46,350 nucleotides of DNA, taken from positions 1-46,350 of the forward strand of contig CAMAGI010000006.1 of NCBI GenBank assembly GCA_945833775.1. Direction: 5' to 3'. Below the pieces are notes generated by a model that saw only the letters and a program-made list of their open reading frames with translations, searched no databases and had not been told where the DNA came from. Source of the stretch: an uncultured Lachnospiraceae bacterium (lineage in GTDB: Bacteria; Bacillota; Clostridia; Lachnospirales; Lachnospiraceae). Position 1 is the stretch's first letter. Each line of letters opens with the position of its first letter. Of this stretch, positions 1 to 46,350 are shown piece after piece. Made by a program: the position numbers and the translations under genes.

Positions 1-4
1 GCAG

Positions 5-386
5 ATACCCCGGTGAGCGTGGCGGACAGGGTATGGAAGAGGAAAACAAGACGCAGATACCCCGGTGAAAGCGACAGACGGGGTATATAGGATGAATACA
101 AGAAGGTTATACCCCGTGGACGGGGTATGAGAGACGCAAGCAAGAAGCACATACCCCGCGCAGGACAGCAGGCGGGGTATGAGAGACGCAAGCAAGAAGC
201 ACATACCCCGCGCAGGACAGCAGGCGGGGTATGAGAGACGCAGGTAAGAAGGATATACCCCGCGCAGGACAGCAGGCGGGGTATGAGAGACGCAAGCAAG
301 AAGGATATACCCCGCGCAGGACAACAGGCGGGGTATGAGAGACGCAGATAAGAAGGATATACCCCGTGCAGCGCGCCCGGCGGGGA
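5..386. repeat. Tandem array of 52-bp hairpin-forming repeats
   Basis: Eight units begin at about 5, 57, 109, 151, 203, 255, 307 and 359. The spacing is 52 bp throughout except one 42-bp step, where the loop of the third unit is 10 bases shorter. Each unit is a 9-bp inverted repeat, ATACCCCGC and GCGGGGTAT, around a 12-base loop, followed by a conserved 22-base linker ending in CAAGAAG or similar. The four units from 151 to 336 are almost identical; the first and last are degenerate, as expected of an array that grew by slippage or unequal exchange. The linkers are as conserved as the hairpins, so this is not a CRISPR. The array probably continues left of the window. No T-tract follows the stems, so they are not typical terminators. 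Function unknown. Confidence 0.93.
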
Positions 387-439
387 GAGAAAAAGGGAAC
401 GAAAGAATTTGGTTTCCTAATTCCTATCGCGAAAAGGTA

Positions 440-468
440 TTGATTTTTGAGTGTGTCTTTATTATAAT
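440..468 (+). promoter_or_regulatory. Candidate sigma-A promoter for nrdDG
   Basis: TTGATT (440-445) and a perfect TATAAT (463-468) are separated by 17 bp in an A+T-rich stretch just after the repeat array. Transcription would start near 475, giving a leader of about 155 bases before nrdD. No convincing NrdR box pair was found; ACAAGATATAGATA at about 473-486 resembles one only loosely. Confidence 0.55.
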
Positions 469-516
469 TAACTACAAGATATAGATACGCAAGAAGAATG
501 CAAACACAAAATATGG

Positions 517-548
517 AAGCGGCTGTATCGATAGCGGTACAGCCGCTT
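517..548 (+). promoter_or_regulatory. Perfect 11-bp stem-loop in the nrdD leader
   Basis: AAGCGGCTGTA (517-527) and TACAGCCGCTT (538-548) form a perfect 11-bp stem with a 10-base loop. It lies between the candidate promoter and the nrdD ribosome binding site. Only three T residues follow, so a strong intrinsic terminator is unlikely. It could be an attenuator, an mRNA-stabilising structure or a protein site. Confidence 0.6.
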
Positions 549-630
549 TGCGCGCGGACCCGTCGGGAGAAACGGTCAGGAACAGAACCGGACACAGACA
601 CCGGGCCGCGCACGGAAGGGAGATCGAAAG

Positions 631-2766
631 TTGAGCGTTACGAAGATTCAGAAAAGAGACGGACGTATTGTGCCCTATGAGGAGGAAAAGATTGTTGCCG
701 CGATCCGCAAGGCGAACAACGAGGTGGAGGAGAAGGACCGCGCAGACGATGCTCTGATCGCAGAGATTCTTGCCGAGGTGAGAGGGCAGGAGAAGGACAC
801 ACTTTCCGTGGAGAAGGTGCAGGATATGATTGAGGCACATCTGGTGGAGCATAATAAATACAAGCTTGCCAAAAAATATATCGTGTACCGCTATCAGCGC
901 AGTCTTCTGCGCAAATCCAATACCACGGATGAGTCCATTCTGAAACTGATTCGCAATGAAAATAAAGAGCTGGCCGAGGAGAATTCCAACAAGAACACCC
1001 GTCTTGCGTCCACTCAGAGAGATTATATTGCAGGTGAAGTCTCCAGAGATGTCACACGCAGACTGCTTTTACCGGAACATATTGCCATGGCACACGATAA
1101 CGGGGTGCTTCATTTCCATGATGCAGACTACTTCATCCAGCCGATTTTCAACTGTTGCCTGATCAATATCAAGGACATGCTCGACAACGGACTGGCAATC
1201 AACGGCAAGCTGATCGAGTCCCCCAAGAGCTTTCAGGTCGCATGCACGGTGACAACCCAGATTATCGCGGCGGTTGCAAGTAACCAGTACGGCGGACAGT
1301 CCGTCAATATCAAGCACCTTGGCAAGTACCTGCGCAGAAGCCGTGAAAAGTTTGAGCAGCAGCTGGATCAGGAATTCGGAGAACAGCTGGATGCAGAGTC
1401 CAAGGAACGGATGGTGAAGCTTCGTCTTCAGGATGAGCTTAGAAGCGGAGTTCAGACCATTCAATATCAGATCAATACGCTGATGACAACAAACGGACAG
1501 TCTCCCTTTGTCACGCTGTTTTTACACATTGATGACGAGGATCCCTACGTGGAAGAGACGGTGATGATCATTGAAGAGATTCTGCGTCAGCGCATCCGGG
1601 GAACCAAGAACGAAAAAGGTGTTTATGTGACACCGGCATTCCCGAAGCTTGTCTATGTGTTGGATGAAAATAACGCTCTTAAGGGCGGTAAGTACGACTA
1701 CGTGACCAGATTGGCAGCTCAGTGTTCTGCCAAGCGCATGTATCCGGACTATATTTCTGCAAAGAAGATGCGGGAAAATTACGAGGGCAATGTTTTCTCC
1801 TGCATGGGATGTCGGTCGTTTTTGTCCCCCTGGAAGGATGAAAACGGGGAGTATAAGTGGGAGGGACGTTTCAACCAGGGCGTTGTAAGTATCAATCTTC
1901 CCCAGATCGGGATACTGGCGAAAGGTGACGAGGAGAAATTCTGGAAACTTCTGGATGAGAGACTGGAACTTTGCTATGAGGCTCTTATGTGCAGACACAA
2001 AGCGCTTCTCGGAACCCCCTCCGATGTCAGCCCCATCCATTGGCAGTATGGTGCGATTGCACGCCTGAAAAAAGGTGAGAAGATCGACAAATATCTGCTG
2101 GGCGGATATTCCACCATGTCTCTGGGTTATATCGGAATCTACGAGACGACTTATTTGATGAAGGGCTGCAGCCACACCCAGGAGCCCGGAACGACGTTTG
2201 CGCTTCAGGTGATGGATCGCATGAAGGATGCCGCTGCGAGATGGAAAGAGGAGACGGGGATCGCTTTCTCCCTCTACGGAACACCTGCGGAGTCTCTCTG
2301 CTACCGTTTTGCACGTATTGACCGGGAGAAGTACGGTGATATTGAGAACGTTACGGATAAAGGATACTACACCAACTCCTATCATGTGGATGTGCGCGAG
2401 AAAATTGACGCGTTCTCGAAATTTACCTTTGAGAGCAAATTTCAGAACAAGTCCCTGGGAGGTGCAATCTCTTATGTGGAGATCCCCAATCTGATGCACA
2501 ATGTGGAGGCAATCGAGGAGGTAATCCGTTTCATTTACGACAATATTCAGTATGGAGAATTCAACACCAAGTCCGATTACTGTCATGTATGCGGATACGA
2601 CGGAGAAATCCGGATCAACGATGACAATGAGTGGGAGTGCCCCCAGTGTGGCAACCGGGATCATGCCAAGATGAACGTTACCAGACGCACCTGTGGATAT
2701 CTGGGAGAAAATTACTGGAACACCGGAAAAACCAAGGAGATTAAGGCGAGAGTGCTGCACCTGTAA
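631..2766 (+). CDS. nrdD: Anaerobic (class III) ribonucleoside-triphosphate reductase
   Basis: NrdD reduces ribonucleoside triphosphates to deoxyribonucleotides with an oxygen-sensitive glycyl radical. The protein is 711 aa, normal for the family. An ATP-cone covers about residues 1-95. Cys175 (in NCCLINIKD) and Cys394 (in CMGCRSF) match the active-site cysteines. A C-terminal zinc site is formed by Cys651/Cys654 and Cys670/Cys673, and the radical Gly689 sits in RRTCGYLG close to the C-terminus. The start is TTG at 631, chosen because AAGGGAG at 616-622 lies 8 bases upstream and the ATP-cone begins at once. The activase gene nrdG follows within 40 bp, so the two are probably co-transcribed. 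No class I or II reductase is in the window. Confidence 0.97.
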   Translation: MSVTKIQKRDGRIVPYEEEKIVAAIRKANNEVEEKDRADDALIAEILAEVRGQEKDTLSVEKVQDMIEAHLVEHNKYKLAKKYIVYRYQRSLLRKSNTTDESILKLIRNENKELAEENSNKNTRLASTQRDYIAGEVSRDVTRRLLLPEHIAMAHDNGVLHFHDADYFIQPIFNCCLINIKDMLDNGLAINGKLIESPKSFQVACTVTTQIIAAVASNQYGGQSVNIKHLGKYLRRSREKFEQQLDQEFGEQLDAESKERMVKLRLQDELRSGVQTIQYQINTLMTTNGQSPFVTLFLHIDDEDPYVEETVMIIEEILRQRIRGTKNEKGVYVTPAFPKLVYVLDENNALKGGKYDYVTRLAAQCSAKRMYPDYISAKKMRENYEGNVFSCMGCRSFLSPWKDENGEYKWEGRFNQGVVSINLPQIGILAKGDEEKFWKLLDERLELCYEALMCRHKALLGTPSDVSPIHWQYGAIARLKKGEKIDKYLLGGYSTMSLGYIGIYETTYLMKGCSHTQEPGTTFALQVMDRMKDAAARWKEETGIAFSLYGTPAESLCYRFARIDREKYGDIENVTDKGYYTNSYHVDVREKIDAFSKFTFESKFQNKSLGGAISYVEIPNLMHNVEAIEEVIRFIYDNIQYGEFNTKSDYCHVCGYDGEIRINDDNEWECPQCGNRDHAKMNVTRRTCGYLGENYWNTGKTKEIKARVLHL

Positions 2767-2805
2767 AGAATGTCCGATGAGTTGCGGAAAGAAACGAGGA
2801 TTCTT

Positions 2806-3327
2806 ATGAACTATGCGACGATTAAGGAGACGGATGTTGCCAACGGCCCGGGGATAAGGGTTTCCCTTTTTGTGAGCGGCTGTAATCATCACTGTGCGGG
2901 GTGCTTCAATGCCGAGGCGTGGGATTTTGCATACGGAAATCCTTATACGGAGGATACACGGGAGTATCTTTTGAAACTCCTTTCTCCGGATTATATACGG
3001 GGACTGAGCCTCTTGGGCGGGGAACCGCTGGATCCCGCAAACTGTACCTGTGTTGCAAAACTGGTGGAATCTGTAAAGGAGCAATATCCGAAGAAGGATA
3101 TCTGGTGCTACAGTGGGTATACCTACGAGGAACTCCTTGACCGAATCAGTCAGGGAGACCGGGATGTGGCGACAATCCTTCAAGATGCGGATGTGCTTGT
3201 GGACGGAAGATTTCTTGCGGAACAGAAGAATCTAAGACTTGCATTTCGCGGAAGTGAAAATCAGCGTCTGATCGATCTGAAGGCTACGGCGGAGACGGGA
3301 GTGGTTGTTTTTTATAATCCGAAGTGA
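2806..3327 (+). CDS. nrdG: Anaerobic ribonucleotide reductase activating protein (radical SAM)
   Basis: NrdG uses a [4Fe-4S] cluster and S-adenosylmethionine to form the glycyl radical on NrdD. The cluster motif CxxxCxxC is at Cys26, Cys30 and Cys33 (CNHHCAGC), followed by the family pattern GGEPLDP. Length is 173 aa from the ATG at 2806, which has ACGAGG 6-7 bases upstream and gives the usual MNYATIKETD N-terminus. An in-frame ATG at 2770 would add 12 residues but has no ribosome binding site. It lies directly after nrdD, its partner. Confidence 0.94.
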   Translation: MNYATIKETDVANGPGIRVSLFVSGCNHHCAGCFNAEAWDFAYGNPYTEDTREYLLKLLSPDYIRGLSLLGGEPLDPANCTCVAKLVESVKEQYPKKDIWCYSGYTYEELLDRISQGDRDVATILQDADVLVDGRFLAEQKNLRLAFRGSENQRLIDLKATAETGVVVFYNPK

Positions 3328-3333
3328 TATAAT
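3305..3333 (+). promoter_or_regulatory. Candidate promoter for the HD-GYP gene
   Basis: TTGTTT (3305-3310) and TATAAT (3328-3333) with a 17-bp spacer overlap the end of nrdG. The leader then contains a 7-bp inverted repeat (GGATTCT / AGAATCC, about 3339-3361) without a T-tract. Confidence 0.5.
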
Positions 3334-3437
3334 ATACGGGATTCTCTTTGATGAAGAATCCTGAGACAGGTGTTGTCCTGCAAATTCATTTTTGATGTAT
3401 TCAAGTTACAGTTGAGAGAAAACCGGGAGGTGGCGGA

Positions 3438-5831
3438 ATGCTTGCGAAGAATTTGTATATACAAGTTCCAATAGGTGCGGTAGTCTGCTATCTCTTTATG
3501 CTCTTTTGCTTTTTTAATGCGCCGAAGACCAGAATCGTACAGGCGTTTCGTCTGGTACTGACCGCCTGTATCGTCTGGACCGCGGGCGCTGTTTTAATGC
3601 GTCTTCAGGTGCCGCCCGGAATCCGCTTCTGGTACAATGTTTCGTTATTCGGACTGTTCCTGATCCCGGTGAGCATCTATAATTTTATGTTCTGTTTTCT
3701 GGAGATCCCGGGCAAACTGCTGATTAGGGTTTCACTCATTGCGACACTTCTGCTAAGTCTTGCCAACGGAATATGGGATGTTATTCTGGCGGCACCGTCA
3801 GTGGTAGAGAGGCCTGATGGTACACTGGCATATACCTATGCGTCGGGAAACGGGATTTATATCATCATCGTTCCGGAAGTGGTTTTGTTTTTGTATGTCT
3901 TTGCGAAAACCTGGCGTTCGGTTCGCGGTGACCGCAACAAGATTCGTAAGCTGTGCCCGCTGCTGGTCGGCATTCTGATTGTGGCAGTGGGAAATCTTCT
4001 GGAGATTCTTCCGGGAAATCTGTTTCCTTACGATACCCTCTCCGGTGTGTTCATGGCGGCTTGTCTTGTCTATATTATGTTCCGGCAGTACATGTTCGAC
4101 ATTTCCTACCGGGTTACGAATGGATTGATTTACTCGGTATCTCTGGCTGTCATCCTGATGCCGGTGTGGTTTTTTGCCAATGTCTTTGCCCGCAATGCGA
4201 TTGCAGCGAACGATTTCGATTCTCAGGAATTGTTACTGTTTATGATTATCCTCTGCACCTGGTCTTCCGTTGTGGTTTTGGTCGCGCGCGAGCTGGCTGA
4301 GTTTGTGATGGTACGTTACCGTCATCAACTGGAGGAACTGTCCAATCGTTTCCAGAGTGAAACGGCATCCCTGTTCAACGAGGAAGAGTTATTTGAAAAG
4401 TTGCGCGATACCTTGAAAAAGATTGCTCCCGGTACCCGTATCTGTGTTTATACAAAGGAGAATCAGACAGGGCGTTATACACCACAGACCTCTGAGGATG
4501 TGGGCATTTTGGATGAGCATGAAGAGGTGGTGCTTCCCAAAGAGATCGAGCTTCCGGAAGAAGAGATCCGTCAGGAACTGCGTCCGTTGAAATACGATAA
4601 TCAGATTCGTGGGTTTGTCTACCTGAAAGCAAACGGCAGAGCGAACCTGAATTATATTGAGATGGGCTATTTCCACAGAATTATGGCCAGCGTCTCGGTC
4701 TGCTTAAAGAATGTCAATATCTATGAACAGATCTATCAGGTTACGATCCATGACGAATTGACGGGGCTCTACAATCGAAATTACTGGAAACAGTATATTC
4801 AGAAGAAAATTGATCTGGATCAGGCACATGGACTGATCAGCCTGGATATCGACGATTTTAAACTGTACAATGAGCTGTATGGAGAGAACTTCGGAGATGA
4901 ACTGTTAAAGTGGTGCGCGAAGCTTCTTCGGGAGACCGTCGGAGATAAGGGTACGGTGTTCCGACTGGGCGGAAACGAGTTCATAATCGATGTAGAAACC
5001 GGCAATCTCAAGAGTCTGACCGGTCTGGCAAGAATCATACAGCACAATGTTTCGGCGGACAATCCGGACAGACCCCATGTGCTTCAGCCGGTTACTTTCA
5101 GTATCGGTATTGCAGCCAATCCGGGAACGCTGGATGATTTTACGGAACTGCAAAGACAGGCGGAACGCGCCTGCTTTTATGCGAAGCGCAATGGTAAAAA
5201 TAGGATTGAAGTTTACGAAGCCGGAATTGAAGGCGCTGATGACGGCGAGAAGAGTAAGATCGGACAGGTTGCTCCGATTATCTACTCCCTGATGGCGACC
5301 ATCGATGCCAAGGATTCTGTAACCTTTGCCCATTCCAACCATGTTTCCGAATATGCGGTGCTTTTGGGCAAACGACTCGGTATACGGGGAGATGATCTGG
5401 AAGTCCTGAAGGAAGCGGGACTTTTGCATGATATCGGTAAGATCGGTATACCGGAGAGTATTCTCAAGAAGGAAGGAAAACTGACGGACGAGGAATACGT
5501 TATCATGAAGGGTCACGTACTCAACTCCGTCGAGATGATCCAGTTCCTCCCCAATATGAGTTATGTGACTCCGGCGGTGATATCGCATCATGAACGCTAC
5601 GACGGGAAAGGATACCCGAGGGGAGTGGCCGGCGAGGATATCCCCTTGTTCGGACGAATTCTGGCAGTCTGCGACAGCTTTGACGCTATGGTATCCAAGC
5701 GGTCTTACAAGGATTCGCTGTCCGTGGAGTATGCGGTGGAGGAGATCCGGCGCAATATCGGAACGCAGTTTGATCCGAAGGTCGCAGAGGCATTTATCCA
5801 ATTGGTTGAAGAAGGTCGTATTGAAGTGTAG
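3438..5831 (+). CDS. Membrane sensor with degenerate GGDEF and HD-GYP domains
   Basis: A 797-residue predicted cyclic-di-GMP phosphodiesterase. Residues about 10-290 are a block of seven or eight hydrophobic helices, like the 7TM sensor region of some histidine kinases. A GAF-like linker leads to a GGDEF domain whose metal-binding DIDDFK is kept but whose signature is GGNEF (511-515) with no RxxD inhibitory site, so cyclase activity is doubtful. The C-terminal HD-GYP domain is intact: His664-Asp665 in HDIGKIGIP, HHERYDG, and GYP at 725-727. Such domains hydrolyse cyclic di-GMP. The GGGAGGTGG ribosome binding site before ATG 3438 is strong. It seems to be a single-gene unit with its own promoter and terminator. 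The sensed signal is unknown. Confidence 0.92.
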   Translation: MLAKNLYIQVPIGAVVCYLFMLFCFFNAPKTRIVQAFRLVLTACIVWTAGAVLMRLQVPPGIRFWYNVSLFGLFLIPVSIYNFMFCFLEIPGKLLIRVSLIATLLLSLANGIWDVILAAPSVVERPDGTLAYTYASGNGIYIIIVPEVVLFLYVFAKTWRSVRGDRNKIRKLCPLLVGILIVAVGNLLEILPGNLFPYDTLSGVFMAACLVYIMFRQYMFDISYRVTNGLIYSVSLAVILMPVWFFANVFARNAIAANDFDSQELLLFMIILCTWSSVVVLVARELAEFVMVRYRHQLEELSNRFQSETASLFNEEELFEKLRDTLKKIAPGTRICVYTKENQTGRYTPQTSEDVGILDEHEEVVLPKEIELPEEEIRQELRPLKYDNQIRGFVYLKANGRANLNYIEMGYFHRIMASVSVCLKNVNIYEQIYQVTIHDELTGLYNRNYWKQYIQKKIDLDQAHGLISLDIDDFKLYNELYGENFGDELLKWCAKLLRETVGDKGTVFRLGGNEFIIDVETGNLKSLTGLARIIQHNVSADNPDRPHVLQPVTFSIGIAANPGTLDDFTELQRQAERACFYAKRNGKNRIEVYEAGIEGADDGEKSKIGQVAPIIYSLMATIDAKDSVTFAHSNHVSEYAVLLGKRLGIRGDDLEVLKEAGLLHDIGKIGIPESILKKEGKLTDEEYVIMKGHVLNSVEMIQFLPNMSYVTPAVISHHERYDGKGYPRGVAGEDIPLFGRILAVCDSFDAMVSKRSYKDSLSVEYAVEEIRRNIGTQFDPKVAEAFIQLVEEGRIEV

Positions 5832-5871
5832 GTAAGGGAATAAGTAAATATACCGATGCTTTATCGGAACG

Positions 5872-5900
5872 GGGATCTGCAGGATGCAGATCCCTTTTTT
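5872..5900 (+). terminator. Intrinsic terminator after the HD-GYP gene
   Basis: GGGATCTGC (5872-5880) pairs perfectly with GCAGATCCC (5886-5894) around a 5-base loop and is followed by six T residues. Confidence 0.93.
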
Positions 5901-6047
5901 ATGTTCGACAGAGTGGATTTGTATGTCTGGAAATTCCCGGAACTTTGTGAATAGGGATTTTGTCGGCAATCTGTTCCGAAATTTACTTTTCAATGGAGAA
6001 TTCTATGTTGTATTTTGGTTTCATAAGAAAAGAAAGAAGGAATGCGC

Positions 6048-6854
6048 ATGAGAAAGGCAGCGGTTGCGTGTGTGCAGTTTGCACCGGTATTGTGTGACAA
6101 GGAGTATAACCTGATCCGGATGGAGTATTGGATCGATCAGGTCATGCAGGAACATCCGGATACGGATTTGATTCTTTTCCCGGAATTGGCCAACAGTGGT
6201 TATGACGGAACCAGAACGGAGTTTCAGCGAATGGCAGAAGTACCCGGAGCGGGGGAGACCGGCAAGCGTTTGGGCAGGAGAGCGGCCCAATACCACGTCT
6301 ATCTGGCATTTGGATATCCCGAAGAAGCCGGGGACGTACTTTATAACAGTATGATGCTGTTGGGAAGGGACGGTGGTGTAGTGTATAACTATCGGAAGGT
6401 CCATCCCTTTGGCAGCGAAAAGAGTTGGTGTGAACATGGCGATGCTTTTTGTGCTGTGGACACGGATTTCGGGAAAATCGGGATGCTTATCTGTTATGAT
6501 ACGGTATTTCCGGAGGCGGCGAGAACCCTGGCATTGCAGGGGGCAGAACTGCTGTTGATCAGTACAAATTGGGAGAATCCCTATGTATACGATTGGGAGT
6601 TAACGACTGCAAGCCGTGCATACGATAACATTCTGCCGTTAGCTTCAGCAAACCGCGTGGGGATGGACCGTGTAACGTCCTTTTTTGGTCATTCACGCAT
6701 TCTGGATCCCATCGGAAGACCACTGGAAACTCTGGATGAGGAAGTAGAGGGGTACATCTGGCATCAGATTGACCTGGAGGAGGCGACTGCTCTTCGTCAG
6801 GGATATTATACCACTTTCCAGGATAGACGCCCGGAGAGCTATCGGCTTATGTAG
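6048..6854 (+). CDS. Carbon-nitrogen hydrolase (nitrilase superfamily)
   Basis: A 268-residue cytoplasmic enzyme of the nitrilase/omega-amidase superfamily, which hydrolyses amides or nitriles through a Cys-Glu-Lys triad. The triad is present: Glu46 in LFPEL, Lys117 in YRKVHPF and Cys149 in MLICYD. The ATG at 6048 is 7 bases after AAGAAGG; the in-frame ATG at 6042 is too close to that site. The gene ends 19 bp before the convergent AraC gene, and a peptide-type ABC operon lies beyond. Inference: it may act on the compound that transporter imports. The exact substrate (for example N-carbamoyl, omega-amide or deaminated glutathione) cannot be told from sequence. No strong promoter was seen in 5901-6047. 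Confidence 0.9.
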   Translation: MRKAAVACVQFAPVLCDKEYNLIRMEYWIDQVMQEHPDTDLILFPELANSGYDGTRTEFQRMAEVPGAGETGKRLGRRAAQYHVYLAFGYPEEAGDVLYNSMMLLGRDGGVVYNYRKVHPFGSEKSWCEHGDAFCAVDTDFGKIGMLICYDTVFPEAARTLALQGAELLLISTNWENPYVYDWELTTASRAYDNILPLASANRVGMDRVTSFFGHSRILDPIGRPLETLDEEVEGYIWHQIDLEEATALRQGYYTTFQDRRPESYRLM

Positions 6855-6873
6855 ATCCGGATGGCCGGATTTG

Positions 6874-7722
6874 CTAATAGAAATATTTGATATCCAGGTT
6901 TTCGCGGATTTCTTCAAAGAACTCATTGTTTCGAAGCTTGGAGGAAGTGGTGTTTAACAGGCGTTTTACCACATGGTTCATATGGGATTGGTCATAATAG
7001 CCGGTTTGTGCGGCAACAGAAGCCATTTTGTCGGTGGTGGTACATACCGTGCTGAGCACATTCTGAAGCTGTACGATCTCACAGAACTTCTTGGGAGACA
7101 TGCCTACATTCTCATGAAAAAGTTTGTTTATATAGCGCGTGCTGTAGAAATACTCCCGACTCAGCTGTTCGACAGTTACAATACCGTTTTGACGGATGAT
7201 ATAGTTGGCGATCTGCTGGGTCAGTTCCATTTTCGTGTCGTTTTCGATGAGACTTTGAAGAAGGATTTCCTCCAGAATGCTGCATTTGGCCTCGAAGCTG
7301 TAATTGTGATTGAACTCGTGGATACATAACTTCTCGGTACCGTTGAATTCCTCCAGTGGAATCATATATGTGGAGCTTTCATCGGATGCATAATGAATGA
7401 ATTTGGAAATACCCACCGGTTTAAAGCGAATGCCCAAAACGTTTCGATTGGAACTTACACACATACCCAATATAGCCTGCGCTGTTTTAAGCAGATAGGG
7501 ACGGGTTTCGTTGTAGTCGGAGATAAAAATGATATCCATGCACCCATCCGGTACAACGGGGACGGAGGATACGGAGTTGGATTTCGTGATGATCTCATAA
7601 AAAGATCCAATATATTGTTGCAGAATAGGATTCCGGGGCTTGCGCTCCCGGTAATCCTCAAAATCAAAATAAAAGCTTGGTTGTACAGCAGTTAGAGAAC
7701 TGTTTGGAAGAAAGTCATTCAT
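6874..7722 (-). CDS. AraC-family transcriptional regulator
   Basis: A 282-residue DNA-binding protein. The C-terminal part (about 180-270) holds the two helix-turn-helix motifs of the AraC family: VTVEQLSREYFYSTRYINKLFHE has the first, and the GYYDQSHMNHVVK region the second. The N-terminal half is a ligand-sensing region with the pattern VPVVPDGCMDIIF, seen in AraC proteins with a DUF6597-like domain. GGAG is about 11 bases before the start on the minus strand. It is divergent from the lipoprotein/ABC operon across a 176-bp A+T-rich gap, so it is the obvious candidate regulator of that operon. The effector is unknown. Confidence 0.93.
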   Translation of the reverse strand: MNDFLPNSSLTAVQPSFYFDFEDYRERKPRNPILQQYIGSFYEIITKSNSVSSVPVVPDGCMDIIFISDYNETRPYLLKTAQAILGMCVSSNRNVLGIRFKPVGISKFIHYASDESSTYMIPLEEFNGTEKLCIHEFNHNYSFEAKCSILEEILLQSLIENDTKMELTQQIANYIIRQNGIVTVEQLSREYFYSTRYINKLFHENVGMSPKKFCEIVQLQNVLSTVCTTTDKMASVAAQTGYYDQSHMNHVVKRLLNTTSSKLRNNEFFEEIRENLDIKYFY

Positions 7723-7794
7723 GATTATTTGTCTCCGTATTTTTTATCATCATATCATATTTTGGTAAAAATCGGAACAAATAAATGCAAACTA

Positions 7795-7823
7795 TTGAAT
7801 CGCAGAATTGATTGTGGTATAAA
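7795..7823 (+). promoter_or_regulatory. Candidate promoter of the peptide ABC operon
   Basis: TTGAAT (7795-7800), 17-bp spacer, TATAAA (7818-7823). Transcription would start near 7830, only about 10 bases before the leader hairpin. The divergent AraC gene begins 72 bp to the left. Confidence 0.6.
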
Positions 7824-7838
7824 TCATTCAAAGCAAAG

Positions 7839-7877
7839 GAGCTGACAGCACGATGGGGTGCCGTTAGCTCTTTTTTT
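7839..7877 (+). terminator. Terminator-like hairpin in the leader of the lipoprotein gene
   Basis: GAGCTGAC (7839-7846) pairs with GTTAGCTC (7863-7870) with one G-U pair, extended by GCA/TGC past an A-C mismatch. Seven T residues (7871-7877) follow. It sits between the promoter and the ribosome binding site (AAAGGAGG, 7885-7892), so it could terminate most transcripts early and act as an attenuator. It does not follow a gene on this strand; the nearest + strand gene ends almost 1 kb away. Confidence 0.8.
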
Positions 7878-7898
7878 AAAACAAAAGGAGGAGATATT

Positions 7899-9563
7899 AT
7901 GAGAAAGAAAACGAGTAGACTGGTTGCTTTATTGATGGCAGCCTCCGTGATGGCAACAGCATTTACGGGCTGTTCCGGTTCCACATCGGAGAGCAGCTCA
8001 ACGAGTGCAAGTGCACAGGGTTCTGAAGCAGCTCAGACAACGGGAGAAGCTTCCCGGGAATTTAAAATGGCCTTCTCGGGGGATATCGTATCTTTTGATC
8101 CTGCCTATGGCTACGACGGAATCACGTGCAAGATTCAGCCTCAGGTTCTGGAGACTTTACTTACATTTGACGCAGACAATCAGCTTCAGTGCCAGCTGCT
8201 GGAAAGCTGGGAACAGACGGACGAGCTTACTTATGTGTACAAAGTAAGGGATGATATTCTCTTCTCAGATGGTAATCCCATGACCATGGAGGATGTGCTG
8301 TTTTCGATAGAGCACCATCGGGATCCCGAGGTTGCCTCTTATCTCGCCTGGATGCTGGAAGGTGTTGATACCATGGAACAGACCGGTGACTGGGAGTTTA
8401 CGGTAAAACTGAAGGAAGCGAATGCGTGTTTCCAATATGTGTTTGCAACATCCGCCGGCATGGTATTTGAAAAGAGCTTCTATGAGGAAGATCCGGATTC
8501 CTTTGGCGAACCTGACAGAGGCGTTGTTGCAACGGGTGCATTCAAATTCGACAGCTGGACTTCCGGCTCAGAGATTGTTCTGAGCAAGAACGAGAATTAT
8601 CGCGATGCAGACAGTGTGGAGTGGGATAAAGTAAAGTTTGAGATCATCACCGAGGATTTGACCATGGTAAATGCATTGAACTCCGGACAGGTTGATATGA
8701 TCTTCGATCCCTCACTGGATGTCATGAGTGAGGTTGAGAACAACGAAGCGCTGGATATGCAGCTGGTCGACACGTTGGGGTCCGTATTTCTGGCGTACAA
8801 CTGCCAGAGTGAATACTTTGATGATGTCAATGTCAGAAAGGCAGTAACCTATGCAATTGACACAAGCAGTCTGGTAGAGGGTGTCCTCTATGGTTATGGC
8901 GGTGAGACGAAAGTCACTCCGGTGAATTCTTCTCTCTGGGCAGGAGATTATGAAGGTTGGAAAAATCAATACGAGAATGAATTGATTGACTATAGTTTTG
9001 ATTTGGAAAAGGCAAAAGAGTACCTGGCAGCCTCCGACTATCCCGATGGATTCAGTTGCACCGTGGTTACCCGGAATGACAGCTCTACCTTTAAGACGGT
9101 CGCATTGATCATTCAGGCGAGTCTTGCGCAGATCGGCATCAACGTGACCATCGAAGAAGTTTCTTATGATGAATGGGCTTCTGCAGCGTTCAACCACGCG
9201 ATGGCAGACGGATCTGCGTATGATATGATTCTCTACGAGTGGTATCCCGATTACCCGGATGCTTCCGGATATCTCGAGCCGGTGTTCGGTTCCGTGGGGT
9301 GCGCCGTGGGCGGCTCAAACTACGCGATGTATTCCAACAGCGAATTTGACGAACTGATCTCTGCGGAATTGACCGCAACGGACAATGCAACCAGACAGGA
9401 ACTGATGCGTAAAGCCAATGCCATTCTCAACGATGAGGTTCCCGCGGATTTCCTGTATCTGATCCTGAGTAAATTTATTTATGAGAAGAAATTGGATGTA
9501 CCTACGATCAGCTCCGGTATTTCCCTGTGGGGCTTCTACGTCAAGAATATCCATACAAAATAG
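7899..9563 (+). CDS. Peptide/nickel-type ABC transporter substrate-binding lipoprotein
   Basis: A 554-residue extracellular solute-binding protein of family 5 (DppA/OppA-like). A signal peptide with basic N-terminus (MRKKTSR) and hydrophobic core ends at a lipobox, with Cys25 in AFTGC as the lipidation site. A Ser/Thr/Ala/Gly-rich linker to about residue 50 precedes the folded domain. Residues LLESWEQ..LTYVYKVRDDILFSDGNPMT are typical of the family. The ATG at 7899 is chosen for its AAAGGAGG site and signal peptide; the longer reading frame from 7812 runs through the leader hairpin. It heads an operon of aminotransferase, two permeases and two ATPases. The ligand may be a peptide or another amino compound. 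Confidence 0.95.
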   Translation: MRKKTSRLVALLMAASVMATAFTGCSGSTSESSSTSASAQGSEAAQTTGEASREFKMAFSGDIVSFDPAYGYDGITCKIQPQVLETLLTFDADNQLQCQLLESWEQTDELTYVYKVRDDILFSDGNPMTMEDVLFSIEHHRDPEVASYLAWMLEGVDTMEQTGDWEFTVKLKEANACFQYVFATSAGMVFEKSFYEEDPDSFGEPDRGVVATGAFKFDSWTSGSEIVLSKNENYRDADSVEWDKVKFEIITEDLTMVNALNSGQVDMIFDPSLDVMSEVENNEALDMQLVDTLGSVFLAYNCQSEYFDDVNVRKAVTYAIDTSSLVEGVLYGYGGETKVTPVNSSLWAGDYEGWKNQYENELIDYSFDLEKAKEYLAASDYPDGFSCTVVTRNDSSTFKTVALIIQASLAQIGINVTIEEVSYDEWASAAFNHAMADGSAYDMILYEWYPDYPDASGYLEPVFGSVGCAVGGSNYAMYSNSEFDELISAELTATDNATRQELMRKANAILNDEVPADFLYLILSKFIYEKKLDVPTISSGISLWGFYVKNIHTK

Positions 9564-9586
9564 CAGAAAGTGCAATGCATTATAGA

Positions 9587-9623
9587 ATGTATCAGGCAAG
9601 GGACAATACCTTGCCTGATACAT
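9587..9623 (+). promoter_or_regulatory. Intercistronic 15-bp stem-loop
   Basis: ATGTATCAGGCAAGG (9587-9601) pairs perfectly with CCTTGCCTGATACAT (9609-9623) around a 7-base loop, and no T-tract follows. It lies between the lipoprotein and aminotransferase genes. Stem-loops at this point in ABC operons commonly protect the upstream message or partly block read-through, giving excess binding protein. Confidence 0.85.
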
Positions 9624-9656
9624 CCGTATTCAAATCGTAATAGTGAGATGAGTGCA

Positions 9657-10967
9657 ATGGAAAAGTACAATACACAAAAGTCAGAGCAATTGTATCGTGA
9701 TCTGAAGGAAGTTTTGCTGGATGGAGTTGCGAGCTCCTTTCACAGAGCTGCGGGAGAGGAATACCCGGTGGCTATGAGCCATGCAAAGGGACCTTATATG
9801 TATGATGTGGACGGAAATGAATACATCGATTATGTAAACGGCCTTGGGCCGGTTATTCTGGGGTATTCGAACGACGGATGGAATGAAGCCATCGCACGGC
9901 AATTAAAGCAGGGAGCCCATTTTGCAGCACCGACAGAAAGCCTGCTGACACTTGCGCGACATCTGGTACGGGATATTCCCTGTGCCGAGATGGTAAGCTT
10001 TCAGAATTCCGGTACGGAAGTGAATCTGTTCGCATTCCGGGTAGCAAGAGCTTATACGGGGAAAAAGGTTATCATAAAGTTTGAAGGTCAGTACCATGGC
10101 TGGGCAGACGAAGAAAAGATATCCATTGACGCTAATTCGGTAGAAGAGTTGGGGGACTACAATCACCCCAACAAGATTATCCATAATCCCGGACAGCCCG
10201 GGGAGAGCACGGACAATATTTGTGTACTCCCGTGGAACGATGCGGATATTGTTGAGAAAACCCTGCAGGAGCGGGATGATATCGCTGCGATTATCATGGA
10301 ACCTTTCATGTGCGATTCGGGTCCCATTAATCCTCAGAAGGATTACTTAAAAAGAGTCAGAGAGTCTGCTACAAGGCATCATGTTGTACTGATCTTTGAC
10401 GAGGTCATCACCGGTTTTCATATGGCCCTAGGGGGAGCCCAGGAGTACTACGGTGTGACACCGGATCTTGCAACCTTTGCCAAGGCGCTTAAAGCGGGAT
10501 TTCCGATGGCGGTCTGTGCCGGCAAAAGTAAGATCATGCAGTGTGGAGTACATGCATCCGGTACATTTAATGGAAATGCCCTTGCCACGGCAGCAGCCCT
10601 CTATACCCTAGAACAGTTGGAAAACCCGGAAGTTTACAGGCGGTTTGACGAGCTGGGAACGATGTTGAGCGAAGGAATTAATCGTGTCGCCGAAAAATAT
10701 CGGATACCGGTGTTTACGGATCACGCGGGAGCAATCTGTACCATGCTTTTCGGAGCAAAGAGGGGCATGTATGACTTCAGAGACTGTCTGCAACATCTGG
10801 ATTATGAGTTCTACGAAAAGGTTGTGACTCTCTCTAAGGCTTATGGACTGCGGCTGACCCCTAAGAGAGGCCGAATGTACTTGTCAACAGCACATACAGA
10901 AAAGGAAATTCGTAGAACCATCGAGATTTTAGACGTTGTGTTTGCGGAACTGACACAGGAAAAATAA
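9657..10967 (+). CDS. Class III aminotransferase, glutamate-1-semialdehyde aminomutase-like
   Basis: A PLP-dependent enzyme of about 436 aa, related to glutamate-1-semialdehyde 2,1-aminomutase and omega-aminotransferases. Visible family features are YIDYVNGLGPVILGY near the N-terminus, QNSGTEVNLFAFRVARAYTGK, FEGQYHGW, the cofactor Asp in LIFDEVITGF, and the presumed Schiff-base Lys in FAKALKAGFP. The start is uncertain: ATG 9657 has a weak GAGATGAG upstream and ATG 9648 is also possible. The ATG-less extension to 9570 runs through the stem-loop and is unlikely. Its place between the binding protein and the permeases suggests it acts on the imported compound rather than in haem synthesis; no other haem gene is in the window. 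Confidence 0.88.
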   Translation: MEKYNTQKSEQLYRDLKEVLLDGVASSFHRAAGEEYPVAMSHAKGPYMYDVDGNEYIDYVNGLGPVILGYSNDGWNEAIARQLKQGAHFAAPTESLLTLARHLVRDIPCAEMVSFQNSGTEVNLFAFRVARAYTGKKVIIKFEGQYHGWADEEKISIDANSVEELGDYNHPNKIIHNPGQPGESTDNICVLPWNDADIVEKTLQERDDIAAIIMEPFMCDSGPINPQKDYLKRVRESATRHHVVLIFDEVITGFHMALGGAQEYYGVTPDLATFAKALKAGFPMAVCAGKSKIMQCGVHASGTFNGNALATAAALYTLEQLENPEVYRRFDELGTMLSEGINRVAEKYRIPVFTDHAGAICTMLFGAKRGMYDFRDCLQHLDYEFYEKVVTLSKAYGLRLTPKRGRMYLSTAHTEKEIRRTIEILDVVFAELTQEK

Positions 10968-10988
10968 CCATAGAAAGGCCGGGACGAT

Positions 10989-11927
10989 ATGGGTAAGTTT
11001 ATAGGAAAAAGAATCCTCCAGATGATCGTTGTATTATTTATTTCCAGTATCATTATATTCTTTATGGTTCGGCTGTCCGGGGTTGACCCGATCTCTGTTA
11101 TTCTGGGCGGTAAAGAAAGCTCCGAGGAGACCCGGCAGAGCGTTATACAGTCCTTCCATCTGGACAAATCGTATGTGGAGCAATACTTTATCTGGGTAAA
11201 CGGTATTCTGCACGGTAAGCTTGGTATGAGCTTTAAGTACCAGACGGATGTTTCGAATCTTCTTCCGGGGAGACTGAGCGTGACACTGGGACTGGTTTTT
11301 ATGTCCTCGTTGTTTGCGCTCATAATAGCGATACCTCTGGGCGTTGTCTGTGCGGTAAAGAAGGATGGGATCTTTGATAAAGCCTTGAATGTCTTTATCC
11401 TGATCTTGAATGGTTGCCCGGCATTTTTTACCAGCATACTGATGATTATTATTATTTCAAAGGTAAATCCGGGTTATCCCTTTGTCGGATCTTTCAGCAA
11501 TGTCAGGGAATACTTTCAGAGGCTGCTATTGCCGTCGATAGCACTGGGATTTACCATGATTGCTCTTGCTATGCGGGTGGTTCGTGCCAATATGATTGAA
11601 CAGATGAATGCTCCCTACACCATGACGGCAATTGCCAAGGGGTGTTCCACAACCCATCTGGTCATCAGTCATAATCTGAAAAACGCGGTTATTCCGGTTA
11701 TTTCTGTTGTGAGCATTCAGATAGGAAGTATGGTGGCAGGTGCAGTTTTGGTGGAAAATGTGTTTTCTCTCGGTGGACTTGGCACATTGCTGGTCAACTC
11801 GATTCAGAACAGTGATTATGCGGTTACCCAGTCCATCACCATGCTGTTAATTTTTCTATTTTTGGTGATTTCGACCGTGTCCGACATCCTGTATGCGGTG
11901 ATTGACCCCAGAATACGAATGGAATAG
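10989..11927 (+). CDS. Peptide/nickel-type ABC transporter permease (DppB-like)
   Basis: A 312-residue inner-membrane permease with about six helices. The N-terminus (RILQMIVVLFISSIIIFFMVRL) and the sequence GVDPI are typical of DppB/OppB proteins. The cytoplasmic EAA-type loop that contacts the ATPases is visible in YTMTAIAKGCSTTHLVISHNLKNA. GGGACG lies upstream of ATG 10989. It follows the aminotransferase by 21 bp, and the second permease starts 12 bp after its stop. Confidence 0.94.
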   Translation: MGKFIGKRILQMIVVLFISSIIIFFMVRLSGVDPISVILGGKESSEETRQSVIQSFHLDKSYVEQYFIWVNGILHGKLGMSFKYQTDVSNLLPGRLSVTLGLVFMSSLFALIIAIPLGVVCAVKKDGIFDKALNVFILILNGCPAFFTSILMIIIISKVNPGYPFVGSFSNVREYFQRLLLPSIALGFTMIALAMRVVRANMIEQMNAPYTMTAIAKGCSTTHLVISHNLKNAVIPVISVVSIQIGSMVAGAVLVENVFSLGGLGTLLVNSIQNSDYAVTQSITMLLIFLFLVISTVSDILYAVIDPRIRME

Positions 11928-11938
11928 AGGAAAAGCTT

Positions 11939-12850
11939 ATGAGATTACTGCGCAAGTTATTGGGTAAAAAGAAAGACAAATATAACGCCGGAAGATTTTT
12001 TACCGTCTCCACCACAATTTCTCTGGCGGTATTATTGATCATCATTGTCGGAATTTCACTGGCGGGAGTGATTGCTCCCTACGATCCGGATGAAGTGGAT
12101 ATTCTCAATATATTGAAGGATCCTTCAACAAAGCATCTGCTTGGAACCGATAAAGCCGGAAGAGATATTTTCTCCAGACTTTTGTATGGAGGGAGAACTT
12201 CGCTGCTTGGTGCGCTGGGAGTCGTCGGTGTATCGATTGTTGCGGGACTTCCGCTGGGCTTGTTCTCAGGGTATCACGGTGGCAAAATTGATACCATTCT
12301 GATGCGAATCTGTGATGTTATCATTTCGTTTCCGGCACTGCTTTTGGCATTTGTCTTTGTGGCAGCTTTCGGAAGAAGTCTGTTGAACGCGGTTTTTGCA
12401 CTGGGTATCTTCTATATTCCGATGCTGGCAAAACTGACAAGATCTCTGGTGCTGGTGGAGAAGGGAAAGACATATGTGGAGGCCGCTAAGGCAACCGGAT
12501 ATGGTGATTTTACCATTTTGTTTGTCCAGATTCTGCCCAATTGTATCCCTACGCTCCTGGTGCAGCTGACGCTGGATGTGGGGGCGGCAATTCTGGATCT
12601 GGCAGCTATGAGCTTCCTTGGTCTTGGCGTGCAGCCACCTACCTCCGACTGGGGTGTTATGTTGGAGGAAAGCAGAAGCTTTGTGACTTCCAAGCCGTTT
12701 ATGGCTCTGGCACCCGGCCTCATGATCATCCTTATTGTTGTAGCCCTGAACGTGTTCTCGGATGGTGTACAGGGATATTTGGACCATTCCAGAAGATCAC
12801 TCCCTTCCGTGAAAAAATTCAAAAAGAAATGGGGTATTGTACATGAGTGA
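11939..12850 (+). CDS. Peptide/nickel-type ABC transporter permease (DppC-like)
   Basis: A 303-residue second permease, partner of the DppB-like protein. Features are LAGVIAPYDPDEVD after the first helix, LLGTDKAGRDIFSRLLYGGRTSL (the DppC signature) and the EAA loop YVEAAKATGYGDFTILFVQILPN. GAGG precedes ATG 11939. Its last 8 bases overlap the start of the first ATPase gene, which points to translational coupling. Confidence 0.94.
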   Translation: MRLLRKLLGKKKDKYNAGRFFTVSTTISLAVLLIIIVGISLAGVIAPYDPDEVDILNILKDPSTKHLLGTDKAGRDIFSRLLYGGRTSLLGALGVVGVSIVAGLPLGLFSGYHGGKIDTILMRICDVIISFPALLLAFVFVAAFGRSLLNAVFALGIFYIPMLAKLTRSLVLVEKGKTYVEAAKATGYGDFTILFVQILPNCIPTLLVQLTLDVGAAILDLAAMSFLGLGVQPPTSDWGVMLEESRSFVTSKPFMALAPGLMIILIVVALNVFSDGVQGYLDHSRRSLPSVKKFKKKWGIVHE

Positions 12851-13823
12851 TTCATTGTTAAGTATTCAAGGATTGCAACTGGAATTAATCAGTATGTATG
12901 GCCTTATCTACGCAGTCCGAAATATCAATCTGGATGTTCAGAAGGGAACGATTCAAGGTATTGTGGGGGAATCCGGCTGTGGAAAATCCATGACCGCGAA
13001 ATCCATACTCCGGCTTCACGACGAGAAAAAAACAGAGTACCGCGGGCAGATCCTGTATGAGGGAGAAGATATACTAAAAATGACGAATCGAAGGCTTCAG
13101 ACGATTCGGGGCAAAGAAATTGCCATGATTTCCCAGGACCCGATGACGGCTCTCAATCCAATCAAAAGCATTGGAAAACAGATTGTCGAGATGATCCTGT
13201 TACATGAAAAAATGGCGAAGCAGGAGGCAAAGAAGAGAGCCGTGGAGCTGCTGGAAAAGGTGGGCATCCAGCCGGGAGCGGACCGCTATAACAGTTATCC
13301 CTTCGAAATGTCGGGGGGACAATTACAGAGAGTGTGTATCGCCATGGCGCTGGCCTGTAATCCAAAGCTTCTCATTGCGGATGAGCCCACAACAGCATTG
13401 GATGTGACAATGCAATCGCAGATTCTTGTACTGCTAAAAAAACTGCAGAGAGAACGAAACAGCTCGATATTGATCATCACGCACAATTTTGGTGTCGTCG
13501 CAGAAATCTGCGATACTGTTTCTGTGATGTACGCCGGACAGATTGTGGAGACGGGAAATGTACATGAGATCTTCAACCATCCGGTTCATCCGTATACGCA
13601 GGCGCTGATTTCCTGTATTCCCAAAGCCGGGGAGAGATCGACCAGGCTTACCAGTATCAAAGGTCAGCCACCGCAGTTGAATATCGATATTGTAGGATGT
13701 CCCTACGCAACCAGATGTCAGTATGCATCCGAAAAATGTTTTATGGACACACCGGTTTTACATCCGGTTTCTGAAGAACATCAATGCATGTGCTTCCGAT
13801 CGGAGGAATGGAGATTAAAATGA
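12843..13823 (+). CDS. Peptide-type ABC transporter ATPase (DppD/OppD-like)
   Basis: A 326-residue ATPase. Walker A is GESGCGKS, the signature is MSGGQLQRVCIA and Walker B is LLIADEPTTALD. A C-terminal region with CPYATRCQYASEKC matches the oligopeptide-transporter C-terminal domain, which in some relatives binds an iron-sulfur cluster. The ATG at 12843 has GGGG 8 bases upstream; a TTG at 12837 would add two residues. It overlaps the genes on both sides. Confidence 0.94.
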   Translation: MSDSLLSIQGLQLELISMYGLIYAVRNINLDVQKGTIQGIVGESGCGKSMTAKSILRLHDEKKTEYRGQILYEGEDILKMTNRRLQTIRGKEIAMISQDPMTALNPIKSIGKQIVEMILLHEKMAKQEAKKRAVELLEKVGIQPGADRYNSYPFEMSGGQLQRVCIAMALACNPKLLIADEPTTALDVTMQSQILVLLKKLQRERNSSILIITHNFGVVAEICDTVSVMYAGQIVETGNVHEIFNHPVHPYTQALISCIPKAGERSTRLTSIKGQPPQLNIDIVGCPYATRCQYASEKCFMDTPVLHPVSEEHQCMCFRSEEWRLK

Positions 13824-14764
13824 GTGATGTATTGATTGAGGTAAAGAATGTCAAGAAGTATTACCGGAAGGGAAAGAAGACATTAAAGGCCCTGGATCAG
13901 GTAAATATTGAGGTTTGGGATAACGAGATATTGGGTGTAGTTGGGGAATCCGGTTGCGGGAAATCCACACTGGGTCGCTGTATGATGAATTTGATTCAGC
14001 CTACGGAGGGAACGATTACACTCAATGGAAAGGATATATTTACTTTATCCAAAACGGAATTAAAGGAAATTCGTAAGAAAATCCAGATGGTTTTCCAGAA
14101 TCCGTTTTCTTCCTTCAATCCCAAGTATACTATCCGGAAAAATCTATCCATGGTGGCACGGTTCTATGGGATGAATTCCGCGGAAACCTCCAGGAGACTG
14201 GAAGAGTTACTGGAGGTTATCAGTCTTGACAAATCGGTATTAGGCAGAATGCCGACGGAGCTTTCCGGCGGACAATTGCAACGCCTTGCAATTGCAAGAG
14301 CGTTGATTTCCCGGCCGGAGATCATCATCGCGGATGAACCGGTGTCTGCGCTTGACGTATCGGTTCAGGCGCAGATTCTGAATCTGCTGCTGGATTTGAA
14401 ATCCAATTATCATCAGACAATGGTTTTCATTTCCCATGACTTGCCGGTGGTGGAACACATTTGCGACCGCGTCGTGGTCATGTATCTGGGAAGCGTGATG
14501 GAGATGGGAACGGTGGATGATTTGTTCTCCAACACAGCCCATCCCTATACGATGGCCCTGCTTGCCGCAAAACCGAGGGAAAATCCGGATGTTGTAAAGG
14601 AGGAGGCACAGCTGCAGGGAGACGTTCCGAATGCCCTGAATATGCCCTCCGGATGTAAGTTTCATACCCGATGCCCGAGAGCAAAAGAGGGATTGTGTGA
14701 TTGTGAAGTGCCGGCCCTAAAGGAGATCGCACAGGGGCACGTGGCAGCCTGCCATCTTGTATAG
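13820..14764 (+). CDS. Peptide-type ABC transporter ATPase (DppF/OppF-like)
   Basis: A 314-residue ATPase, partner of the DppD-like protein. Walker A is GESGCGKST, the signature is LSGGQLQRLAIA and Walker B is IIIADEPVSALD. The C-terminus has the transporter-specific CKFHTRCPRAKEGLCDCE. ATG 13820 overlaps the previous stop codon as ATGA and has GGAG 6 bases upstream; the longer frame from 13784 would start inside the previous gene without a site. Confidence 0.94.
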   Translation: MSDVLIEVKNVKKYYRKGKKTLKALDQVNIEVWDNEILGVVGESGCGKSTLGRCMMNLIQPTEGTITLNGKDIFTLSKTELKEIRKKIQMVFQNPFSSFNPKYTIRKNLSMVARFYGMNSAETSRRLEELLEVISLDKSVLGRMPTELSGGQLQRLAIARALISRPEIIIADEPVSALDVSVQAQILNLLLDLKSNYHQTMVFISHDLPVVEHICDRVVVMYLGSVMEMGTVDDLFSNTAHPYTMALLAAKPRENPDVVKEEAQLQGDVPNALNMPSGCKFHTRCPRAKEGLCDCEVPALKEIAQGHVAACHLV

Positions 14765-14801
14765 TAAAAAGGCGATGGATTTCGCAGAAACGAGGATAAG
14801 T

Positions 14802-15398
14802 ATGGACAATTATATCATTACAATTTCCAGACAGTTTGGTAGTCTGGGAAGACCGATTGCACAGGAAATGGCAAAGCTTTTGAACCTGGAGTATTACGAC
14901 AGATACATTGTGGGAAAGGCGGCATCCAATCTGGAGGTGGATGTATCGGAAATCGAGAGCGTGGAGGAATCTGCCACGCAGCGGTATAAAAATATGCGTT
15001 TTCCTTTTGCAAAACATACAACCGAAATGCAGGATACCATTTTTGAACAACAGAAGAAGATTATTCAGGAACTGGCGGACAAGGAATCTTGTATTATCGT
15101 TGGGCGCTGCTCGGACTACATACTGAGAAATTACAAGAATCACCTGAGTATCTATATCTATGCTCCTTATTATGAGCGGCTAAAGAATTGTATTGATACC
15201 CTTCAGCTCTCACCGGAGGATGCCAGGAAAACATTGGATGATGTGGATCGCACCAGAGAAGCGTACTATCAGCATTATGCAGGATGCTCCATGCAGGATA
15301 CGTCACTGAAATCGCTGATGGTTGACAGTTCTATTCTGGGAATAGAGGGCACTGCTCAGATGTTGGTGGAATTTGCAAAGAGAAGATTTCGCCTTTAA
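14802..15398 (+). CDS. Cytidylate kinase-like family protein
   Basis: A 198-residue protein of the cytidylate-kinase-like P-loop family found in many Firmicutes. The N-terminus IITISRQFGSLGRPIAQEMAK replaces the normal GxxGxGKS loop with a degenerate one, followed by LEYYDRYIV and later CIIVGRCSDYIL, all typical of the family. True CMP kinase activity is therefore doubtful and the family's substrate is not established. ATG 14802 has ACGAGG upstream. It starts 37 bp after the OppF-like ATPase and ends at a terminator, so it is probably the last gene of the transport operon. Confidence 0.85.
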   Translation: MDNYIITISRQFGSLGRPIAQEMAKLLNLEYYDRYIVGKAASNLEVDVSEIESVEESATQRYKNMRFPFAKHTTEMQDTIFEQQKKIIQELADKESCIIVGRCSDYILRNYKNHLSIYIYAPYYERLKNCIDTLQLSPEDARKTLDDVDRTREAYYQHYAGCSMQDTSLKSLMVDSSILGIEGTAQMLVEFAKRRFRL

Positions 15399-15423
15399 TG
15401 CCTATGATAACTATTTCACGCAA

Positions 15424-15454
15424 AGCTCCCGACCTTCAACCGTCGGGGGCTTTT
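15424..15454 (+). terminator. Terminator at the end of the peptide ABC operon
   Basis: AGCTCCCGAC (15424-15433) pairs with GTCGGGGGCT (15442-15451) with one G-U pair and an 8-base loop, followed by a short T-tract (15451-15454). Confidence 0.75.
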
Positions 15455-15462
15455 CCTGTCAA

Positions 15463-15502
15463 CGTTCAAATGCTTGACATTTCGAACGCGGAATGATTAA
15501 AT
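15463..15502 (+). promoter_or_regulatory. ECF operon promoter with overlapping inverted repeat
   Basis: TTGACA (15474-15479) and TTAAAT (15497-15502) have a 17-bp spacer. An imperfect palindrome, CGTTCAAATG (15463-15472) and CATTTCGAACG (15478-15488), overlaps the -35 box, as expected for a repressor site. A weak 7-bp hairpin (about 15513-15537) precedes the ribosome binding site. No known riboswitch fold was recognised. Confidence 0.6.
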
Positions 15503-15555
15503 CAAATATGAGGGCGGACATTGTGGATGGTCTGCCGAACAAAGGAGGAGATACT

Positions 15556-16125
15556 ATGAGTAAATCAAAGTTTTCTGTTAAGACAATTGTTGCAATCGGC
15601 ATTGGCGCAGCGCTGTTTTTTGTGATGGCCCGTTACCTTTCCATTCCCAGTCCGATTCCCAACACGACCTTCGGTATTCAGTACAGTGTGGCTGCATTTA
15701 TGACCGTGTTGTACGGACCGGTTGCCGGTATGCTGATCGCTTTTATCGGTCACATGCTCAATGATATGGCAGCAGGCTGGGGCGTATGGTGGAGCTGGGT
15801 TATCGCTTCCGGCGTGTTCGGTGTGCTGATGGGACTCGGTGTTCGCGGTATGAAGCTGGATGAAGGCGAGTTCGGTGTGAAGGATGCAATCCGCTTTAAC
15901 GTTGTCCAGATCGTAGCCCACTGCATCTGCTGGGGACTTGTGGCTCCCGTTCTGGATATTCTGATCTACAACGAACCCGTTGAGAAGATTTTCCTGCAGG
16001 GACTTGTAGGCGGCCTCGGCAACATCCTGGCAACTGCCATTGTAGGAACCATTCTCTGCTTTGCTTATGCAAAGGCGAAGCCGAAGAAGGGCTCTCTTAC
16101 CAAGGAAGATTCGACAGAGGAATAG
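15556..16125 (+). CDS. ECF transporter S component, UPF0397 family
   Basis: A 189-residue membrane protein that would capture the substrate for an energy-coupling-factor transporter. The family pattern TIVAIGIGAALFFVMARYLSIPSPIPNT is clear at the N-terminus, followed by about five helices, AGMLIAFIGHMLND and WWSWVIASGVFG. NCBI-style annotation often names this family a riboflavin transporter component, but no flavin riboswitch or pathway gene supports that here, so the substrate is left open. ATG 15556 has AAAGGAGGAG upstream; an upstream in-frame ATG at 15493 lies over the promoter. The fused ATPase and T component follow, completing one transporter. Confidence 0.9.
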   Translation: MSKSKFSVKTIVAIGIGAALFFVMARYLSIPSPIPNTTFGIQYSVAAFMTVLYGPVAGMLIAFIGHMLNDMAAGWGVWWSWVIASGVFGVLMGLGVRGMKLDEGEFGVKDAIRFNVVQIVAHCICWGLVAPVLDILIYNEPVEKIFLQGLVGGLGNILATAIVGTILCFAYAKAKPKKGSLTKEDSTEE

Positions 16126-16154
16126 TTTCCGATACAAAGAGAAAACGGTACATG

Positions 16155-16182
16155 GAAAAGGACAGCTTTGCCTGTCCTTTTC
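16155..16182 (+). terminator. Hairpin between ECF S and A genes
   Basis: GAAAAGGACAG (16155-16165) pairs perfectly with CTGTCCTTTTC (16172-16182) around a 6-base loop. The T residues lie in the stem rather than after it, so partial termination or mRNA processing is more likely than full termination. Confidence 0.65.
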
Positions 16183-16190
16183 TGGTGTAG

Positions 16191-16211
16191 TGCGTCTAAG
16201 GACGCATATTT
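16191..16211 (+). promoter_or_regulatory. Second small hairpin before the ECF ATPase gene
   Basis: TGCGTC (16191-16196) pairs with GACGCA (16201-16206) around TAAG, followed by TATTTTA. It lies just after the preceding hairpin, about 45 bases before the ATPase start. Confidence 0.45.
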
Positions 16212-16254
16212 TATGGAAGAAAACAATGATATTCAGAATAGGAAAAGAACGTTT

Positions 16255-17973
16255 ATGAGTGAAGCATTGATCCGCTTCGAGCATTTCGGATTTCAATATC
16301 TTGCCCAGGCAGAACCGACACTTAAGGATATCAATCTCACCATCAGAAAGGGTGAGAAGATTCTGATCGCAGGTCCCTCCGGCTGTGGCAAATCTACCCT
16401 CGGAAACTGTCTAAACGGATTGATACCGTTTTCCTACAAGGGAGAAATGACGGGAAGTCTCACGATTGCGGGAAAAGAGACCCGTAGCATGAGTATCTTC
16501 GAACTCTCCAAACGGGTGGGAACGGTGCTGCAGGATTCGGACGGGCAGTTTATCGGCTTGACGGTTGCCGAGGATATTGCGTTTGCCCTGGAGAACGACT
16601 GTGTGGGAAGGGATGAACTGCACAGTAGAGTGGAAGAGGTGGCAGGAATTGTCGATTTACAGGGACATCTATCGCATGCCCCCGGCGAACTCTCCGGAGG
16701 TCAGAAGCAGCGGGTATCCATCGCCGGTGTTATGGTGGACGATGTGGAGATTTTTTTGTTTGACGAACCCCTTGCCAACCTGGATCCTGCCACGGGCAAA
16801 CAGGCCATGGAACTGATCGATGAGATCAGGGAGCGGACGGGTGCCTGTGTCATTATCATTGAGCATCGATTGGAGGATGTACTGCACCGGAATGTGGATC
16901 GCATTGTATTGATGCAAAACGGCTGCATCACTGCCGATCTGTCTTCGGACGAGATGCTTTCCACGGATTTGCTCAAACAGGCAGGTGTGCGGGAACCCCT
17001 TTATCTGACCGCTTTAAAATATGCCGGAGTGAAAATAAGTGCCGCTCACAGACCCTCCAATATTCAAAAAATGACACTTTCCGAGGAGGAGCGCAGGGCG
17101 GTGCGCGATTGGTACCGTAACACCGAGACGACAGCGCTTCCTGCTCCGGATACGGACTTTCTGCGGATAAGGGATCTGGATTTTGCGTATGACAACGGTT
17201 TTACGGCGCTTCAGAATATCAATCTGCAGATACGAAAGGGAGAGCTTCTGGCAATCGTAGGAAGAAACGGTGCCGGAAAATCGACCCTGTCCAAGGTGAT
17301 CTGCGGATTTGAAAAACCCACCCGGGGAACCCTGGAAATTCTGGACCGGGATGGGTATTGCGACCTCTCAAACCGCAGCATTAAGGAGCGTGCGGACCAC
17401 ATCGGCTATGTCATGCAGAATCCCAATCAGATGATCTGTAAGACCATGATATTTGATGAGGTGGCGCTGGGACTTCGCACCCGCGGCGTGGCGGAAAATG
17501 TGGTGAAGGAGAAGGTGGAAAAGGCCCTTAAGATCTGTGGGCTTTATGCGTTCCGCAACTGGCCGGTCTCTGCACTCAGCTTTGGGCAGAAAAAGCGCGT
17601 CACCATCGCCTCCATTCTGGTTCTGGATCCCGATATGGTGATTCTGGACGAGCCAACTGCCGGACAGGATTTTCGCCATTATACAGAAATCATGGAATTC
17701 TTACGCAGCCTCAATGAGGCCGGGTATACCATCGTGATGATAACCCACGACATGCACCTGATGCTGGAATATGCACAGAGGGCGGTGGTATTTTGTGACG
17801 GCAATATTCTGGCGGATGACACCTCTGCCAATATTCTGACCGATCCCGATCTTGTGAAGCGTGCAAGCCTGAAGGAGACTTCCCTGTATGACCTGGCGCT
17901 TCTGTGTGATATTGACGACCCCGGAAGCTTTGTACAGCATTTTATCGATTATGACAGGGAGGTGCGTGGCTGA
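16255..17973 (+). CDS. ECF transporter ATPase, two fused ABC domains (A and A')
   Basis: A 572-residue protein with two complete nucleotide-binding domains in one chain, as in YkoD-like proteins. Domain 1 has Walker A GPSGCGKST (40-48), LSGGQKQRVSIAG and Walker B IFLFDEPLANLD. Domain 2 has GRNGAGKST (336-344), LSFGQKKRVTIAS and MVILDEPTAGQD. The second signature (LSFGQ) departs slightly from LSGGQ, as is common in such fusions. ATG 16255 follows AGGAAAAG by about 11 bases; in-frame upstream starts at 16213 and 16168 lie on the hairpins and have no site. It powers the S and T components encoded on either side. Confidence 0.94.
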   Translation: MSEALIRFEHFGFQYLAQAEPTLKDINLTIRKGEKILIAGPSGCGKSTLGNCLNGLIPFSYKGEMTGSLTIAGKETRSMSIFELSKRVGTVLQDSDGQFIGLTVAEDIAFALENDCVGRDELHSRVEEVAGIVDLQGHLSHAPGELSGGQKQRVSIAGVMVDDVEIFLFDEPLANLDPATGKQAMELIDEIRERTGACVIIIEHRLEDVLHRNVDRIVLMQNGCITADLSSDEMLSTDLLKQAGVREPLYLTALKYAGVKISAAHRPSNIQKMTLSEEERRAVRDWYRNTETTALPAPDTDFLRIRDLDFAYDNGFTALQNINLQIRKGELLAIVGRNGAGKSTLSKVICGFEKPTRGTLEILDRDGYCDLSNRSIKERADHIGYVMQNPNQMICKTMIFDEVALGLRTRGVAENVVKEKVEKALKICGLYAFRNWPVSALSFGQKKRVTIASILVLDPDMVILDEPTAGQDFRHYTEIMEFLRSLNEAGYTIVMITHDMHLMLEYAQRAVVFCDGNILADDTSANILTDPDLVKRASLKETSLYDLALLCDIDDPGSFVQHFIDYDREVRG

Positions 17974-18800
17974 TGGTGAATCTGTTTAATTACATCGATC
18001 GACAATCCCCGGTTCACAAGCTCACGGGTGCGGCGAAATTTGCACTTCTGATCCTGTGGATGCTGGCGGCAATGACGACCTTCTGTACCCCCTATCTCTG
18101 TGCGCTGACCGTTCTGGCGGTTTTGCTTTTTCGGCTGTCGAAGATCCGTTTCCGGGATGTGGCGGTGATGATCTGGCTGACCCTTGTGTTTCTGGCACTG
18201 AATAATATTCTGATTTATTTGTTTTCACCGGAACACGGGGTGGAGATTTACGGATCCCGTACCCTTCTGTTTGCGGGAATCGGACGGTATACCGTTACCG
18301 CCCAACAGCTTTTGTATCATCTGAACGTGGTTCTGAAATACACGGCTACGATTCCCATCGTTCTTTTGTTTGTGGCAACAACCAATCCCAGCGAATTTGC
18401 GGCTTCCCTGAATCGTCTGGGAGTGAGTTATAAGATTTCCTATTCGGTGGCGCTGGCACTGCGCTACATTCCGGATACGGTACGGGAATTTCACGACATT
18501 TCCCAGTCTCAGCAGGCGCGGGGAATCGAGATGTCCCGCAAGGAAAATATGGTGAAGCGCCTGACGAATGCGGCAGCAATTATTCTGCCCCTGATCCTTT
18601 CCGGCATGGACCGCATTGATGTGGTCACCAATGCGATGGAACTGCGGGGCTTCGGTAAAAACAAAACGCGCACCTGGTACATGGGAAGAAAGTTTTCCAC
18701 AGGAGATATTCTCTGTATTCTGCTGGGAATTTTGCTGGTCGCAGTCTCTCTCTCCTACACCCTTTGGAACGGGGGGAGATATTGGAATCCCTTCGGATAG
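17973..18800 (+). CDS. ECF transporter transmembrane T component (CbiQ-like)
   Basis: A 275-residue membrane protein that couples the ATPases to the S component. It has several hydrophobic helices in the first 140 residues and the two short coupling motifs of the family in the cytoplasmic helices, ARG at 182-184 and LRG at 224-226. The start codon overlaps the stop of the ATPase gene (TGATG) and GGGAGGTG lies upstream, which points to translational coupling. It is the last gene of the transporter set. Confidence 0.93.
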   Translation: MVNLFNYIDRQSPVHKLTGAAKFALLILWMLAAMTTFCTPYLCALTVLAVLLFRLSKIRFRDVAVMIWLTLVFLALNNILIYLFSPEHGVEIYGSRTLLFAGIGRYTVTAQQLLYHLNVVLKYTATIPIVLLFVATTNPSEFAASLNRLGVSYKISYSVALALRYIPDTVREFHDISQSQQARGIEMSRKENMVKRLTNAAAIILPLILSGMDRIDVVTNAMELRGFGKNKTRTWYMGRKFSTGDILCILLGILLVAVSLSYTLWNGGRYWNPFG

Positions 18801-18825
18801 AACGCCGGTGTTTTGCGTAATCCTG

Positions 18826-18854
18826 TTGTAAAAAAAGTAAAATTATTGTAAAAT
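18826..18854 (+). promoter_or_regulatory. Candidate promoter of the chemotaxis receptor gene
   Basis: TTGTAA (18826-18831), 17-bp spacer, TAAAAT (18849-18854). The -10 region is inside a short palindrome, ATTATTGTAAAATAAT. Confidence 0.55.
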
Positions 18855-18895
18855 AATACCATCGGGCTGCTTTGTGCGGCATGATCGTGTCATAG

Positions 18896-18934
18896 GCAGA
18901 TTATATCCGGGCAGGTATAGTCTGCATTTCTTTT
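18896..18934 (+). terminator. Terminator-like hairpin in the receptor gene leader
   Basis: GCAGATTATATCC (18896-18908) pairs with GGTATAGTCTGC (18914-18925) with one G-U pair and one bulged T, around a 5-base loop, followed by ATTTCTTTT. It lies between the candidate promoter and the GGGAGGAAAG ribosome binding site, so it may attenuate transcription. It does not fit a cyclic-di-GMP riboswitch. Confidence 0.55.
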
Positions 18935-18985
18935 CTGCAGGGCAGGGAGACACCAAGACAGTCAAAGTATACGGGAGGAAAGAAT

Positions 18986-20983
18986 ATGGGGAATATGCGT
19001 AAAGATCCGGATAACGGGAGGGCAACGGAGGAGCTGAGCGTAAGAATCGGGCGTACATTTGTCCGGTTGCTGCGGCGGGCACTTATCATCGTATGTCTGG
19101 AATCGGTGCTGATCGGCGGTATTTTTGCGATTCTGTACACACTTTTGGACAACCGCGGTTCTGCAAGGGAGTATACGGAGAAAATTGACCGTGCCATGCT
19201 CAGTAAGGTGAGTATGCTGGAGGCAGTGGCATCCGGAGTCAGCAGCGGAACATTGAATGACCGTGAGGATATTCAGCGCTATGTGGATTCCATGGTGGAG
19301 ATGGACGATCAGGTTTCGGCGGTATACAGCTGTTATGACGAGAATATCACCATTATGAGTGGCGGATGGCAGCCACCGGCGGATTTTGTGGTGACGGAGC
19401 GCGAATGGTACAAGGGAGCTCAGGCCGATCCGGAAGAGGTCTATATTTCTGCACCCTATGTGGACAAGCAGAGCGGAGGAATCTGTATTACACTGTCTAA
19501 GGCCACCTATCGCGACGGCAGTATCGCAGGCGTGGTGGGCATGGATATGTATATGGATAATCTGGTCTCTCTGATTGAGGAGAGCTACGCGGGCAGCAGT
19601 TATGTGTTTCTGACGACTGCGGACGGAACGGTTCTCGTACATCCGAATGACGCGTATTCGTTGAGCGTGAACAACACATCCACCGTGCAGGAAGTGAATT
19701 CCGGAAGATACCGTCATTTTGTACAGAATGATATGAAGACAAGGCTTTTTACGGATTATCAGGGCGGTTTTAAATTCGGAATCGGCAATACCTCAGAGGT
19801 GACGGGTTGGAAGGTGATTTCCGTTAAGCCGATCCACTCCATACTGCTTTTGTTTGCATTGATCATCGGCCTGAATCTCGGGTTGTATTTTGTGATGACA
19901 GCGCTTACAAGAAGGAATGTCCGGAGCAAAATCAGTGTTCTGTTTTATCCGCTTGAGTCGATCAGCAGCAAGATGAGCCGTGTTGCACAGGGGGATCTGT
20001 CGGTGGTATTTGACGAAGAGAAAAACTCTTTGGAGATTGAGAGACTGACGGACTCCATCAACGAGACAATCGGAAGTCTGAAATTCTACATTGACAGTAT
20101 TTCCGGTACGGTTACGGCAATTTCGGACAAGAATCTGACGGTTACGATTGACGGAGATTTTAAGGGAAGCTATGTTCAGATTAAGGATGCGCTGGAGAGT
20201 ATTGTGAGCAACCTGAATGCATCCTTTTCCCAGATTAATCAGGAAGCGGAGCGTGTTCTTGAGTACGCGGACAGCTTAAAGAGAACAACGGAGCATGTAG
20301 CCGAAAGCGCATCTGCGCAGAATGAACTGGTTGCCAGCGTATCGGAGGATATGGCCCGGCTGACAGAGCAGACCAGGCAGATCACGGAGCGTGCGGGCAG
20401 TGTCCGCGACAATGCGGAGACCACGAAGACTCATCTGGAGACAGGCAACCGTGAAATGGCGGAGCTTGTGAGCGCGATAAACAGCATTGAACAGTGCTAT
20501 CGGGAGATTGCGGGATTTGTGGGTACCATCCGGGATATTGCCGATCAGACCAATCTGCTTTCCTTAAATGCATCGATCGAAGCAGCCAGAGCGGGAGAAG
20601 CCGGGAGAGGCTTTGCGGTTGTCGCGGGCGAGATCAATACGCTTGCCGCATCCAGTGCACTGGCAAGCGAAAATATCCACAAGCTGATCGCGCAATCCCA
20701 ATCGGCAGTGTCAGCCGGAAAGGAACTGGTTACGGCTACCTCTGCAACGATACAGCAGGGTATGAGCGATTCCGCCCAGTCCAAGCAGCATATGGATGAG
20801 ATTGTAGAGTTCGTGAAGAAGCAGCAAAAGGCAATCGAGGATGTCAATGAGGAACTCAGGGAGGTTGCCGAAATCGTTGAGAATAATGCGGCAAGCGCGC
20901 AGGAAAACACCGCTATCAGCCAGCAGTTAAACGAGTGTGCACAGAGCCTCCAGCAGATGGTGGATTCCTTTACCCTGAGATAA
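18986..20983 (+). CDS. Methyl-accepting chemotaxis protein with a Cache sensor domain
   Basis: A 665-residue membrane receptor that would signal to CheA/CheW to control flagella. The first helix is at about residues 33-55 and the second at about 285-310. Between them lies a dCache-like extracellular domain with [23 protein letters not shown] and [14 protein letters not shown] region follows, then the long signalling coiled coil whose conserved hairpin tip includes [20 protein letters not shown] (near residue 523) and [11 protein letters not shown]. Strong GGGAGG site. The presence of a receptor implies motility; no che or flagellar gene is in the window. The ligand is unknown; Cache domains often bind amino or organic acids. 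Confidence 0.95.
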
Positions 20984-20997
20984 TCTTATAGTATAAT
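20969..20997 (+). promoter_or_regulatory. Candidate promoter of the phosphatidyltransferase gene
   Basis: TTTACC (20969-20974), 17-bp spacer, TATAAT (20992-20997). The -35 box lies in the last codons of the receptor gene. No terminator was seen between the two genes. Confidence 0.5.
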
Positions 20998-21044
20998 AGT
21001 CTATGTGCGCTGAGATACTGTGCATAGTATAGTAAGGTGCAGAA

Positions 21045-21629
21045 ATGACGGATACAATGAATTTTCGAAAATATATTCCAAATGGAATCACCTTTGTGCG
21101 GATCGCATTGACATTGGCACTTATATTTGTGGTACCCTGTTCGATTCCGTTCTTTATCCTGTATACGTTCTGCGGGATCACGGACGTGCTGGACGGATGG
21201 CTTGCGAGACGCTGGAAGGTGACCAGCGACTTCGGCTCCCGTCTGGACAGCGTGGCGGATTTGACCTTTTACACGGTGGCGCTGGTGCGTCTTGTTCCGA
21301 TCCTGAAACGGGTGCTGCCGATTTTTGTCTGGTGTTTTATTGCGGGAATTCTTGCACTTCGGGCAGTCGGCTATCTGGTGGTATTCCTGAAATATCACCG
21401 GTTTGCCGCGGTTCATACATATGCCAACAAAACCTCCGGGCTTGCGGTGTTCACGGTCCCTTTCTGGGTACTTTGGGCAGATATGGGGATTGTCGGCACG
21501 GTCATCTGTGCTGTTTCCGGGTACGCAGCGGCGGAAGAATTGTGGATTCATTTGGCTGCCCGGGATTATGATCCGAGTGTAAAGGCATTCTGGCAGCTGG
21601 CAAGCAGACAAAAAACAAAAGAAGCATAA
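21045..21629 (+). CDS. CDP-alcohol phosphatidyltransferase family protein
   Basis: A 194-residue membrane enzyme that joins a phosphatidyl group from a CDP-lipid to an alcohol. The catalytic motif DGx2ARx8Gx3Dx3D is complete, running from DGWLARR through DFGSRLDSVADL. It may make phosphatidylglycerol phosphate, cardiolipin or another lipid; sequence alone does not decide. AAGGTG precedes ATG 21045. A second reading frame over the same bases (from 21020) is a shadow. metY follows 36 bp later, and the two may share a transcript. Confidence 0.92.
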   Translation: MTDTMNFRKYIPNGITFVRIALTLALIFVVPCSIPFFILYTFCGITDVLDGWLARRWKVTSDFGSRLDSVADLTFYTVALVRLVPILKRVLPIFVWCFIAGILALRAVGYLVVFLKYHRFAAVHTYANKTSGLAVFTVPFWVLWADMGIVGTVICAVSGYAAAEELWIHLAARDYDPSVKAFWQLASRQKTKEA

Positions 21630-21665
21630 CAAATCATACGATTTAGAACAGAAGGGAGATCGACC

Positions 21666-22934
21666 ATGAAAGATGAAACCAAGTGCCTCCATGCAGGCTA
21701 TACCCCGGGAAACGGAGAACCCCGTGTGCTTCCCATTGTGCAGAGCACAACCTATGTCTACGATTCCGCAGCAGAGGTTGCTGCCATTTTTGACGATCCC
21801 ACAAAGGGACTCTGTTATTCCAGATTCGGCAATCCTACCGTAATGGCGGTGGAGGAGAAGATTGCTTCCCTGGAGGGCGGCATCGGAGCGATGTGTACAA
21901 CCTCGGGACAGGCCGCAACCCTGCTCTCCATCCTGAATATCTGTAAGGCGGGCGACAGCATTGTGAGCACTCCCGAAATCTACGGCGGGTCCATCAATTT
22001 GTTGTCCTTTACCTTAAAGAAACTCGGAATCGAGTGTATCTACATTGATAAGAACAGTACGGATGAAGAGATCAAGGCAGCGTTCAGACCCAACACCAAG
22101 CTGGTGTTCGGTGAGACCATCGCAAATCCGGCACTCACCGTCTTTGACATTGAACGGTTTGCAAACATTGCCCATTCCATGGGAGTTCCGCTGATCGTGG
22201 ACAATACTTTTGCAACGCCGATTCTGTGCAAACCCTTTGAGTTCGGCGCCGATATTGTTATCCATTCCACCAGTAAGTACATGGACGGACATGCGGTTCA
22301 GGTCGGCGGTGTGATCGTTGACAGCGGTAATTTCGACTGGACAAACGGCAAATTCCCCGAGCTTACCGAGCCGGACGAATCGTATCACGGTATTTCCTAT
22401 ACCGAAAGTTATGGAAAGATGGCCTATATCATCAAGGCCAGAATGCAGCTTATGAGAGACTTCGGCGTCTATCCTGCAGCACATTCCGCATTCCTTTTGA
22501 ATCTCGGCCTGGAGACGCTGCCCGTTCGCATGAAGCAGTACTGCGAGAATGCGATGGCGGTTGCCCGGTATTTGGAAGCTTCGGATGCCGTTATCAAGGT
22601 GAACTATCCGGGACTTGCATCGGATGCCAATCATGCGCTTGCACAGAAGTATCTGAAGGGCTGCAGCGGTGTGATTTCCTTCATTATCAAGGGCGGAAGA
22701 GAAGCGGCAGCAAAGTTTATGGATGCGCTGAAGCTTGCCTCCAACGAGGTGCATGTGGCGGATATCCGTACCTGTGTGCTGCATCCTGCCAGCGAGACCC
22801 ACAGACAGTTGACGGACGAGCAGCTGGCAGCTGCCGGAATTGACGGCGGCATGGTGCGTTTCTCGGTGGGACTTGAGAATATTGATGACATCCTTGCGGA
22901 TCTGGATCGGGCGCTGAAAGAATCCCAGAGATAA
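21666..22934 (+). CDS. metY: O-acetylhomoserine sulfhydrylase-type PLP enzyme
   Basis: A 422-residue cytoplasmic enzyme of the Cys/Met metabolism PLP family. It most resembles O-acetylhomoserine aminocarboxypropyltransferase, which makes homocysteine from O-acetylhomoserine and sulfide; methionine gamma-lyase or cystathionine gamma-synthase are alternatives. The cofactor lysine lies in HSTSKYMDGH, with YSRFGNPT, EGGIGAMCTTSGQAA and IVDNTFATP as other family markers. AAGGGAG precedes ATG 21666. The homocysteine product would feed metH about 8 kb downstream. No SAM riboswitch fits in the 36-bp upstream gap. A terminator follows. Confidence 0.9.
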   Translation: MKDETKCLHAGYTPGNGEPRVLPIVQSTTYVYDSAAEVAAIFDDPTKGLCYSRFGNPTVMAVEEKIASLEGGIGAMCTTSGQAATLLSILNICKAGDSIVSTPEIYGGSINLLSFTLKKLGIECIYIDKNSTDEEIKAAFRPNTKLVFGETIANPALTVFDIERFANIAHSMGVPLIVDNTFATPILCKPFEFGADIVIHSTSKYMDGHAVQVGGVIVDSGNFDWTNGKFPELTEPDESYHGISYTESYGKMAYIIKARMQLMRDFGVYPAAHSAFLLNLGLETLPVRMKQYCENAMAVARYLEASDAVIKVNYPGLASDANHALAQKYLKGCSGVISFIIKGGREAAAKFMDALKLASNEVHVADIRTCVLHPASETHRQLTDEQLAAAGIDGGMVRFSVGLENIDDILADLDRALKESQR

Positions 22935-22969
22935 GTTTGTGATGACGCATTTCGGTTACCGATGACATT

Positions 22970-23018
22970 CACGGGGGAGGAGCATTGCAGGAAAAGCTCC
23001 TTTCCCGTGCTGTTTTTT
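22970..23018 (+). terminator. Intrinsic terminator after metY
   Basis: A 14-bp stem (22970-22983 with 22996-23009, two G-U pairs, 12-base loop) is followed by CTG and six T residues. Confidence 0.88.
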
Positions 23019-23055
23019 GACGGGGAAAGTGCCCTGACGACGGGGCACGGTGACA

Positions 23056-23092
23056 TAAAAAAGAGGGACGGGAACCTAAAAAAGAAGGACGG
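23056..23092 (+). repeat. Two direct repeats 21 bp apart before the HAD gene
   Basis: TAAAAAAGAGGGACGG (23056-23071) and TAAAAAAGAAGGACGG (23077-23092) match at 15 of 16 positions. The 21-bp step is two helical turns, so both copies face the same side of DNA. This could be a regulator site or a recent duplication. A 6-bp hairpin (GTGCCC / GGGCAC, about 23030-23049) lies just before. Confidence 0.7.
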
Positions 23093-23109
23093 AGACGGAA
23101 GAAATCAGG

Positions 23110-23826
23110 ATGATCAAAGCGGTTTTATTTGATTTGGATGCAACCCTGCTGCCCATGGATCAGCAGGCTTTTACCAATACTTATTTTCAGCGTCTGGCGC
23201 AGAAGATGGCGCCGCACGGGTACGAGACGGATACCTTTATACAGTCCGTCTGGAGAGGTACCGGAGCCATGGTGAAAAATGACGGCAGCCGTACCAATGA
23301 GGAGGCCTTCTGGGAGTGCTTCCTTGACATCTACGGCGAGAAAGGAAAACGGGATATTCCGATTTTTGAGGAATTTTACCGGGTGGAATTTCAGGCCCTC
23401 AAGGAGGTCTGCGGTGTGAATGAGACCGCAAGGAGATTGGTGGACTGGCTTAAGGAGAGAGGGATTCAAACCGCCCTGGCGACAAATCCGCTGTTTCCGC
23501 GCTATGCCACCGAGAGCCGCATCCGGTGGGCAGGCTTTCAACCGGAAGAGTTTTTGTTTTATACAACCTATGAGAATTGCCATTTCTGTAAGCCCAATCC
23601 GGAGTATTACCGGGAGGTGCTCGACAGACTCGACTGTACAGCCGGAGAATGTCTTATGGTCGGAAATGACGTCGCAGAGGATATGGTTGCAGGGCAGATT
23701 GGCATGCAGGTATTTCTTCTGACGGATTGTCTTATCAACACGAAAGCACAGGACTGCAGCGTGTATCCCGGTGGGGATTTTCAGGCGCTGTGGGAGTATA
23801 TCAGGAGTCATTATGAAGAACATTAA
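23110..23826 (+). CDS. HAD-superfamily hydrolase
   Basis: A 238-residue cytoplasmic phosphatase-like enzyme. The nucleophile motif is DLDATL with Asp8 and Asp10 (the usual DxDGT has Ala for Gly), motif II is in ALATNP, motif III Lys161 is in CKPNP, and motif IV is GNDVAED with Asp187 and Asp191. A helical cap lies between motifs I and II, as in phosphoglycolate-phosphatase-like enzymes. The substrate is not identifiable. The ribosome binding site is weak (GGAAG or AGG close to ATG 23110). Its last 14 bases overlap the first ABC exporter gene. Confidence 0.9.
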   Translation: MIKAVLFDLDATLLPMDQQAFTNTYFQRLAQKMAPHGYETDTFIQSVWRGTGAMVKNDGSRTNEEAFWECFLDIYGEKGKRDIPIFEEFYRVEFQALKEVCGVNETARRLVDWLKERGIQTALATNPLFPRYATESRIRWAGFQPEEFLFYTTYENCHFCKPNPEYYREVLDRLDCTAGECLMVGNDVAEDMVAGQIGMQVFLLTDCLINTKAQDCSVYPGGDFQALWEYIRSHYEEH

Positions 23827-25576
23827 GCTGATTGGAAAATACTTTGCCCGTTATGGTTGGAAATACGTGCTCGGTATTCTGGCACTCTACGTGGTGGATG
23901 CGTTCAATGTCTATATTCCGGAATATACCGGCGTGATCACCGACGGCCTTGCCCAGGGAAGCATGGATCTTCACGGGGTGATACGGAATGCTCTTATCAT
24001 TCTGGGGCTGGGTGCGGGAATCGCGGTGGGACGTTTCTTCTGGCGCTTTTTCATCTTCGGATCCGCCAGAGAAATTGAGAGAGATCTTCGTAACGATATG
24101 TTTGCCCATTTGGAGAAGCTTAGTTCCCGCTATTTTACGGAGCATAAAACGGGAGACCTGATGGCGCATTTTACCAACGATCTGGGAACGGTACGTATGA
24201 CGCTGGGTCCCACGGTGGTCACCGCTTTTGATGCGACGGTCATGCTGATACTGGTGCTTGTGGAGATGATCCGCTATGTGGATCTGCGCCTGACCCTGGT
24301 AGCCGTACTTCCCATGGTGCTCATTGCTGTGGGTGATCTGCTCTACGGCAAAGCCATGCACAAGCGTTTTTTGGCGAAACAGGACGCATTTTCACTGCTC
24401 ACCGATCAGGTTCAGGAAGGATTTTCTGGAATCCGCGTAATCAAATCCTTTGTGCAGGAGCGCAAGGAGCTGGCAGCCTTTGCCGTGACCAATCGGTTTT
24501 ATCAGGAGAAAAATCTCAAGGTGGTGCGGATGCAGGCGCTCTTCATGCCGCTTTTGGATCTGATCGTCGGTGTCAGCGGACTGATTGCACTGCTGTACGG
24601 CGGATATCTGACGATTGCCGGGGAAATCACGGTGGGACGTTTTGTGGCGTTTCAACAGCTGATTGCCATGCTTGTCTGGCCTATGATGGCAGCCGGCGAA
24701 TGCATTGCCCAGGGTTCTCAGGGAATGGCCTCCTTAAAGCGCATCCGAAGAATCTTCGAAGAGGTTCCGGAGATTGTGGACGATGAGCGGGTGCATTCGG
24801 AGATTGGCCGTCTGGACGGGGAGATCGAACTGCGAAACCTCACTTTCACCTACCCCGGGGCGAACAGCCCCGCCCTATGCGGTATCAATGTGCGGATCGG
24901 ACGGGGGGAGACGCTGGCTATCATCGGGCGAACCGGGAGCGGAAAGACGACCCTTGCCAATCTCCTTTTGCATCTGTATCACACAGAGGAGGGAATGGTG
25001 CGGATCGACGGGCATCTTCTTGCGGAGATTTCTTTACACACCCTGCGCAGCAATATTGCCTATGTGCCCCAGGATAGTTTTCTGTTCTCCGACACAGTGG
25101 CTGCCAATATCGCATTCGGGCATCCGACTGCCTCCCGGGAGGCCATCGTCGAAGCAGCGAAAGCAGCCTGTGTGCACGACAATATTCTGGATTTTCCGAT
25201 GCAGTATGAAACTGTTGTGGGAGAGAGGGGCGTGACTCTCTCGGGCGGTCAGAAACAGCGTTGTTCCATTGCAAGAGCACTCTTAAAAGATGCGCCGATT
25301 CTGATATTGGACGATGCACTCTCGGCGGTGGACACTGACACCGAGGAGCGGATCCTTCAAAATCTGAGCCGGCTACGTGCGGATAAAACCACGATTATCA
25401 TTGCCCATCGTGTTTCCACCATCCAGCATGCGGATCATATTCTGGTGCTTGAGGAAGGCAGGGTGGCAGAGTATGGTACCCATGATGAATTGCTGGCGTT
25501 AAATGGTATCTACAGGGATATCTATGACAGACAGCAGCTGGAGGCGAGCCTGAACGAGGAAGGGGGTGCAGACTGA
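23813..25576 (+). CDS. ABC exporter half-transporter with degenerate catalytic site
   Basis: A 587-residue protein with a six-helix type I exporter domain (about 1-320) and a C-terminal nucleotide-binding domain. Walker A is GRTGSGKTT, the signature LSGGQ (476-480) is canonical, and Walker B ends LILDDALS, with Asp501 where the catalytic Glu should be. This is the degenerate-site subunit of a heterodimeric exporter of the TM287/288, LmrCD or BmrCD type. ATG 23813 has AGGAG 5 bases upstream. The next gene, overlapping by one base, encodes the partner. Such pumps export drugs, lipids or peptides; the cargo is unknown. Confidence 0.94.
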   Translation: MKNIKLIGKYFARYGWKYVLGILALYVVDAFNVYIPEYTGVITDGLAQGSMDLHGVIRNALIILGLGAGIAVGRFFWRFFIFGSAREIERDLRNDMFAHLEKLSSRYFTEHKTGDLMAHFTNDLGTVRMTLGPTVVTAFDATVMLILVLVEMIRYVDLRLTLVAVLPMVLIAVGDLLYGKAMHKRFLAKQDAFSLLTDQVQEGFSGIRVIKSFVQERKELAAFAVTNRFYQEKNLKVVRMQALFMPLLDLIVGVSGLIALLYGGYLTIAGEITVGRFVAFQQLIAMLVWPMMAAGECIAQGSQGMASLKRIRRIFEEVPEIVDDERVHSEIGRLDGEIELRNLTFTYPGANSPALCGINVRIGRGETLAIIGRTGSGKTTLANLLLHLYHTEEGMVRIDGHLLAEISLHTLRSNIAYVPQDSFLFSDTVAANIAFGHPTASREAIVEAAKAACVHDNILDFPMQYETVVGERGVTLSGGQKQRCSIARALLKDAPILILDDALSAVDTDTEERILQNLSRLRADKTTIIIAHRVSTIQHADHILVLEEGRVAEYGTHDELLALNGIYRDIYDRQQLEASLNEEGGAD

Positions 25577-27360
25577 TGGGACTTTTTCTCAGTAAGAAGG
25601 AGGCTGCCGGGGACAATCACTACGAGGGAAATGCAATCCTTCGTATGCTTGCCTACATGAAGCCCTATCTGACAACCTTTCTGTTCTGTATCCTTCTGGT
25701 GCTGGCGATAACCGGTCTGGAGCTCTACAAACCGATTCTGATCGGTGACGCCATCGATCGGTATATTTTGAGTGACGGCCCTGTGGATGCGCGTTTTGCG
25801 GGGATCCTAAAGGCCTCCGCGTACTATCTTTGTGTACTGCTGGTATTGTTTGTGTTTAACCGTGCCCAGTATCTGATGCTGCAGACCATGGGGCAGAAGA
25901 TCATCTATCGGGTACGGCAGGAGGTTTTTGAACATATTCTTTCTCTCACCATGCGATTCTTTGACAATACGCCCGTGGGAAAGCTTGTGACCCGTGTGAC
26001 CAATGATGTGGAAGCCCTCAATGAGATGTATTCCAACATTCTGGTGAAACTGTTTCGAAATATCTGCATGGTGTTCGGCATTGCGGTCATGATGCTTGTT
26101 TTAAATGTCCGTATGGCGCTGTATTCCTTTGTGCTGGTGCCGTTTGTAATCGTTCTGACCTGGCTTTTTAAGAATATCTCGAGGAAGGCTTATCAGCTGA
26201 CCAAGACCAGAGTGACGGCGCTCAATACATTTCTTTCGGAAAATATTTCCGGTATGCGTCTGATTCAGATCTTCGTCAGAGAGAAGGAGAAGCACCGGGA
26301 TTTTTGTGCCCGCAGCAGGGAACTCTATCAGGCCAACTTCCGGGAACTGATGGTGTTTGCCATCTTTCGACCCAGCATTGTGTTCTGCTATTCGGCAGCC
26401 CTTGTCATTGTGCTGATAGCCGGAGGCAATGAAGTGCTCCGGGGGACGATCTCCATGGGAACCCTGTACGTGTTCATCAACTATGTCAAATCCTTCTTCC
26501 AGCCCATTCAGGATCTGGCAGAGCAGCTTTCTACCTTACAGTCCGCTGTCGCATCCGCAGAAAAAATCTGCACGATTCTGGATGTCAAACCGTTGATTCA
26601 GGATCCGGAGAAACCGGTGGAGCTTACGGATATCAAGGGCCGCATTGAGTTTCAGAATGTCTGGTTCGCTTACGATGGAGAGAATTATGTGCTGCGGGAT
26701 GTGAGCTTTGTGATCGAACCGGGGATGAGCGTGGCGTTCGTGGGTGCCACCGGCGCAGGGAAATCCTCGATTCTGAACCTGATTGGACGTTACTACGACA
26801 TTCAGAAGGGCCGAATCCTGATTGACGGCGTGGATATCCGCGATCTGGACAGAAAAAAACTGCGTGCCGCCATCGGACAGGTACAGCAGGATGTGTTTAT
26901 TTTCACGGGGGACGTGCGCAGCAACATCCGGCTGCGGGATGAAGAAATCAGCGACGAGGCTGTCCGGGAAGCCGCAAAATATGTAAATGCGGATCGCTTT
27001 ATCGACGGGTTGGAACACGGATACGAAGAGGAGGTTGCAGAACGTGGCGCCACCTTCTCAGCAGGGCAGCGGCAGCTCCTTTCTTTCGCGCGGACGCTTG
27101 CCCACAATCCCAGAATTCTGATCCTCGACGAGGCGACTGCCAATATCGATACGGAGACAGAGCAGTGGATTCAGGATGGTCTGGCAAAGCTTATGCAGGG
27201 ACGCACCACCATCCTGGTTGCTCACAGACTTTCCACCATCCAGCACGCGGACAAGATCATTGTCATGCACAAGGGAAAGATCCGGGAAAGCGGAACCCAC
27301 CGGGAACTTTTGGAACAAAACGGTATCTATAAAAAGCTGTATGAGCTGCAGCTGTCGTGA
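25576..27360 (+). CDS. ABC exporter half-transporter with intact catalytic Glu
   Basis: A 594-residue partner of the preceding exporter. The six-helix domain covers about 1-340. The nucleotide-binding domain has Walker A GATGAGKSS, a degenerate signature FSAGQ (494-498) and a normal Walker B LILDEATA with Glu519. The defects of the two proteins fall in the same composite ATP site: Asp501 of the first protein and FSAGQ of the second. The other site is canonical. The start codon overlaps the previous stop (TGATG), so the subunits are translationally coupled. Confidence 0.94.
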   Translation: MGLFLSKKEAAGDNHYEGNAILRMLAYMKPYLTTFLFCILLVLAITGLELYKPILIGDAIDRYILSDGPVDARFAGILKASAYYLCVLLVLFVFNRAQYLMLQTMGQKIIYRVRQEVFEHILSLTMRFFDNTPVGKLVTRVTNDVEALNEMYSNILVKLFRNICMVFGIAVMMLVLNVRMALYSFVLVPFVIVLTWLFKNISRKAYQLTKTRVTALNTFLSENISGMRLIQIFVREKEKHRDFCARSRELYQANFRELMVFAIFRPSIVFCYSAALVIVLIAGGNEVLRGTISMGTLYVFINYVKSFFQPIQDLAEQLSTLQSAVASAEKICTILDVKPLIQDPEKPVELTDIKGRIEFQNVWFAYDGENYVLRDVSFVIEPGMSVAFVGATGAGKSSILNLIGRYYDIQKGRILIDGVDIRDLDRKKLRAAIGQVQQDVFIFTGDVRSNIRLRDEEISDEAVREAAKYVNADRFIDGLEHGYEEEVAERGATFSAGQRQLLSFARTLAHNPRILILDEATANIDTETEQWIQDGLAKLMQGRTTILVAHRLSTIQHADKIIVMHKGKIRESGTHRELLEQNGIYKKLYELQLS

Positions 27361-27392
27361 GGGAGGAAGCCTGTATTTCCTGTCGAAACCGG

Positions 27393-27421
27393 TTGTAATA
27401 AACGACAGAAAATGGTATCAT
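27393..27421 (+). promoter_or_regulatory. Candidate promoter of the EAL gene
   Basis: TTGTAA (27393-27398), 17-bp spacer, TATCAT (27416-27421). It lies in the 119-bp gap after the exporter genes, which shows no clear terminator. Confidence 0.5.
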
Positions 27422-27479
27422 AGATAGGATGTTGATCACATAGAATCGGATGCACCATCGTGCGAGAAAGGAACCGCTT

Positions 27480-29294
27480 ATGAACATAACCGCTCAGCTG
27501 TGCGGGCTGATTATCATCGGCCTTCTGGTTGGATTTTACAATCGGCTACGGAAAGTCGGGACGCGCTCCGAGATTGTTTTTTCCTGGGTGCTGAACATGA
27601 TCCTTTTTTGCGATGCAATGGATATTCTTTCCATCATCGGTATTACATATCGGGCTTATCTTCCGGACCTTTTGGTGAATTTCATCTGCAAGCTCTATAT
27701 TGCCTCTCTGGTATGGATTACATGCCTTGGACTGAATTATTCCGGAGTGGATATCTATCATGGGCGATGGCCCCGCAGGATGGCAGTATTGGCACAGGTG
27801 TTTCTATCAGGTATCACGATCCTGATTTTTGCGCTTCCGATCCATATTTATCAGGAGGGGCGGATCGCGTACACATACGGGCCAAGTACCATTGTGACCT
27901 ACGCCGGAGCACTGGGTTTTATCCTTGCGACAACCCTGTTTATTCTCCGCCATTGGAACGCAATCTCCCCTGCCAGAAGAAAGGTCGTCTTGCTCTGGAT
28001 GGGAATCTGGATGGCGGCGGCCCTGATTCAAATGCTCTTTCCGCAGATTCTGGCGGTCAGCTTTGCTGCAGTGGTGGGCTGTACCATTATGTTTATCGAG
28101 CTGGAAAATCCGGAGGCATCCATCGACAAATCCACGGGGTGTTTTAACGTACACTCCTTCTGGCTGTATGTGCAGGAGCAATATCAGAGCGGACAGGCCT
28201 TTGCCCTTGTGGTGCTGACGCAGCAACCGGAGGCGAAAATTTCCGTTGCCGCCGTGGTTGCTCTTTTGGAGAAGCTTCCCAATGCGCGGATTTTTAAAAA
28301 TGGCGGCGATGAATTCTTTATCCTATGGAACAACAGAGAGGAATGGAAGATTCCCGAAATCCCCGGTTGGGATGCCATTGCAGTACCTGACAGCCGGGTG
28401 GTCGACGGTGCGACTCAGTTGAGCAGTCTGCTCCAGTATGCAGCGGTATTTCGCATCCAGGGAGAGACGATTGTCATTGATGAGAAGTTTGCCGAGGAGA
28501 AGAGAAATCGGGATTCCATGGAGCAGGAATTGAAGGCTGCCATGGAGGAGGATCGTGTGGAGGTCTTCTATCAGCCGATCTATTCTTTGCAAAATCAGTC
28601 GTTTACTTCGGCGGAGGCTCTGGTGCGCATCCGCAGGAAGGATGGTTCTCTGATCCCGCCCATGCAGTTTGTTCCGATTGCCGAGAGTACCGGCCTGATT
28701 CAGCAGCTGGGCAGACTGGTATTACAGAAAACCTGCCGATTCATCCGGGAGAACGATCTGCTGCGGCAGGGCATTGAGTATATTGAGGTGAATCTGTCCG
28801 TAAAACAGTGTGAGGATAAACAGCTTGCGGCGGAATGTATGGAGATCCTGGATAAGGAAAGGCTGGATGCCGGAGCAATCAATCTGGAGATTACGGAGAC
28901 GGCATCCGTCCGCTCGGAACAGATTCTGCTGGAGAATATGCAGCTTCTGATCGATTGCGGGATGTCCTTCTCGCTGGACGATTTCGGAACCGGCCGTTCA
29001 AATCTCAACTACATCATGAATATGCCGGTTTCCATCGTGAAATTCGATCGCAGCTTTACGCAGGCGTATTTCACCAATGAAAAGGCCCGTGCAGTTTTGA
29101 GCGGAACTATTGAGACCATCAAAAATCTGGGCTTGAAGATTGTGGCAGAGGGTGTCGAGACAGAACATGAACTGAATGGTATGGGGGATGCCGGAGTGGA
29201 TTACATACAGGGCTACTATTTTTCGAAGCCTTTGCCGGCTTTCGATTTTTTGGACTTTATCCGTGAGAAAAACAGAGTGAGCGGTATGGTTTGA
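27480..29294 (+). CDS. Membrane EAL-domain protein with a vestigial GGDEF domain
   Basis: A 604-residue predicted cyclic-di-GMP phosphodiesterase. Residues about 5-205 hold roughly seven membrane helices. A shortened GGDEF-like segment runs from STGCF (218) to past GGDEF (275-279); the signature is kept but the metal-binding DxDxFK segment is missing and the spacing is about 20 residues too short, so it should not make cyclic di-GMP. The EAL domain appears active: EAL at 379-381, VNLSVKQ, ITETAS, DDFGTG and KIVAEGVET. ATG 27480 follows AAAGGA; the frame from 27450 has no site. metF starts 31 bp after the stop with no terminator between them, so they may share a transcript. Confidence 0.93.
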   Translation: MNITAQLCGLIIIGLLVGFYNRLRKVGTRSEIVFSWVLNMILFCDAMDILSIIGITYRAYLPDLLVNFICKLYIASLVWITCLGLNYSGVDIYHGRWPRRMAVLAQVFLSGITILIFALPIHIYQEGRIAYTYGPSTIVTYAGALGFILATTLFILRHWNAISPARRKVVLLWMGIWMAAALIQMLFPQILAVSFAAVVGCTIMFIELENPEASIDKSTGCFNVHSFWLYVQEQYQSGQAFALVVLTQQPEAKISVAAVVALLEKLPNARIFKNGGDEFFILWNNREEWKIPEIPGWDAIAVPDSRVVDGATQLSSLLQYAAVFRIQGETIVIDEKFAEEKRNRDSMEQELKAAMEEDRVEVFYQPIYSLQNQSFTSAEALVRIRRKDGSLIPPMQFVPIAESTGLIQQLGRLVLQKTCRFIRENDLLRQGIEYIEVNLSVKQCEDKQLAAECMEILDKERLDAGAINLEITETASVRSEQILLENMQLLIDCGMSFSLDDFGTGRSNLNYIMNMPVSIVKFDRSFTQAYFTNEKARAVLSGTIETIKNLGLKIVAEGVETEHELNGMGDAGVDYIQGYYFSKPLPAFDFLDFIREKNRVSGMV

Positions 29295-29325
29295 AACAAA
29301 ACAACCATTTGGAAAGGATAGAATT

Positions 29326-30213
29326 ATGAAAATTATTGATATATTAAATCAGGATCAGATGTCCCTCTCCTTTGAGGTATTTCCCCCCAAGAAAGAGAGC
29401 TCCTTTGAGAGTGTGCGCGTGGCAACGGAGCAGATTGCCGCACTCAAACCGGCATTTATGAGTGTGACCTACGGTGCCGGCGGCGGAACCAGTGAATATA
29501 CCCTTGCCGTGGCTAAGAATATCAAGGACAAATACAATGTACCCATGTTGGCACATCTCACCTGTGTATCCTCGGACAAAGCGACGATTCAGCAGAGAAT
29601 CCGGGATATGAAGGCGAACGGAATCACCAATGTCATGGCACTTCGGGGGGATCTGACACCGGAACTGGAGCAATCGGACAGAAGCAAATGGGATTATCGC
29701 TATGCGGTTGAATTGATTCGTGAATTGAAGGAAGAGACGGATTTTTGCATCGGCGCAGCGTGCTATCCCGAGGTTCATCCCGAAAGCCCCAGCCAGAGAG
29801 AAGACATTCGACGCCTGAAAGAAAAGGTGGATGCGGGTGTCGACTTTCTCACCACACAGATGGTTTTTGACAACAATCTGTTCTATAATTTTCTGTATAA
29901 ACTGCGGGAAGCCGGTATCACGGTTCCCGTACTTCCCGGCATCATGCCCATTACCAATGCGAATCAGGTGGAGCGTGCGATCCGGCTGTCCGGTGCATTC
30001 ATGCCCCAGCGCTTCCGCGCAATGGTAGACAAATTCGGCTCCGATCCGGCAGCTATGAAGCAGGCGGGCATCGCGTATGCAACGGACCAGATCATTGATC
30101 TGTATGCAAACGGAATCACCAATGTTCATGTTTATTCCATGAATAAGCCGGACGTAGCGGAGGGAATTCATCGCAACCTGTCCGATATCCTGGGAAACAG
30201 TTTTCTGGATTGA
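29326..30213 (+). CDS. metF: Methylenetetrahydrofolate reductase
   Basis: MetF reduces 5,10-methylene-THF to 5-methyl-THF, the methyl donor for methionine synthase. At 295 aa the protein has the size of bacterial MetF. Family markers include SLSFEVFPPK, FMSVTYGAGG, LAHLTCV, NVMALRGD and PGIMPI. GGAAAGGA precedes ATG 29326. It is the first gene of a methionine cluster with the reactivation protein and metH, spaced 23 and 27 bp apart. Confidence 0.96.
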   Translation: MKIIDILNQDQMSLSFEVFPPKKESSFESVRVATEQIAALKPAFMSVTYGAGGGTSEYTLAVAKNIKDKYNVPMLAHLTCVSSDKATIQQRIRDMKANGITNVMALRGDLTPELEQSDRSKWDYRYAVELIRELKEETDFCIGAACYPEVHPESPSQREDIRRLKEKVDAGVDFLTTQMVFDNNLFYNFLYKLREAGITVPVLPGIMPITNANQVERAIRLSGAFMPQRFRAMVDKFGSDPAAMKQAGIAYATDQIIDLYANGITNVHVYSMNKPDVAEGIHRNLSDILGNSFLD

Positions 30214-30236
30214 GAGGATATTCGAGAGGGACAGGC

Positions 30237-30932
30237 ATGACGGAAAACACGGTTTATGTGAAAAAATACGGCTCCGGCGATGGGGGATTTCCGGTGAATG
30301 AACGGGAGATCTGGCGCTACTGCGGCTACATGGGGATGGCTGAGACCGTGGACGATGCACTGAAAGAACTGCTTTCTGAGGTGCGTAGCGAGCTGGAGGG
30401 TGCATTCTCCTACAAAGTCTGCTACAGAAGAATGGAGCTTTCCTGGCAGGACGGCATGCCTGTTCTGCCCTTCGGGGTGCAGTCCGGTGATCTGGCCAGA
30501 TGTCTTGCGGGAAGTCGAGAGGTGATTCTGTTTGCGGCAACCGTAGGGCTGGAGATTGATCGCCATATCGCCAGACATCAGCGGTTTGCTCCGACAAAGG
30601 CGCTCCTCATGCAGGCTTACGGCGCGGAGCGGGTGGAGGGCCTGTGTGATGGGTTCTGCAGGGAGATCGCAGATCAGGCAGCGCAGGAGGGACTTTCCTG
30701 CACGGCACGGTTTTCCCCGGGATATGGGGATCTTCCGCTGGAGACACAGAACGATTTTTTCCGTCTTCTGGACTGTAGCCGGCAGATCGGCATCGCTCTG
30801 AATGAAAGTCTTCTCATGACACCCTCCAAATCGGTCACTGCGATCTTCGGTCTGGGGGAATGTGTCGGGGAAAAGAGGCGACATGGCTGTGCGGATTGTA
30901 CCGGAGTGGATTGCGCATTCAGAACCGTCTGA
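30237..30932 (+). CDS. Methionine synthase reactivation domain protein
   Basis: A 231-residue protein equivalent to the C-terminal SAM-binding reactivation domain of long MetH. Oxidised cob(II)alamin is reduced and remethylated there with S-adenosylmethionine. The diagnostic stretch is ARFSPGYGDLPLETQ followed by LTPSKSVTAIFG-like MTPSKSVTAIFGLG. A Cys-rich tail, CADCTGVDC, is present. ATG 30237 has GAGAGGG upstream. It precedes a short metH that lacks this domain, so the two proteins together match one long MetH; a similar split is known from Thermotoga. Confidence 0.92.
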   Translation: MTENTVYVKKYGSGDGGFPVNEREIWRYCGYMGMAETVDDALKELLSEVRSELEGAFSYKVCYRRMELSWQDGMPVLPFGVQSGDLARCLAGSREVILFAATVGLEIDRHIARHQRFAPTKALLMQAYGAERVEGLCDGFCREIADQAAQEGLSCTARFSPGYGDLPLETQNDFFRLLDCSRQIGIALNESLLMTPSKSVTAIFGLGECVGEKRRHGCADCTGVDCAFRTV

Positions 30933-30959
30933 GCGGAAGAATTGGGAAGAGGTAGAGAG

Positions 30960-33404
30960 ATGAACGTATTGGATTATGTAAAAGATCACATTGTGTATCT
31001 GGACGGCGGTATGGGAACGCTTTTACAGAAGCGCGGACTGCAGCCCGGAGAATTGCCGGAGCGCTGGAATGTCTCCCATCCGGACGTGATCGTTGAGATT
31101 CAGAAATCTTATTTTGATGCCGGGTCGAATATTGTCTGCACCAACACCTTCGGTGCCAATTCCCTGAAATTTGAAGAGGAAGAGTTAAAGAGTCTGATTC
31201 TTGCCGCGGTTGAGAATGCGAAGCGCGCGCGTGAGCTTTCAGGCGCAAGCCAGGAAAAGTATATTGCGCTGGATATCGGCCCCATGGGAAAGCTGTTAGA
31301 GCCCTACGGGGATTTTGCATTTGAGGATGCCGTGAGTGTCTATGCAAAAACGGTACAGATCGGTGCAGCCTGCGGTGTGGATCTGATTTTTATTGAGACC
31401 ATGAACGACAGTTACGACACCAAGGCGGCATTGCTTGCAGCCAAAGAAAACTGCGATCTGCCGGTGTTTGTATCCAATGCCTACGGCGAGGACGGTAAGC
31501 TGATGACCGGTGCATCCCCTGCGGCAATGGTTGCCATGCTGGAGGGAATGCACGCAGATGCCATCGGCGCCAACTGTTCTCTGGGGCCCGGACAGCTGAA
31601 AGGTGTGGTGGAGGAGTATCTGTCTTATGCGTCCGTTCCCGTTCTGTTAAAGCCCAATGCCGGACTGCCCCGCAGTGAAAACGGACAGACGATCTACGAT
31701 GTGGATCCCCGGGAGTTTGCCGCGGATATGGCTGACTATATTCAGGCGGGTGTCCGCATCGCCGGTGGGTGCTGCGGAACCACACCGGAATACATCGCTG
31801 CAACACGGCAGGCGACTCTTGGTATGGAGCCGAAGCCGGTGACAGATAAAAACCGTACGCTGATCAGCTCTTACACCCATGTGGTGGAGTTTCAGGATTC
31901 TCCGGTCCTGATCGGGGAACGGATCAATCCGACGGGAAAGAAGCGCTTTAAAGAAGCTCTGCGCAATCGGGATATCGACTACATCCTCGGTGAGGGGCTT
32001 GCCCAGCAGGAAAGGGGGGCCCATGTGCTGGATGTCAATGTGGGACTTCCGGAGATCGATGAGCCGGAGCTGTTAAAAACGGTCTGCTTTGAACTGCAGG
32101 CGATTATCGATCTTCCCCTGCAGATTGATACCACCGATGTGACTGCCATGGAGCTTGCCCTCAGGCGCTACAACGGAAAGGCCATGATCAATTCCGTAAA
32201 CGGCAAGGAGGAAGTAATGCGGGAGGTTTTCCCGCTGGTGCGCAAATACGGAGGACTTGTGGTTTGCCTGACGCTGGATGAGAACGGCATTCCCGAGACG
32301 GCACAGGAGAGGGTGGCCATTGCAGAGAAAATTATCAGGACAGCGGAGAACTACGGCATTGCCAAAAAGGATCTGATCTTTGACACACTTGCCATGACGG
32401 TCAGTGCAGACAGCCGTGCGGCACTTGCCACGTTGCAGTCCTTAAATATCATACGTCATAAACTGGGATGTCACACTTCCCTGGGGGTATCCAATGTTTC
32501 CTTCGGACTTCCCAACCGGGAAATTATCACGGCGGCTTTTTTCTCTCTTGCCATGGAGAACGGGTTGTCCGCGGCGATTATGAATCCCAATTCGAACGAG
32601 ATGATGAAGAGCTATTACTCCTTCCGGGCGCTTCACGGATTGGATGAAAATTGCACGGACTACATTACGAATATCGGAAGATATGCGACCGTCGAAGCTG
32701 CGACGGCTTCTTCCGGGAAAACAGTAGCGGAAAATCCCGGAAGTCCCTCCGAAGGGGCGGAGCCGAAGGTTGCAAGCGATCTGCAGCGCGCAATTGTGAA
32801 GGGACGAAAGGAGCAGGCTGCCGTTCTCACGGTCAAAATGCTGGAGTGTGAGGAGCCTCTGGACATCGTCACCAACCACATCATTCCGGCACTGGATATC
32901 GTGGGCAAGGGTTTTGAGAAAAAGACCATGTATCTTCCCCAGCTTCTGATGAGTGCGGAAGCCTCCCAGTGTGCTTTTGAGAAGATCCGGCAGAAGATGA
33001 CCGAAGGCCCCTCCGAGTCGGTAAGCCGCGGTAAATTTGTGATTGCCACAGTACATGGAGACATTCACGACATCGGTAAAAATATCGTGAAGCTGATCCT
33101 GGAAAACTACGGCTTTGACGTCTATGATCTGGGCAAGGATGTGCCACCCGAAAGGGTCGTGGAAACAGTTGTGGAGCAACACGCTCCCCTTGTGGGGCTG
33201 AGCGCCCTCATGACCACGACGGTTCCCGCCATGGAGGAGACCATCAAGCAGCTTCGCAAGGCGGCGCCCTGGGCAAAGGTGGTCGTCGGCGGCGCCGTAC
33301 TCACCCAGGAATATGCAGACAGCATCGGAGCGGACTGTTATGCCAAGGATGCAATGGCGACGGTGCGCTATGCAATGCAGGAGATGGAAAAACTTGCAAA
33401 ATAA
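30960..33404 (+). CDS. metH: B12-dependent methionine synthase, short form
   Basis: MetH moves the methyl group of 5-methyl-THF to homocysteine through cobalamin. At 814 aa it has three of the four classical modules. The homocysteine module (about 1-290) has zinc ligands Cys206, Cys271 and Cys272. The pterin module (about 310-570) begins IGERINPTGKKRF. The cobalamin cap and binding module (about 600-814) has DIHDIGKN with His703 as the cobalt ligand. The reactivation module is absent and encoded by the gene before it. ATG 30960 has GAGG about 8 bases upstream. The stop codon falls in an 11-bp repeat array. Confidence 0.96.
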   Translation: MNVLDYVKDHIVYLDGGMGTLLQKRGLQPGELPERWNVSHPDVIVEIQKSYFDAGSNIVCTNTFGANSLKFEEEELKSLILAAVENAKRARELSGASQEKYIALDIGPMGKLLEPYGDFAFEDAVSVYAKTVQIGAACGVDLIFIETMNDSYDTKAALLAAKENCDLPVFVSNAYGEDGKLMTGASPAAMVAMLEGMHADAIGANCSLGPGQLKGVVEEYLSYASVPVLLKPNAGLPRSENGQTIYDVDPREFAADMADYIQAGVRIAGGCCGTTPEYIAATRQATLGMEPKPVTDKNRTLISSYTHVVEFQDSPVLIGERINPTGKKRFKEALRNRDIDYILGEGLAQQERGAHVLDVNVGLPEIDEPELLKTVCFELQAIIDLPLQIDTTDVTAMELALRRYNGKAMINSVNGKEEVMREVFPLVRKYGGLVVCLTLDENGIPETAQERVAIAEKIIRTAENYGIAKKDLIFDTLAMTVSADSRAALATLQSLNIIRHKLGCHTSLGVSNVSFGLPNREIITAAFFSLAMENGLSAAIMNPNSNEMMKSYYSFRALHGLDENCTDYITNIGRYATVEAATASSGKTVAENPGSPSEGAEPKVASDLQRAIVKGRKEQAAVLTVKMLECEEPLDIVTNHIIPALDIVGKGFEKKTMYLPQLLMSAEASQCAFEKIRQKMTEGPSESVSRGKFVIATVHGDIHDIGKNIVKLILENYGFDVYDLGKDVPPERVVETVVEQHAPLVGLSALMTTTVPAMEETIKQLRKAAPWAKVVVGGAVLTQEYADSIGADCYAKDAMATVRYAMQEMEKLAK

Positions 33405-33448
33405 TTGCAAAATAACTGCAAAATGACCCCAAAACAGCCCCAAAACAA
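33394..33448 (+). repeat. Five 11-bp A-tract repeats over the metH stop codon
   Basis: The units are TTGCAAAATAA (33394 and 33405), CTGCAAAATGA (33416), CCCCAAAACAG (33427) and CCCCAAAACAA (33438). The first unit carries the metH stop codon TAA at 33402-33404. The A4 tracts recur every 11 bp, close to one DNA turn, which should bend the DNA. The array lies about 100 bp upstream of the small membrane-protein gene. Confidence 0.85.
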
Positions 33449-33552
33449 CCATATTAAGACCCGTTTATAGTACTCAATATGTGATATTCTTACTCTGTAA
33501 TCAGGAAATGCAGGGAAGTCCCGTGGAGAACGCGGGCGGAGAGGAGTCACAT

Positions 33553-33933
33553 ATGAGAAGAGGAAATGGCAGGCAAGAGCGTATTTTTCACCTCGCAGCA
33601 CTGTTGCTCGGATTGATCATCGTATTTGGTTTTTCTGTGACGGTGATTGCCGGAAACGGTGGGACAGCCGAGGAACTTGAACGCTTTTACGAAGAACAGG
33701 AAAAAGTCTATGTGCAGGAGATTCGCACATTCTTAAAGGAACAGGGTTATCAAAACTGCGGTGTAACGCTGACCCGTGTGACTACGGAGGACGGAAGTCG
33801 CACGTACACGGTCCGCATGCATCACAAGTATTTTGACAGACTGGATGAAGCCGGCAGGGAGGAACTGGAGAACGCGTTGAATGCTTATGCGTTTGAACAG
33901 GAATTCTGCAGCTTCCGTTACCGCTACAGCTGA
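33553..33933 (+). CDS. Small membrane-anchored protein of unknown function
   Basis: A 126-residue protein not recognised as a named family. One hydrophobic segment at about residues 13-32 (FHLAALLLGLIIVFGFSVTVIA) is a membrane anchor or signal peptide, leaving an acidic, mixed alpha/beta domain outside the cytoplasm. It contains two cysteines (in YQNCGVTL and EFCSFRY) that could form a disulfide. ATG 33553 has GGAGAGGAG upstream; the longer frame from 33481 has no site. It stands between metH and a DUF1653 gene with its own upstream gap, and its neighbours do not suggest a role. Confidence 0.75.
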   Translation: MRRGNGRQERIFHLAALLLGLIIVFGFSVTVIAGNGGTAEELERFYEEQEKVYVQEIRTFLKEQGYQNCGVTLTRVTTEDGSRTYTVRMHHKYFDRLDEAGREELENALNAYAFEQEFCSFRYRYS

Positions 33934-33972
33934 GCGGTTCGCAAATTTAAGAATTGGGTCGACACAAAGCGC

Positions 33973-34001
33973 ATGACTTTTTTTCTTCACGGGGGTATAC
34001 T
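33973..34001 (+). promoter_or_regulatory. Candidate promoter of the DUF1653 gene
   Basis: ATGACT (33973-33978), 17-bp spacer, TATACT (33996-34001), with a T-tract in the spacer. The start would be near 34008, 38 bases before the ATG. Confidence 0.5.
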
Positions 34002-34045
34002 TAAGAGTGGACCGATGATCGATTGGATAGAAGAGAGGAGCGAAT

Positions 34046-34579
34046 ATGGGCTTTGTTCCGAGACCACAGGAAGTTTATCGACATTTTAAAGGAAATCAGT
34101 ATCAGATCACAGCGATAGCAGAACACACCGAGACCGGTGAGACTCTGGTTATCTATCAGGCTCTGTACGGTGATTTCAAAATCTATGCCAGACCGCTTGC
34201 GATGTTCGTAAGCCCGGTGGACCATGCGAAGTATCCGGATGTAAAACAGCAGTTTCGCTTTGAATTGCAGGGCCCGGATGCCGAGAGACAAATACGGGAA
34301 TCCGGCGTAGATGTAGGGCAGCCGTCAGAAGAAACCTGTGACCGGAAGGAAGAGGGGCCGGACCCCATGGTGGTTGAATTTCTGGATGCTTCGACCTATG
34401 AGGAGAGGCTGAACATTCTCACGGGTCTGCACCACAGAATCACCGATGAGATGCTCACCACCATGTCCATCGTGTGCGATATTGAGCTGGGCGATGGGGA
34501 TGTGGAGTCCCGTTACGATGAGCTGCGAAGTTGTCTTCTCACCCTGGAGAAGTATGAGTGTAACCGGCTGCGATCCTGA
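34046..34579 (+). CDS. DUF1653 domain-containing protein
   Basis: A 177-residue cytoplasmic protein. The N-terminal 65 residues match DUF1653: YRHFKGNQYQITAIAEHTETGE, VIYQALYGD and ARPLAMFVSPVD. The rest, after a variable linker around 85-110, is a helical tail (EFLDASTYEERLNIL onwards) often found with this domain in Lachnospiraceae. The biochemical role of DUF1653 is not established. GAGAGGAG precedes ATG 34046. The 5'-nucleotidase gene begins 85 bp downstream. Confidence 0.88.
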   Translation: MGFVPRPQEVYRHFKGNQYQITAIAEHTETGETLVIYQALYGDFKIYARPLAMFVSPVDHAKYPDVKQQFRFELQGPDAERQIRESGVDVGQPSEETCDRKEEGPDPMVVEFLDASTYEERLNILTGLHHRITDEMLTTMSIVCDIELGDGDVESRYDELRSCLLTLEKYECNRLRS

Positions 34580-34664
34580 TACCCGGTACCGGTTTTTCTA
34601 CAGAGCAATGCAAAAGAGCCGGGCGATATTCCTTTAAATGATTCACGGGAGAGGAGTAGCGCAT

Positions 34665-35618
34665 ATGGCATATTCGTTGAACGATAAAATGGTGATCGGA
34701 GTGTCCTCCAGGGCATTGTTCGATCTTCAGGCAGAGAATGAAATCTTTGAGCGGGAAGGCGTGGAGGCTTATTGCCGCTATCAGGTGGAACATGAGAATG
34801 AACCCTTGAAGCCCGGTCCGGGATTTTCTTTGATCCAGGCGCTGTTGCAGCTGGGAGGAAAGGGAAAGGGATCGGAGCCGGTGGAGGTGATCGTGATGTC
34901 ACGCAATAATCCCGACACCTCTCTTCGGGTTTTCAATTCCATCCGACATTACGGACTGCCGATCACCAGGGCAGTGCTCTCCGGCGGAGCATCGCTGGCA
35001 CCCTATCTGGAGGCATTCGGGACGGATCTTTTTCTGTCGGCCTGTGAGGAGGACGTACAGTGTGCCGTAGACTGTGGAATTGCTGCCGGAATTCTTTGTA
35101 CCAGGCCGCCGGTGGAGAAAGTGCTTCCCTTTCACAACGACGGACAGATCCGTATCGCCTTTGACGGGGATGCCGTTCTCTTTGCGGAGGATTCGGAGTG
35201 GATTTTTAAGGAGCGCGGGCTGAAGGCCTTTGAGGAAAACGAGGAGCAGAACGCAGCTTCCCCGCTGGGGGATGGCCCCTTTGCCAACTTCCTGCGCAAG
35301 CTTTCCGCATTGCAGGGACAGTATGAACCGCAGGTGTGTCCGATTCGGACGGCGCTTGTCACATCGAGAAGCGCTCCCGCCCATGAACGTGTGATTCGCA
35401 CATTGCGGTCCTGGAATGTGAGGGTGGATGAGGCGTTCTTTTTAGGCGGTGTGGAAAAGCGGGAGGTGCTGCGCGCATTCGGGGCTCAGATCTTCTTTGA
35501 CGATCAGTCCGTACATACCCAGAACGCGGCACAGGCCGTTCCGGCAGCCAGGGTTCCCTATCGCAGCAAAAAGAGAGAGAACAGAGAATATGAAGTATTC
35601 CAAGATCGTACAGGCTGA
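34665..35618 (+). CDS. 5'-nucleotidase (cytosolic family)
   Basis: A 317-residue protein matching the cytosolic 5'-nucleotidase family (PF06189 type), which dephosphorylates nucleoside monophosphates. Markers are VIGVSSRALFDLQAENEIFE, VEVIVMSRNNPDTSLRVFNSI, AFDGDAVLFAEDSE (acid-rich motif) and ALVTSRSAPAHERVI. ATG 34665 has GGGAGAGGAG upstream; an ATG at 34638 lacks a site. Its last 29 bases overlap the SfsA-MutY gene in another frame. A nucleotidase beside a repair enzyme may hint at clean-up of damaged nucleotides, but this is inference. Confidence 0.87.
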   Translation: MAYSLNDKMVIGVSSRALFDLQAENEIFEREGVEAYCRYQVEHENEPLKPGPGFSLIQALLQLGGKGKGSEPVEVIVMSRNNPDTSLRVFNSIRHYGLPITRAVLSGGASLAPYLEAFGTDLFLSACEEDVQCAVDCGIAAGILCTRPPVEKVLPFHNDGQIRIAFDGDAVLFAEDSEWIFKERGLKAFEENEEQNAASPLGDGPFANFLRKLSALQGQYEPQVCPIRTALVTSRSAPAHERVIRTLRSWNVRVDEAFFLGGVEKREVLRAFGAQIFFDDQSVHTQNAAQAVPAARVPYRSKKRENREYEVFQDRTG

Positions 35619-37413
35619 GTTTATCGAACGGCCGAACCGCTTCATCGCTTACGTACTTCTCAACGGAAAGCGGGAGCGGGTACATGTGAAAAATACCGGG
35701 CGATGCCGGGAACTATTGGTTTCCGGCGCTGCCGTTTACCTGGAGAAGGGGGACAATCCGAAGAGGGCAACCGCCTATGATCTGATCGCGGTACAAAAGA
35801 ACGGACGTACCATTAATATGGATTCCCAGGCCCCCAACAAGGTGGTGGGCGAGTGGCTGGCGAGCGGTAAAGCATTTGAGAACGTCCGGCTGATCCGCCC
35901 GGAGACCGTGTATGGCAATTCCCGCTTTGATTTCTATGTGGAGACCGACACGGAGAAAATCTTTCTGGAAGTCAAGGGTGTGACACTGGAGGATGACGGA
36001 ATTGTTCGCTTCCCGGATGCTCCCTCGGAGCGCGCCGTAAAGCATGTGGAAGAACTGGCAGCCGCCGCAAAGGCAGGTTACCGGGTTTTTGTGGTTTTTG
36101 TGATACAGATGGAGGGCGTGCGTTTCCTGATGCCCAATTACGAGACCCATGCGCAGTTTGGCGAGGCGTTGGTGAAAGCGCGCAAAGCGGGCGTGGAGAT
36201 TCTCGCCTTCGATTGTCTTGTGGAACCGGATTCCCTTGTTCTGCATGAGCCGGTTCCGGTTTATCTGACCCGGAAGGAGCAGATGGCGGCACAGAACGCC
36301 CCGCGCTTTTCGGATACAGAGAGACTTCGCAAGGTCGTGCAGCGTCTGGTGCCCTGGTATGAACAGGGACACCGGAAGCTGCCCTGGCGCAGCAATCCGC
36401 TCCCCTACTATGTGTGGGTGTCGGAGATCATGCTGCAGCAGACCCGTGTGGAGGCTGTGAAGCCATATTTTGAGCGCTTTATCAGCGCTCTTCCGGATAT
36501 TGCATCGCTGGCGGAGGCGGAGGAGGAAACACTGTTAAAACTCTGGGAGGGGCTGGGATATTATAACCGGGTACGGAATCTGCAGCGGGCGGCAGTGGAG
36601 ATTATGCACAACCACGAAGGCCTTATGCCGGATACCTATGAGGAATTGATTCGGCTTCCCGGAATCGGAAGTTATACGGCGGGTGCCATCGCATCCATCG
36701 CCTTTGGAAAGCCTGTGCCGGCAGTGGACGGCAATGTCCTTCGTGTGCTGTCCCGTGTGCGCAAGGACGACCGGGCAGTCTCGGAGGCGAGGGTGAGGAC
36801 TTCCGTGGAGACTGAATTGCTGCAGGTGATGCCAAAGGATTGCCCCGGTGCCTTTAATCAGGCGCTTATGGAGCTTGGAGCCTGCGTTTGTGTGCCAAAC
36901 GGAACCCCCCATTGCACAGACTGTCCCCTTCGGGAAATCTGTCTTGCCCATCGGGATGGGGAGGAGACGGACTATCCCATAAAGGCAGGGCCCACACCCC
37001 GCAAAATTGAGGAGATGACGGTGCTGATCATTCGGGATGAAAACCGGACCGCGGTGCGAAAGCGCCCGGACAGTGGGCTGCTTGCGGGGATGTATGAATT
37101 TCCCTTTCTGGAGGGGTTTTGCAGTGCGGACGCGGTGGTTCAATATCTGTCCAGGCAGGGATTTCGGATTGTGAGAATTGTCCCTCTGGAGGATGCAAAG
37201 CATATTTTCTCCCACAGAGAATGGCATATGAAGGGTTACATGGTCTGGGCGGATGAGCTGGAGCGCCATCCTGCGAAGGGGGCGTTTTCCGATTGGATTT
37301 ACATTGATCCGCAGGAGACGAAGGATCGTTATCCCATACCGGCGGCCTATTCGGCATACACAAGACTTTTGTCCATGAAATTGGGCAGAGAGAGAATGGA
37401 GGAAGAAACATGA
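35590..37413 (+). CDS. mutY: Fusion of SfsA (nuclease-like) and MutY adenine glycosylase
   Basis: One uninterrupted 607-residue protein. Residues 1 to about 230 are SfsA, named for sugar fermentation stimulation and now often called a DNA/RNA nuclease. A PD-(D/E)xK site is visible as Asp114 (RFDFYV) and Glu127-x-Lys129 (LEVKGV). From about 235 it is MutY, which removes adenine opposite 8-oxoguanine: Glu279 in SEIMLQQT, helix-hairpin-helix LPGIGSYTAGA, catalytic Asp380 in VDGNV (101 residues after the Glu, as in E. coli), iron-sulfur Cys434, 442, 445 and 451, and a NUDIX-like domain with the 8-oxoG-sensing FSH loop (540-542). ATG 35590 lies inside the nucleotidase gene with only a weak AGAGAGA site, suggesting coupling. 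Confidence 0.93.
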   Translation: MKYSKIVQAEFIERPNRFIAYVLLNGKRERVHVKNTGRCRELLVSGAAVYLEKGDNPKRATAYDLIAVQKNGRTINMDSQAPNKVVGEWLASGKAFENVRLIRPETVYGNSRFDFYVETDTEKIFLEVKGVTLEDDGIVRFPDAPSERAVKHVEELAAAAKAGYRVFVVFVIQMEGVRFLMPNYETHAQFGEALVKARKAGVEILAFDCLVEPDSLVLHEPVPVYLTRKEQMAAQNAPRFSDTERLRKVVQRLVPWYEQGHRKLPWRSNPLPYYVWVSEIMLQQTRVEAVKPYFERFISALPDIASLAEAEEETLLKLWEGLGYYNRVRNLQRAAVEIMHNHEGLMPDTYEELIRLPGIGSYTAGAIASIAFGKPVPAVDGNVLRVLSRVRKDDRAVSEARVRTSVETELLQVMPKDCPGAFNQALMELGACVCVPNGTPHCTDCPLREICLAHRDGEETDYPIKAGPTPRKIEEMTVLIIRDENRTAVRKRPDSGLLAGMYEFPFLEGFCSADAVVQYLSRQGFRIVRIVPLEDAKHIFSHREWHMKGYMVWADELERHPAKGAFSDWIYIDPQETKDRYPIPAAYSAYTRLLSMKLGRERMEEET

Positions 37414-38438
37414 AATTATTATCCGTAGTGATTCCCTGTTACAACTCGGAGAATTACATGAAAAATTGTGTGGAGTCTCTTCTGATCGGAGGGGAGGATG
37501 TGGAGATCCTGATCGTGGACGATGGTTCCACCAGGGATAATACCGCTGCGATTGCGGATGCCTATGCCTGCAGATATCCCACCATTGTCAAGGCAATACA
37601 CAAAGAGAACGGCGGTCATGGCTCTGCGGTAAACGTCGGTATCGAAAATGCCACCGGTCTTTATTTTAAGGTCGTGGACAGCGATGACTGGGTGAAGGAG
37701 GAAGCTTATCTGCAGATCCTGGACAAGCTGCGCGAACTTACGGGAGGCGCACGGGTTCTGGACATGCTGGTCAGCAATTTTGTCTATGAAAAGGAAGGCG
37801 AGAAACGCAAGAAGGTGATGCATTACCGCCACATTCTTCCCAAGGATCAGCTCTTTACCTGGTCGGATTGCCACCATTTTCTCAAGGGACACTATATTCT
37901 GATGCATTCCGTAATTTTCCGCACCAAGCTCTTGCAGGAGAATGGTATCCGGCTTCCCGAGCATACCTTCTACGTGGACAACCTCTATGTGTTTGAACCT
38001 CTGCCCTATGTGAAGAATCTGTACTATCTGGACGTCAATTTTTACCGCTACTACATCGGAAGAGAAGATCAGTCCGTGAATGAGCAGGTTATGATCTCAC
38101 GCATCGACCAGCAGATCAAGGTCAACAAAATCATGATTGATTATCTGGTGGAGAAGAAACAGGAGATTATGGGAAACAAGCGATTGTTCCAATACATGCG
38201 CAATTATCTGGAGATTATCACAACGGTATCCTCCGTACTGCTGATTCGTTCCGGAACTTCGGAAAACCTGGAAAAAAAGGCGCAGCTGTGGGAGTATCTG
38301 AAGAGTAAGGACAAGTCCCTCTACCGCTATCTGCGAAACGGACTCATGGGAGGAACCATGAACCTGCCCGGTCGCGGCGGAAGGAAGATTTCGGTTGACG
38401 CCTATAAGATCTGTCAGAAAGTTTTTAAATTCAATTAA
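37410..38438 (+). CDS. Family 2 glycosyltransferase
   Basis: A 342-residue GT-A-fold enzyme that would add a sugar to a cell-surface glycan or lipid. The N-terminal domain has VVIPCYNSENYM, LIVDDGSTRDNT, NGGHGSAVNVGIENA and the nucleotide-sugar motif VVDSDDWV. No membrane helix is obvious; the C-terminal third is helical and basic. The start overlaps the previous stop as ATGA, with GGAGGAAG upstream. No other glycan gene is adjacent, so donor and acceptor are unknown. Confidence 0.9.
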   Translation: MKLLSVVIPCYNSENYMKNCVESLLIGGEDVEILIVDDGSTRDNTAAIADAYACRYPTIVKAIHKENGGHGSAVNVGIENATGLYFKVVDSDDWVKEEAYLQILDKLRELTGGARVLDMLVSNFVYEKEGEKRKKVMHYRHILPKDQLFTWSDCHHFLKGHYILMHSVIFRTKLLQENGIRLPEHTFYVDNLYVFEPLPYVKNLYYLDVNFYRYYIGREDQSVNEQVMISRIDQQIKVNKIMIDYLVEKKQEIMGNKRLFQYMRNYLEIITTVSSVLLIRSGTSENLEKKAQLWEYLKSKDKSLYRYLRNGLMGGTMNLPGRGGRKISVDAYKICQKVFKFN

Positions 38439-38466
38439 GCTGCCCTGTGAAAAAGGGACAATACAA

Positions 38467-38505
38467 AATCCCCGGATATTCTCATCGTTGAGACATCCGG
38501 GGATT
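38467..38505. terminator. Terminator between convergent genes
   Basis: AATCCCCGGAT (38467-38477) pairs perfectly with ATCCGGGGATT (38495-38505), with further pairing TCTCA/TGAGA inside. On the minus strand the stem is followed by TTTGTATTG, so it best serves the PAP2 gene; on the + strand a T-tract is lacking, so its use by the glycosyltransferase gene is less certain. Confidence 0.75.
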
Positions 38506-38519
38506 AAAACTTTACGGGG

Positions 38520-39203
38520 TCAACCTACCTGTGTCTTTACTTTGTGACGCTTGTCACCGGACTGGAACTGACCGATCAGATCGTACCGATAGACAACTGC
38601 ATACATGATCGCTGCCATGACAAAGGCGGTAAGCACATCAAACATGGAATGCTGCTTCAAAAATACGGTGGAGAGAATAATCAGGCTGCAGAGGAGAAAG
38701 GATCCGATCCGCACGGATCTCTTATGCTCAAACTGTCTGCTGTGCATGATTGCAAAGTGTACCCCCAGCGAGTTGTAAACGTGGATACTGGGCCAGAGAT
38801 TGGTCGGGGTATCCGTCCTGTACAATGCCGCTACCATATGGGTGAAAACATTGTCCCTGGGAAACTCTGTGGGACGAAGATGGTGCCCGTTGGGAAACAG
38901 CAGTGACACGACGAGAAATACCGTCATGCCGGTAAACAAAAACAGGCAGGTGCGGTAATAGTCATCCTTTGACGTAAATCCAAAGTAGAGAACCGACAGA
39001 GCCACATAACCGAACCAGAGAATGTAGGGGATAATGAACACCTCGCAGAACGGGATGTAGTCATCAATTCCCATGTGAATCACCTGGTAATTCTTGGTCA
39101 CCTTCTGTTCTGCATAACAGAAGACTGTCATGTAGAATATAAAATAGATGATGCATACAAACAGATGTCGATATTTCGTGTATAGTTGCTTGCTTTTTTT
39201 CAT
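38520..39203 (-). CDS. PAP2-superfamily membrane phosphatase
   Basis: A 227-residue membrane protein with about six helices. The phosphatase motifs are partly visible: PSIH in NLWPSIHVYNSLGVH and the final H...D motif in FLKQHSMFDVL. The family dephosphorylates lipid phosphates or transfers phospho-alcohols; this shape resembles the inositolphosphotransferase-like group. GAGGA lies about 11 bases before the minus-strand ATG. The neighbouring minus-strand gene is a diacylglycerol-kinase-like protein, so the pair may act on diacylglycerol and phosphatidic acid in opposite directions. Confidence 0.88.
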   Translation of the reverse strand: MKKSKQLYTKYRHLFVCIIYFIFYMTVFCYAEQKVTKNYQVIHMGIDDYIPFCEVFIIPYILWFGYVALSVLYFGFTSKDDYYRTCLFLFTGMTVFLVVSLLFPNGHHLRPTEFPRDNVFTHMVAALYRTDTPTNLWPSIHVYNSLGVHFAIMHSRQFEHKRSVRIGSFLLCSLIILSTVFLKQHSMFDVLTAFVMAAIMYAVVYRYDLIGQFQSGDKRHKVKTQVG

Positions 39204-39299
39204 AATAAATCCTCATTTCGCAGACGCTTTCGCATCCGCTTGATCTCTCATCTGATACGATCCTCCCCGGAAAGGGAGCAAAGTCCCAAACCACTACTC

Positions 39300-39327
39300 A
39301 CTATATCACGACAAAAGAAAAAAGCAA
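39300..39327 (-). promoter_or_regulatory. Candidate promoter of the PAP2 gene
   Basis: On the minus strand, TTGCTT (39327-39322), a 16-bp spacer and TGA-TATAGT (-10 at 39305-39300) form an extended -10 promoter about 100 bases before the start codon. The rest of 39204-39394 shows a loose inverted repeat TTCTGAAG / CTTCAGAA (about 39345-39375) that may end the upstream gene's transcript. Confidence 0.45.
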
Positions 39328-39394
39328 TCATTTTTCTGTTTTCTGAAGAATTTTTAAGAAAAGCTTCAGAATTCGTTCGCTCCGAAAACCCATT

Positions 39395-40348
39395 CTATGG
39401 GCGAATGATGAGTAAACTGTCCTTCTTGCACACAACCGTGAGAGCGTCTGCTTTACGGAATGCCTCGCCGTCGGTATGTACCCAGAGCGGCTCGCTGGTC
39501 TCTATACGGTAGCTTTGAGCCGTGTAGGGGGTGATGCCGTCATAACGATAATGTTTGCCGGAGAAGGCGGTGGGCAATGCCCACAGAATCAGACCCTTGG
39601 AAATATCGCCCACCGCACAGAGATGGAAGCGTCCCTCGCACCCGGTGGCGTCCGGGCAGAACATAAATCCTCCGCCCTCGTAGCGGTGCAGCATACCGGC
39701 GATGAAGAGTATCCTGTGAATAGAGACCGGGGCATTGCCGTCCATGGACAGGCGACAGGATACGGCCTTAGCCGTGAAGAGTTGTTTGAGAGCGATGCCC
39801 AGGTAGGTTAATTTTCCCAGACCGATCCGGTTGAAGCCGTTTTTAATCTTGGAGCGATTGGCTTCCGCACAGACCGCAGCGTCAAAACCGATGCCGCAGC
39901 TGACCGCGAACCGTCGCCGTTCACCGCTGTCGAAGGTCACCTCACCCATATCCATGCGGCAGGGGGTGCCGGTGTGAAGAATCAAATCCAGTGCCTCCCT
40001 CGGATTCTTGGGGATTCCCAGATCTCTTGCCAGATCGTTGCTGGAACCGGTGGGAACATATCCGAGGATGATGCGGGAGGTATCCGCTATTCCCTGCAGA
40101 AATTCATTCATGGTTCCATCTCCGCCCAGAATAATCATTCGCTGCGGATCACGGAAATCAGCGGCGTTAAGTTCTCCCTCCGAAGGGGATGTCAGTTCGG
40201 CCGCGATACGTGCGACATCGCCTGCCTTTTCGGAAAAATGAACCGTGTATTCAATCTGTTCATTTAAGAGAGCGGGTTCCACCTGCTCTCTCCAGATCCG
40301 TAAACTTTTACCGGAGCAGGAAGCGGGATTGACAATAATCTGATACAT
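39395..40348 (-). CDS. Diacylglycerol kinase family protein (YegS/DgkB-like)
   Basis: A 317-residue cytoplasmic lipid kinase of the DAGK catalytic family, which phosphorylates diacylglycerol or related lipids. The nucleotide motif GGDGTMNE is at residues 75-82, with IVNPASCSGKS at the N-terminus, VPTGSSNDLARDLGIP and SCGIGFDAAV. The minus-strand ATG at 40348 follows AGGAGG with ideal spacing; the longer frame to 40417 has no site and runs into a leader inverted repeat. Confidence 0.93.
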   Translation of the reverse strand: MYQIIVNPASCSGKSLRIWREQVEPALLNEQIEYTVHFSEKAGDVARIAAELTSPSEGELNAADFRDPQRMIILGGDGTMNEFLQGIADTSRIILGYVPTGSSNDLARDLGIPKNPREALDLILHTGTPCRMDMGEVTFDSGERRRFAVSCGIGFDAAVCAEANRSKIKNGFNRIGLGKLTYLGIALKQLFTAKAVSCRLSMDGNAPVSIHRILFIAGMLHRYEGGGFMFCPDATGCEGRFHLCAVGDISKGLILWALPTAFSGKHYRYDGITPYTAQSYRIETSEPLWVHTDGEAFRKADALTVVCKKDSLLIIRP

Positions 40349-40388
40349 AATTCCTCCTAAGTATGGTGTGGGGTGCGGTCGGTAAACT

Positions 40389-40423
40389 ACCCGGATAGTA
40401 AATATATGGTTTGTCATCCGGGT
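40389..40423 (-). promoter_or_regulatory. Inverted repeat upstream of the lipid kinase gene
   Basis: ACCCGGAT (40389-40396) and ATCCGGGT (40416-40423) form a perfect 8-bp inverted repeat separated by 19 A+T-rich bases, 41 bases before the minus-strand start codon. It may be a leader hairpin or a split operator. The rest of the 271-bp gap to glyA is A+T-rich and carries the glyA promoter. Confidence 0.55.
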
Positions 40424-40525
40424 CTATTCCCTTATGAGAAGACAATTGCGTAAGTTTTAAACCGTAACAAATATAGCATATTTTTGCATAAAAGAACAGA
40501 CTGTAATTATTTTTGTTTGCTTTCC

Positions 40526-40549
40526 CGGGAATCTGTGATATAATTCCCG
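40526..40549 (+). promoter_or_regulatory. glyA promoter with inverted repeat around the -10 box
   Basis: TGATATAAT (40536-40544) is an extended -10; -35 candidates (TTTGCT, 40516-40521) are weak. CGGGAAT (40526-40532) and ATTCCCG (40543-40549) form a perfect 7-bp inverted repeat that brackets the -10 box, the usual position of a repressor operator. Transcription would start just after it, near 40551. Confidence 0.65.
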
Positions 40550-40619
40550 TGAACACGAAAACGCTGTGCAGTGGCGCAGTGCGCTCGGCTATTTTCTTTG
40601 GAAGATAAAGGAGGAAACG

Positions 40620-41861
40620 ATGTATTCACTGGACGAAGTCAGAAATGTAGATCCCGAGATCGCACAGGCGATCGTCGACGAGCAGGAGCGTCAGAACAGC
40701 CATATCGAGCTGATCGCATCCGAGAACTGGGTCAGCAAAGCTGTTATGGCAGCAATGGGAAGCCCTCTTACCAATAAATATGCGGAAGGATATCCCGGAA
40801 AGAGATACTACGGCGGCTGTGACTGCGTGGATGTGGTGGAGAACCTTGCCATCGAGCGAGCAAAGCAGCTGTTCGGCTGCGAATATGCAAACGTTCAGCC
40901 CCACTCCGGAGCACAGGCGAACATGGCTGTACAGTTTGCAATTTGCAACCCCGGCGACACCATTATGGGTATGAATCTGGATCACGGCGGACATCTGACT
41001 CACGGAAGTCCGGTGAATATGTCCGGTAAATACTTTAAAATTGTACCCTACGGTGTGAATGACGACGGATTTATCGATTACGATAAGCTTCGCGAGCTGG
41101 CTCTGGAGTCCAGACCCAAGCTGATCATCGCAGGCGCTTCCGCGTATGCCCGCACCATCGATTTCAAAAAGTTCCGCGAAGTTGCGGATGAGGTCGGCGC
41201 GGTTTTGATGGTGGATATGGCACACATTGCAGGCCTTGTTGCGGCGGGCCTTCATCCCAGCCCCATTCCCTATGCGGATGTCACCACCACGACTACCCAT
41301 AAGACTCTGCGTGGTCCCAGAGGAGGTCTGATCCTCTCCAGTAACGAGGTCAATGCCAAGTACAATTTCAATAAGGCAATCTTCCCCGGCATTCAGGGTG
41401 GCCCGCTGATGCATGTGATCGCAGCAAAGGCGGTCTGCTTCAAGGAGGCTCTGACGGATGACTTCAAGGCCTATCAGAAGGGCATTATCGACAACGCTCA
41501 GGCTCTTTGTAACGGACTTATGAGCCGCGGTATCAAGATTGTTTCCGGTGGTACGGACAATCACCTGATGCTGGTTGACCTGACCAATTTCGGGCTCACC
41601 GGCAAGGCTGTTGAAAAACTCCTCGATGCAGCCCATATCACCTGCAACAAGAACACCATTCCCAACGATCCCCAGTCTCCTTTTGTAACCAGTGGTGTAC
41701 GTCTGGGAACCCCTGCCGTTACCAGCAGAGGTATGAATACGGAGGATATGGACAGAATCGCTGAGGCTATTGCCATGGTGATCAAGGGTGGCGAGGAAAA
41801 GGTAGCCGAGGCTCGGGCCATCGTTCAGGGTCTCACTGACAAGTATCCGTTGTGCCAATAA
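40620..41861 (+). CDS. glyA: Serine hydroxymethyltransferase
   Basis: GlyA converts serine and THF to glycine and 5,10-methylene-THF, the substrate of MetF. The 413-residue length is normal. Markers are [11 protein letters not shown], the PLP Lys228 in [28 protein letters not shown] and [20 protein letters not shown] is 5 bases before ATG 40620. It is a single-gene unit with a promoter of its own and a strong terminator. Confidence 0.97.
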
Positions 41862-41895
41862 TACCCGATCGGGACAATCATATGGATGAAAGCCG

Positions 41896-41932
41896 TCCGA
41901 CCCTCTTTTCGGAGAGGGTCGGATTTCTTTTT
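41896..41932 (+). terminator. Intrinsic terminator after glyA
   Basis: TCCGACCCTCT (41896-41906) pairs perfectly with AGAGGGTCGGA (41913-41923) around TTTCGG and is followed by TTTCTTTTT. Confidence 0.93.
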
Positions 41933-41987
41933 GACATTTTCCACAGAAATCCCCGAAGGGAATCCTCTTTTTTGGGAAAATTGGGGG

Positions 41988-42016
41988 TTGTGAAATGGAA
42001 ATGACTGTGCTAGAAT
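41988..42016 (+). promoter_or_regulatory. Candidate promoter of the aspartate-family operon
   Basis: TTGTGA (41988-41993), 17-bp spacer, TAGAAT (42011-42016) preceded by TGC (extended -10). It lies upstream of the ACT-domain gene and may drive hom, apgM and lysC as well. Confidence 0.6.
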
Positions 42017-42071
42017 ATCTTTCGTCGGCAAACAAATGTCCACGTTACAAAAACATAATGAGGATGCAAGT

Positions 42072-42515
42072 ATGGGAGAAACGACCGGGTATTTTGTGGT
42101 GACCAAGAAGGCGGTCCCCGAGGTACTTTTGAAGGTAGTTGAAGCGAAGCGGCTTCTGGAGTCAGAGAAGGTTCTGACGGTTCAGGAAGCGGTTGATGCG
42201 GTTGGTATCAGCCGCAGTTCTTTTTATAAGTACAAGGATGACATTTTCCAGTTTCATGACAATTCCCAGGGAACAACAATCACTCTTACCTTCCAGATGG
42301 ATGATGAATCCGGGCTTTTATCGGATGTGCTGAAGGTCATTGCGGAATATCACGCAAATATCTTAACCATCCATCAGAGTATTCCGATCAACGGGGTCGC
42401 ATCCTTAAGCTTAAGCGTTCAGGTGTTGAAGGATACCGGGGACATCAGCCGTATGATTGAGAAAATGGAACAACAAAAGGGTGTTCATCACGTCAAGATT
42501 CTGGCACGTGAGTAA
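42072..42515 (+). CDS. ACT-domain protein, UPF0735 (PheB-like), with an HTH-like N-terminus
   Basis: A 147-residue protein, the usual length of UPF0735/PheB. The C-terminal half is an ACT domain (ITLTFQMDDESGLLSDVLKVIA onwards), a fold that binds amino acids. The N-terminal half contains VLTVQEAVDAVGISRSSFYKYKD, which has the look of a helix-turn-helix. ATG 42072 has GAGGATG upstream; the ATG at 42036 has no site. It comes 86 bp before hom and may sense a product of the pathway and control the operon; this role is inferred. Confidence 0.9.
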   Translation: MGETTGYFVVTKKAVPEVLLKVVEAKRLLESEKVLTVQEAVDAVGISRSSFYKYKDDIFQFHDNSQGTTITLTFQMDDESGLLSDVLKVIAEYHANILTIHQSIPINGVASLSLSVQVLKDTGDISRMIEKMEQQKGVHHVKILARE

Positions 42516-42601
42516 ATACCCTGCCGTGCCGCATTGAAGACACGGAACAAAGCGACAAAGGAAGCAGGTATAGAACAATTCCACGAAAGGGAGAATAATT
42601 T

Positions 42602-43822
42602 ATGGTACAGATCGCAGTTTTGGGCTACGGCACCGTTGGTAGCGGTGTTGTGGAGGTAATTGAGAAGAATAAGGACATGGTGAACAAAAAGTCCGCCCAG
42701 GAGCTGAATGTGAAATACATTCTGGATCTTCGCGAGTTTCCCGGGGATCCCTATGCGGACCGTGTGATTCACGATTTTGACCGAATTCTAGAAGACCCCG
42801 AGGTGACCATTCTCTGTGAGACGATGGGAGGTGTCGGTGCGGCTTATCAGTTTACCAAGGCCGCTCTGGAAAGAGGAAAGAGCGTATGTACCTCCAATAA
42901 GGAACTGGTTGCAAAGCACGGTCCCGAGTTACTTAAGATTGCGAAGGCACACAGCTGTAACTACCTGTTCGAAGCCAGCGTAGGCGGCGGTATTCCCATT
43001 ATCCGGCCGCTCAACTATTCCCTGACCGCGGAGAAGATTGAGGCAGTCACCGGTATTTTGAACGGAACCACCAACTATATCCTGACCAAGATGGAGAAAG
43101 AGGGAGCTGACTTTGATACGGTCCTAAAGGAGGCTCAGGAGAAAGGGTATGCGGAGCGCAATCCCGAAGCCGATGTGGAGGGGTACGATGCCTGCCGAAA
43201 GGTGGCAATTCTCTCCTCTCTGATGATGGGAAAAAATGTGAACTCCGAGCACATTTTCACGGAGGGTATCACCCGGATTGCGGCGGATGATTTCTGCTAC
43301 ATGAATGCCTTAGGCAAATCCATCAAACTTCTCGCCATGAGCCGTGCCATTGACGAAGACAGTGCACTCACCATGGTAGCGCCCTTTGTGATTGACAAGC
43401 AGCATCCCCTGGCGATGGTAAACGATGTGTACAATGCCGTCTTCGTGACCGGCAATATGCTGGGAGATTCCATGTATTACGGGAGAGGCGCAGGAAAGCT
43501 TCCCACCGCCAGCGCAGTTGTATCGGACGTTGTAGACTGTGCAAGACATCCCGGCAGAGTGATTATGTGCTTCTGGGATGAAGAAGAGGTGAAACTTCTG
43601 GATGTTGCCGAAAGTGAGAGAAGCTTTTTTGTGCGGGTCAAGGATTGTCCTGCGGGAAGCGGCAGACTGAATGAACTCTTCGGCTCCGGTGATCTGATAC
43701 GACTGCCCGGAAGAAGCGCGGATGTCGGATATATAACACCTGTTATAAAAGAGAAAGATTTCCTTTCTTCCTATGAGAAGCTGGGCGATACGGCTCTGGG
43801 AAGAATCCGGATCTTTTCGTAA
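42602..43822 (+). CDS. hom: Homoserine dehydrogenase
   Basis: Reduces aspartate semialdehyde to homoserine with NAD(P)H. The 406-residue protein has an N-terminal Rossmann fold (VLGYGTVGSGVVEVI), the catalytic domain with GILNGTTNYILTKM and NPEADVEGYDACRK, and a C-terminal ACT-like region (about 330-406) that in relatives mediates threonine inhibition. GGGAG precedes ATG 42602. apgM and lysC follow, spaced 43 and 17 bp, so one operon covers the early aspartate-family steps. Confidence 0.96.
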   Translation: MVQIAVLGYGTVGSGVVEVIEKNKDMVNKKSAQELNVKYILDLREFPGDPYADRVIHDFDRILEDPEVTILCETMGGVGAAYQFTKAALERGKSVCTSNKELVAKHGPELLKIAKAHSCNYLFEASVGGGIPIIRPLNYSLTAEKIEAVTGILNGTTNYILTKMEKEGADFDTVLKEAQEKGYAERNPEADVEGYDACRKVAILSSLMMGKNVNSEHIFTEGITRIAADDFCYMNALGKSIKLLAMSRAIDEDSALTMVAPFVIDKQHPLAMVNDVYNAVFVTGNMLGDSMYYGRGAGKLPTASAVVSDVVDCARHPGRVIMCFWDEEEVKLLDVAESERSFFVRVKDCPAGSGRLNELFGSGDLIRLPGRSADVGYITPVIKEKDFLSSYEKLGDTALGRIRIFS

Positions 43823-43865
43823 GTATTCAGGTACAACATAAGACAGGAAACGAGGAGGAACAGGT

Positions 43866-45068
43866 ATGAAATATCTTGTTGTTCTGGGAGACGGCATGGC
43901 CGATGAACCCATAGAAGCATTGGGAGGAAAGACACCTTTAGCGTATGCGAAGACCCCCAATCTGGACAGACTGAGCAAGCTTTCCGAGGTTGGCATGGTG
44001 CATACCATTCCCGACGGAATGAAGCCCGGAAGTGATACGGCAAATCTCTCTGTTATGGGATACGATCCCAGGAAGTATTACTCCGGAAGATCTCCCCTCG
44101 AGGCACTCAGCATCGGTGTGCCCATGAAGGATACGGATATCGCGCTTCGCTGCAATATTGTGACGATCTCCGAGGAGAATGTTGCGTTTGAGGAGCAGAC
44201 CATCATCGATCACAGTTCTTCCGAGATCAGCACGGAGGACTGCGCTATCCTGCTAAACGAAGTGGCAAAGCAGTTGCAGAACGAGACGTACAAATTCTAT
44301 GTGGGAACCAGCTACCGCCACTGTCTGATCTGGAGCGGCGGTAAGGTAATCGAACTGACCCAGCCTCACGATGTACTCGGACAGACCATCGGACAGTATC
44401 TCCCCGCGGATGAGAACCTCAACCGTATGATGCGCCGAAGCTATGAAATTTTAAAGGACCATCCCATCAACGTGGAGCGCAAGAAACGGGGACTGAATCC
44501 TGCAAACTGTTGTTGGTTCTGGGGCGCCGGTACAAAACCCGCTTTGGTCTCTTTTGAGGAAAAGACCGGAAAGAAGGGTATGATGGTTTCCGCTGTGGAT
44601 CTTCTGAAGGGAATTGCAGTCGGTGCCGGGATGGGCGTTGCACTGGTAGAGGGCGCCAACGGCGGTCTTAACACCAACTATGAGGGAAAAGTGGATGCGG
44701 CTGTCAAAGCACTCACCGAGGATGGATACGATTTTTCCTACATTCATGTGGAGGCACCCGATGAGATGGGCCATCAGGGCAGCGTAGAACGAAAGGTACA
44801 GGCTATCGAATATCTGGATACCCGCGTGATCGGCCCTGCTGTGGAGAGACTTTCGGCAGCAGGCGTGGATTTTCGCATGCTGGTTCTGCCGGATCATCCC
44901 ACCCCGATCCGTGTCCGCACCCATACCTCCGATTCGGTTCCCTATCTGCTCTATGACAGTACAAAGCCGCAGGAGCATACCTGGAATTACAACGAGGAAG
45001 AGGGACGTGCCAGCGGTAACTTTGTCGCACAGGGGCACGAGATTATCAACAGATTATTTGAAAAATAA
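43866..45068 (+). CDS. apgM: Cofactor-independent phosphoglycerate mutase family, putative homoserine kinase
   Basis: A 400-residue member of the archaeal-type (COG3635) branch of the alkaline phosphatase superfamily. Metal-binding Asp9 is in VVLGDGMAD, the presumed catalytic Ser56 in PGSDTANLSVMGYDP, and further metal ligands in VEAPDEMGHQG and LPDHPTPIRVRTH. By family it would be a phosphoglycerate mutase. Its position between hom and lysC supports the earlier proposal that such genes replace thrB as homoserine kinase in bacteria lacking it. GAGGAGG precedes ATG 43866. Confidence 0.92.
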   Translation: MKYLVVLGDGMADEPIEALGGKTPLAYAKTPNLDRLSKLSEVGMVHTIPDGMKPGSDTANLSVMGYDPRKYYSGRSPLEALSIGVPMKDTDIALRCNIVTISEENVAFEEQTIIDHSSSEISTEDCAILLNEVAKQLQNETYKFYVGTSYRHCLIWSGGKVIELTQPHDVLGQTIGQYLPADENLNRMMRRSYEILKDHPINVERKKRGLNPANCCWFWGAGTKPALVSFEEKTGKKGMMVSAVDLLKGIAVGAGMGVALVEGANGGLNTNYEGKVDAAVKALTEDGYDFSYIHVEAPDEMGHQGSVERKVQAIEYLDTRVIGPAVERLSAAGVDFRMLVLPDHPTPIRVRTHTSDSVPYLLYDSTKPQEHTWNYNEEEGRASGNFVAQGHEIINRLFEK

Positions 45069-45085
45069 ATATAGGAGATACAGTT

Positions 45086-46350
45086 ATGTCTAAGGTTGTA
45101 AAATTTGGCGGAAGCTCCCTTGCAAGTGCGGAGCAGTTTAAAAAGGTGGGCGATATCATTCGCGCGCAGCAGGAGAGAAAGTATGTGGTTCCATCCGCAC
45201 CCGGCAAGCGCTTCAAGGAGGATACCAAGGTTACGGATATGCTTTATGCCTGTTATGCGCTGGCAGAGGAGGGAAAAGACTTCTCTGAGTCCCTTTCCAA
45301 GATCAAGGACCGTTATCAGGAGATTATCGACGGTCTCGGACTGACCATCAGTCTGGAGAAGGAATTTCAGACCATTGAGAAGAACTTTAAGGACAAAGCC
45401 GGAAGCAACTATGCCGCATCCAGGGGAGAGTATTTAAACGGTATCATCATGGCGGCATACCTTGGATTTGACTTTATTGATGCGGCGGAGGTGATCTTTT
45501 TTGATGCAAACGGTGAGTTTGATCCGGAAAAGACAAACAAGGTGCTGTCCGCCAGATTAAAGAAATGTAAGAATGCGGTTGTTCCCGGCTTCTACGGCTC
45601 ACTTCCCGACGGAGTGGTGAAGACCTTTTCCCGGGGAGGCTCCGATATCACCGGTTCCATTGTTGCCAAGGCTGCTCAGGCGGATGTCTATGAGAACTGG
45701 ACGGATGTATCCGGTATTCTGGTGGCGGATCCCAGAATTATCGATAACCCCGTATCCATTGAAGTGGTAACCTACAAGGAACTGCGGGAGCTGGCATACA
45801 TGGGCTTCACCGTGCTTCATGAGGATGCCATCTTCCCCGTGCGCCAGCAGGGTATTCCCATCAATATCCGCAATACCAATGCTCCTGAGGACGCAGGTAC
45901 CTGGATCGTGGGAAGCACCTGTCAGAAGTCCAAGTATGTCATCACCGGCATTGCGGGCAAGAAGGGCTTTTGCTCCATCAATATTGAGAAGGATATGATG
46001 AACTCCGAGATCGGCTTCGGCCGCAAGATTCTTCAGGCATTCGAGGAAAACGGCATCTCCTTCGAACATGTTCCCTCCGGTATTGACACCATGACTGTGT
46101 TTGTACATCAGGATGAGTTTATGTATAAGGAGCAGCAGGTGGTTGCGGGCATTCACAGACTGGCAAAGCCGGATTCCATTGAGATAGAGTCCGATCTTGC
46201 TCTGATCGCTGTGGTGGGACGCGGCATGAAATCCATGCGCGGAACGGCGGGCAGAATCTTCTCGGCGCTGGCGCATTATAACGTAAATGTCAAAATGATC
46301 GACCAGGGCTCCTCTGAGCAGAATATCATCATCGGCGTTGCAAACGAGGA
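45086..46350 (+). CDS. lysC: Aspartate kinase, cut by the window end
   Basis: Phosphorylates aspartate, the first step to lysine, threonine and methionine. The 421 codons seen are nearly the full length of the clostridial form (about 440 aa). VVKFGGSSLAS is the N-terminal nucleotide motif, FSRGGSDITGSIVAKA and WTDVSGILVADPRI the kinase core, and two ACT domains start at about residue 295 (ITGIAGKKGFCSINI and LIAVVGRGMKSM). AGGAG is upstream of ATG 45086. The insert between residues 35 and 110 is typical of this group. The stop codon lies beyond the window. Confidence 0.95.
   Translation, partial: MSKVVKFGGSSLASAEQFKKVGDIIRAQQERKYVVPSAPGKRFKEDTKVTDMLYACYALAEEGKDFSESLSKIKDRYQEIIDGLGLTISLEKEFQTIEKNFKDKAGSNYAASRGEYLNGIIMAAYLGFDFIDAAEVIFFDANGEFDPEKTNKVLSARLKKCKNAVVPGFYGSLPDGVVKTFSRGGSDITGSIVAKAAQADVYENWTDVSGILVADPRIIDNPVSIEVVTYKELRELAYMGFTVLHEDAIFPVRQQGIPINIRNTNAPEDAGTWIVGSTCQKSKYVITGIAGKKGFCSINIEKDMMNSEIGFGRKILQAFEENGISFEHVPSGIDTMTVFVHQDEFMYKEQQVVAGIHRLAKPDSIEIESDLALIAVVGRGMKSMRGTAGRIFSALAHYNVNVKMIDQGSSEQNIIIGVANE

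Follow-up and report, generated by a model that had tools for sequence, protein, structure and literature searches.

The gene described here encodes a genuine two-enzyme protein, most likely one of DNA repair, in which a complete SfsA is continued, within one open frame, by a complete MutY. It lies in the window, as we call the whole stretch of 46,350 nucleotides that was analysed (contig CAMAGI010000006.1 of assembly GCA_945833775.1, from an uncultured Lachnospiraceae bacterium). The fusion is real, it recurs in one bacterial family and, as judged from its residues, it is catalytically intact. We propose, tentatively and at nearly an even chance, that it is a functionally coupled repair enzyme whose SfsA half would act on the same DNA as MutY without replacing the AP endonuclease. 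The gene, its parts and its immediate neighbours are placed in the window as follows:

34638..35618, + strand: 5'-nucleotidase family gene (PF06189), upstream neighbour, with a 29-nt overlap with the fusion gene
~35571-35579, + strand: purine-rich stretch before the ATG of the fusion gene
35590..37413, + strand: sfsA-mutY fusion gene, a single open frame of 607 aa with an ATG start
35623..35817, + strand: SfsA_N OB-fold domain, residues 12-76 (PF17746)
35827..36231, + strand: SfsA PD-(D/E)xK domain, residues 80-214 (PF03749)
35929..35976, + strand: predicted nuclease site, D114 (35929-35931), E127 (35968-35970) and K129 (35974-35976)
36268..36324, + strand: linker, residues 227-245, delimited by the profile ends
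36418..36792, + strand: MutY HhH-GPD domain, residues 277-401 (PF00730), with E279 (36424-36426) and D380 (36727-36729)
36889..36942, + strand: iron-sulfur cluster loop, C434, C442, C445 and C451
37018..37362, + strand: MutY C-terminal NUDIX_4 domain, residues 477-591 (PF14815), with F540-S541-H542 at 37207-37215
37410..38438, + strand: family 2 glycosyltransferase gene, downstream neighbour, with a 4-nt overlap with the fusion gene

Translation of the frame 35590-37413 (+) gives 607 aa with zero internal stops, and the N-terminus, MKY, is that of the homologues. The Pfam domains of the protein (SfsA_N, SfsA, HhH-GPD, NUDIX_4 and an HHH domain at residues 342-370) all score above their curated cut-offs, and both halves exceed the equivalog cut-offs of NCBIfam, with 185.5 bits against 126.45 for sfsA (TIGR00230, residues 1-219) and 304.3 bits against 286.5 for mutY (TIGR01084, residues 250-509). 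The first-pass annotation had read in this single frame a complete SfsA (D114, E127, K129) and a complete MutY (E279, D380, an iron-sulfur cluster, the FSH 8-oxoG sensor), a description that the Pfam and NCBIfam matches and the residue positions bear out. D114, E127 and K129 of the SfsA half are invariant in all 71 distinct fused sequences, as are E279, D380, C434, C442, C445 and C451 of the MutY half. The SfsA triad is also kept in 16 of 17 unfused neighbours, the 17th being cut by a contig end, and in 9/9 SfsA-only loci, and BLASTP aligns D114 and E127-V-K129 with the D and E-V-K of E. coli SfsA. The retention of the triad in 71/71 fused proteins argues that selection maintains the predicted nuclease site in the fused proteins, with the reservation that these sequences are kin to one another. 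MutY recognises 8-oxoG:A pairs and removes the adenine. In the fusion protein, Tyr362 sits at the position of the catalytic lysine of Nth, a position which we take to distinguish monofunctional glycosylases, and the MutY half should therefore be monofunctional and leave an abasic site.

The source genome, of 2.67 Mb, is a 227-contig draft with a completeness of 83 percent, a state that would favour an assembly or sequencing artefact joining two genes, as the first-pass annotation had envisaged. The same fused frame is nevertheless found in many independent genomes, including the one-contig genomes G145, G095, G251 and G292 and the complete genome AP025576.1 (locus L125); the fusion is therefore not a sequencing error, and the artefact explanation, to which we give practically no credence, is rejected. 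SfsA and HhH-GPD are both present in all of the best 120 homologues listed, one of which is the window's own protein, and the 15 named loci L119-L133 are all fused. Named carriers include Lachnospiraceae bacterium CE91-St56 (complete genome) and Lachnoclostridium sp. An118, together with drafts labelled Dorea, Sellimonas, Tyzzerella and Mediterraneibacter. The MutY of G024, a genome of the window's genus, is identical to the one in a record labelled Lachnospiraceae (loci L018 and L123), on which ground the family sampled here is probably Lachnospiraceae. Within the window's genus, SfsA and MutY share one frame in 29 of 37 genomes, a count that takes in three genomes in which the frame appears as two separate matches and two in which a contig end truncates it.

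The search of relatives for the fused architecture and for sfsA-mutY adjacency, suggested at the first pass, was made on a family sample of 250 genomes, about one per genus. SfsA is present in 121 of them; at least 30 of the 250 carry the fused gene (some cut by contig ends) and at least 15 carry an unfused sfsA immediately upstream of a mutY in the same orientation, so that fused and adjacent genes make up 45 of the 88 SfsA genomes with a located MutY, among the matches listed. In the remaining SfsA genomes the two genes are apart (43), MutY is weak or unlisted (13, left unclassified) or there is no MutY match (20). SfsA and MutY co-occur in 101 of the 121 SfsA genomes (odds ratio 3.1, p 2e-4, uncorrected for kinship), and the counts of genomes with one enzyme alone, 20 of the 121 with SfsA and no MutY match and about 80 of the 250 with MutY and no SfsA, rest on a reading of match numbers and E-values. 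Beyond the family, the fused frame was found in 0/24 genomes from other families of the order; in a class sample of 342 genomes, the sole fused ones among the matches listed are G000 and G082, which belong to the window's genus; and of 60 SfsA loci taken from the other families of the class, in a selection blind to MutY, not one has a MutY match within the flanks covered, mostly 2-3 kb to either side.

It can be hypothesised that the fusion arose in Lachnospiraceae-type bacteria from neighbouring sfsA and mutY genes, through loss of the stop codon between them. In the unfused neighbours the SfsA match ends 6-268 nt before the MutY match, and their junctions form a series from spaced genes to in-frame pairs split by one or two stop codons; in L089 and L085 an in-frame stop codon is followed at once by the mutY ATG. 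The linker between the profiles is 4 aa long in 42 of 87 fused rows and 2-60 aa long in the others (duplicates included). In a MutY tree of 98 rows, chosen from a first tree of 185, the fused label requires 12 changes, at least 9 of them forced by well-supported (starred) branches, and a single origin of the label appears in 0 percent of 200 trees of a bootstrap that had not settled. One MutY clade (support 100/99) consists of 24 fused rows and a single unfused one, the window's lineage belongs to another, and L039 falls outside both. The AU test against a single fused clade gave p 0.023, and p 0.051 without L039, with six nested unfused rows set aside in both tests, which are supportive only because the groups were named after the tree was seen. 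Each change of the fused label may be a fusion, a split, a loss or a transfer. Loss of SfsA is likely in L030 (genome G018) and L237 (genome G011), sisters of a fused row that kept the operon and MutY and have no SfsA match in the genome; in the one-contig genome G006, SfsA is found at a distance of 73 kb. The fused state has been gained and/or lost on more than one occasion.

The overlap with the 5'-nucleotidase gene had been taken at the first pass as a possible further link to nucleotide damage; the 29-nt overlap is real, but the gene is a lineage-bound neighbour only, and we reject it as a functional partner. It stands beside 31 of 85 fused loci (duplicates included, flanks of 1.5-5 kb), none of which belongs to the second large fused clade, and in L237, which lacks SfsA, it stands beside MutY all the same. 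The link between the glycosyltransferase gene and mutY is likewise present at many loci without the fusion.

The first-pass annotation had gone further and suggested that SfsA, as a fused nuclease, could act at the abasic site left by MutY. The presence in one protein of a complete PD-(D/E)xK site and a presumably monofunctional MutY speaks for this idea, according to which SfsA would cut the abasic site and both steps would take place in one protein. We consider it improbable, since endonuclease IV is kept in 28 of the 30 fused genomes (among the matches listed, and against 154/250 in the whole sample), exonuclease III is encoded in the source genome beside endonuclease IV, and MutY has been retained without SfsA in L030 and L237. 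If SfsA stood in for an AP endonuclease, fused genomes should have lost endonuclease IV more often; they have retained it, the source genome has exonuclease III besides, and a need for such a replacement is rejected. What stood of the earlier interpretation is a real fusion, widespread in one family, with both sites conserved; what found no support is SfsA as the needed abasic-site cutter. The endonuclease IV cut-off was passed by 154 genomes, with matches listed for 149 and the five others inferred from the genome table, which leaves the fused count unchanged. By class, endonuclease IV is found in 28/30 fused and 14/15 adjacent genomes, in 33/43 with the genes apart (34/43 with the five inferred), in 5/13 with a weak or unlisted MutY (7/13) and in 4/20 with SfsA and no MutY match (5/20). 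Across the 250 genomes MutY is associated positively with endonuclease IV (odds ratio 6.1; 6.3 when the five inferred are added) and negatively with OGG_N (odds ratio 0.07), all uncorrected for kinship; judging by the former association, endonuclease IV appears to be the enzyme with which MutY works in these bacteria, whether MutY is fused or not.

The source genome encodes one SfsA and one full-length MutY match, which is the fused protein; a second MutY match, 28 percent identical, is probably Nth. Fpg and OGG_N family proteins were not found in this genome, at its 83 percent completeness. A role of SfsA as a replacement for an 8-oxoG glycosylase was also considered and rejected: OGG_N and Fpg are both undetected in 20/33 fused and 23/47 other genomes (Fisher p 0.37), in a search that left OGG2 and AGOG types outside.

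In comparison with known systems, the MutY half has the same HhH-GPD domain with Glu and Asp, the same iron-sulfur loop and the same NUDIX_4 domain with FSH as MutY (TIGR01084; 1rrq, 9bs2), and its identity to the solved enzymes 1rrq and 9bs2 is 37-38 percent; unlike known MutY, the fusion protein has a complete SfsA at its N-terminus. The SfsA half has the same OB fold and PD-(D/E)xK domain with its triad as SfsA (TIGR00230), for which the PDB holds the E. coli protein (4dap) and that of Pyrococcus furiosus with DNA (4dav), and it is 29 percent identical to E. coli SfsA along its length; unlike known SfsA, it is no separate protein and continues into MutY via the linker. AlphaFold2 gave good domains for the window protein (pLDDT 87.6, pTM 0.59, 18 sequences), and the SfsA part of the model superposes on 4dap with a TM-score of 0.92 and on 4dav with 0.88, by target length. 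For L081, a relative with a short linker, the model reached pLDDT 91.6 and pTM 0.83 (63 sequences), with pLDDT 94-97 across residues 211-250, which suggests that SfsA may be held there in a fixed arrangement against MutY; the two models differ in alignment depth and in linker, and the L081 arrangement need not apply to the window protein. Among database entries of the same architecture, P0040 (JGI) is named A/G-specific adenine glycosylase/sugar fermentation stimulation protein, and NCBI entries such as P0039 and P0069 are named for a single half only. A literature search by title and start of abstract, which covered few subscription journals and no preprints, found no paper on the SfsA-MutY fusion.

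SfsA itself has both a bacterial and an archaeal distribution (present in 7 of 14 control genomes), and we found no established physiological role for it; it has been predicted to be a nuclease (PMC1189080). Of 91 long proteins found in a padded search with E. coli SfsA, three have RNase III domains and three a ThpR-type domain, and a glycosylase domain is present in 0/91. In these proteins (P0263, P0269 and P0272 for RNase III; P0244, P0245 and P0271 for the ThpR type), of which all except P0263 bear domain names that we take to be those of their Pfam accessions, SfsA is joined to another nucleic-acid enzyme, as it is here, although the partner differs and is no glycosylase. In P0263, the RNase III case that was checked, SfsA is the C-terminal part, and ThpR is a neighbour of SfsA in E. 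coli. SfsA keeps company with RNA enzymes too, and its fusion to RNase III or ThpR-type domains therefore points to RNA as much as to DNA.

With the SfsA of L295, a locus in another family of the order, as the query of a padded search, 100 of the 120 long proteins listed also carried HhH-GPD. Away from MutY, 113 SfsA loci were used (119 fetched, 6 without a called SfsA gene dropped), 60 of them from other families of the class. Base-excision genes make up 4 of the 223 immediate SfsA neighbours in single-sequence queries that may have missed some. Two share the strand of sfsA, an OGG-family gene in L364, with a gap of 23 nt and a score of 167.5 bits against TIGR00588 that does not reach the cut-off, and MPG in L295, with a gap of 26; the other two, UDG in L262 and the endonuclease IV gene in L301, are convergent with SfsA. 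Set against an assumed background of 0.2 to 0.3 percent of genes, this gives a Poisson p of 0.001 to 0.006, and it is a lead only, because the category was chosen after the hits had been seen and two of the four are convergent. The pairing of OGG with sfsA looks rare, G278 being the only directly adjacent case, by eye, among the matches listed. The TIM-barrel neighbours of L259 and L333 were rejected as endonuclease IV: that of L259 has only weak sugar-epimerase matches (NCBIfam), and phmmer links that of L333 to the L259 protein. In L171 a long MutY frame is without a recognisable partner; its N-terminal 300 residues, judged by eye, are probably an out-of-frame reading.

In the coupled enzyme that we tentatively propose, the MutY half would find 8-oxoG:A pairs and remove the adenine, and would carry to the same DNA the SfsA half, an OB fold with a predicted metal-dependent PD-(D/E)xK nuclease, which may act there as an accessory nuclease or a DNA-clamping module in the same repair event, while the abasic site would most likely still be opened by endonuclease IV or exonuclease III. 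As far as its sequence allows us to predict, SfsA would cut DNA and may do so on the substrate of MutY, and the strand or end that it would cut is a matter of conjecture. This proposition is supported by the equivalog scores of both halves, the retention of all catalytic residues in 71/71 proteins, the repeated changes of the fused label on the MutY tree, the junction series, the co-occurrence of the two enzymes with 45/88 located pairs fused or adjacent among the matches listed, the one-body model of L081, the match of SfsA to solved structures including one with DNA, the HhH-GPD domains in 100/120 of the long proteins listed for the L295 query, and the few SfsA loci beside other base-excision genes. 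Against it stand the lack of any SfsA-MutY link outside the family (0/60 loci), the many genomes with one enzyme and not the other, L030 and L237 among them with MutY only, the E. coli SfsA relatives with RNase III or ThpR-type domains, the post hoc naming of the 4/223 base-excision neighbours and the pTM of 0.59 of the window protein. A wider form of the coupled reading, which we regard as doubtful, is that SfsA in general is a nuclease of oxidative base-excision repair and SfsA-MutY a built-in glycosylase-nuclease pair, in which SfsA, kept close by, would follow the removal of the adenine by MutY with a second, coordinated cut or with the trimming of an end, perhaps beside the 8-oxoG or at a nick made by endonuclease IV, and 8-oxoG repair would be channelled through a single protein; the occasional pairing of sfsA with OGG, MPG, UDG and endonuclease IV genes would then be traces of the same role.

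It is also quite possible, if short of an even chance, that the fusion serves expression only: neighbours in one transcript would have lost the stop codon between them, and each half would keep its own job, that of SfsA perhaps being on RNA or another nucleic acid. The coexistence of spaced, abutting and fused states in the family, the occurrence of each enzyme alone in many genomes, the fusion of SfsA elsewhere to RNase III or ThpR-type domains and the variation of the linkers from 2 to 60 aa over 87 fused rows are all consistent with such a history, but the persistence or repeated appearance of the fused state in many genera, with no catalytic residue lost, and the one-body model of a short-linker member speak against it. 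That SfsA could be a DNA-binding or scanning arm for MutY, with no cutting, agrees with the solved SfsA-DNA complex (4dav) and with the non-specific DNA binding of E. coli SfsA reported in PMC1189080; a triad invariant in 71/71 proteins is more than pure binding needs, and we hold this very improbable.

SfsA has a nuclease-type active site and solved structures, and its recurrent fusion in one lineage offers a handle on its role. The expectation of the first-pass annotation that the fusion would make this role testable holds, for the fused gene ties SfsA to the defined substrate of MutY: because the fusion, with all its catalytic residues kept, binds SfsA to a well-understood enzyme, the activity of SfsA becomes open to a test on one specific DNA. 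Should the halves cooperate, the protein would be a single-chain enzyme of the MutY pathway; if they do not, the fusion would amount to co-expression only, and attention would turn to RNA. The presence of the joined gene in this gut-type bacterium and in many related species gives a concrete route to the function of SfsA.

Across the sample of 250 genomes from the family, about one per genus, an OGG_N-type 8-oxoG glycosylase was present in 62 of the 69 genomes without a match to MutY, as opposed to 71 of the 181 with one. The two enzymes are strongly anti-correlated in these raw counts, which take no account of kinship. In many near-complete genomes that carry MutY, neither OGG_N nor Fpg was found, in a search that covered these two families but not the OGG2 and AGOG types. 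Endonuclease IV accompanies MutY in the same sample, again with kinship ignored.

Outside the SfsA-MutY fusion, sfsA was also found next to, or near, genes for other base-excision enzymes:

L364 (genome G278, contig C42), 1725-3340, same strand: sfsA, then an OGG-family 8-oxoG glycosylase gene, gap 23 nt
L295, single genome, same strand: MPG adjoining SfsA, gap 26
L262, single genome, convergent: UDG family 4 adjoining SfsA
L301, single genome, convergent: endonuclease IV adjoining SfsA
L381, single genome, convergent: Fpg near SfsA, about 0.5 kb off

No match to MutY was found in G278, the genome of the sfsA/OGG-family pair.

In two sisters of a fused species, the operon is as in the fused sister but contains MutY alone (L030 in G018, L237 in G011), and SfsA had no match anywhere in either genome. 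At L140 (about 251-1830), sfsA and mutY are separated by an additional gene, which is flanked on either side by some 20 nt of the junction, resembling a target-site duplication.

SfsA is joined to further partners in single proteins. Among the long relatives of E. coli SfsA, it occurs with RNase III domains (P0263, P0269, P0272) or with a ThpR-type domain (P0244, P0245, P0271). The 468-aa P0173 combines SfsA with an aminotransferase part resembling that of MocR-type regulators, an architecture that may have come about by chance or through a frameshift in a neighbouring gene.
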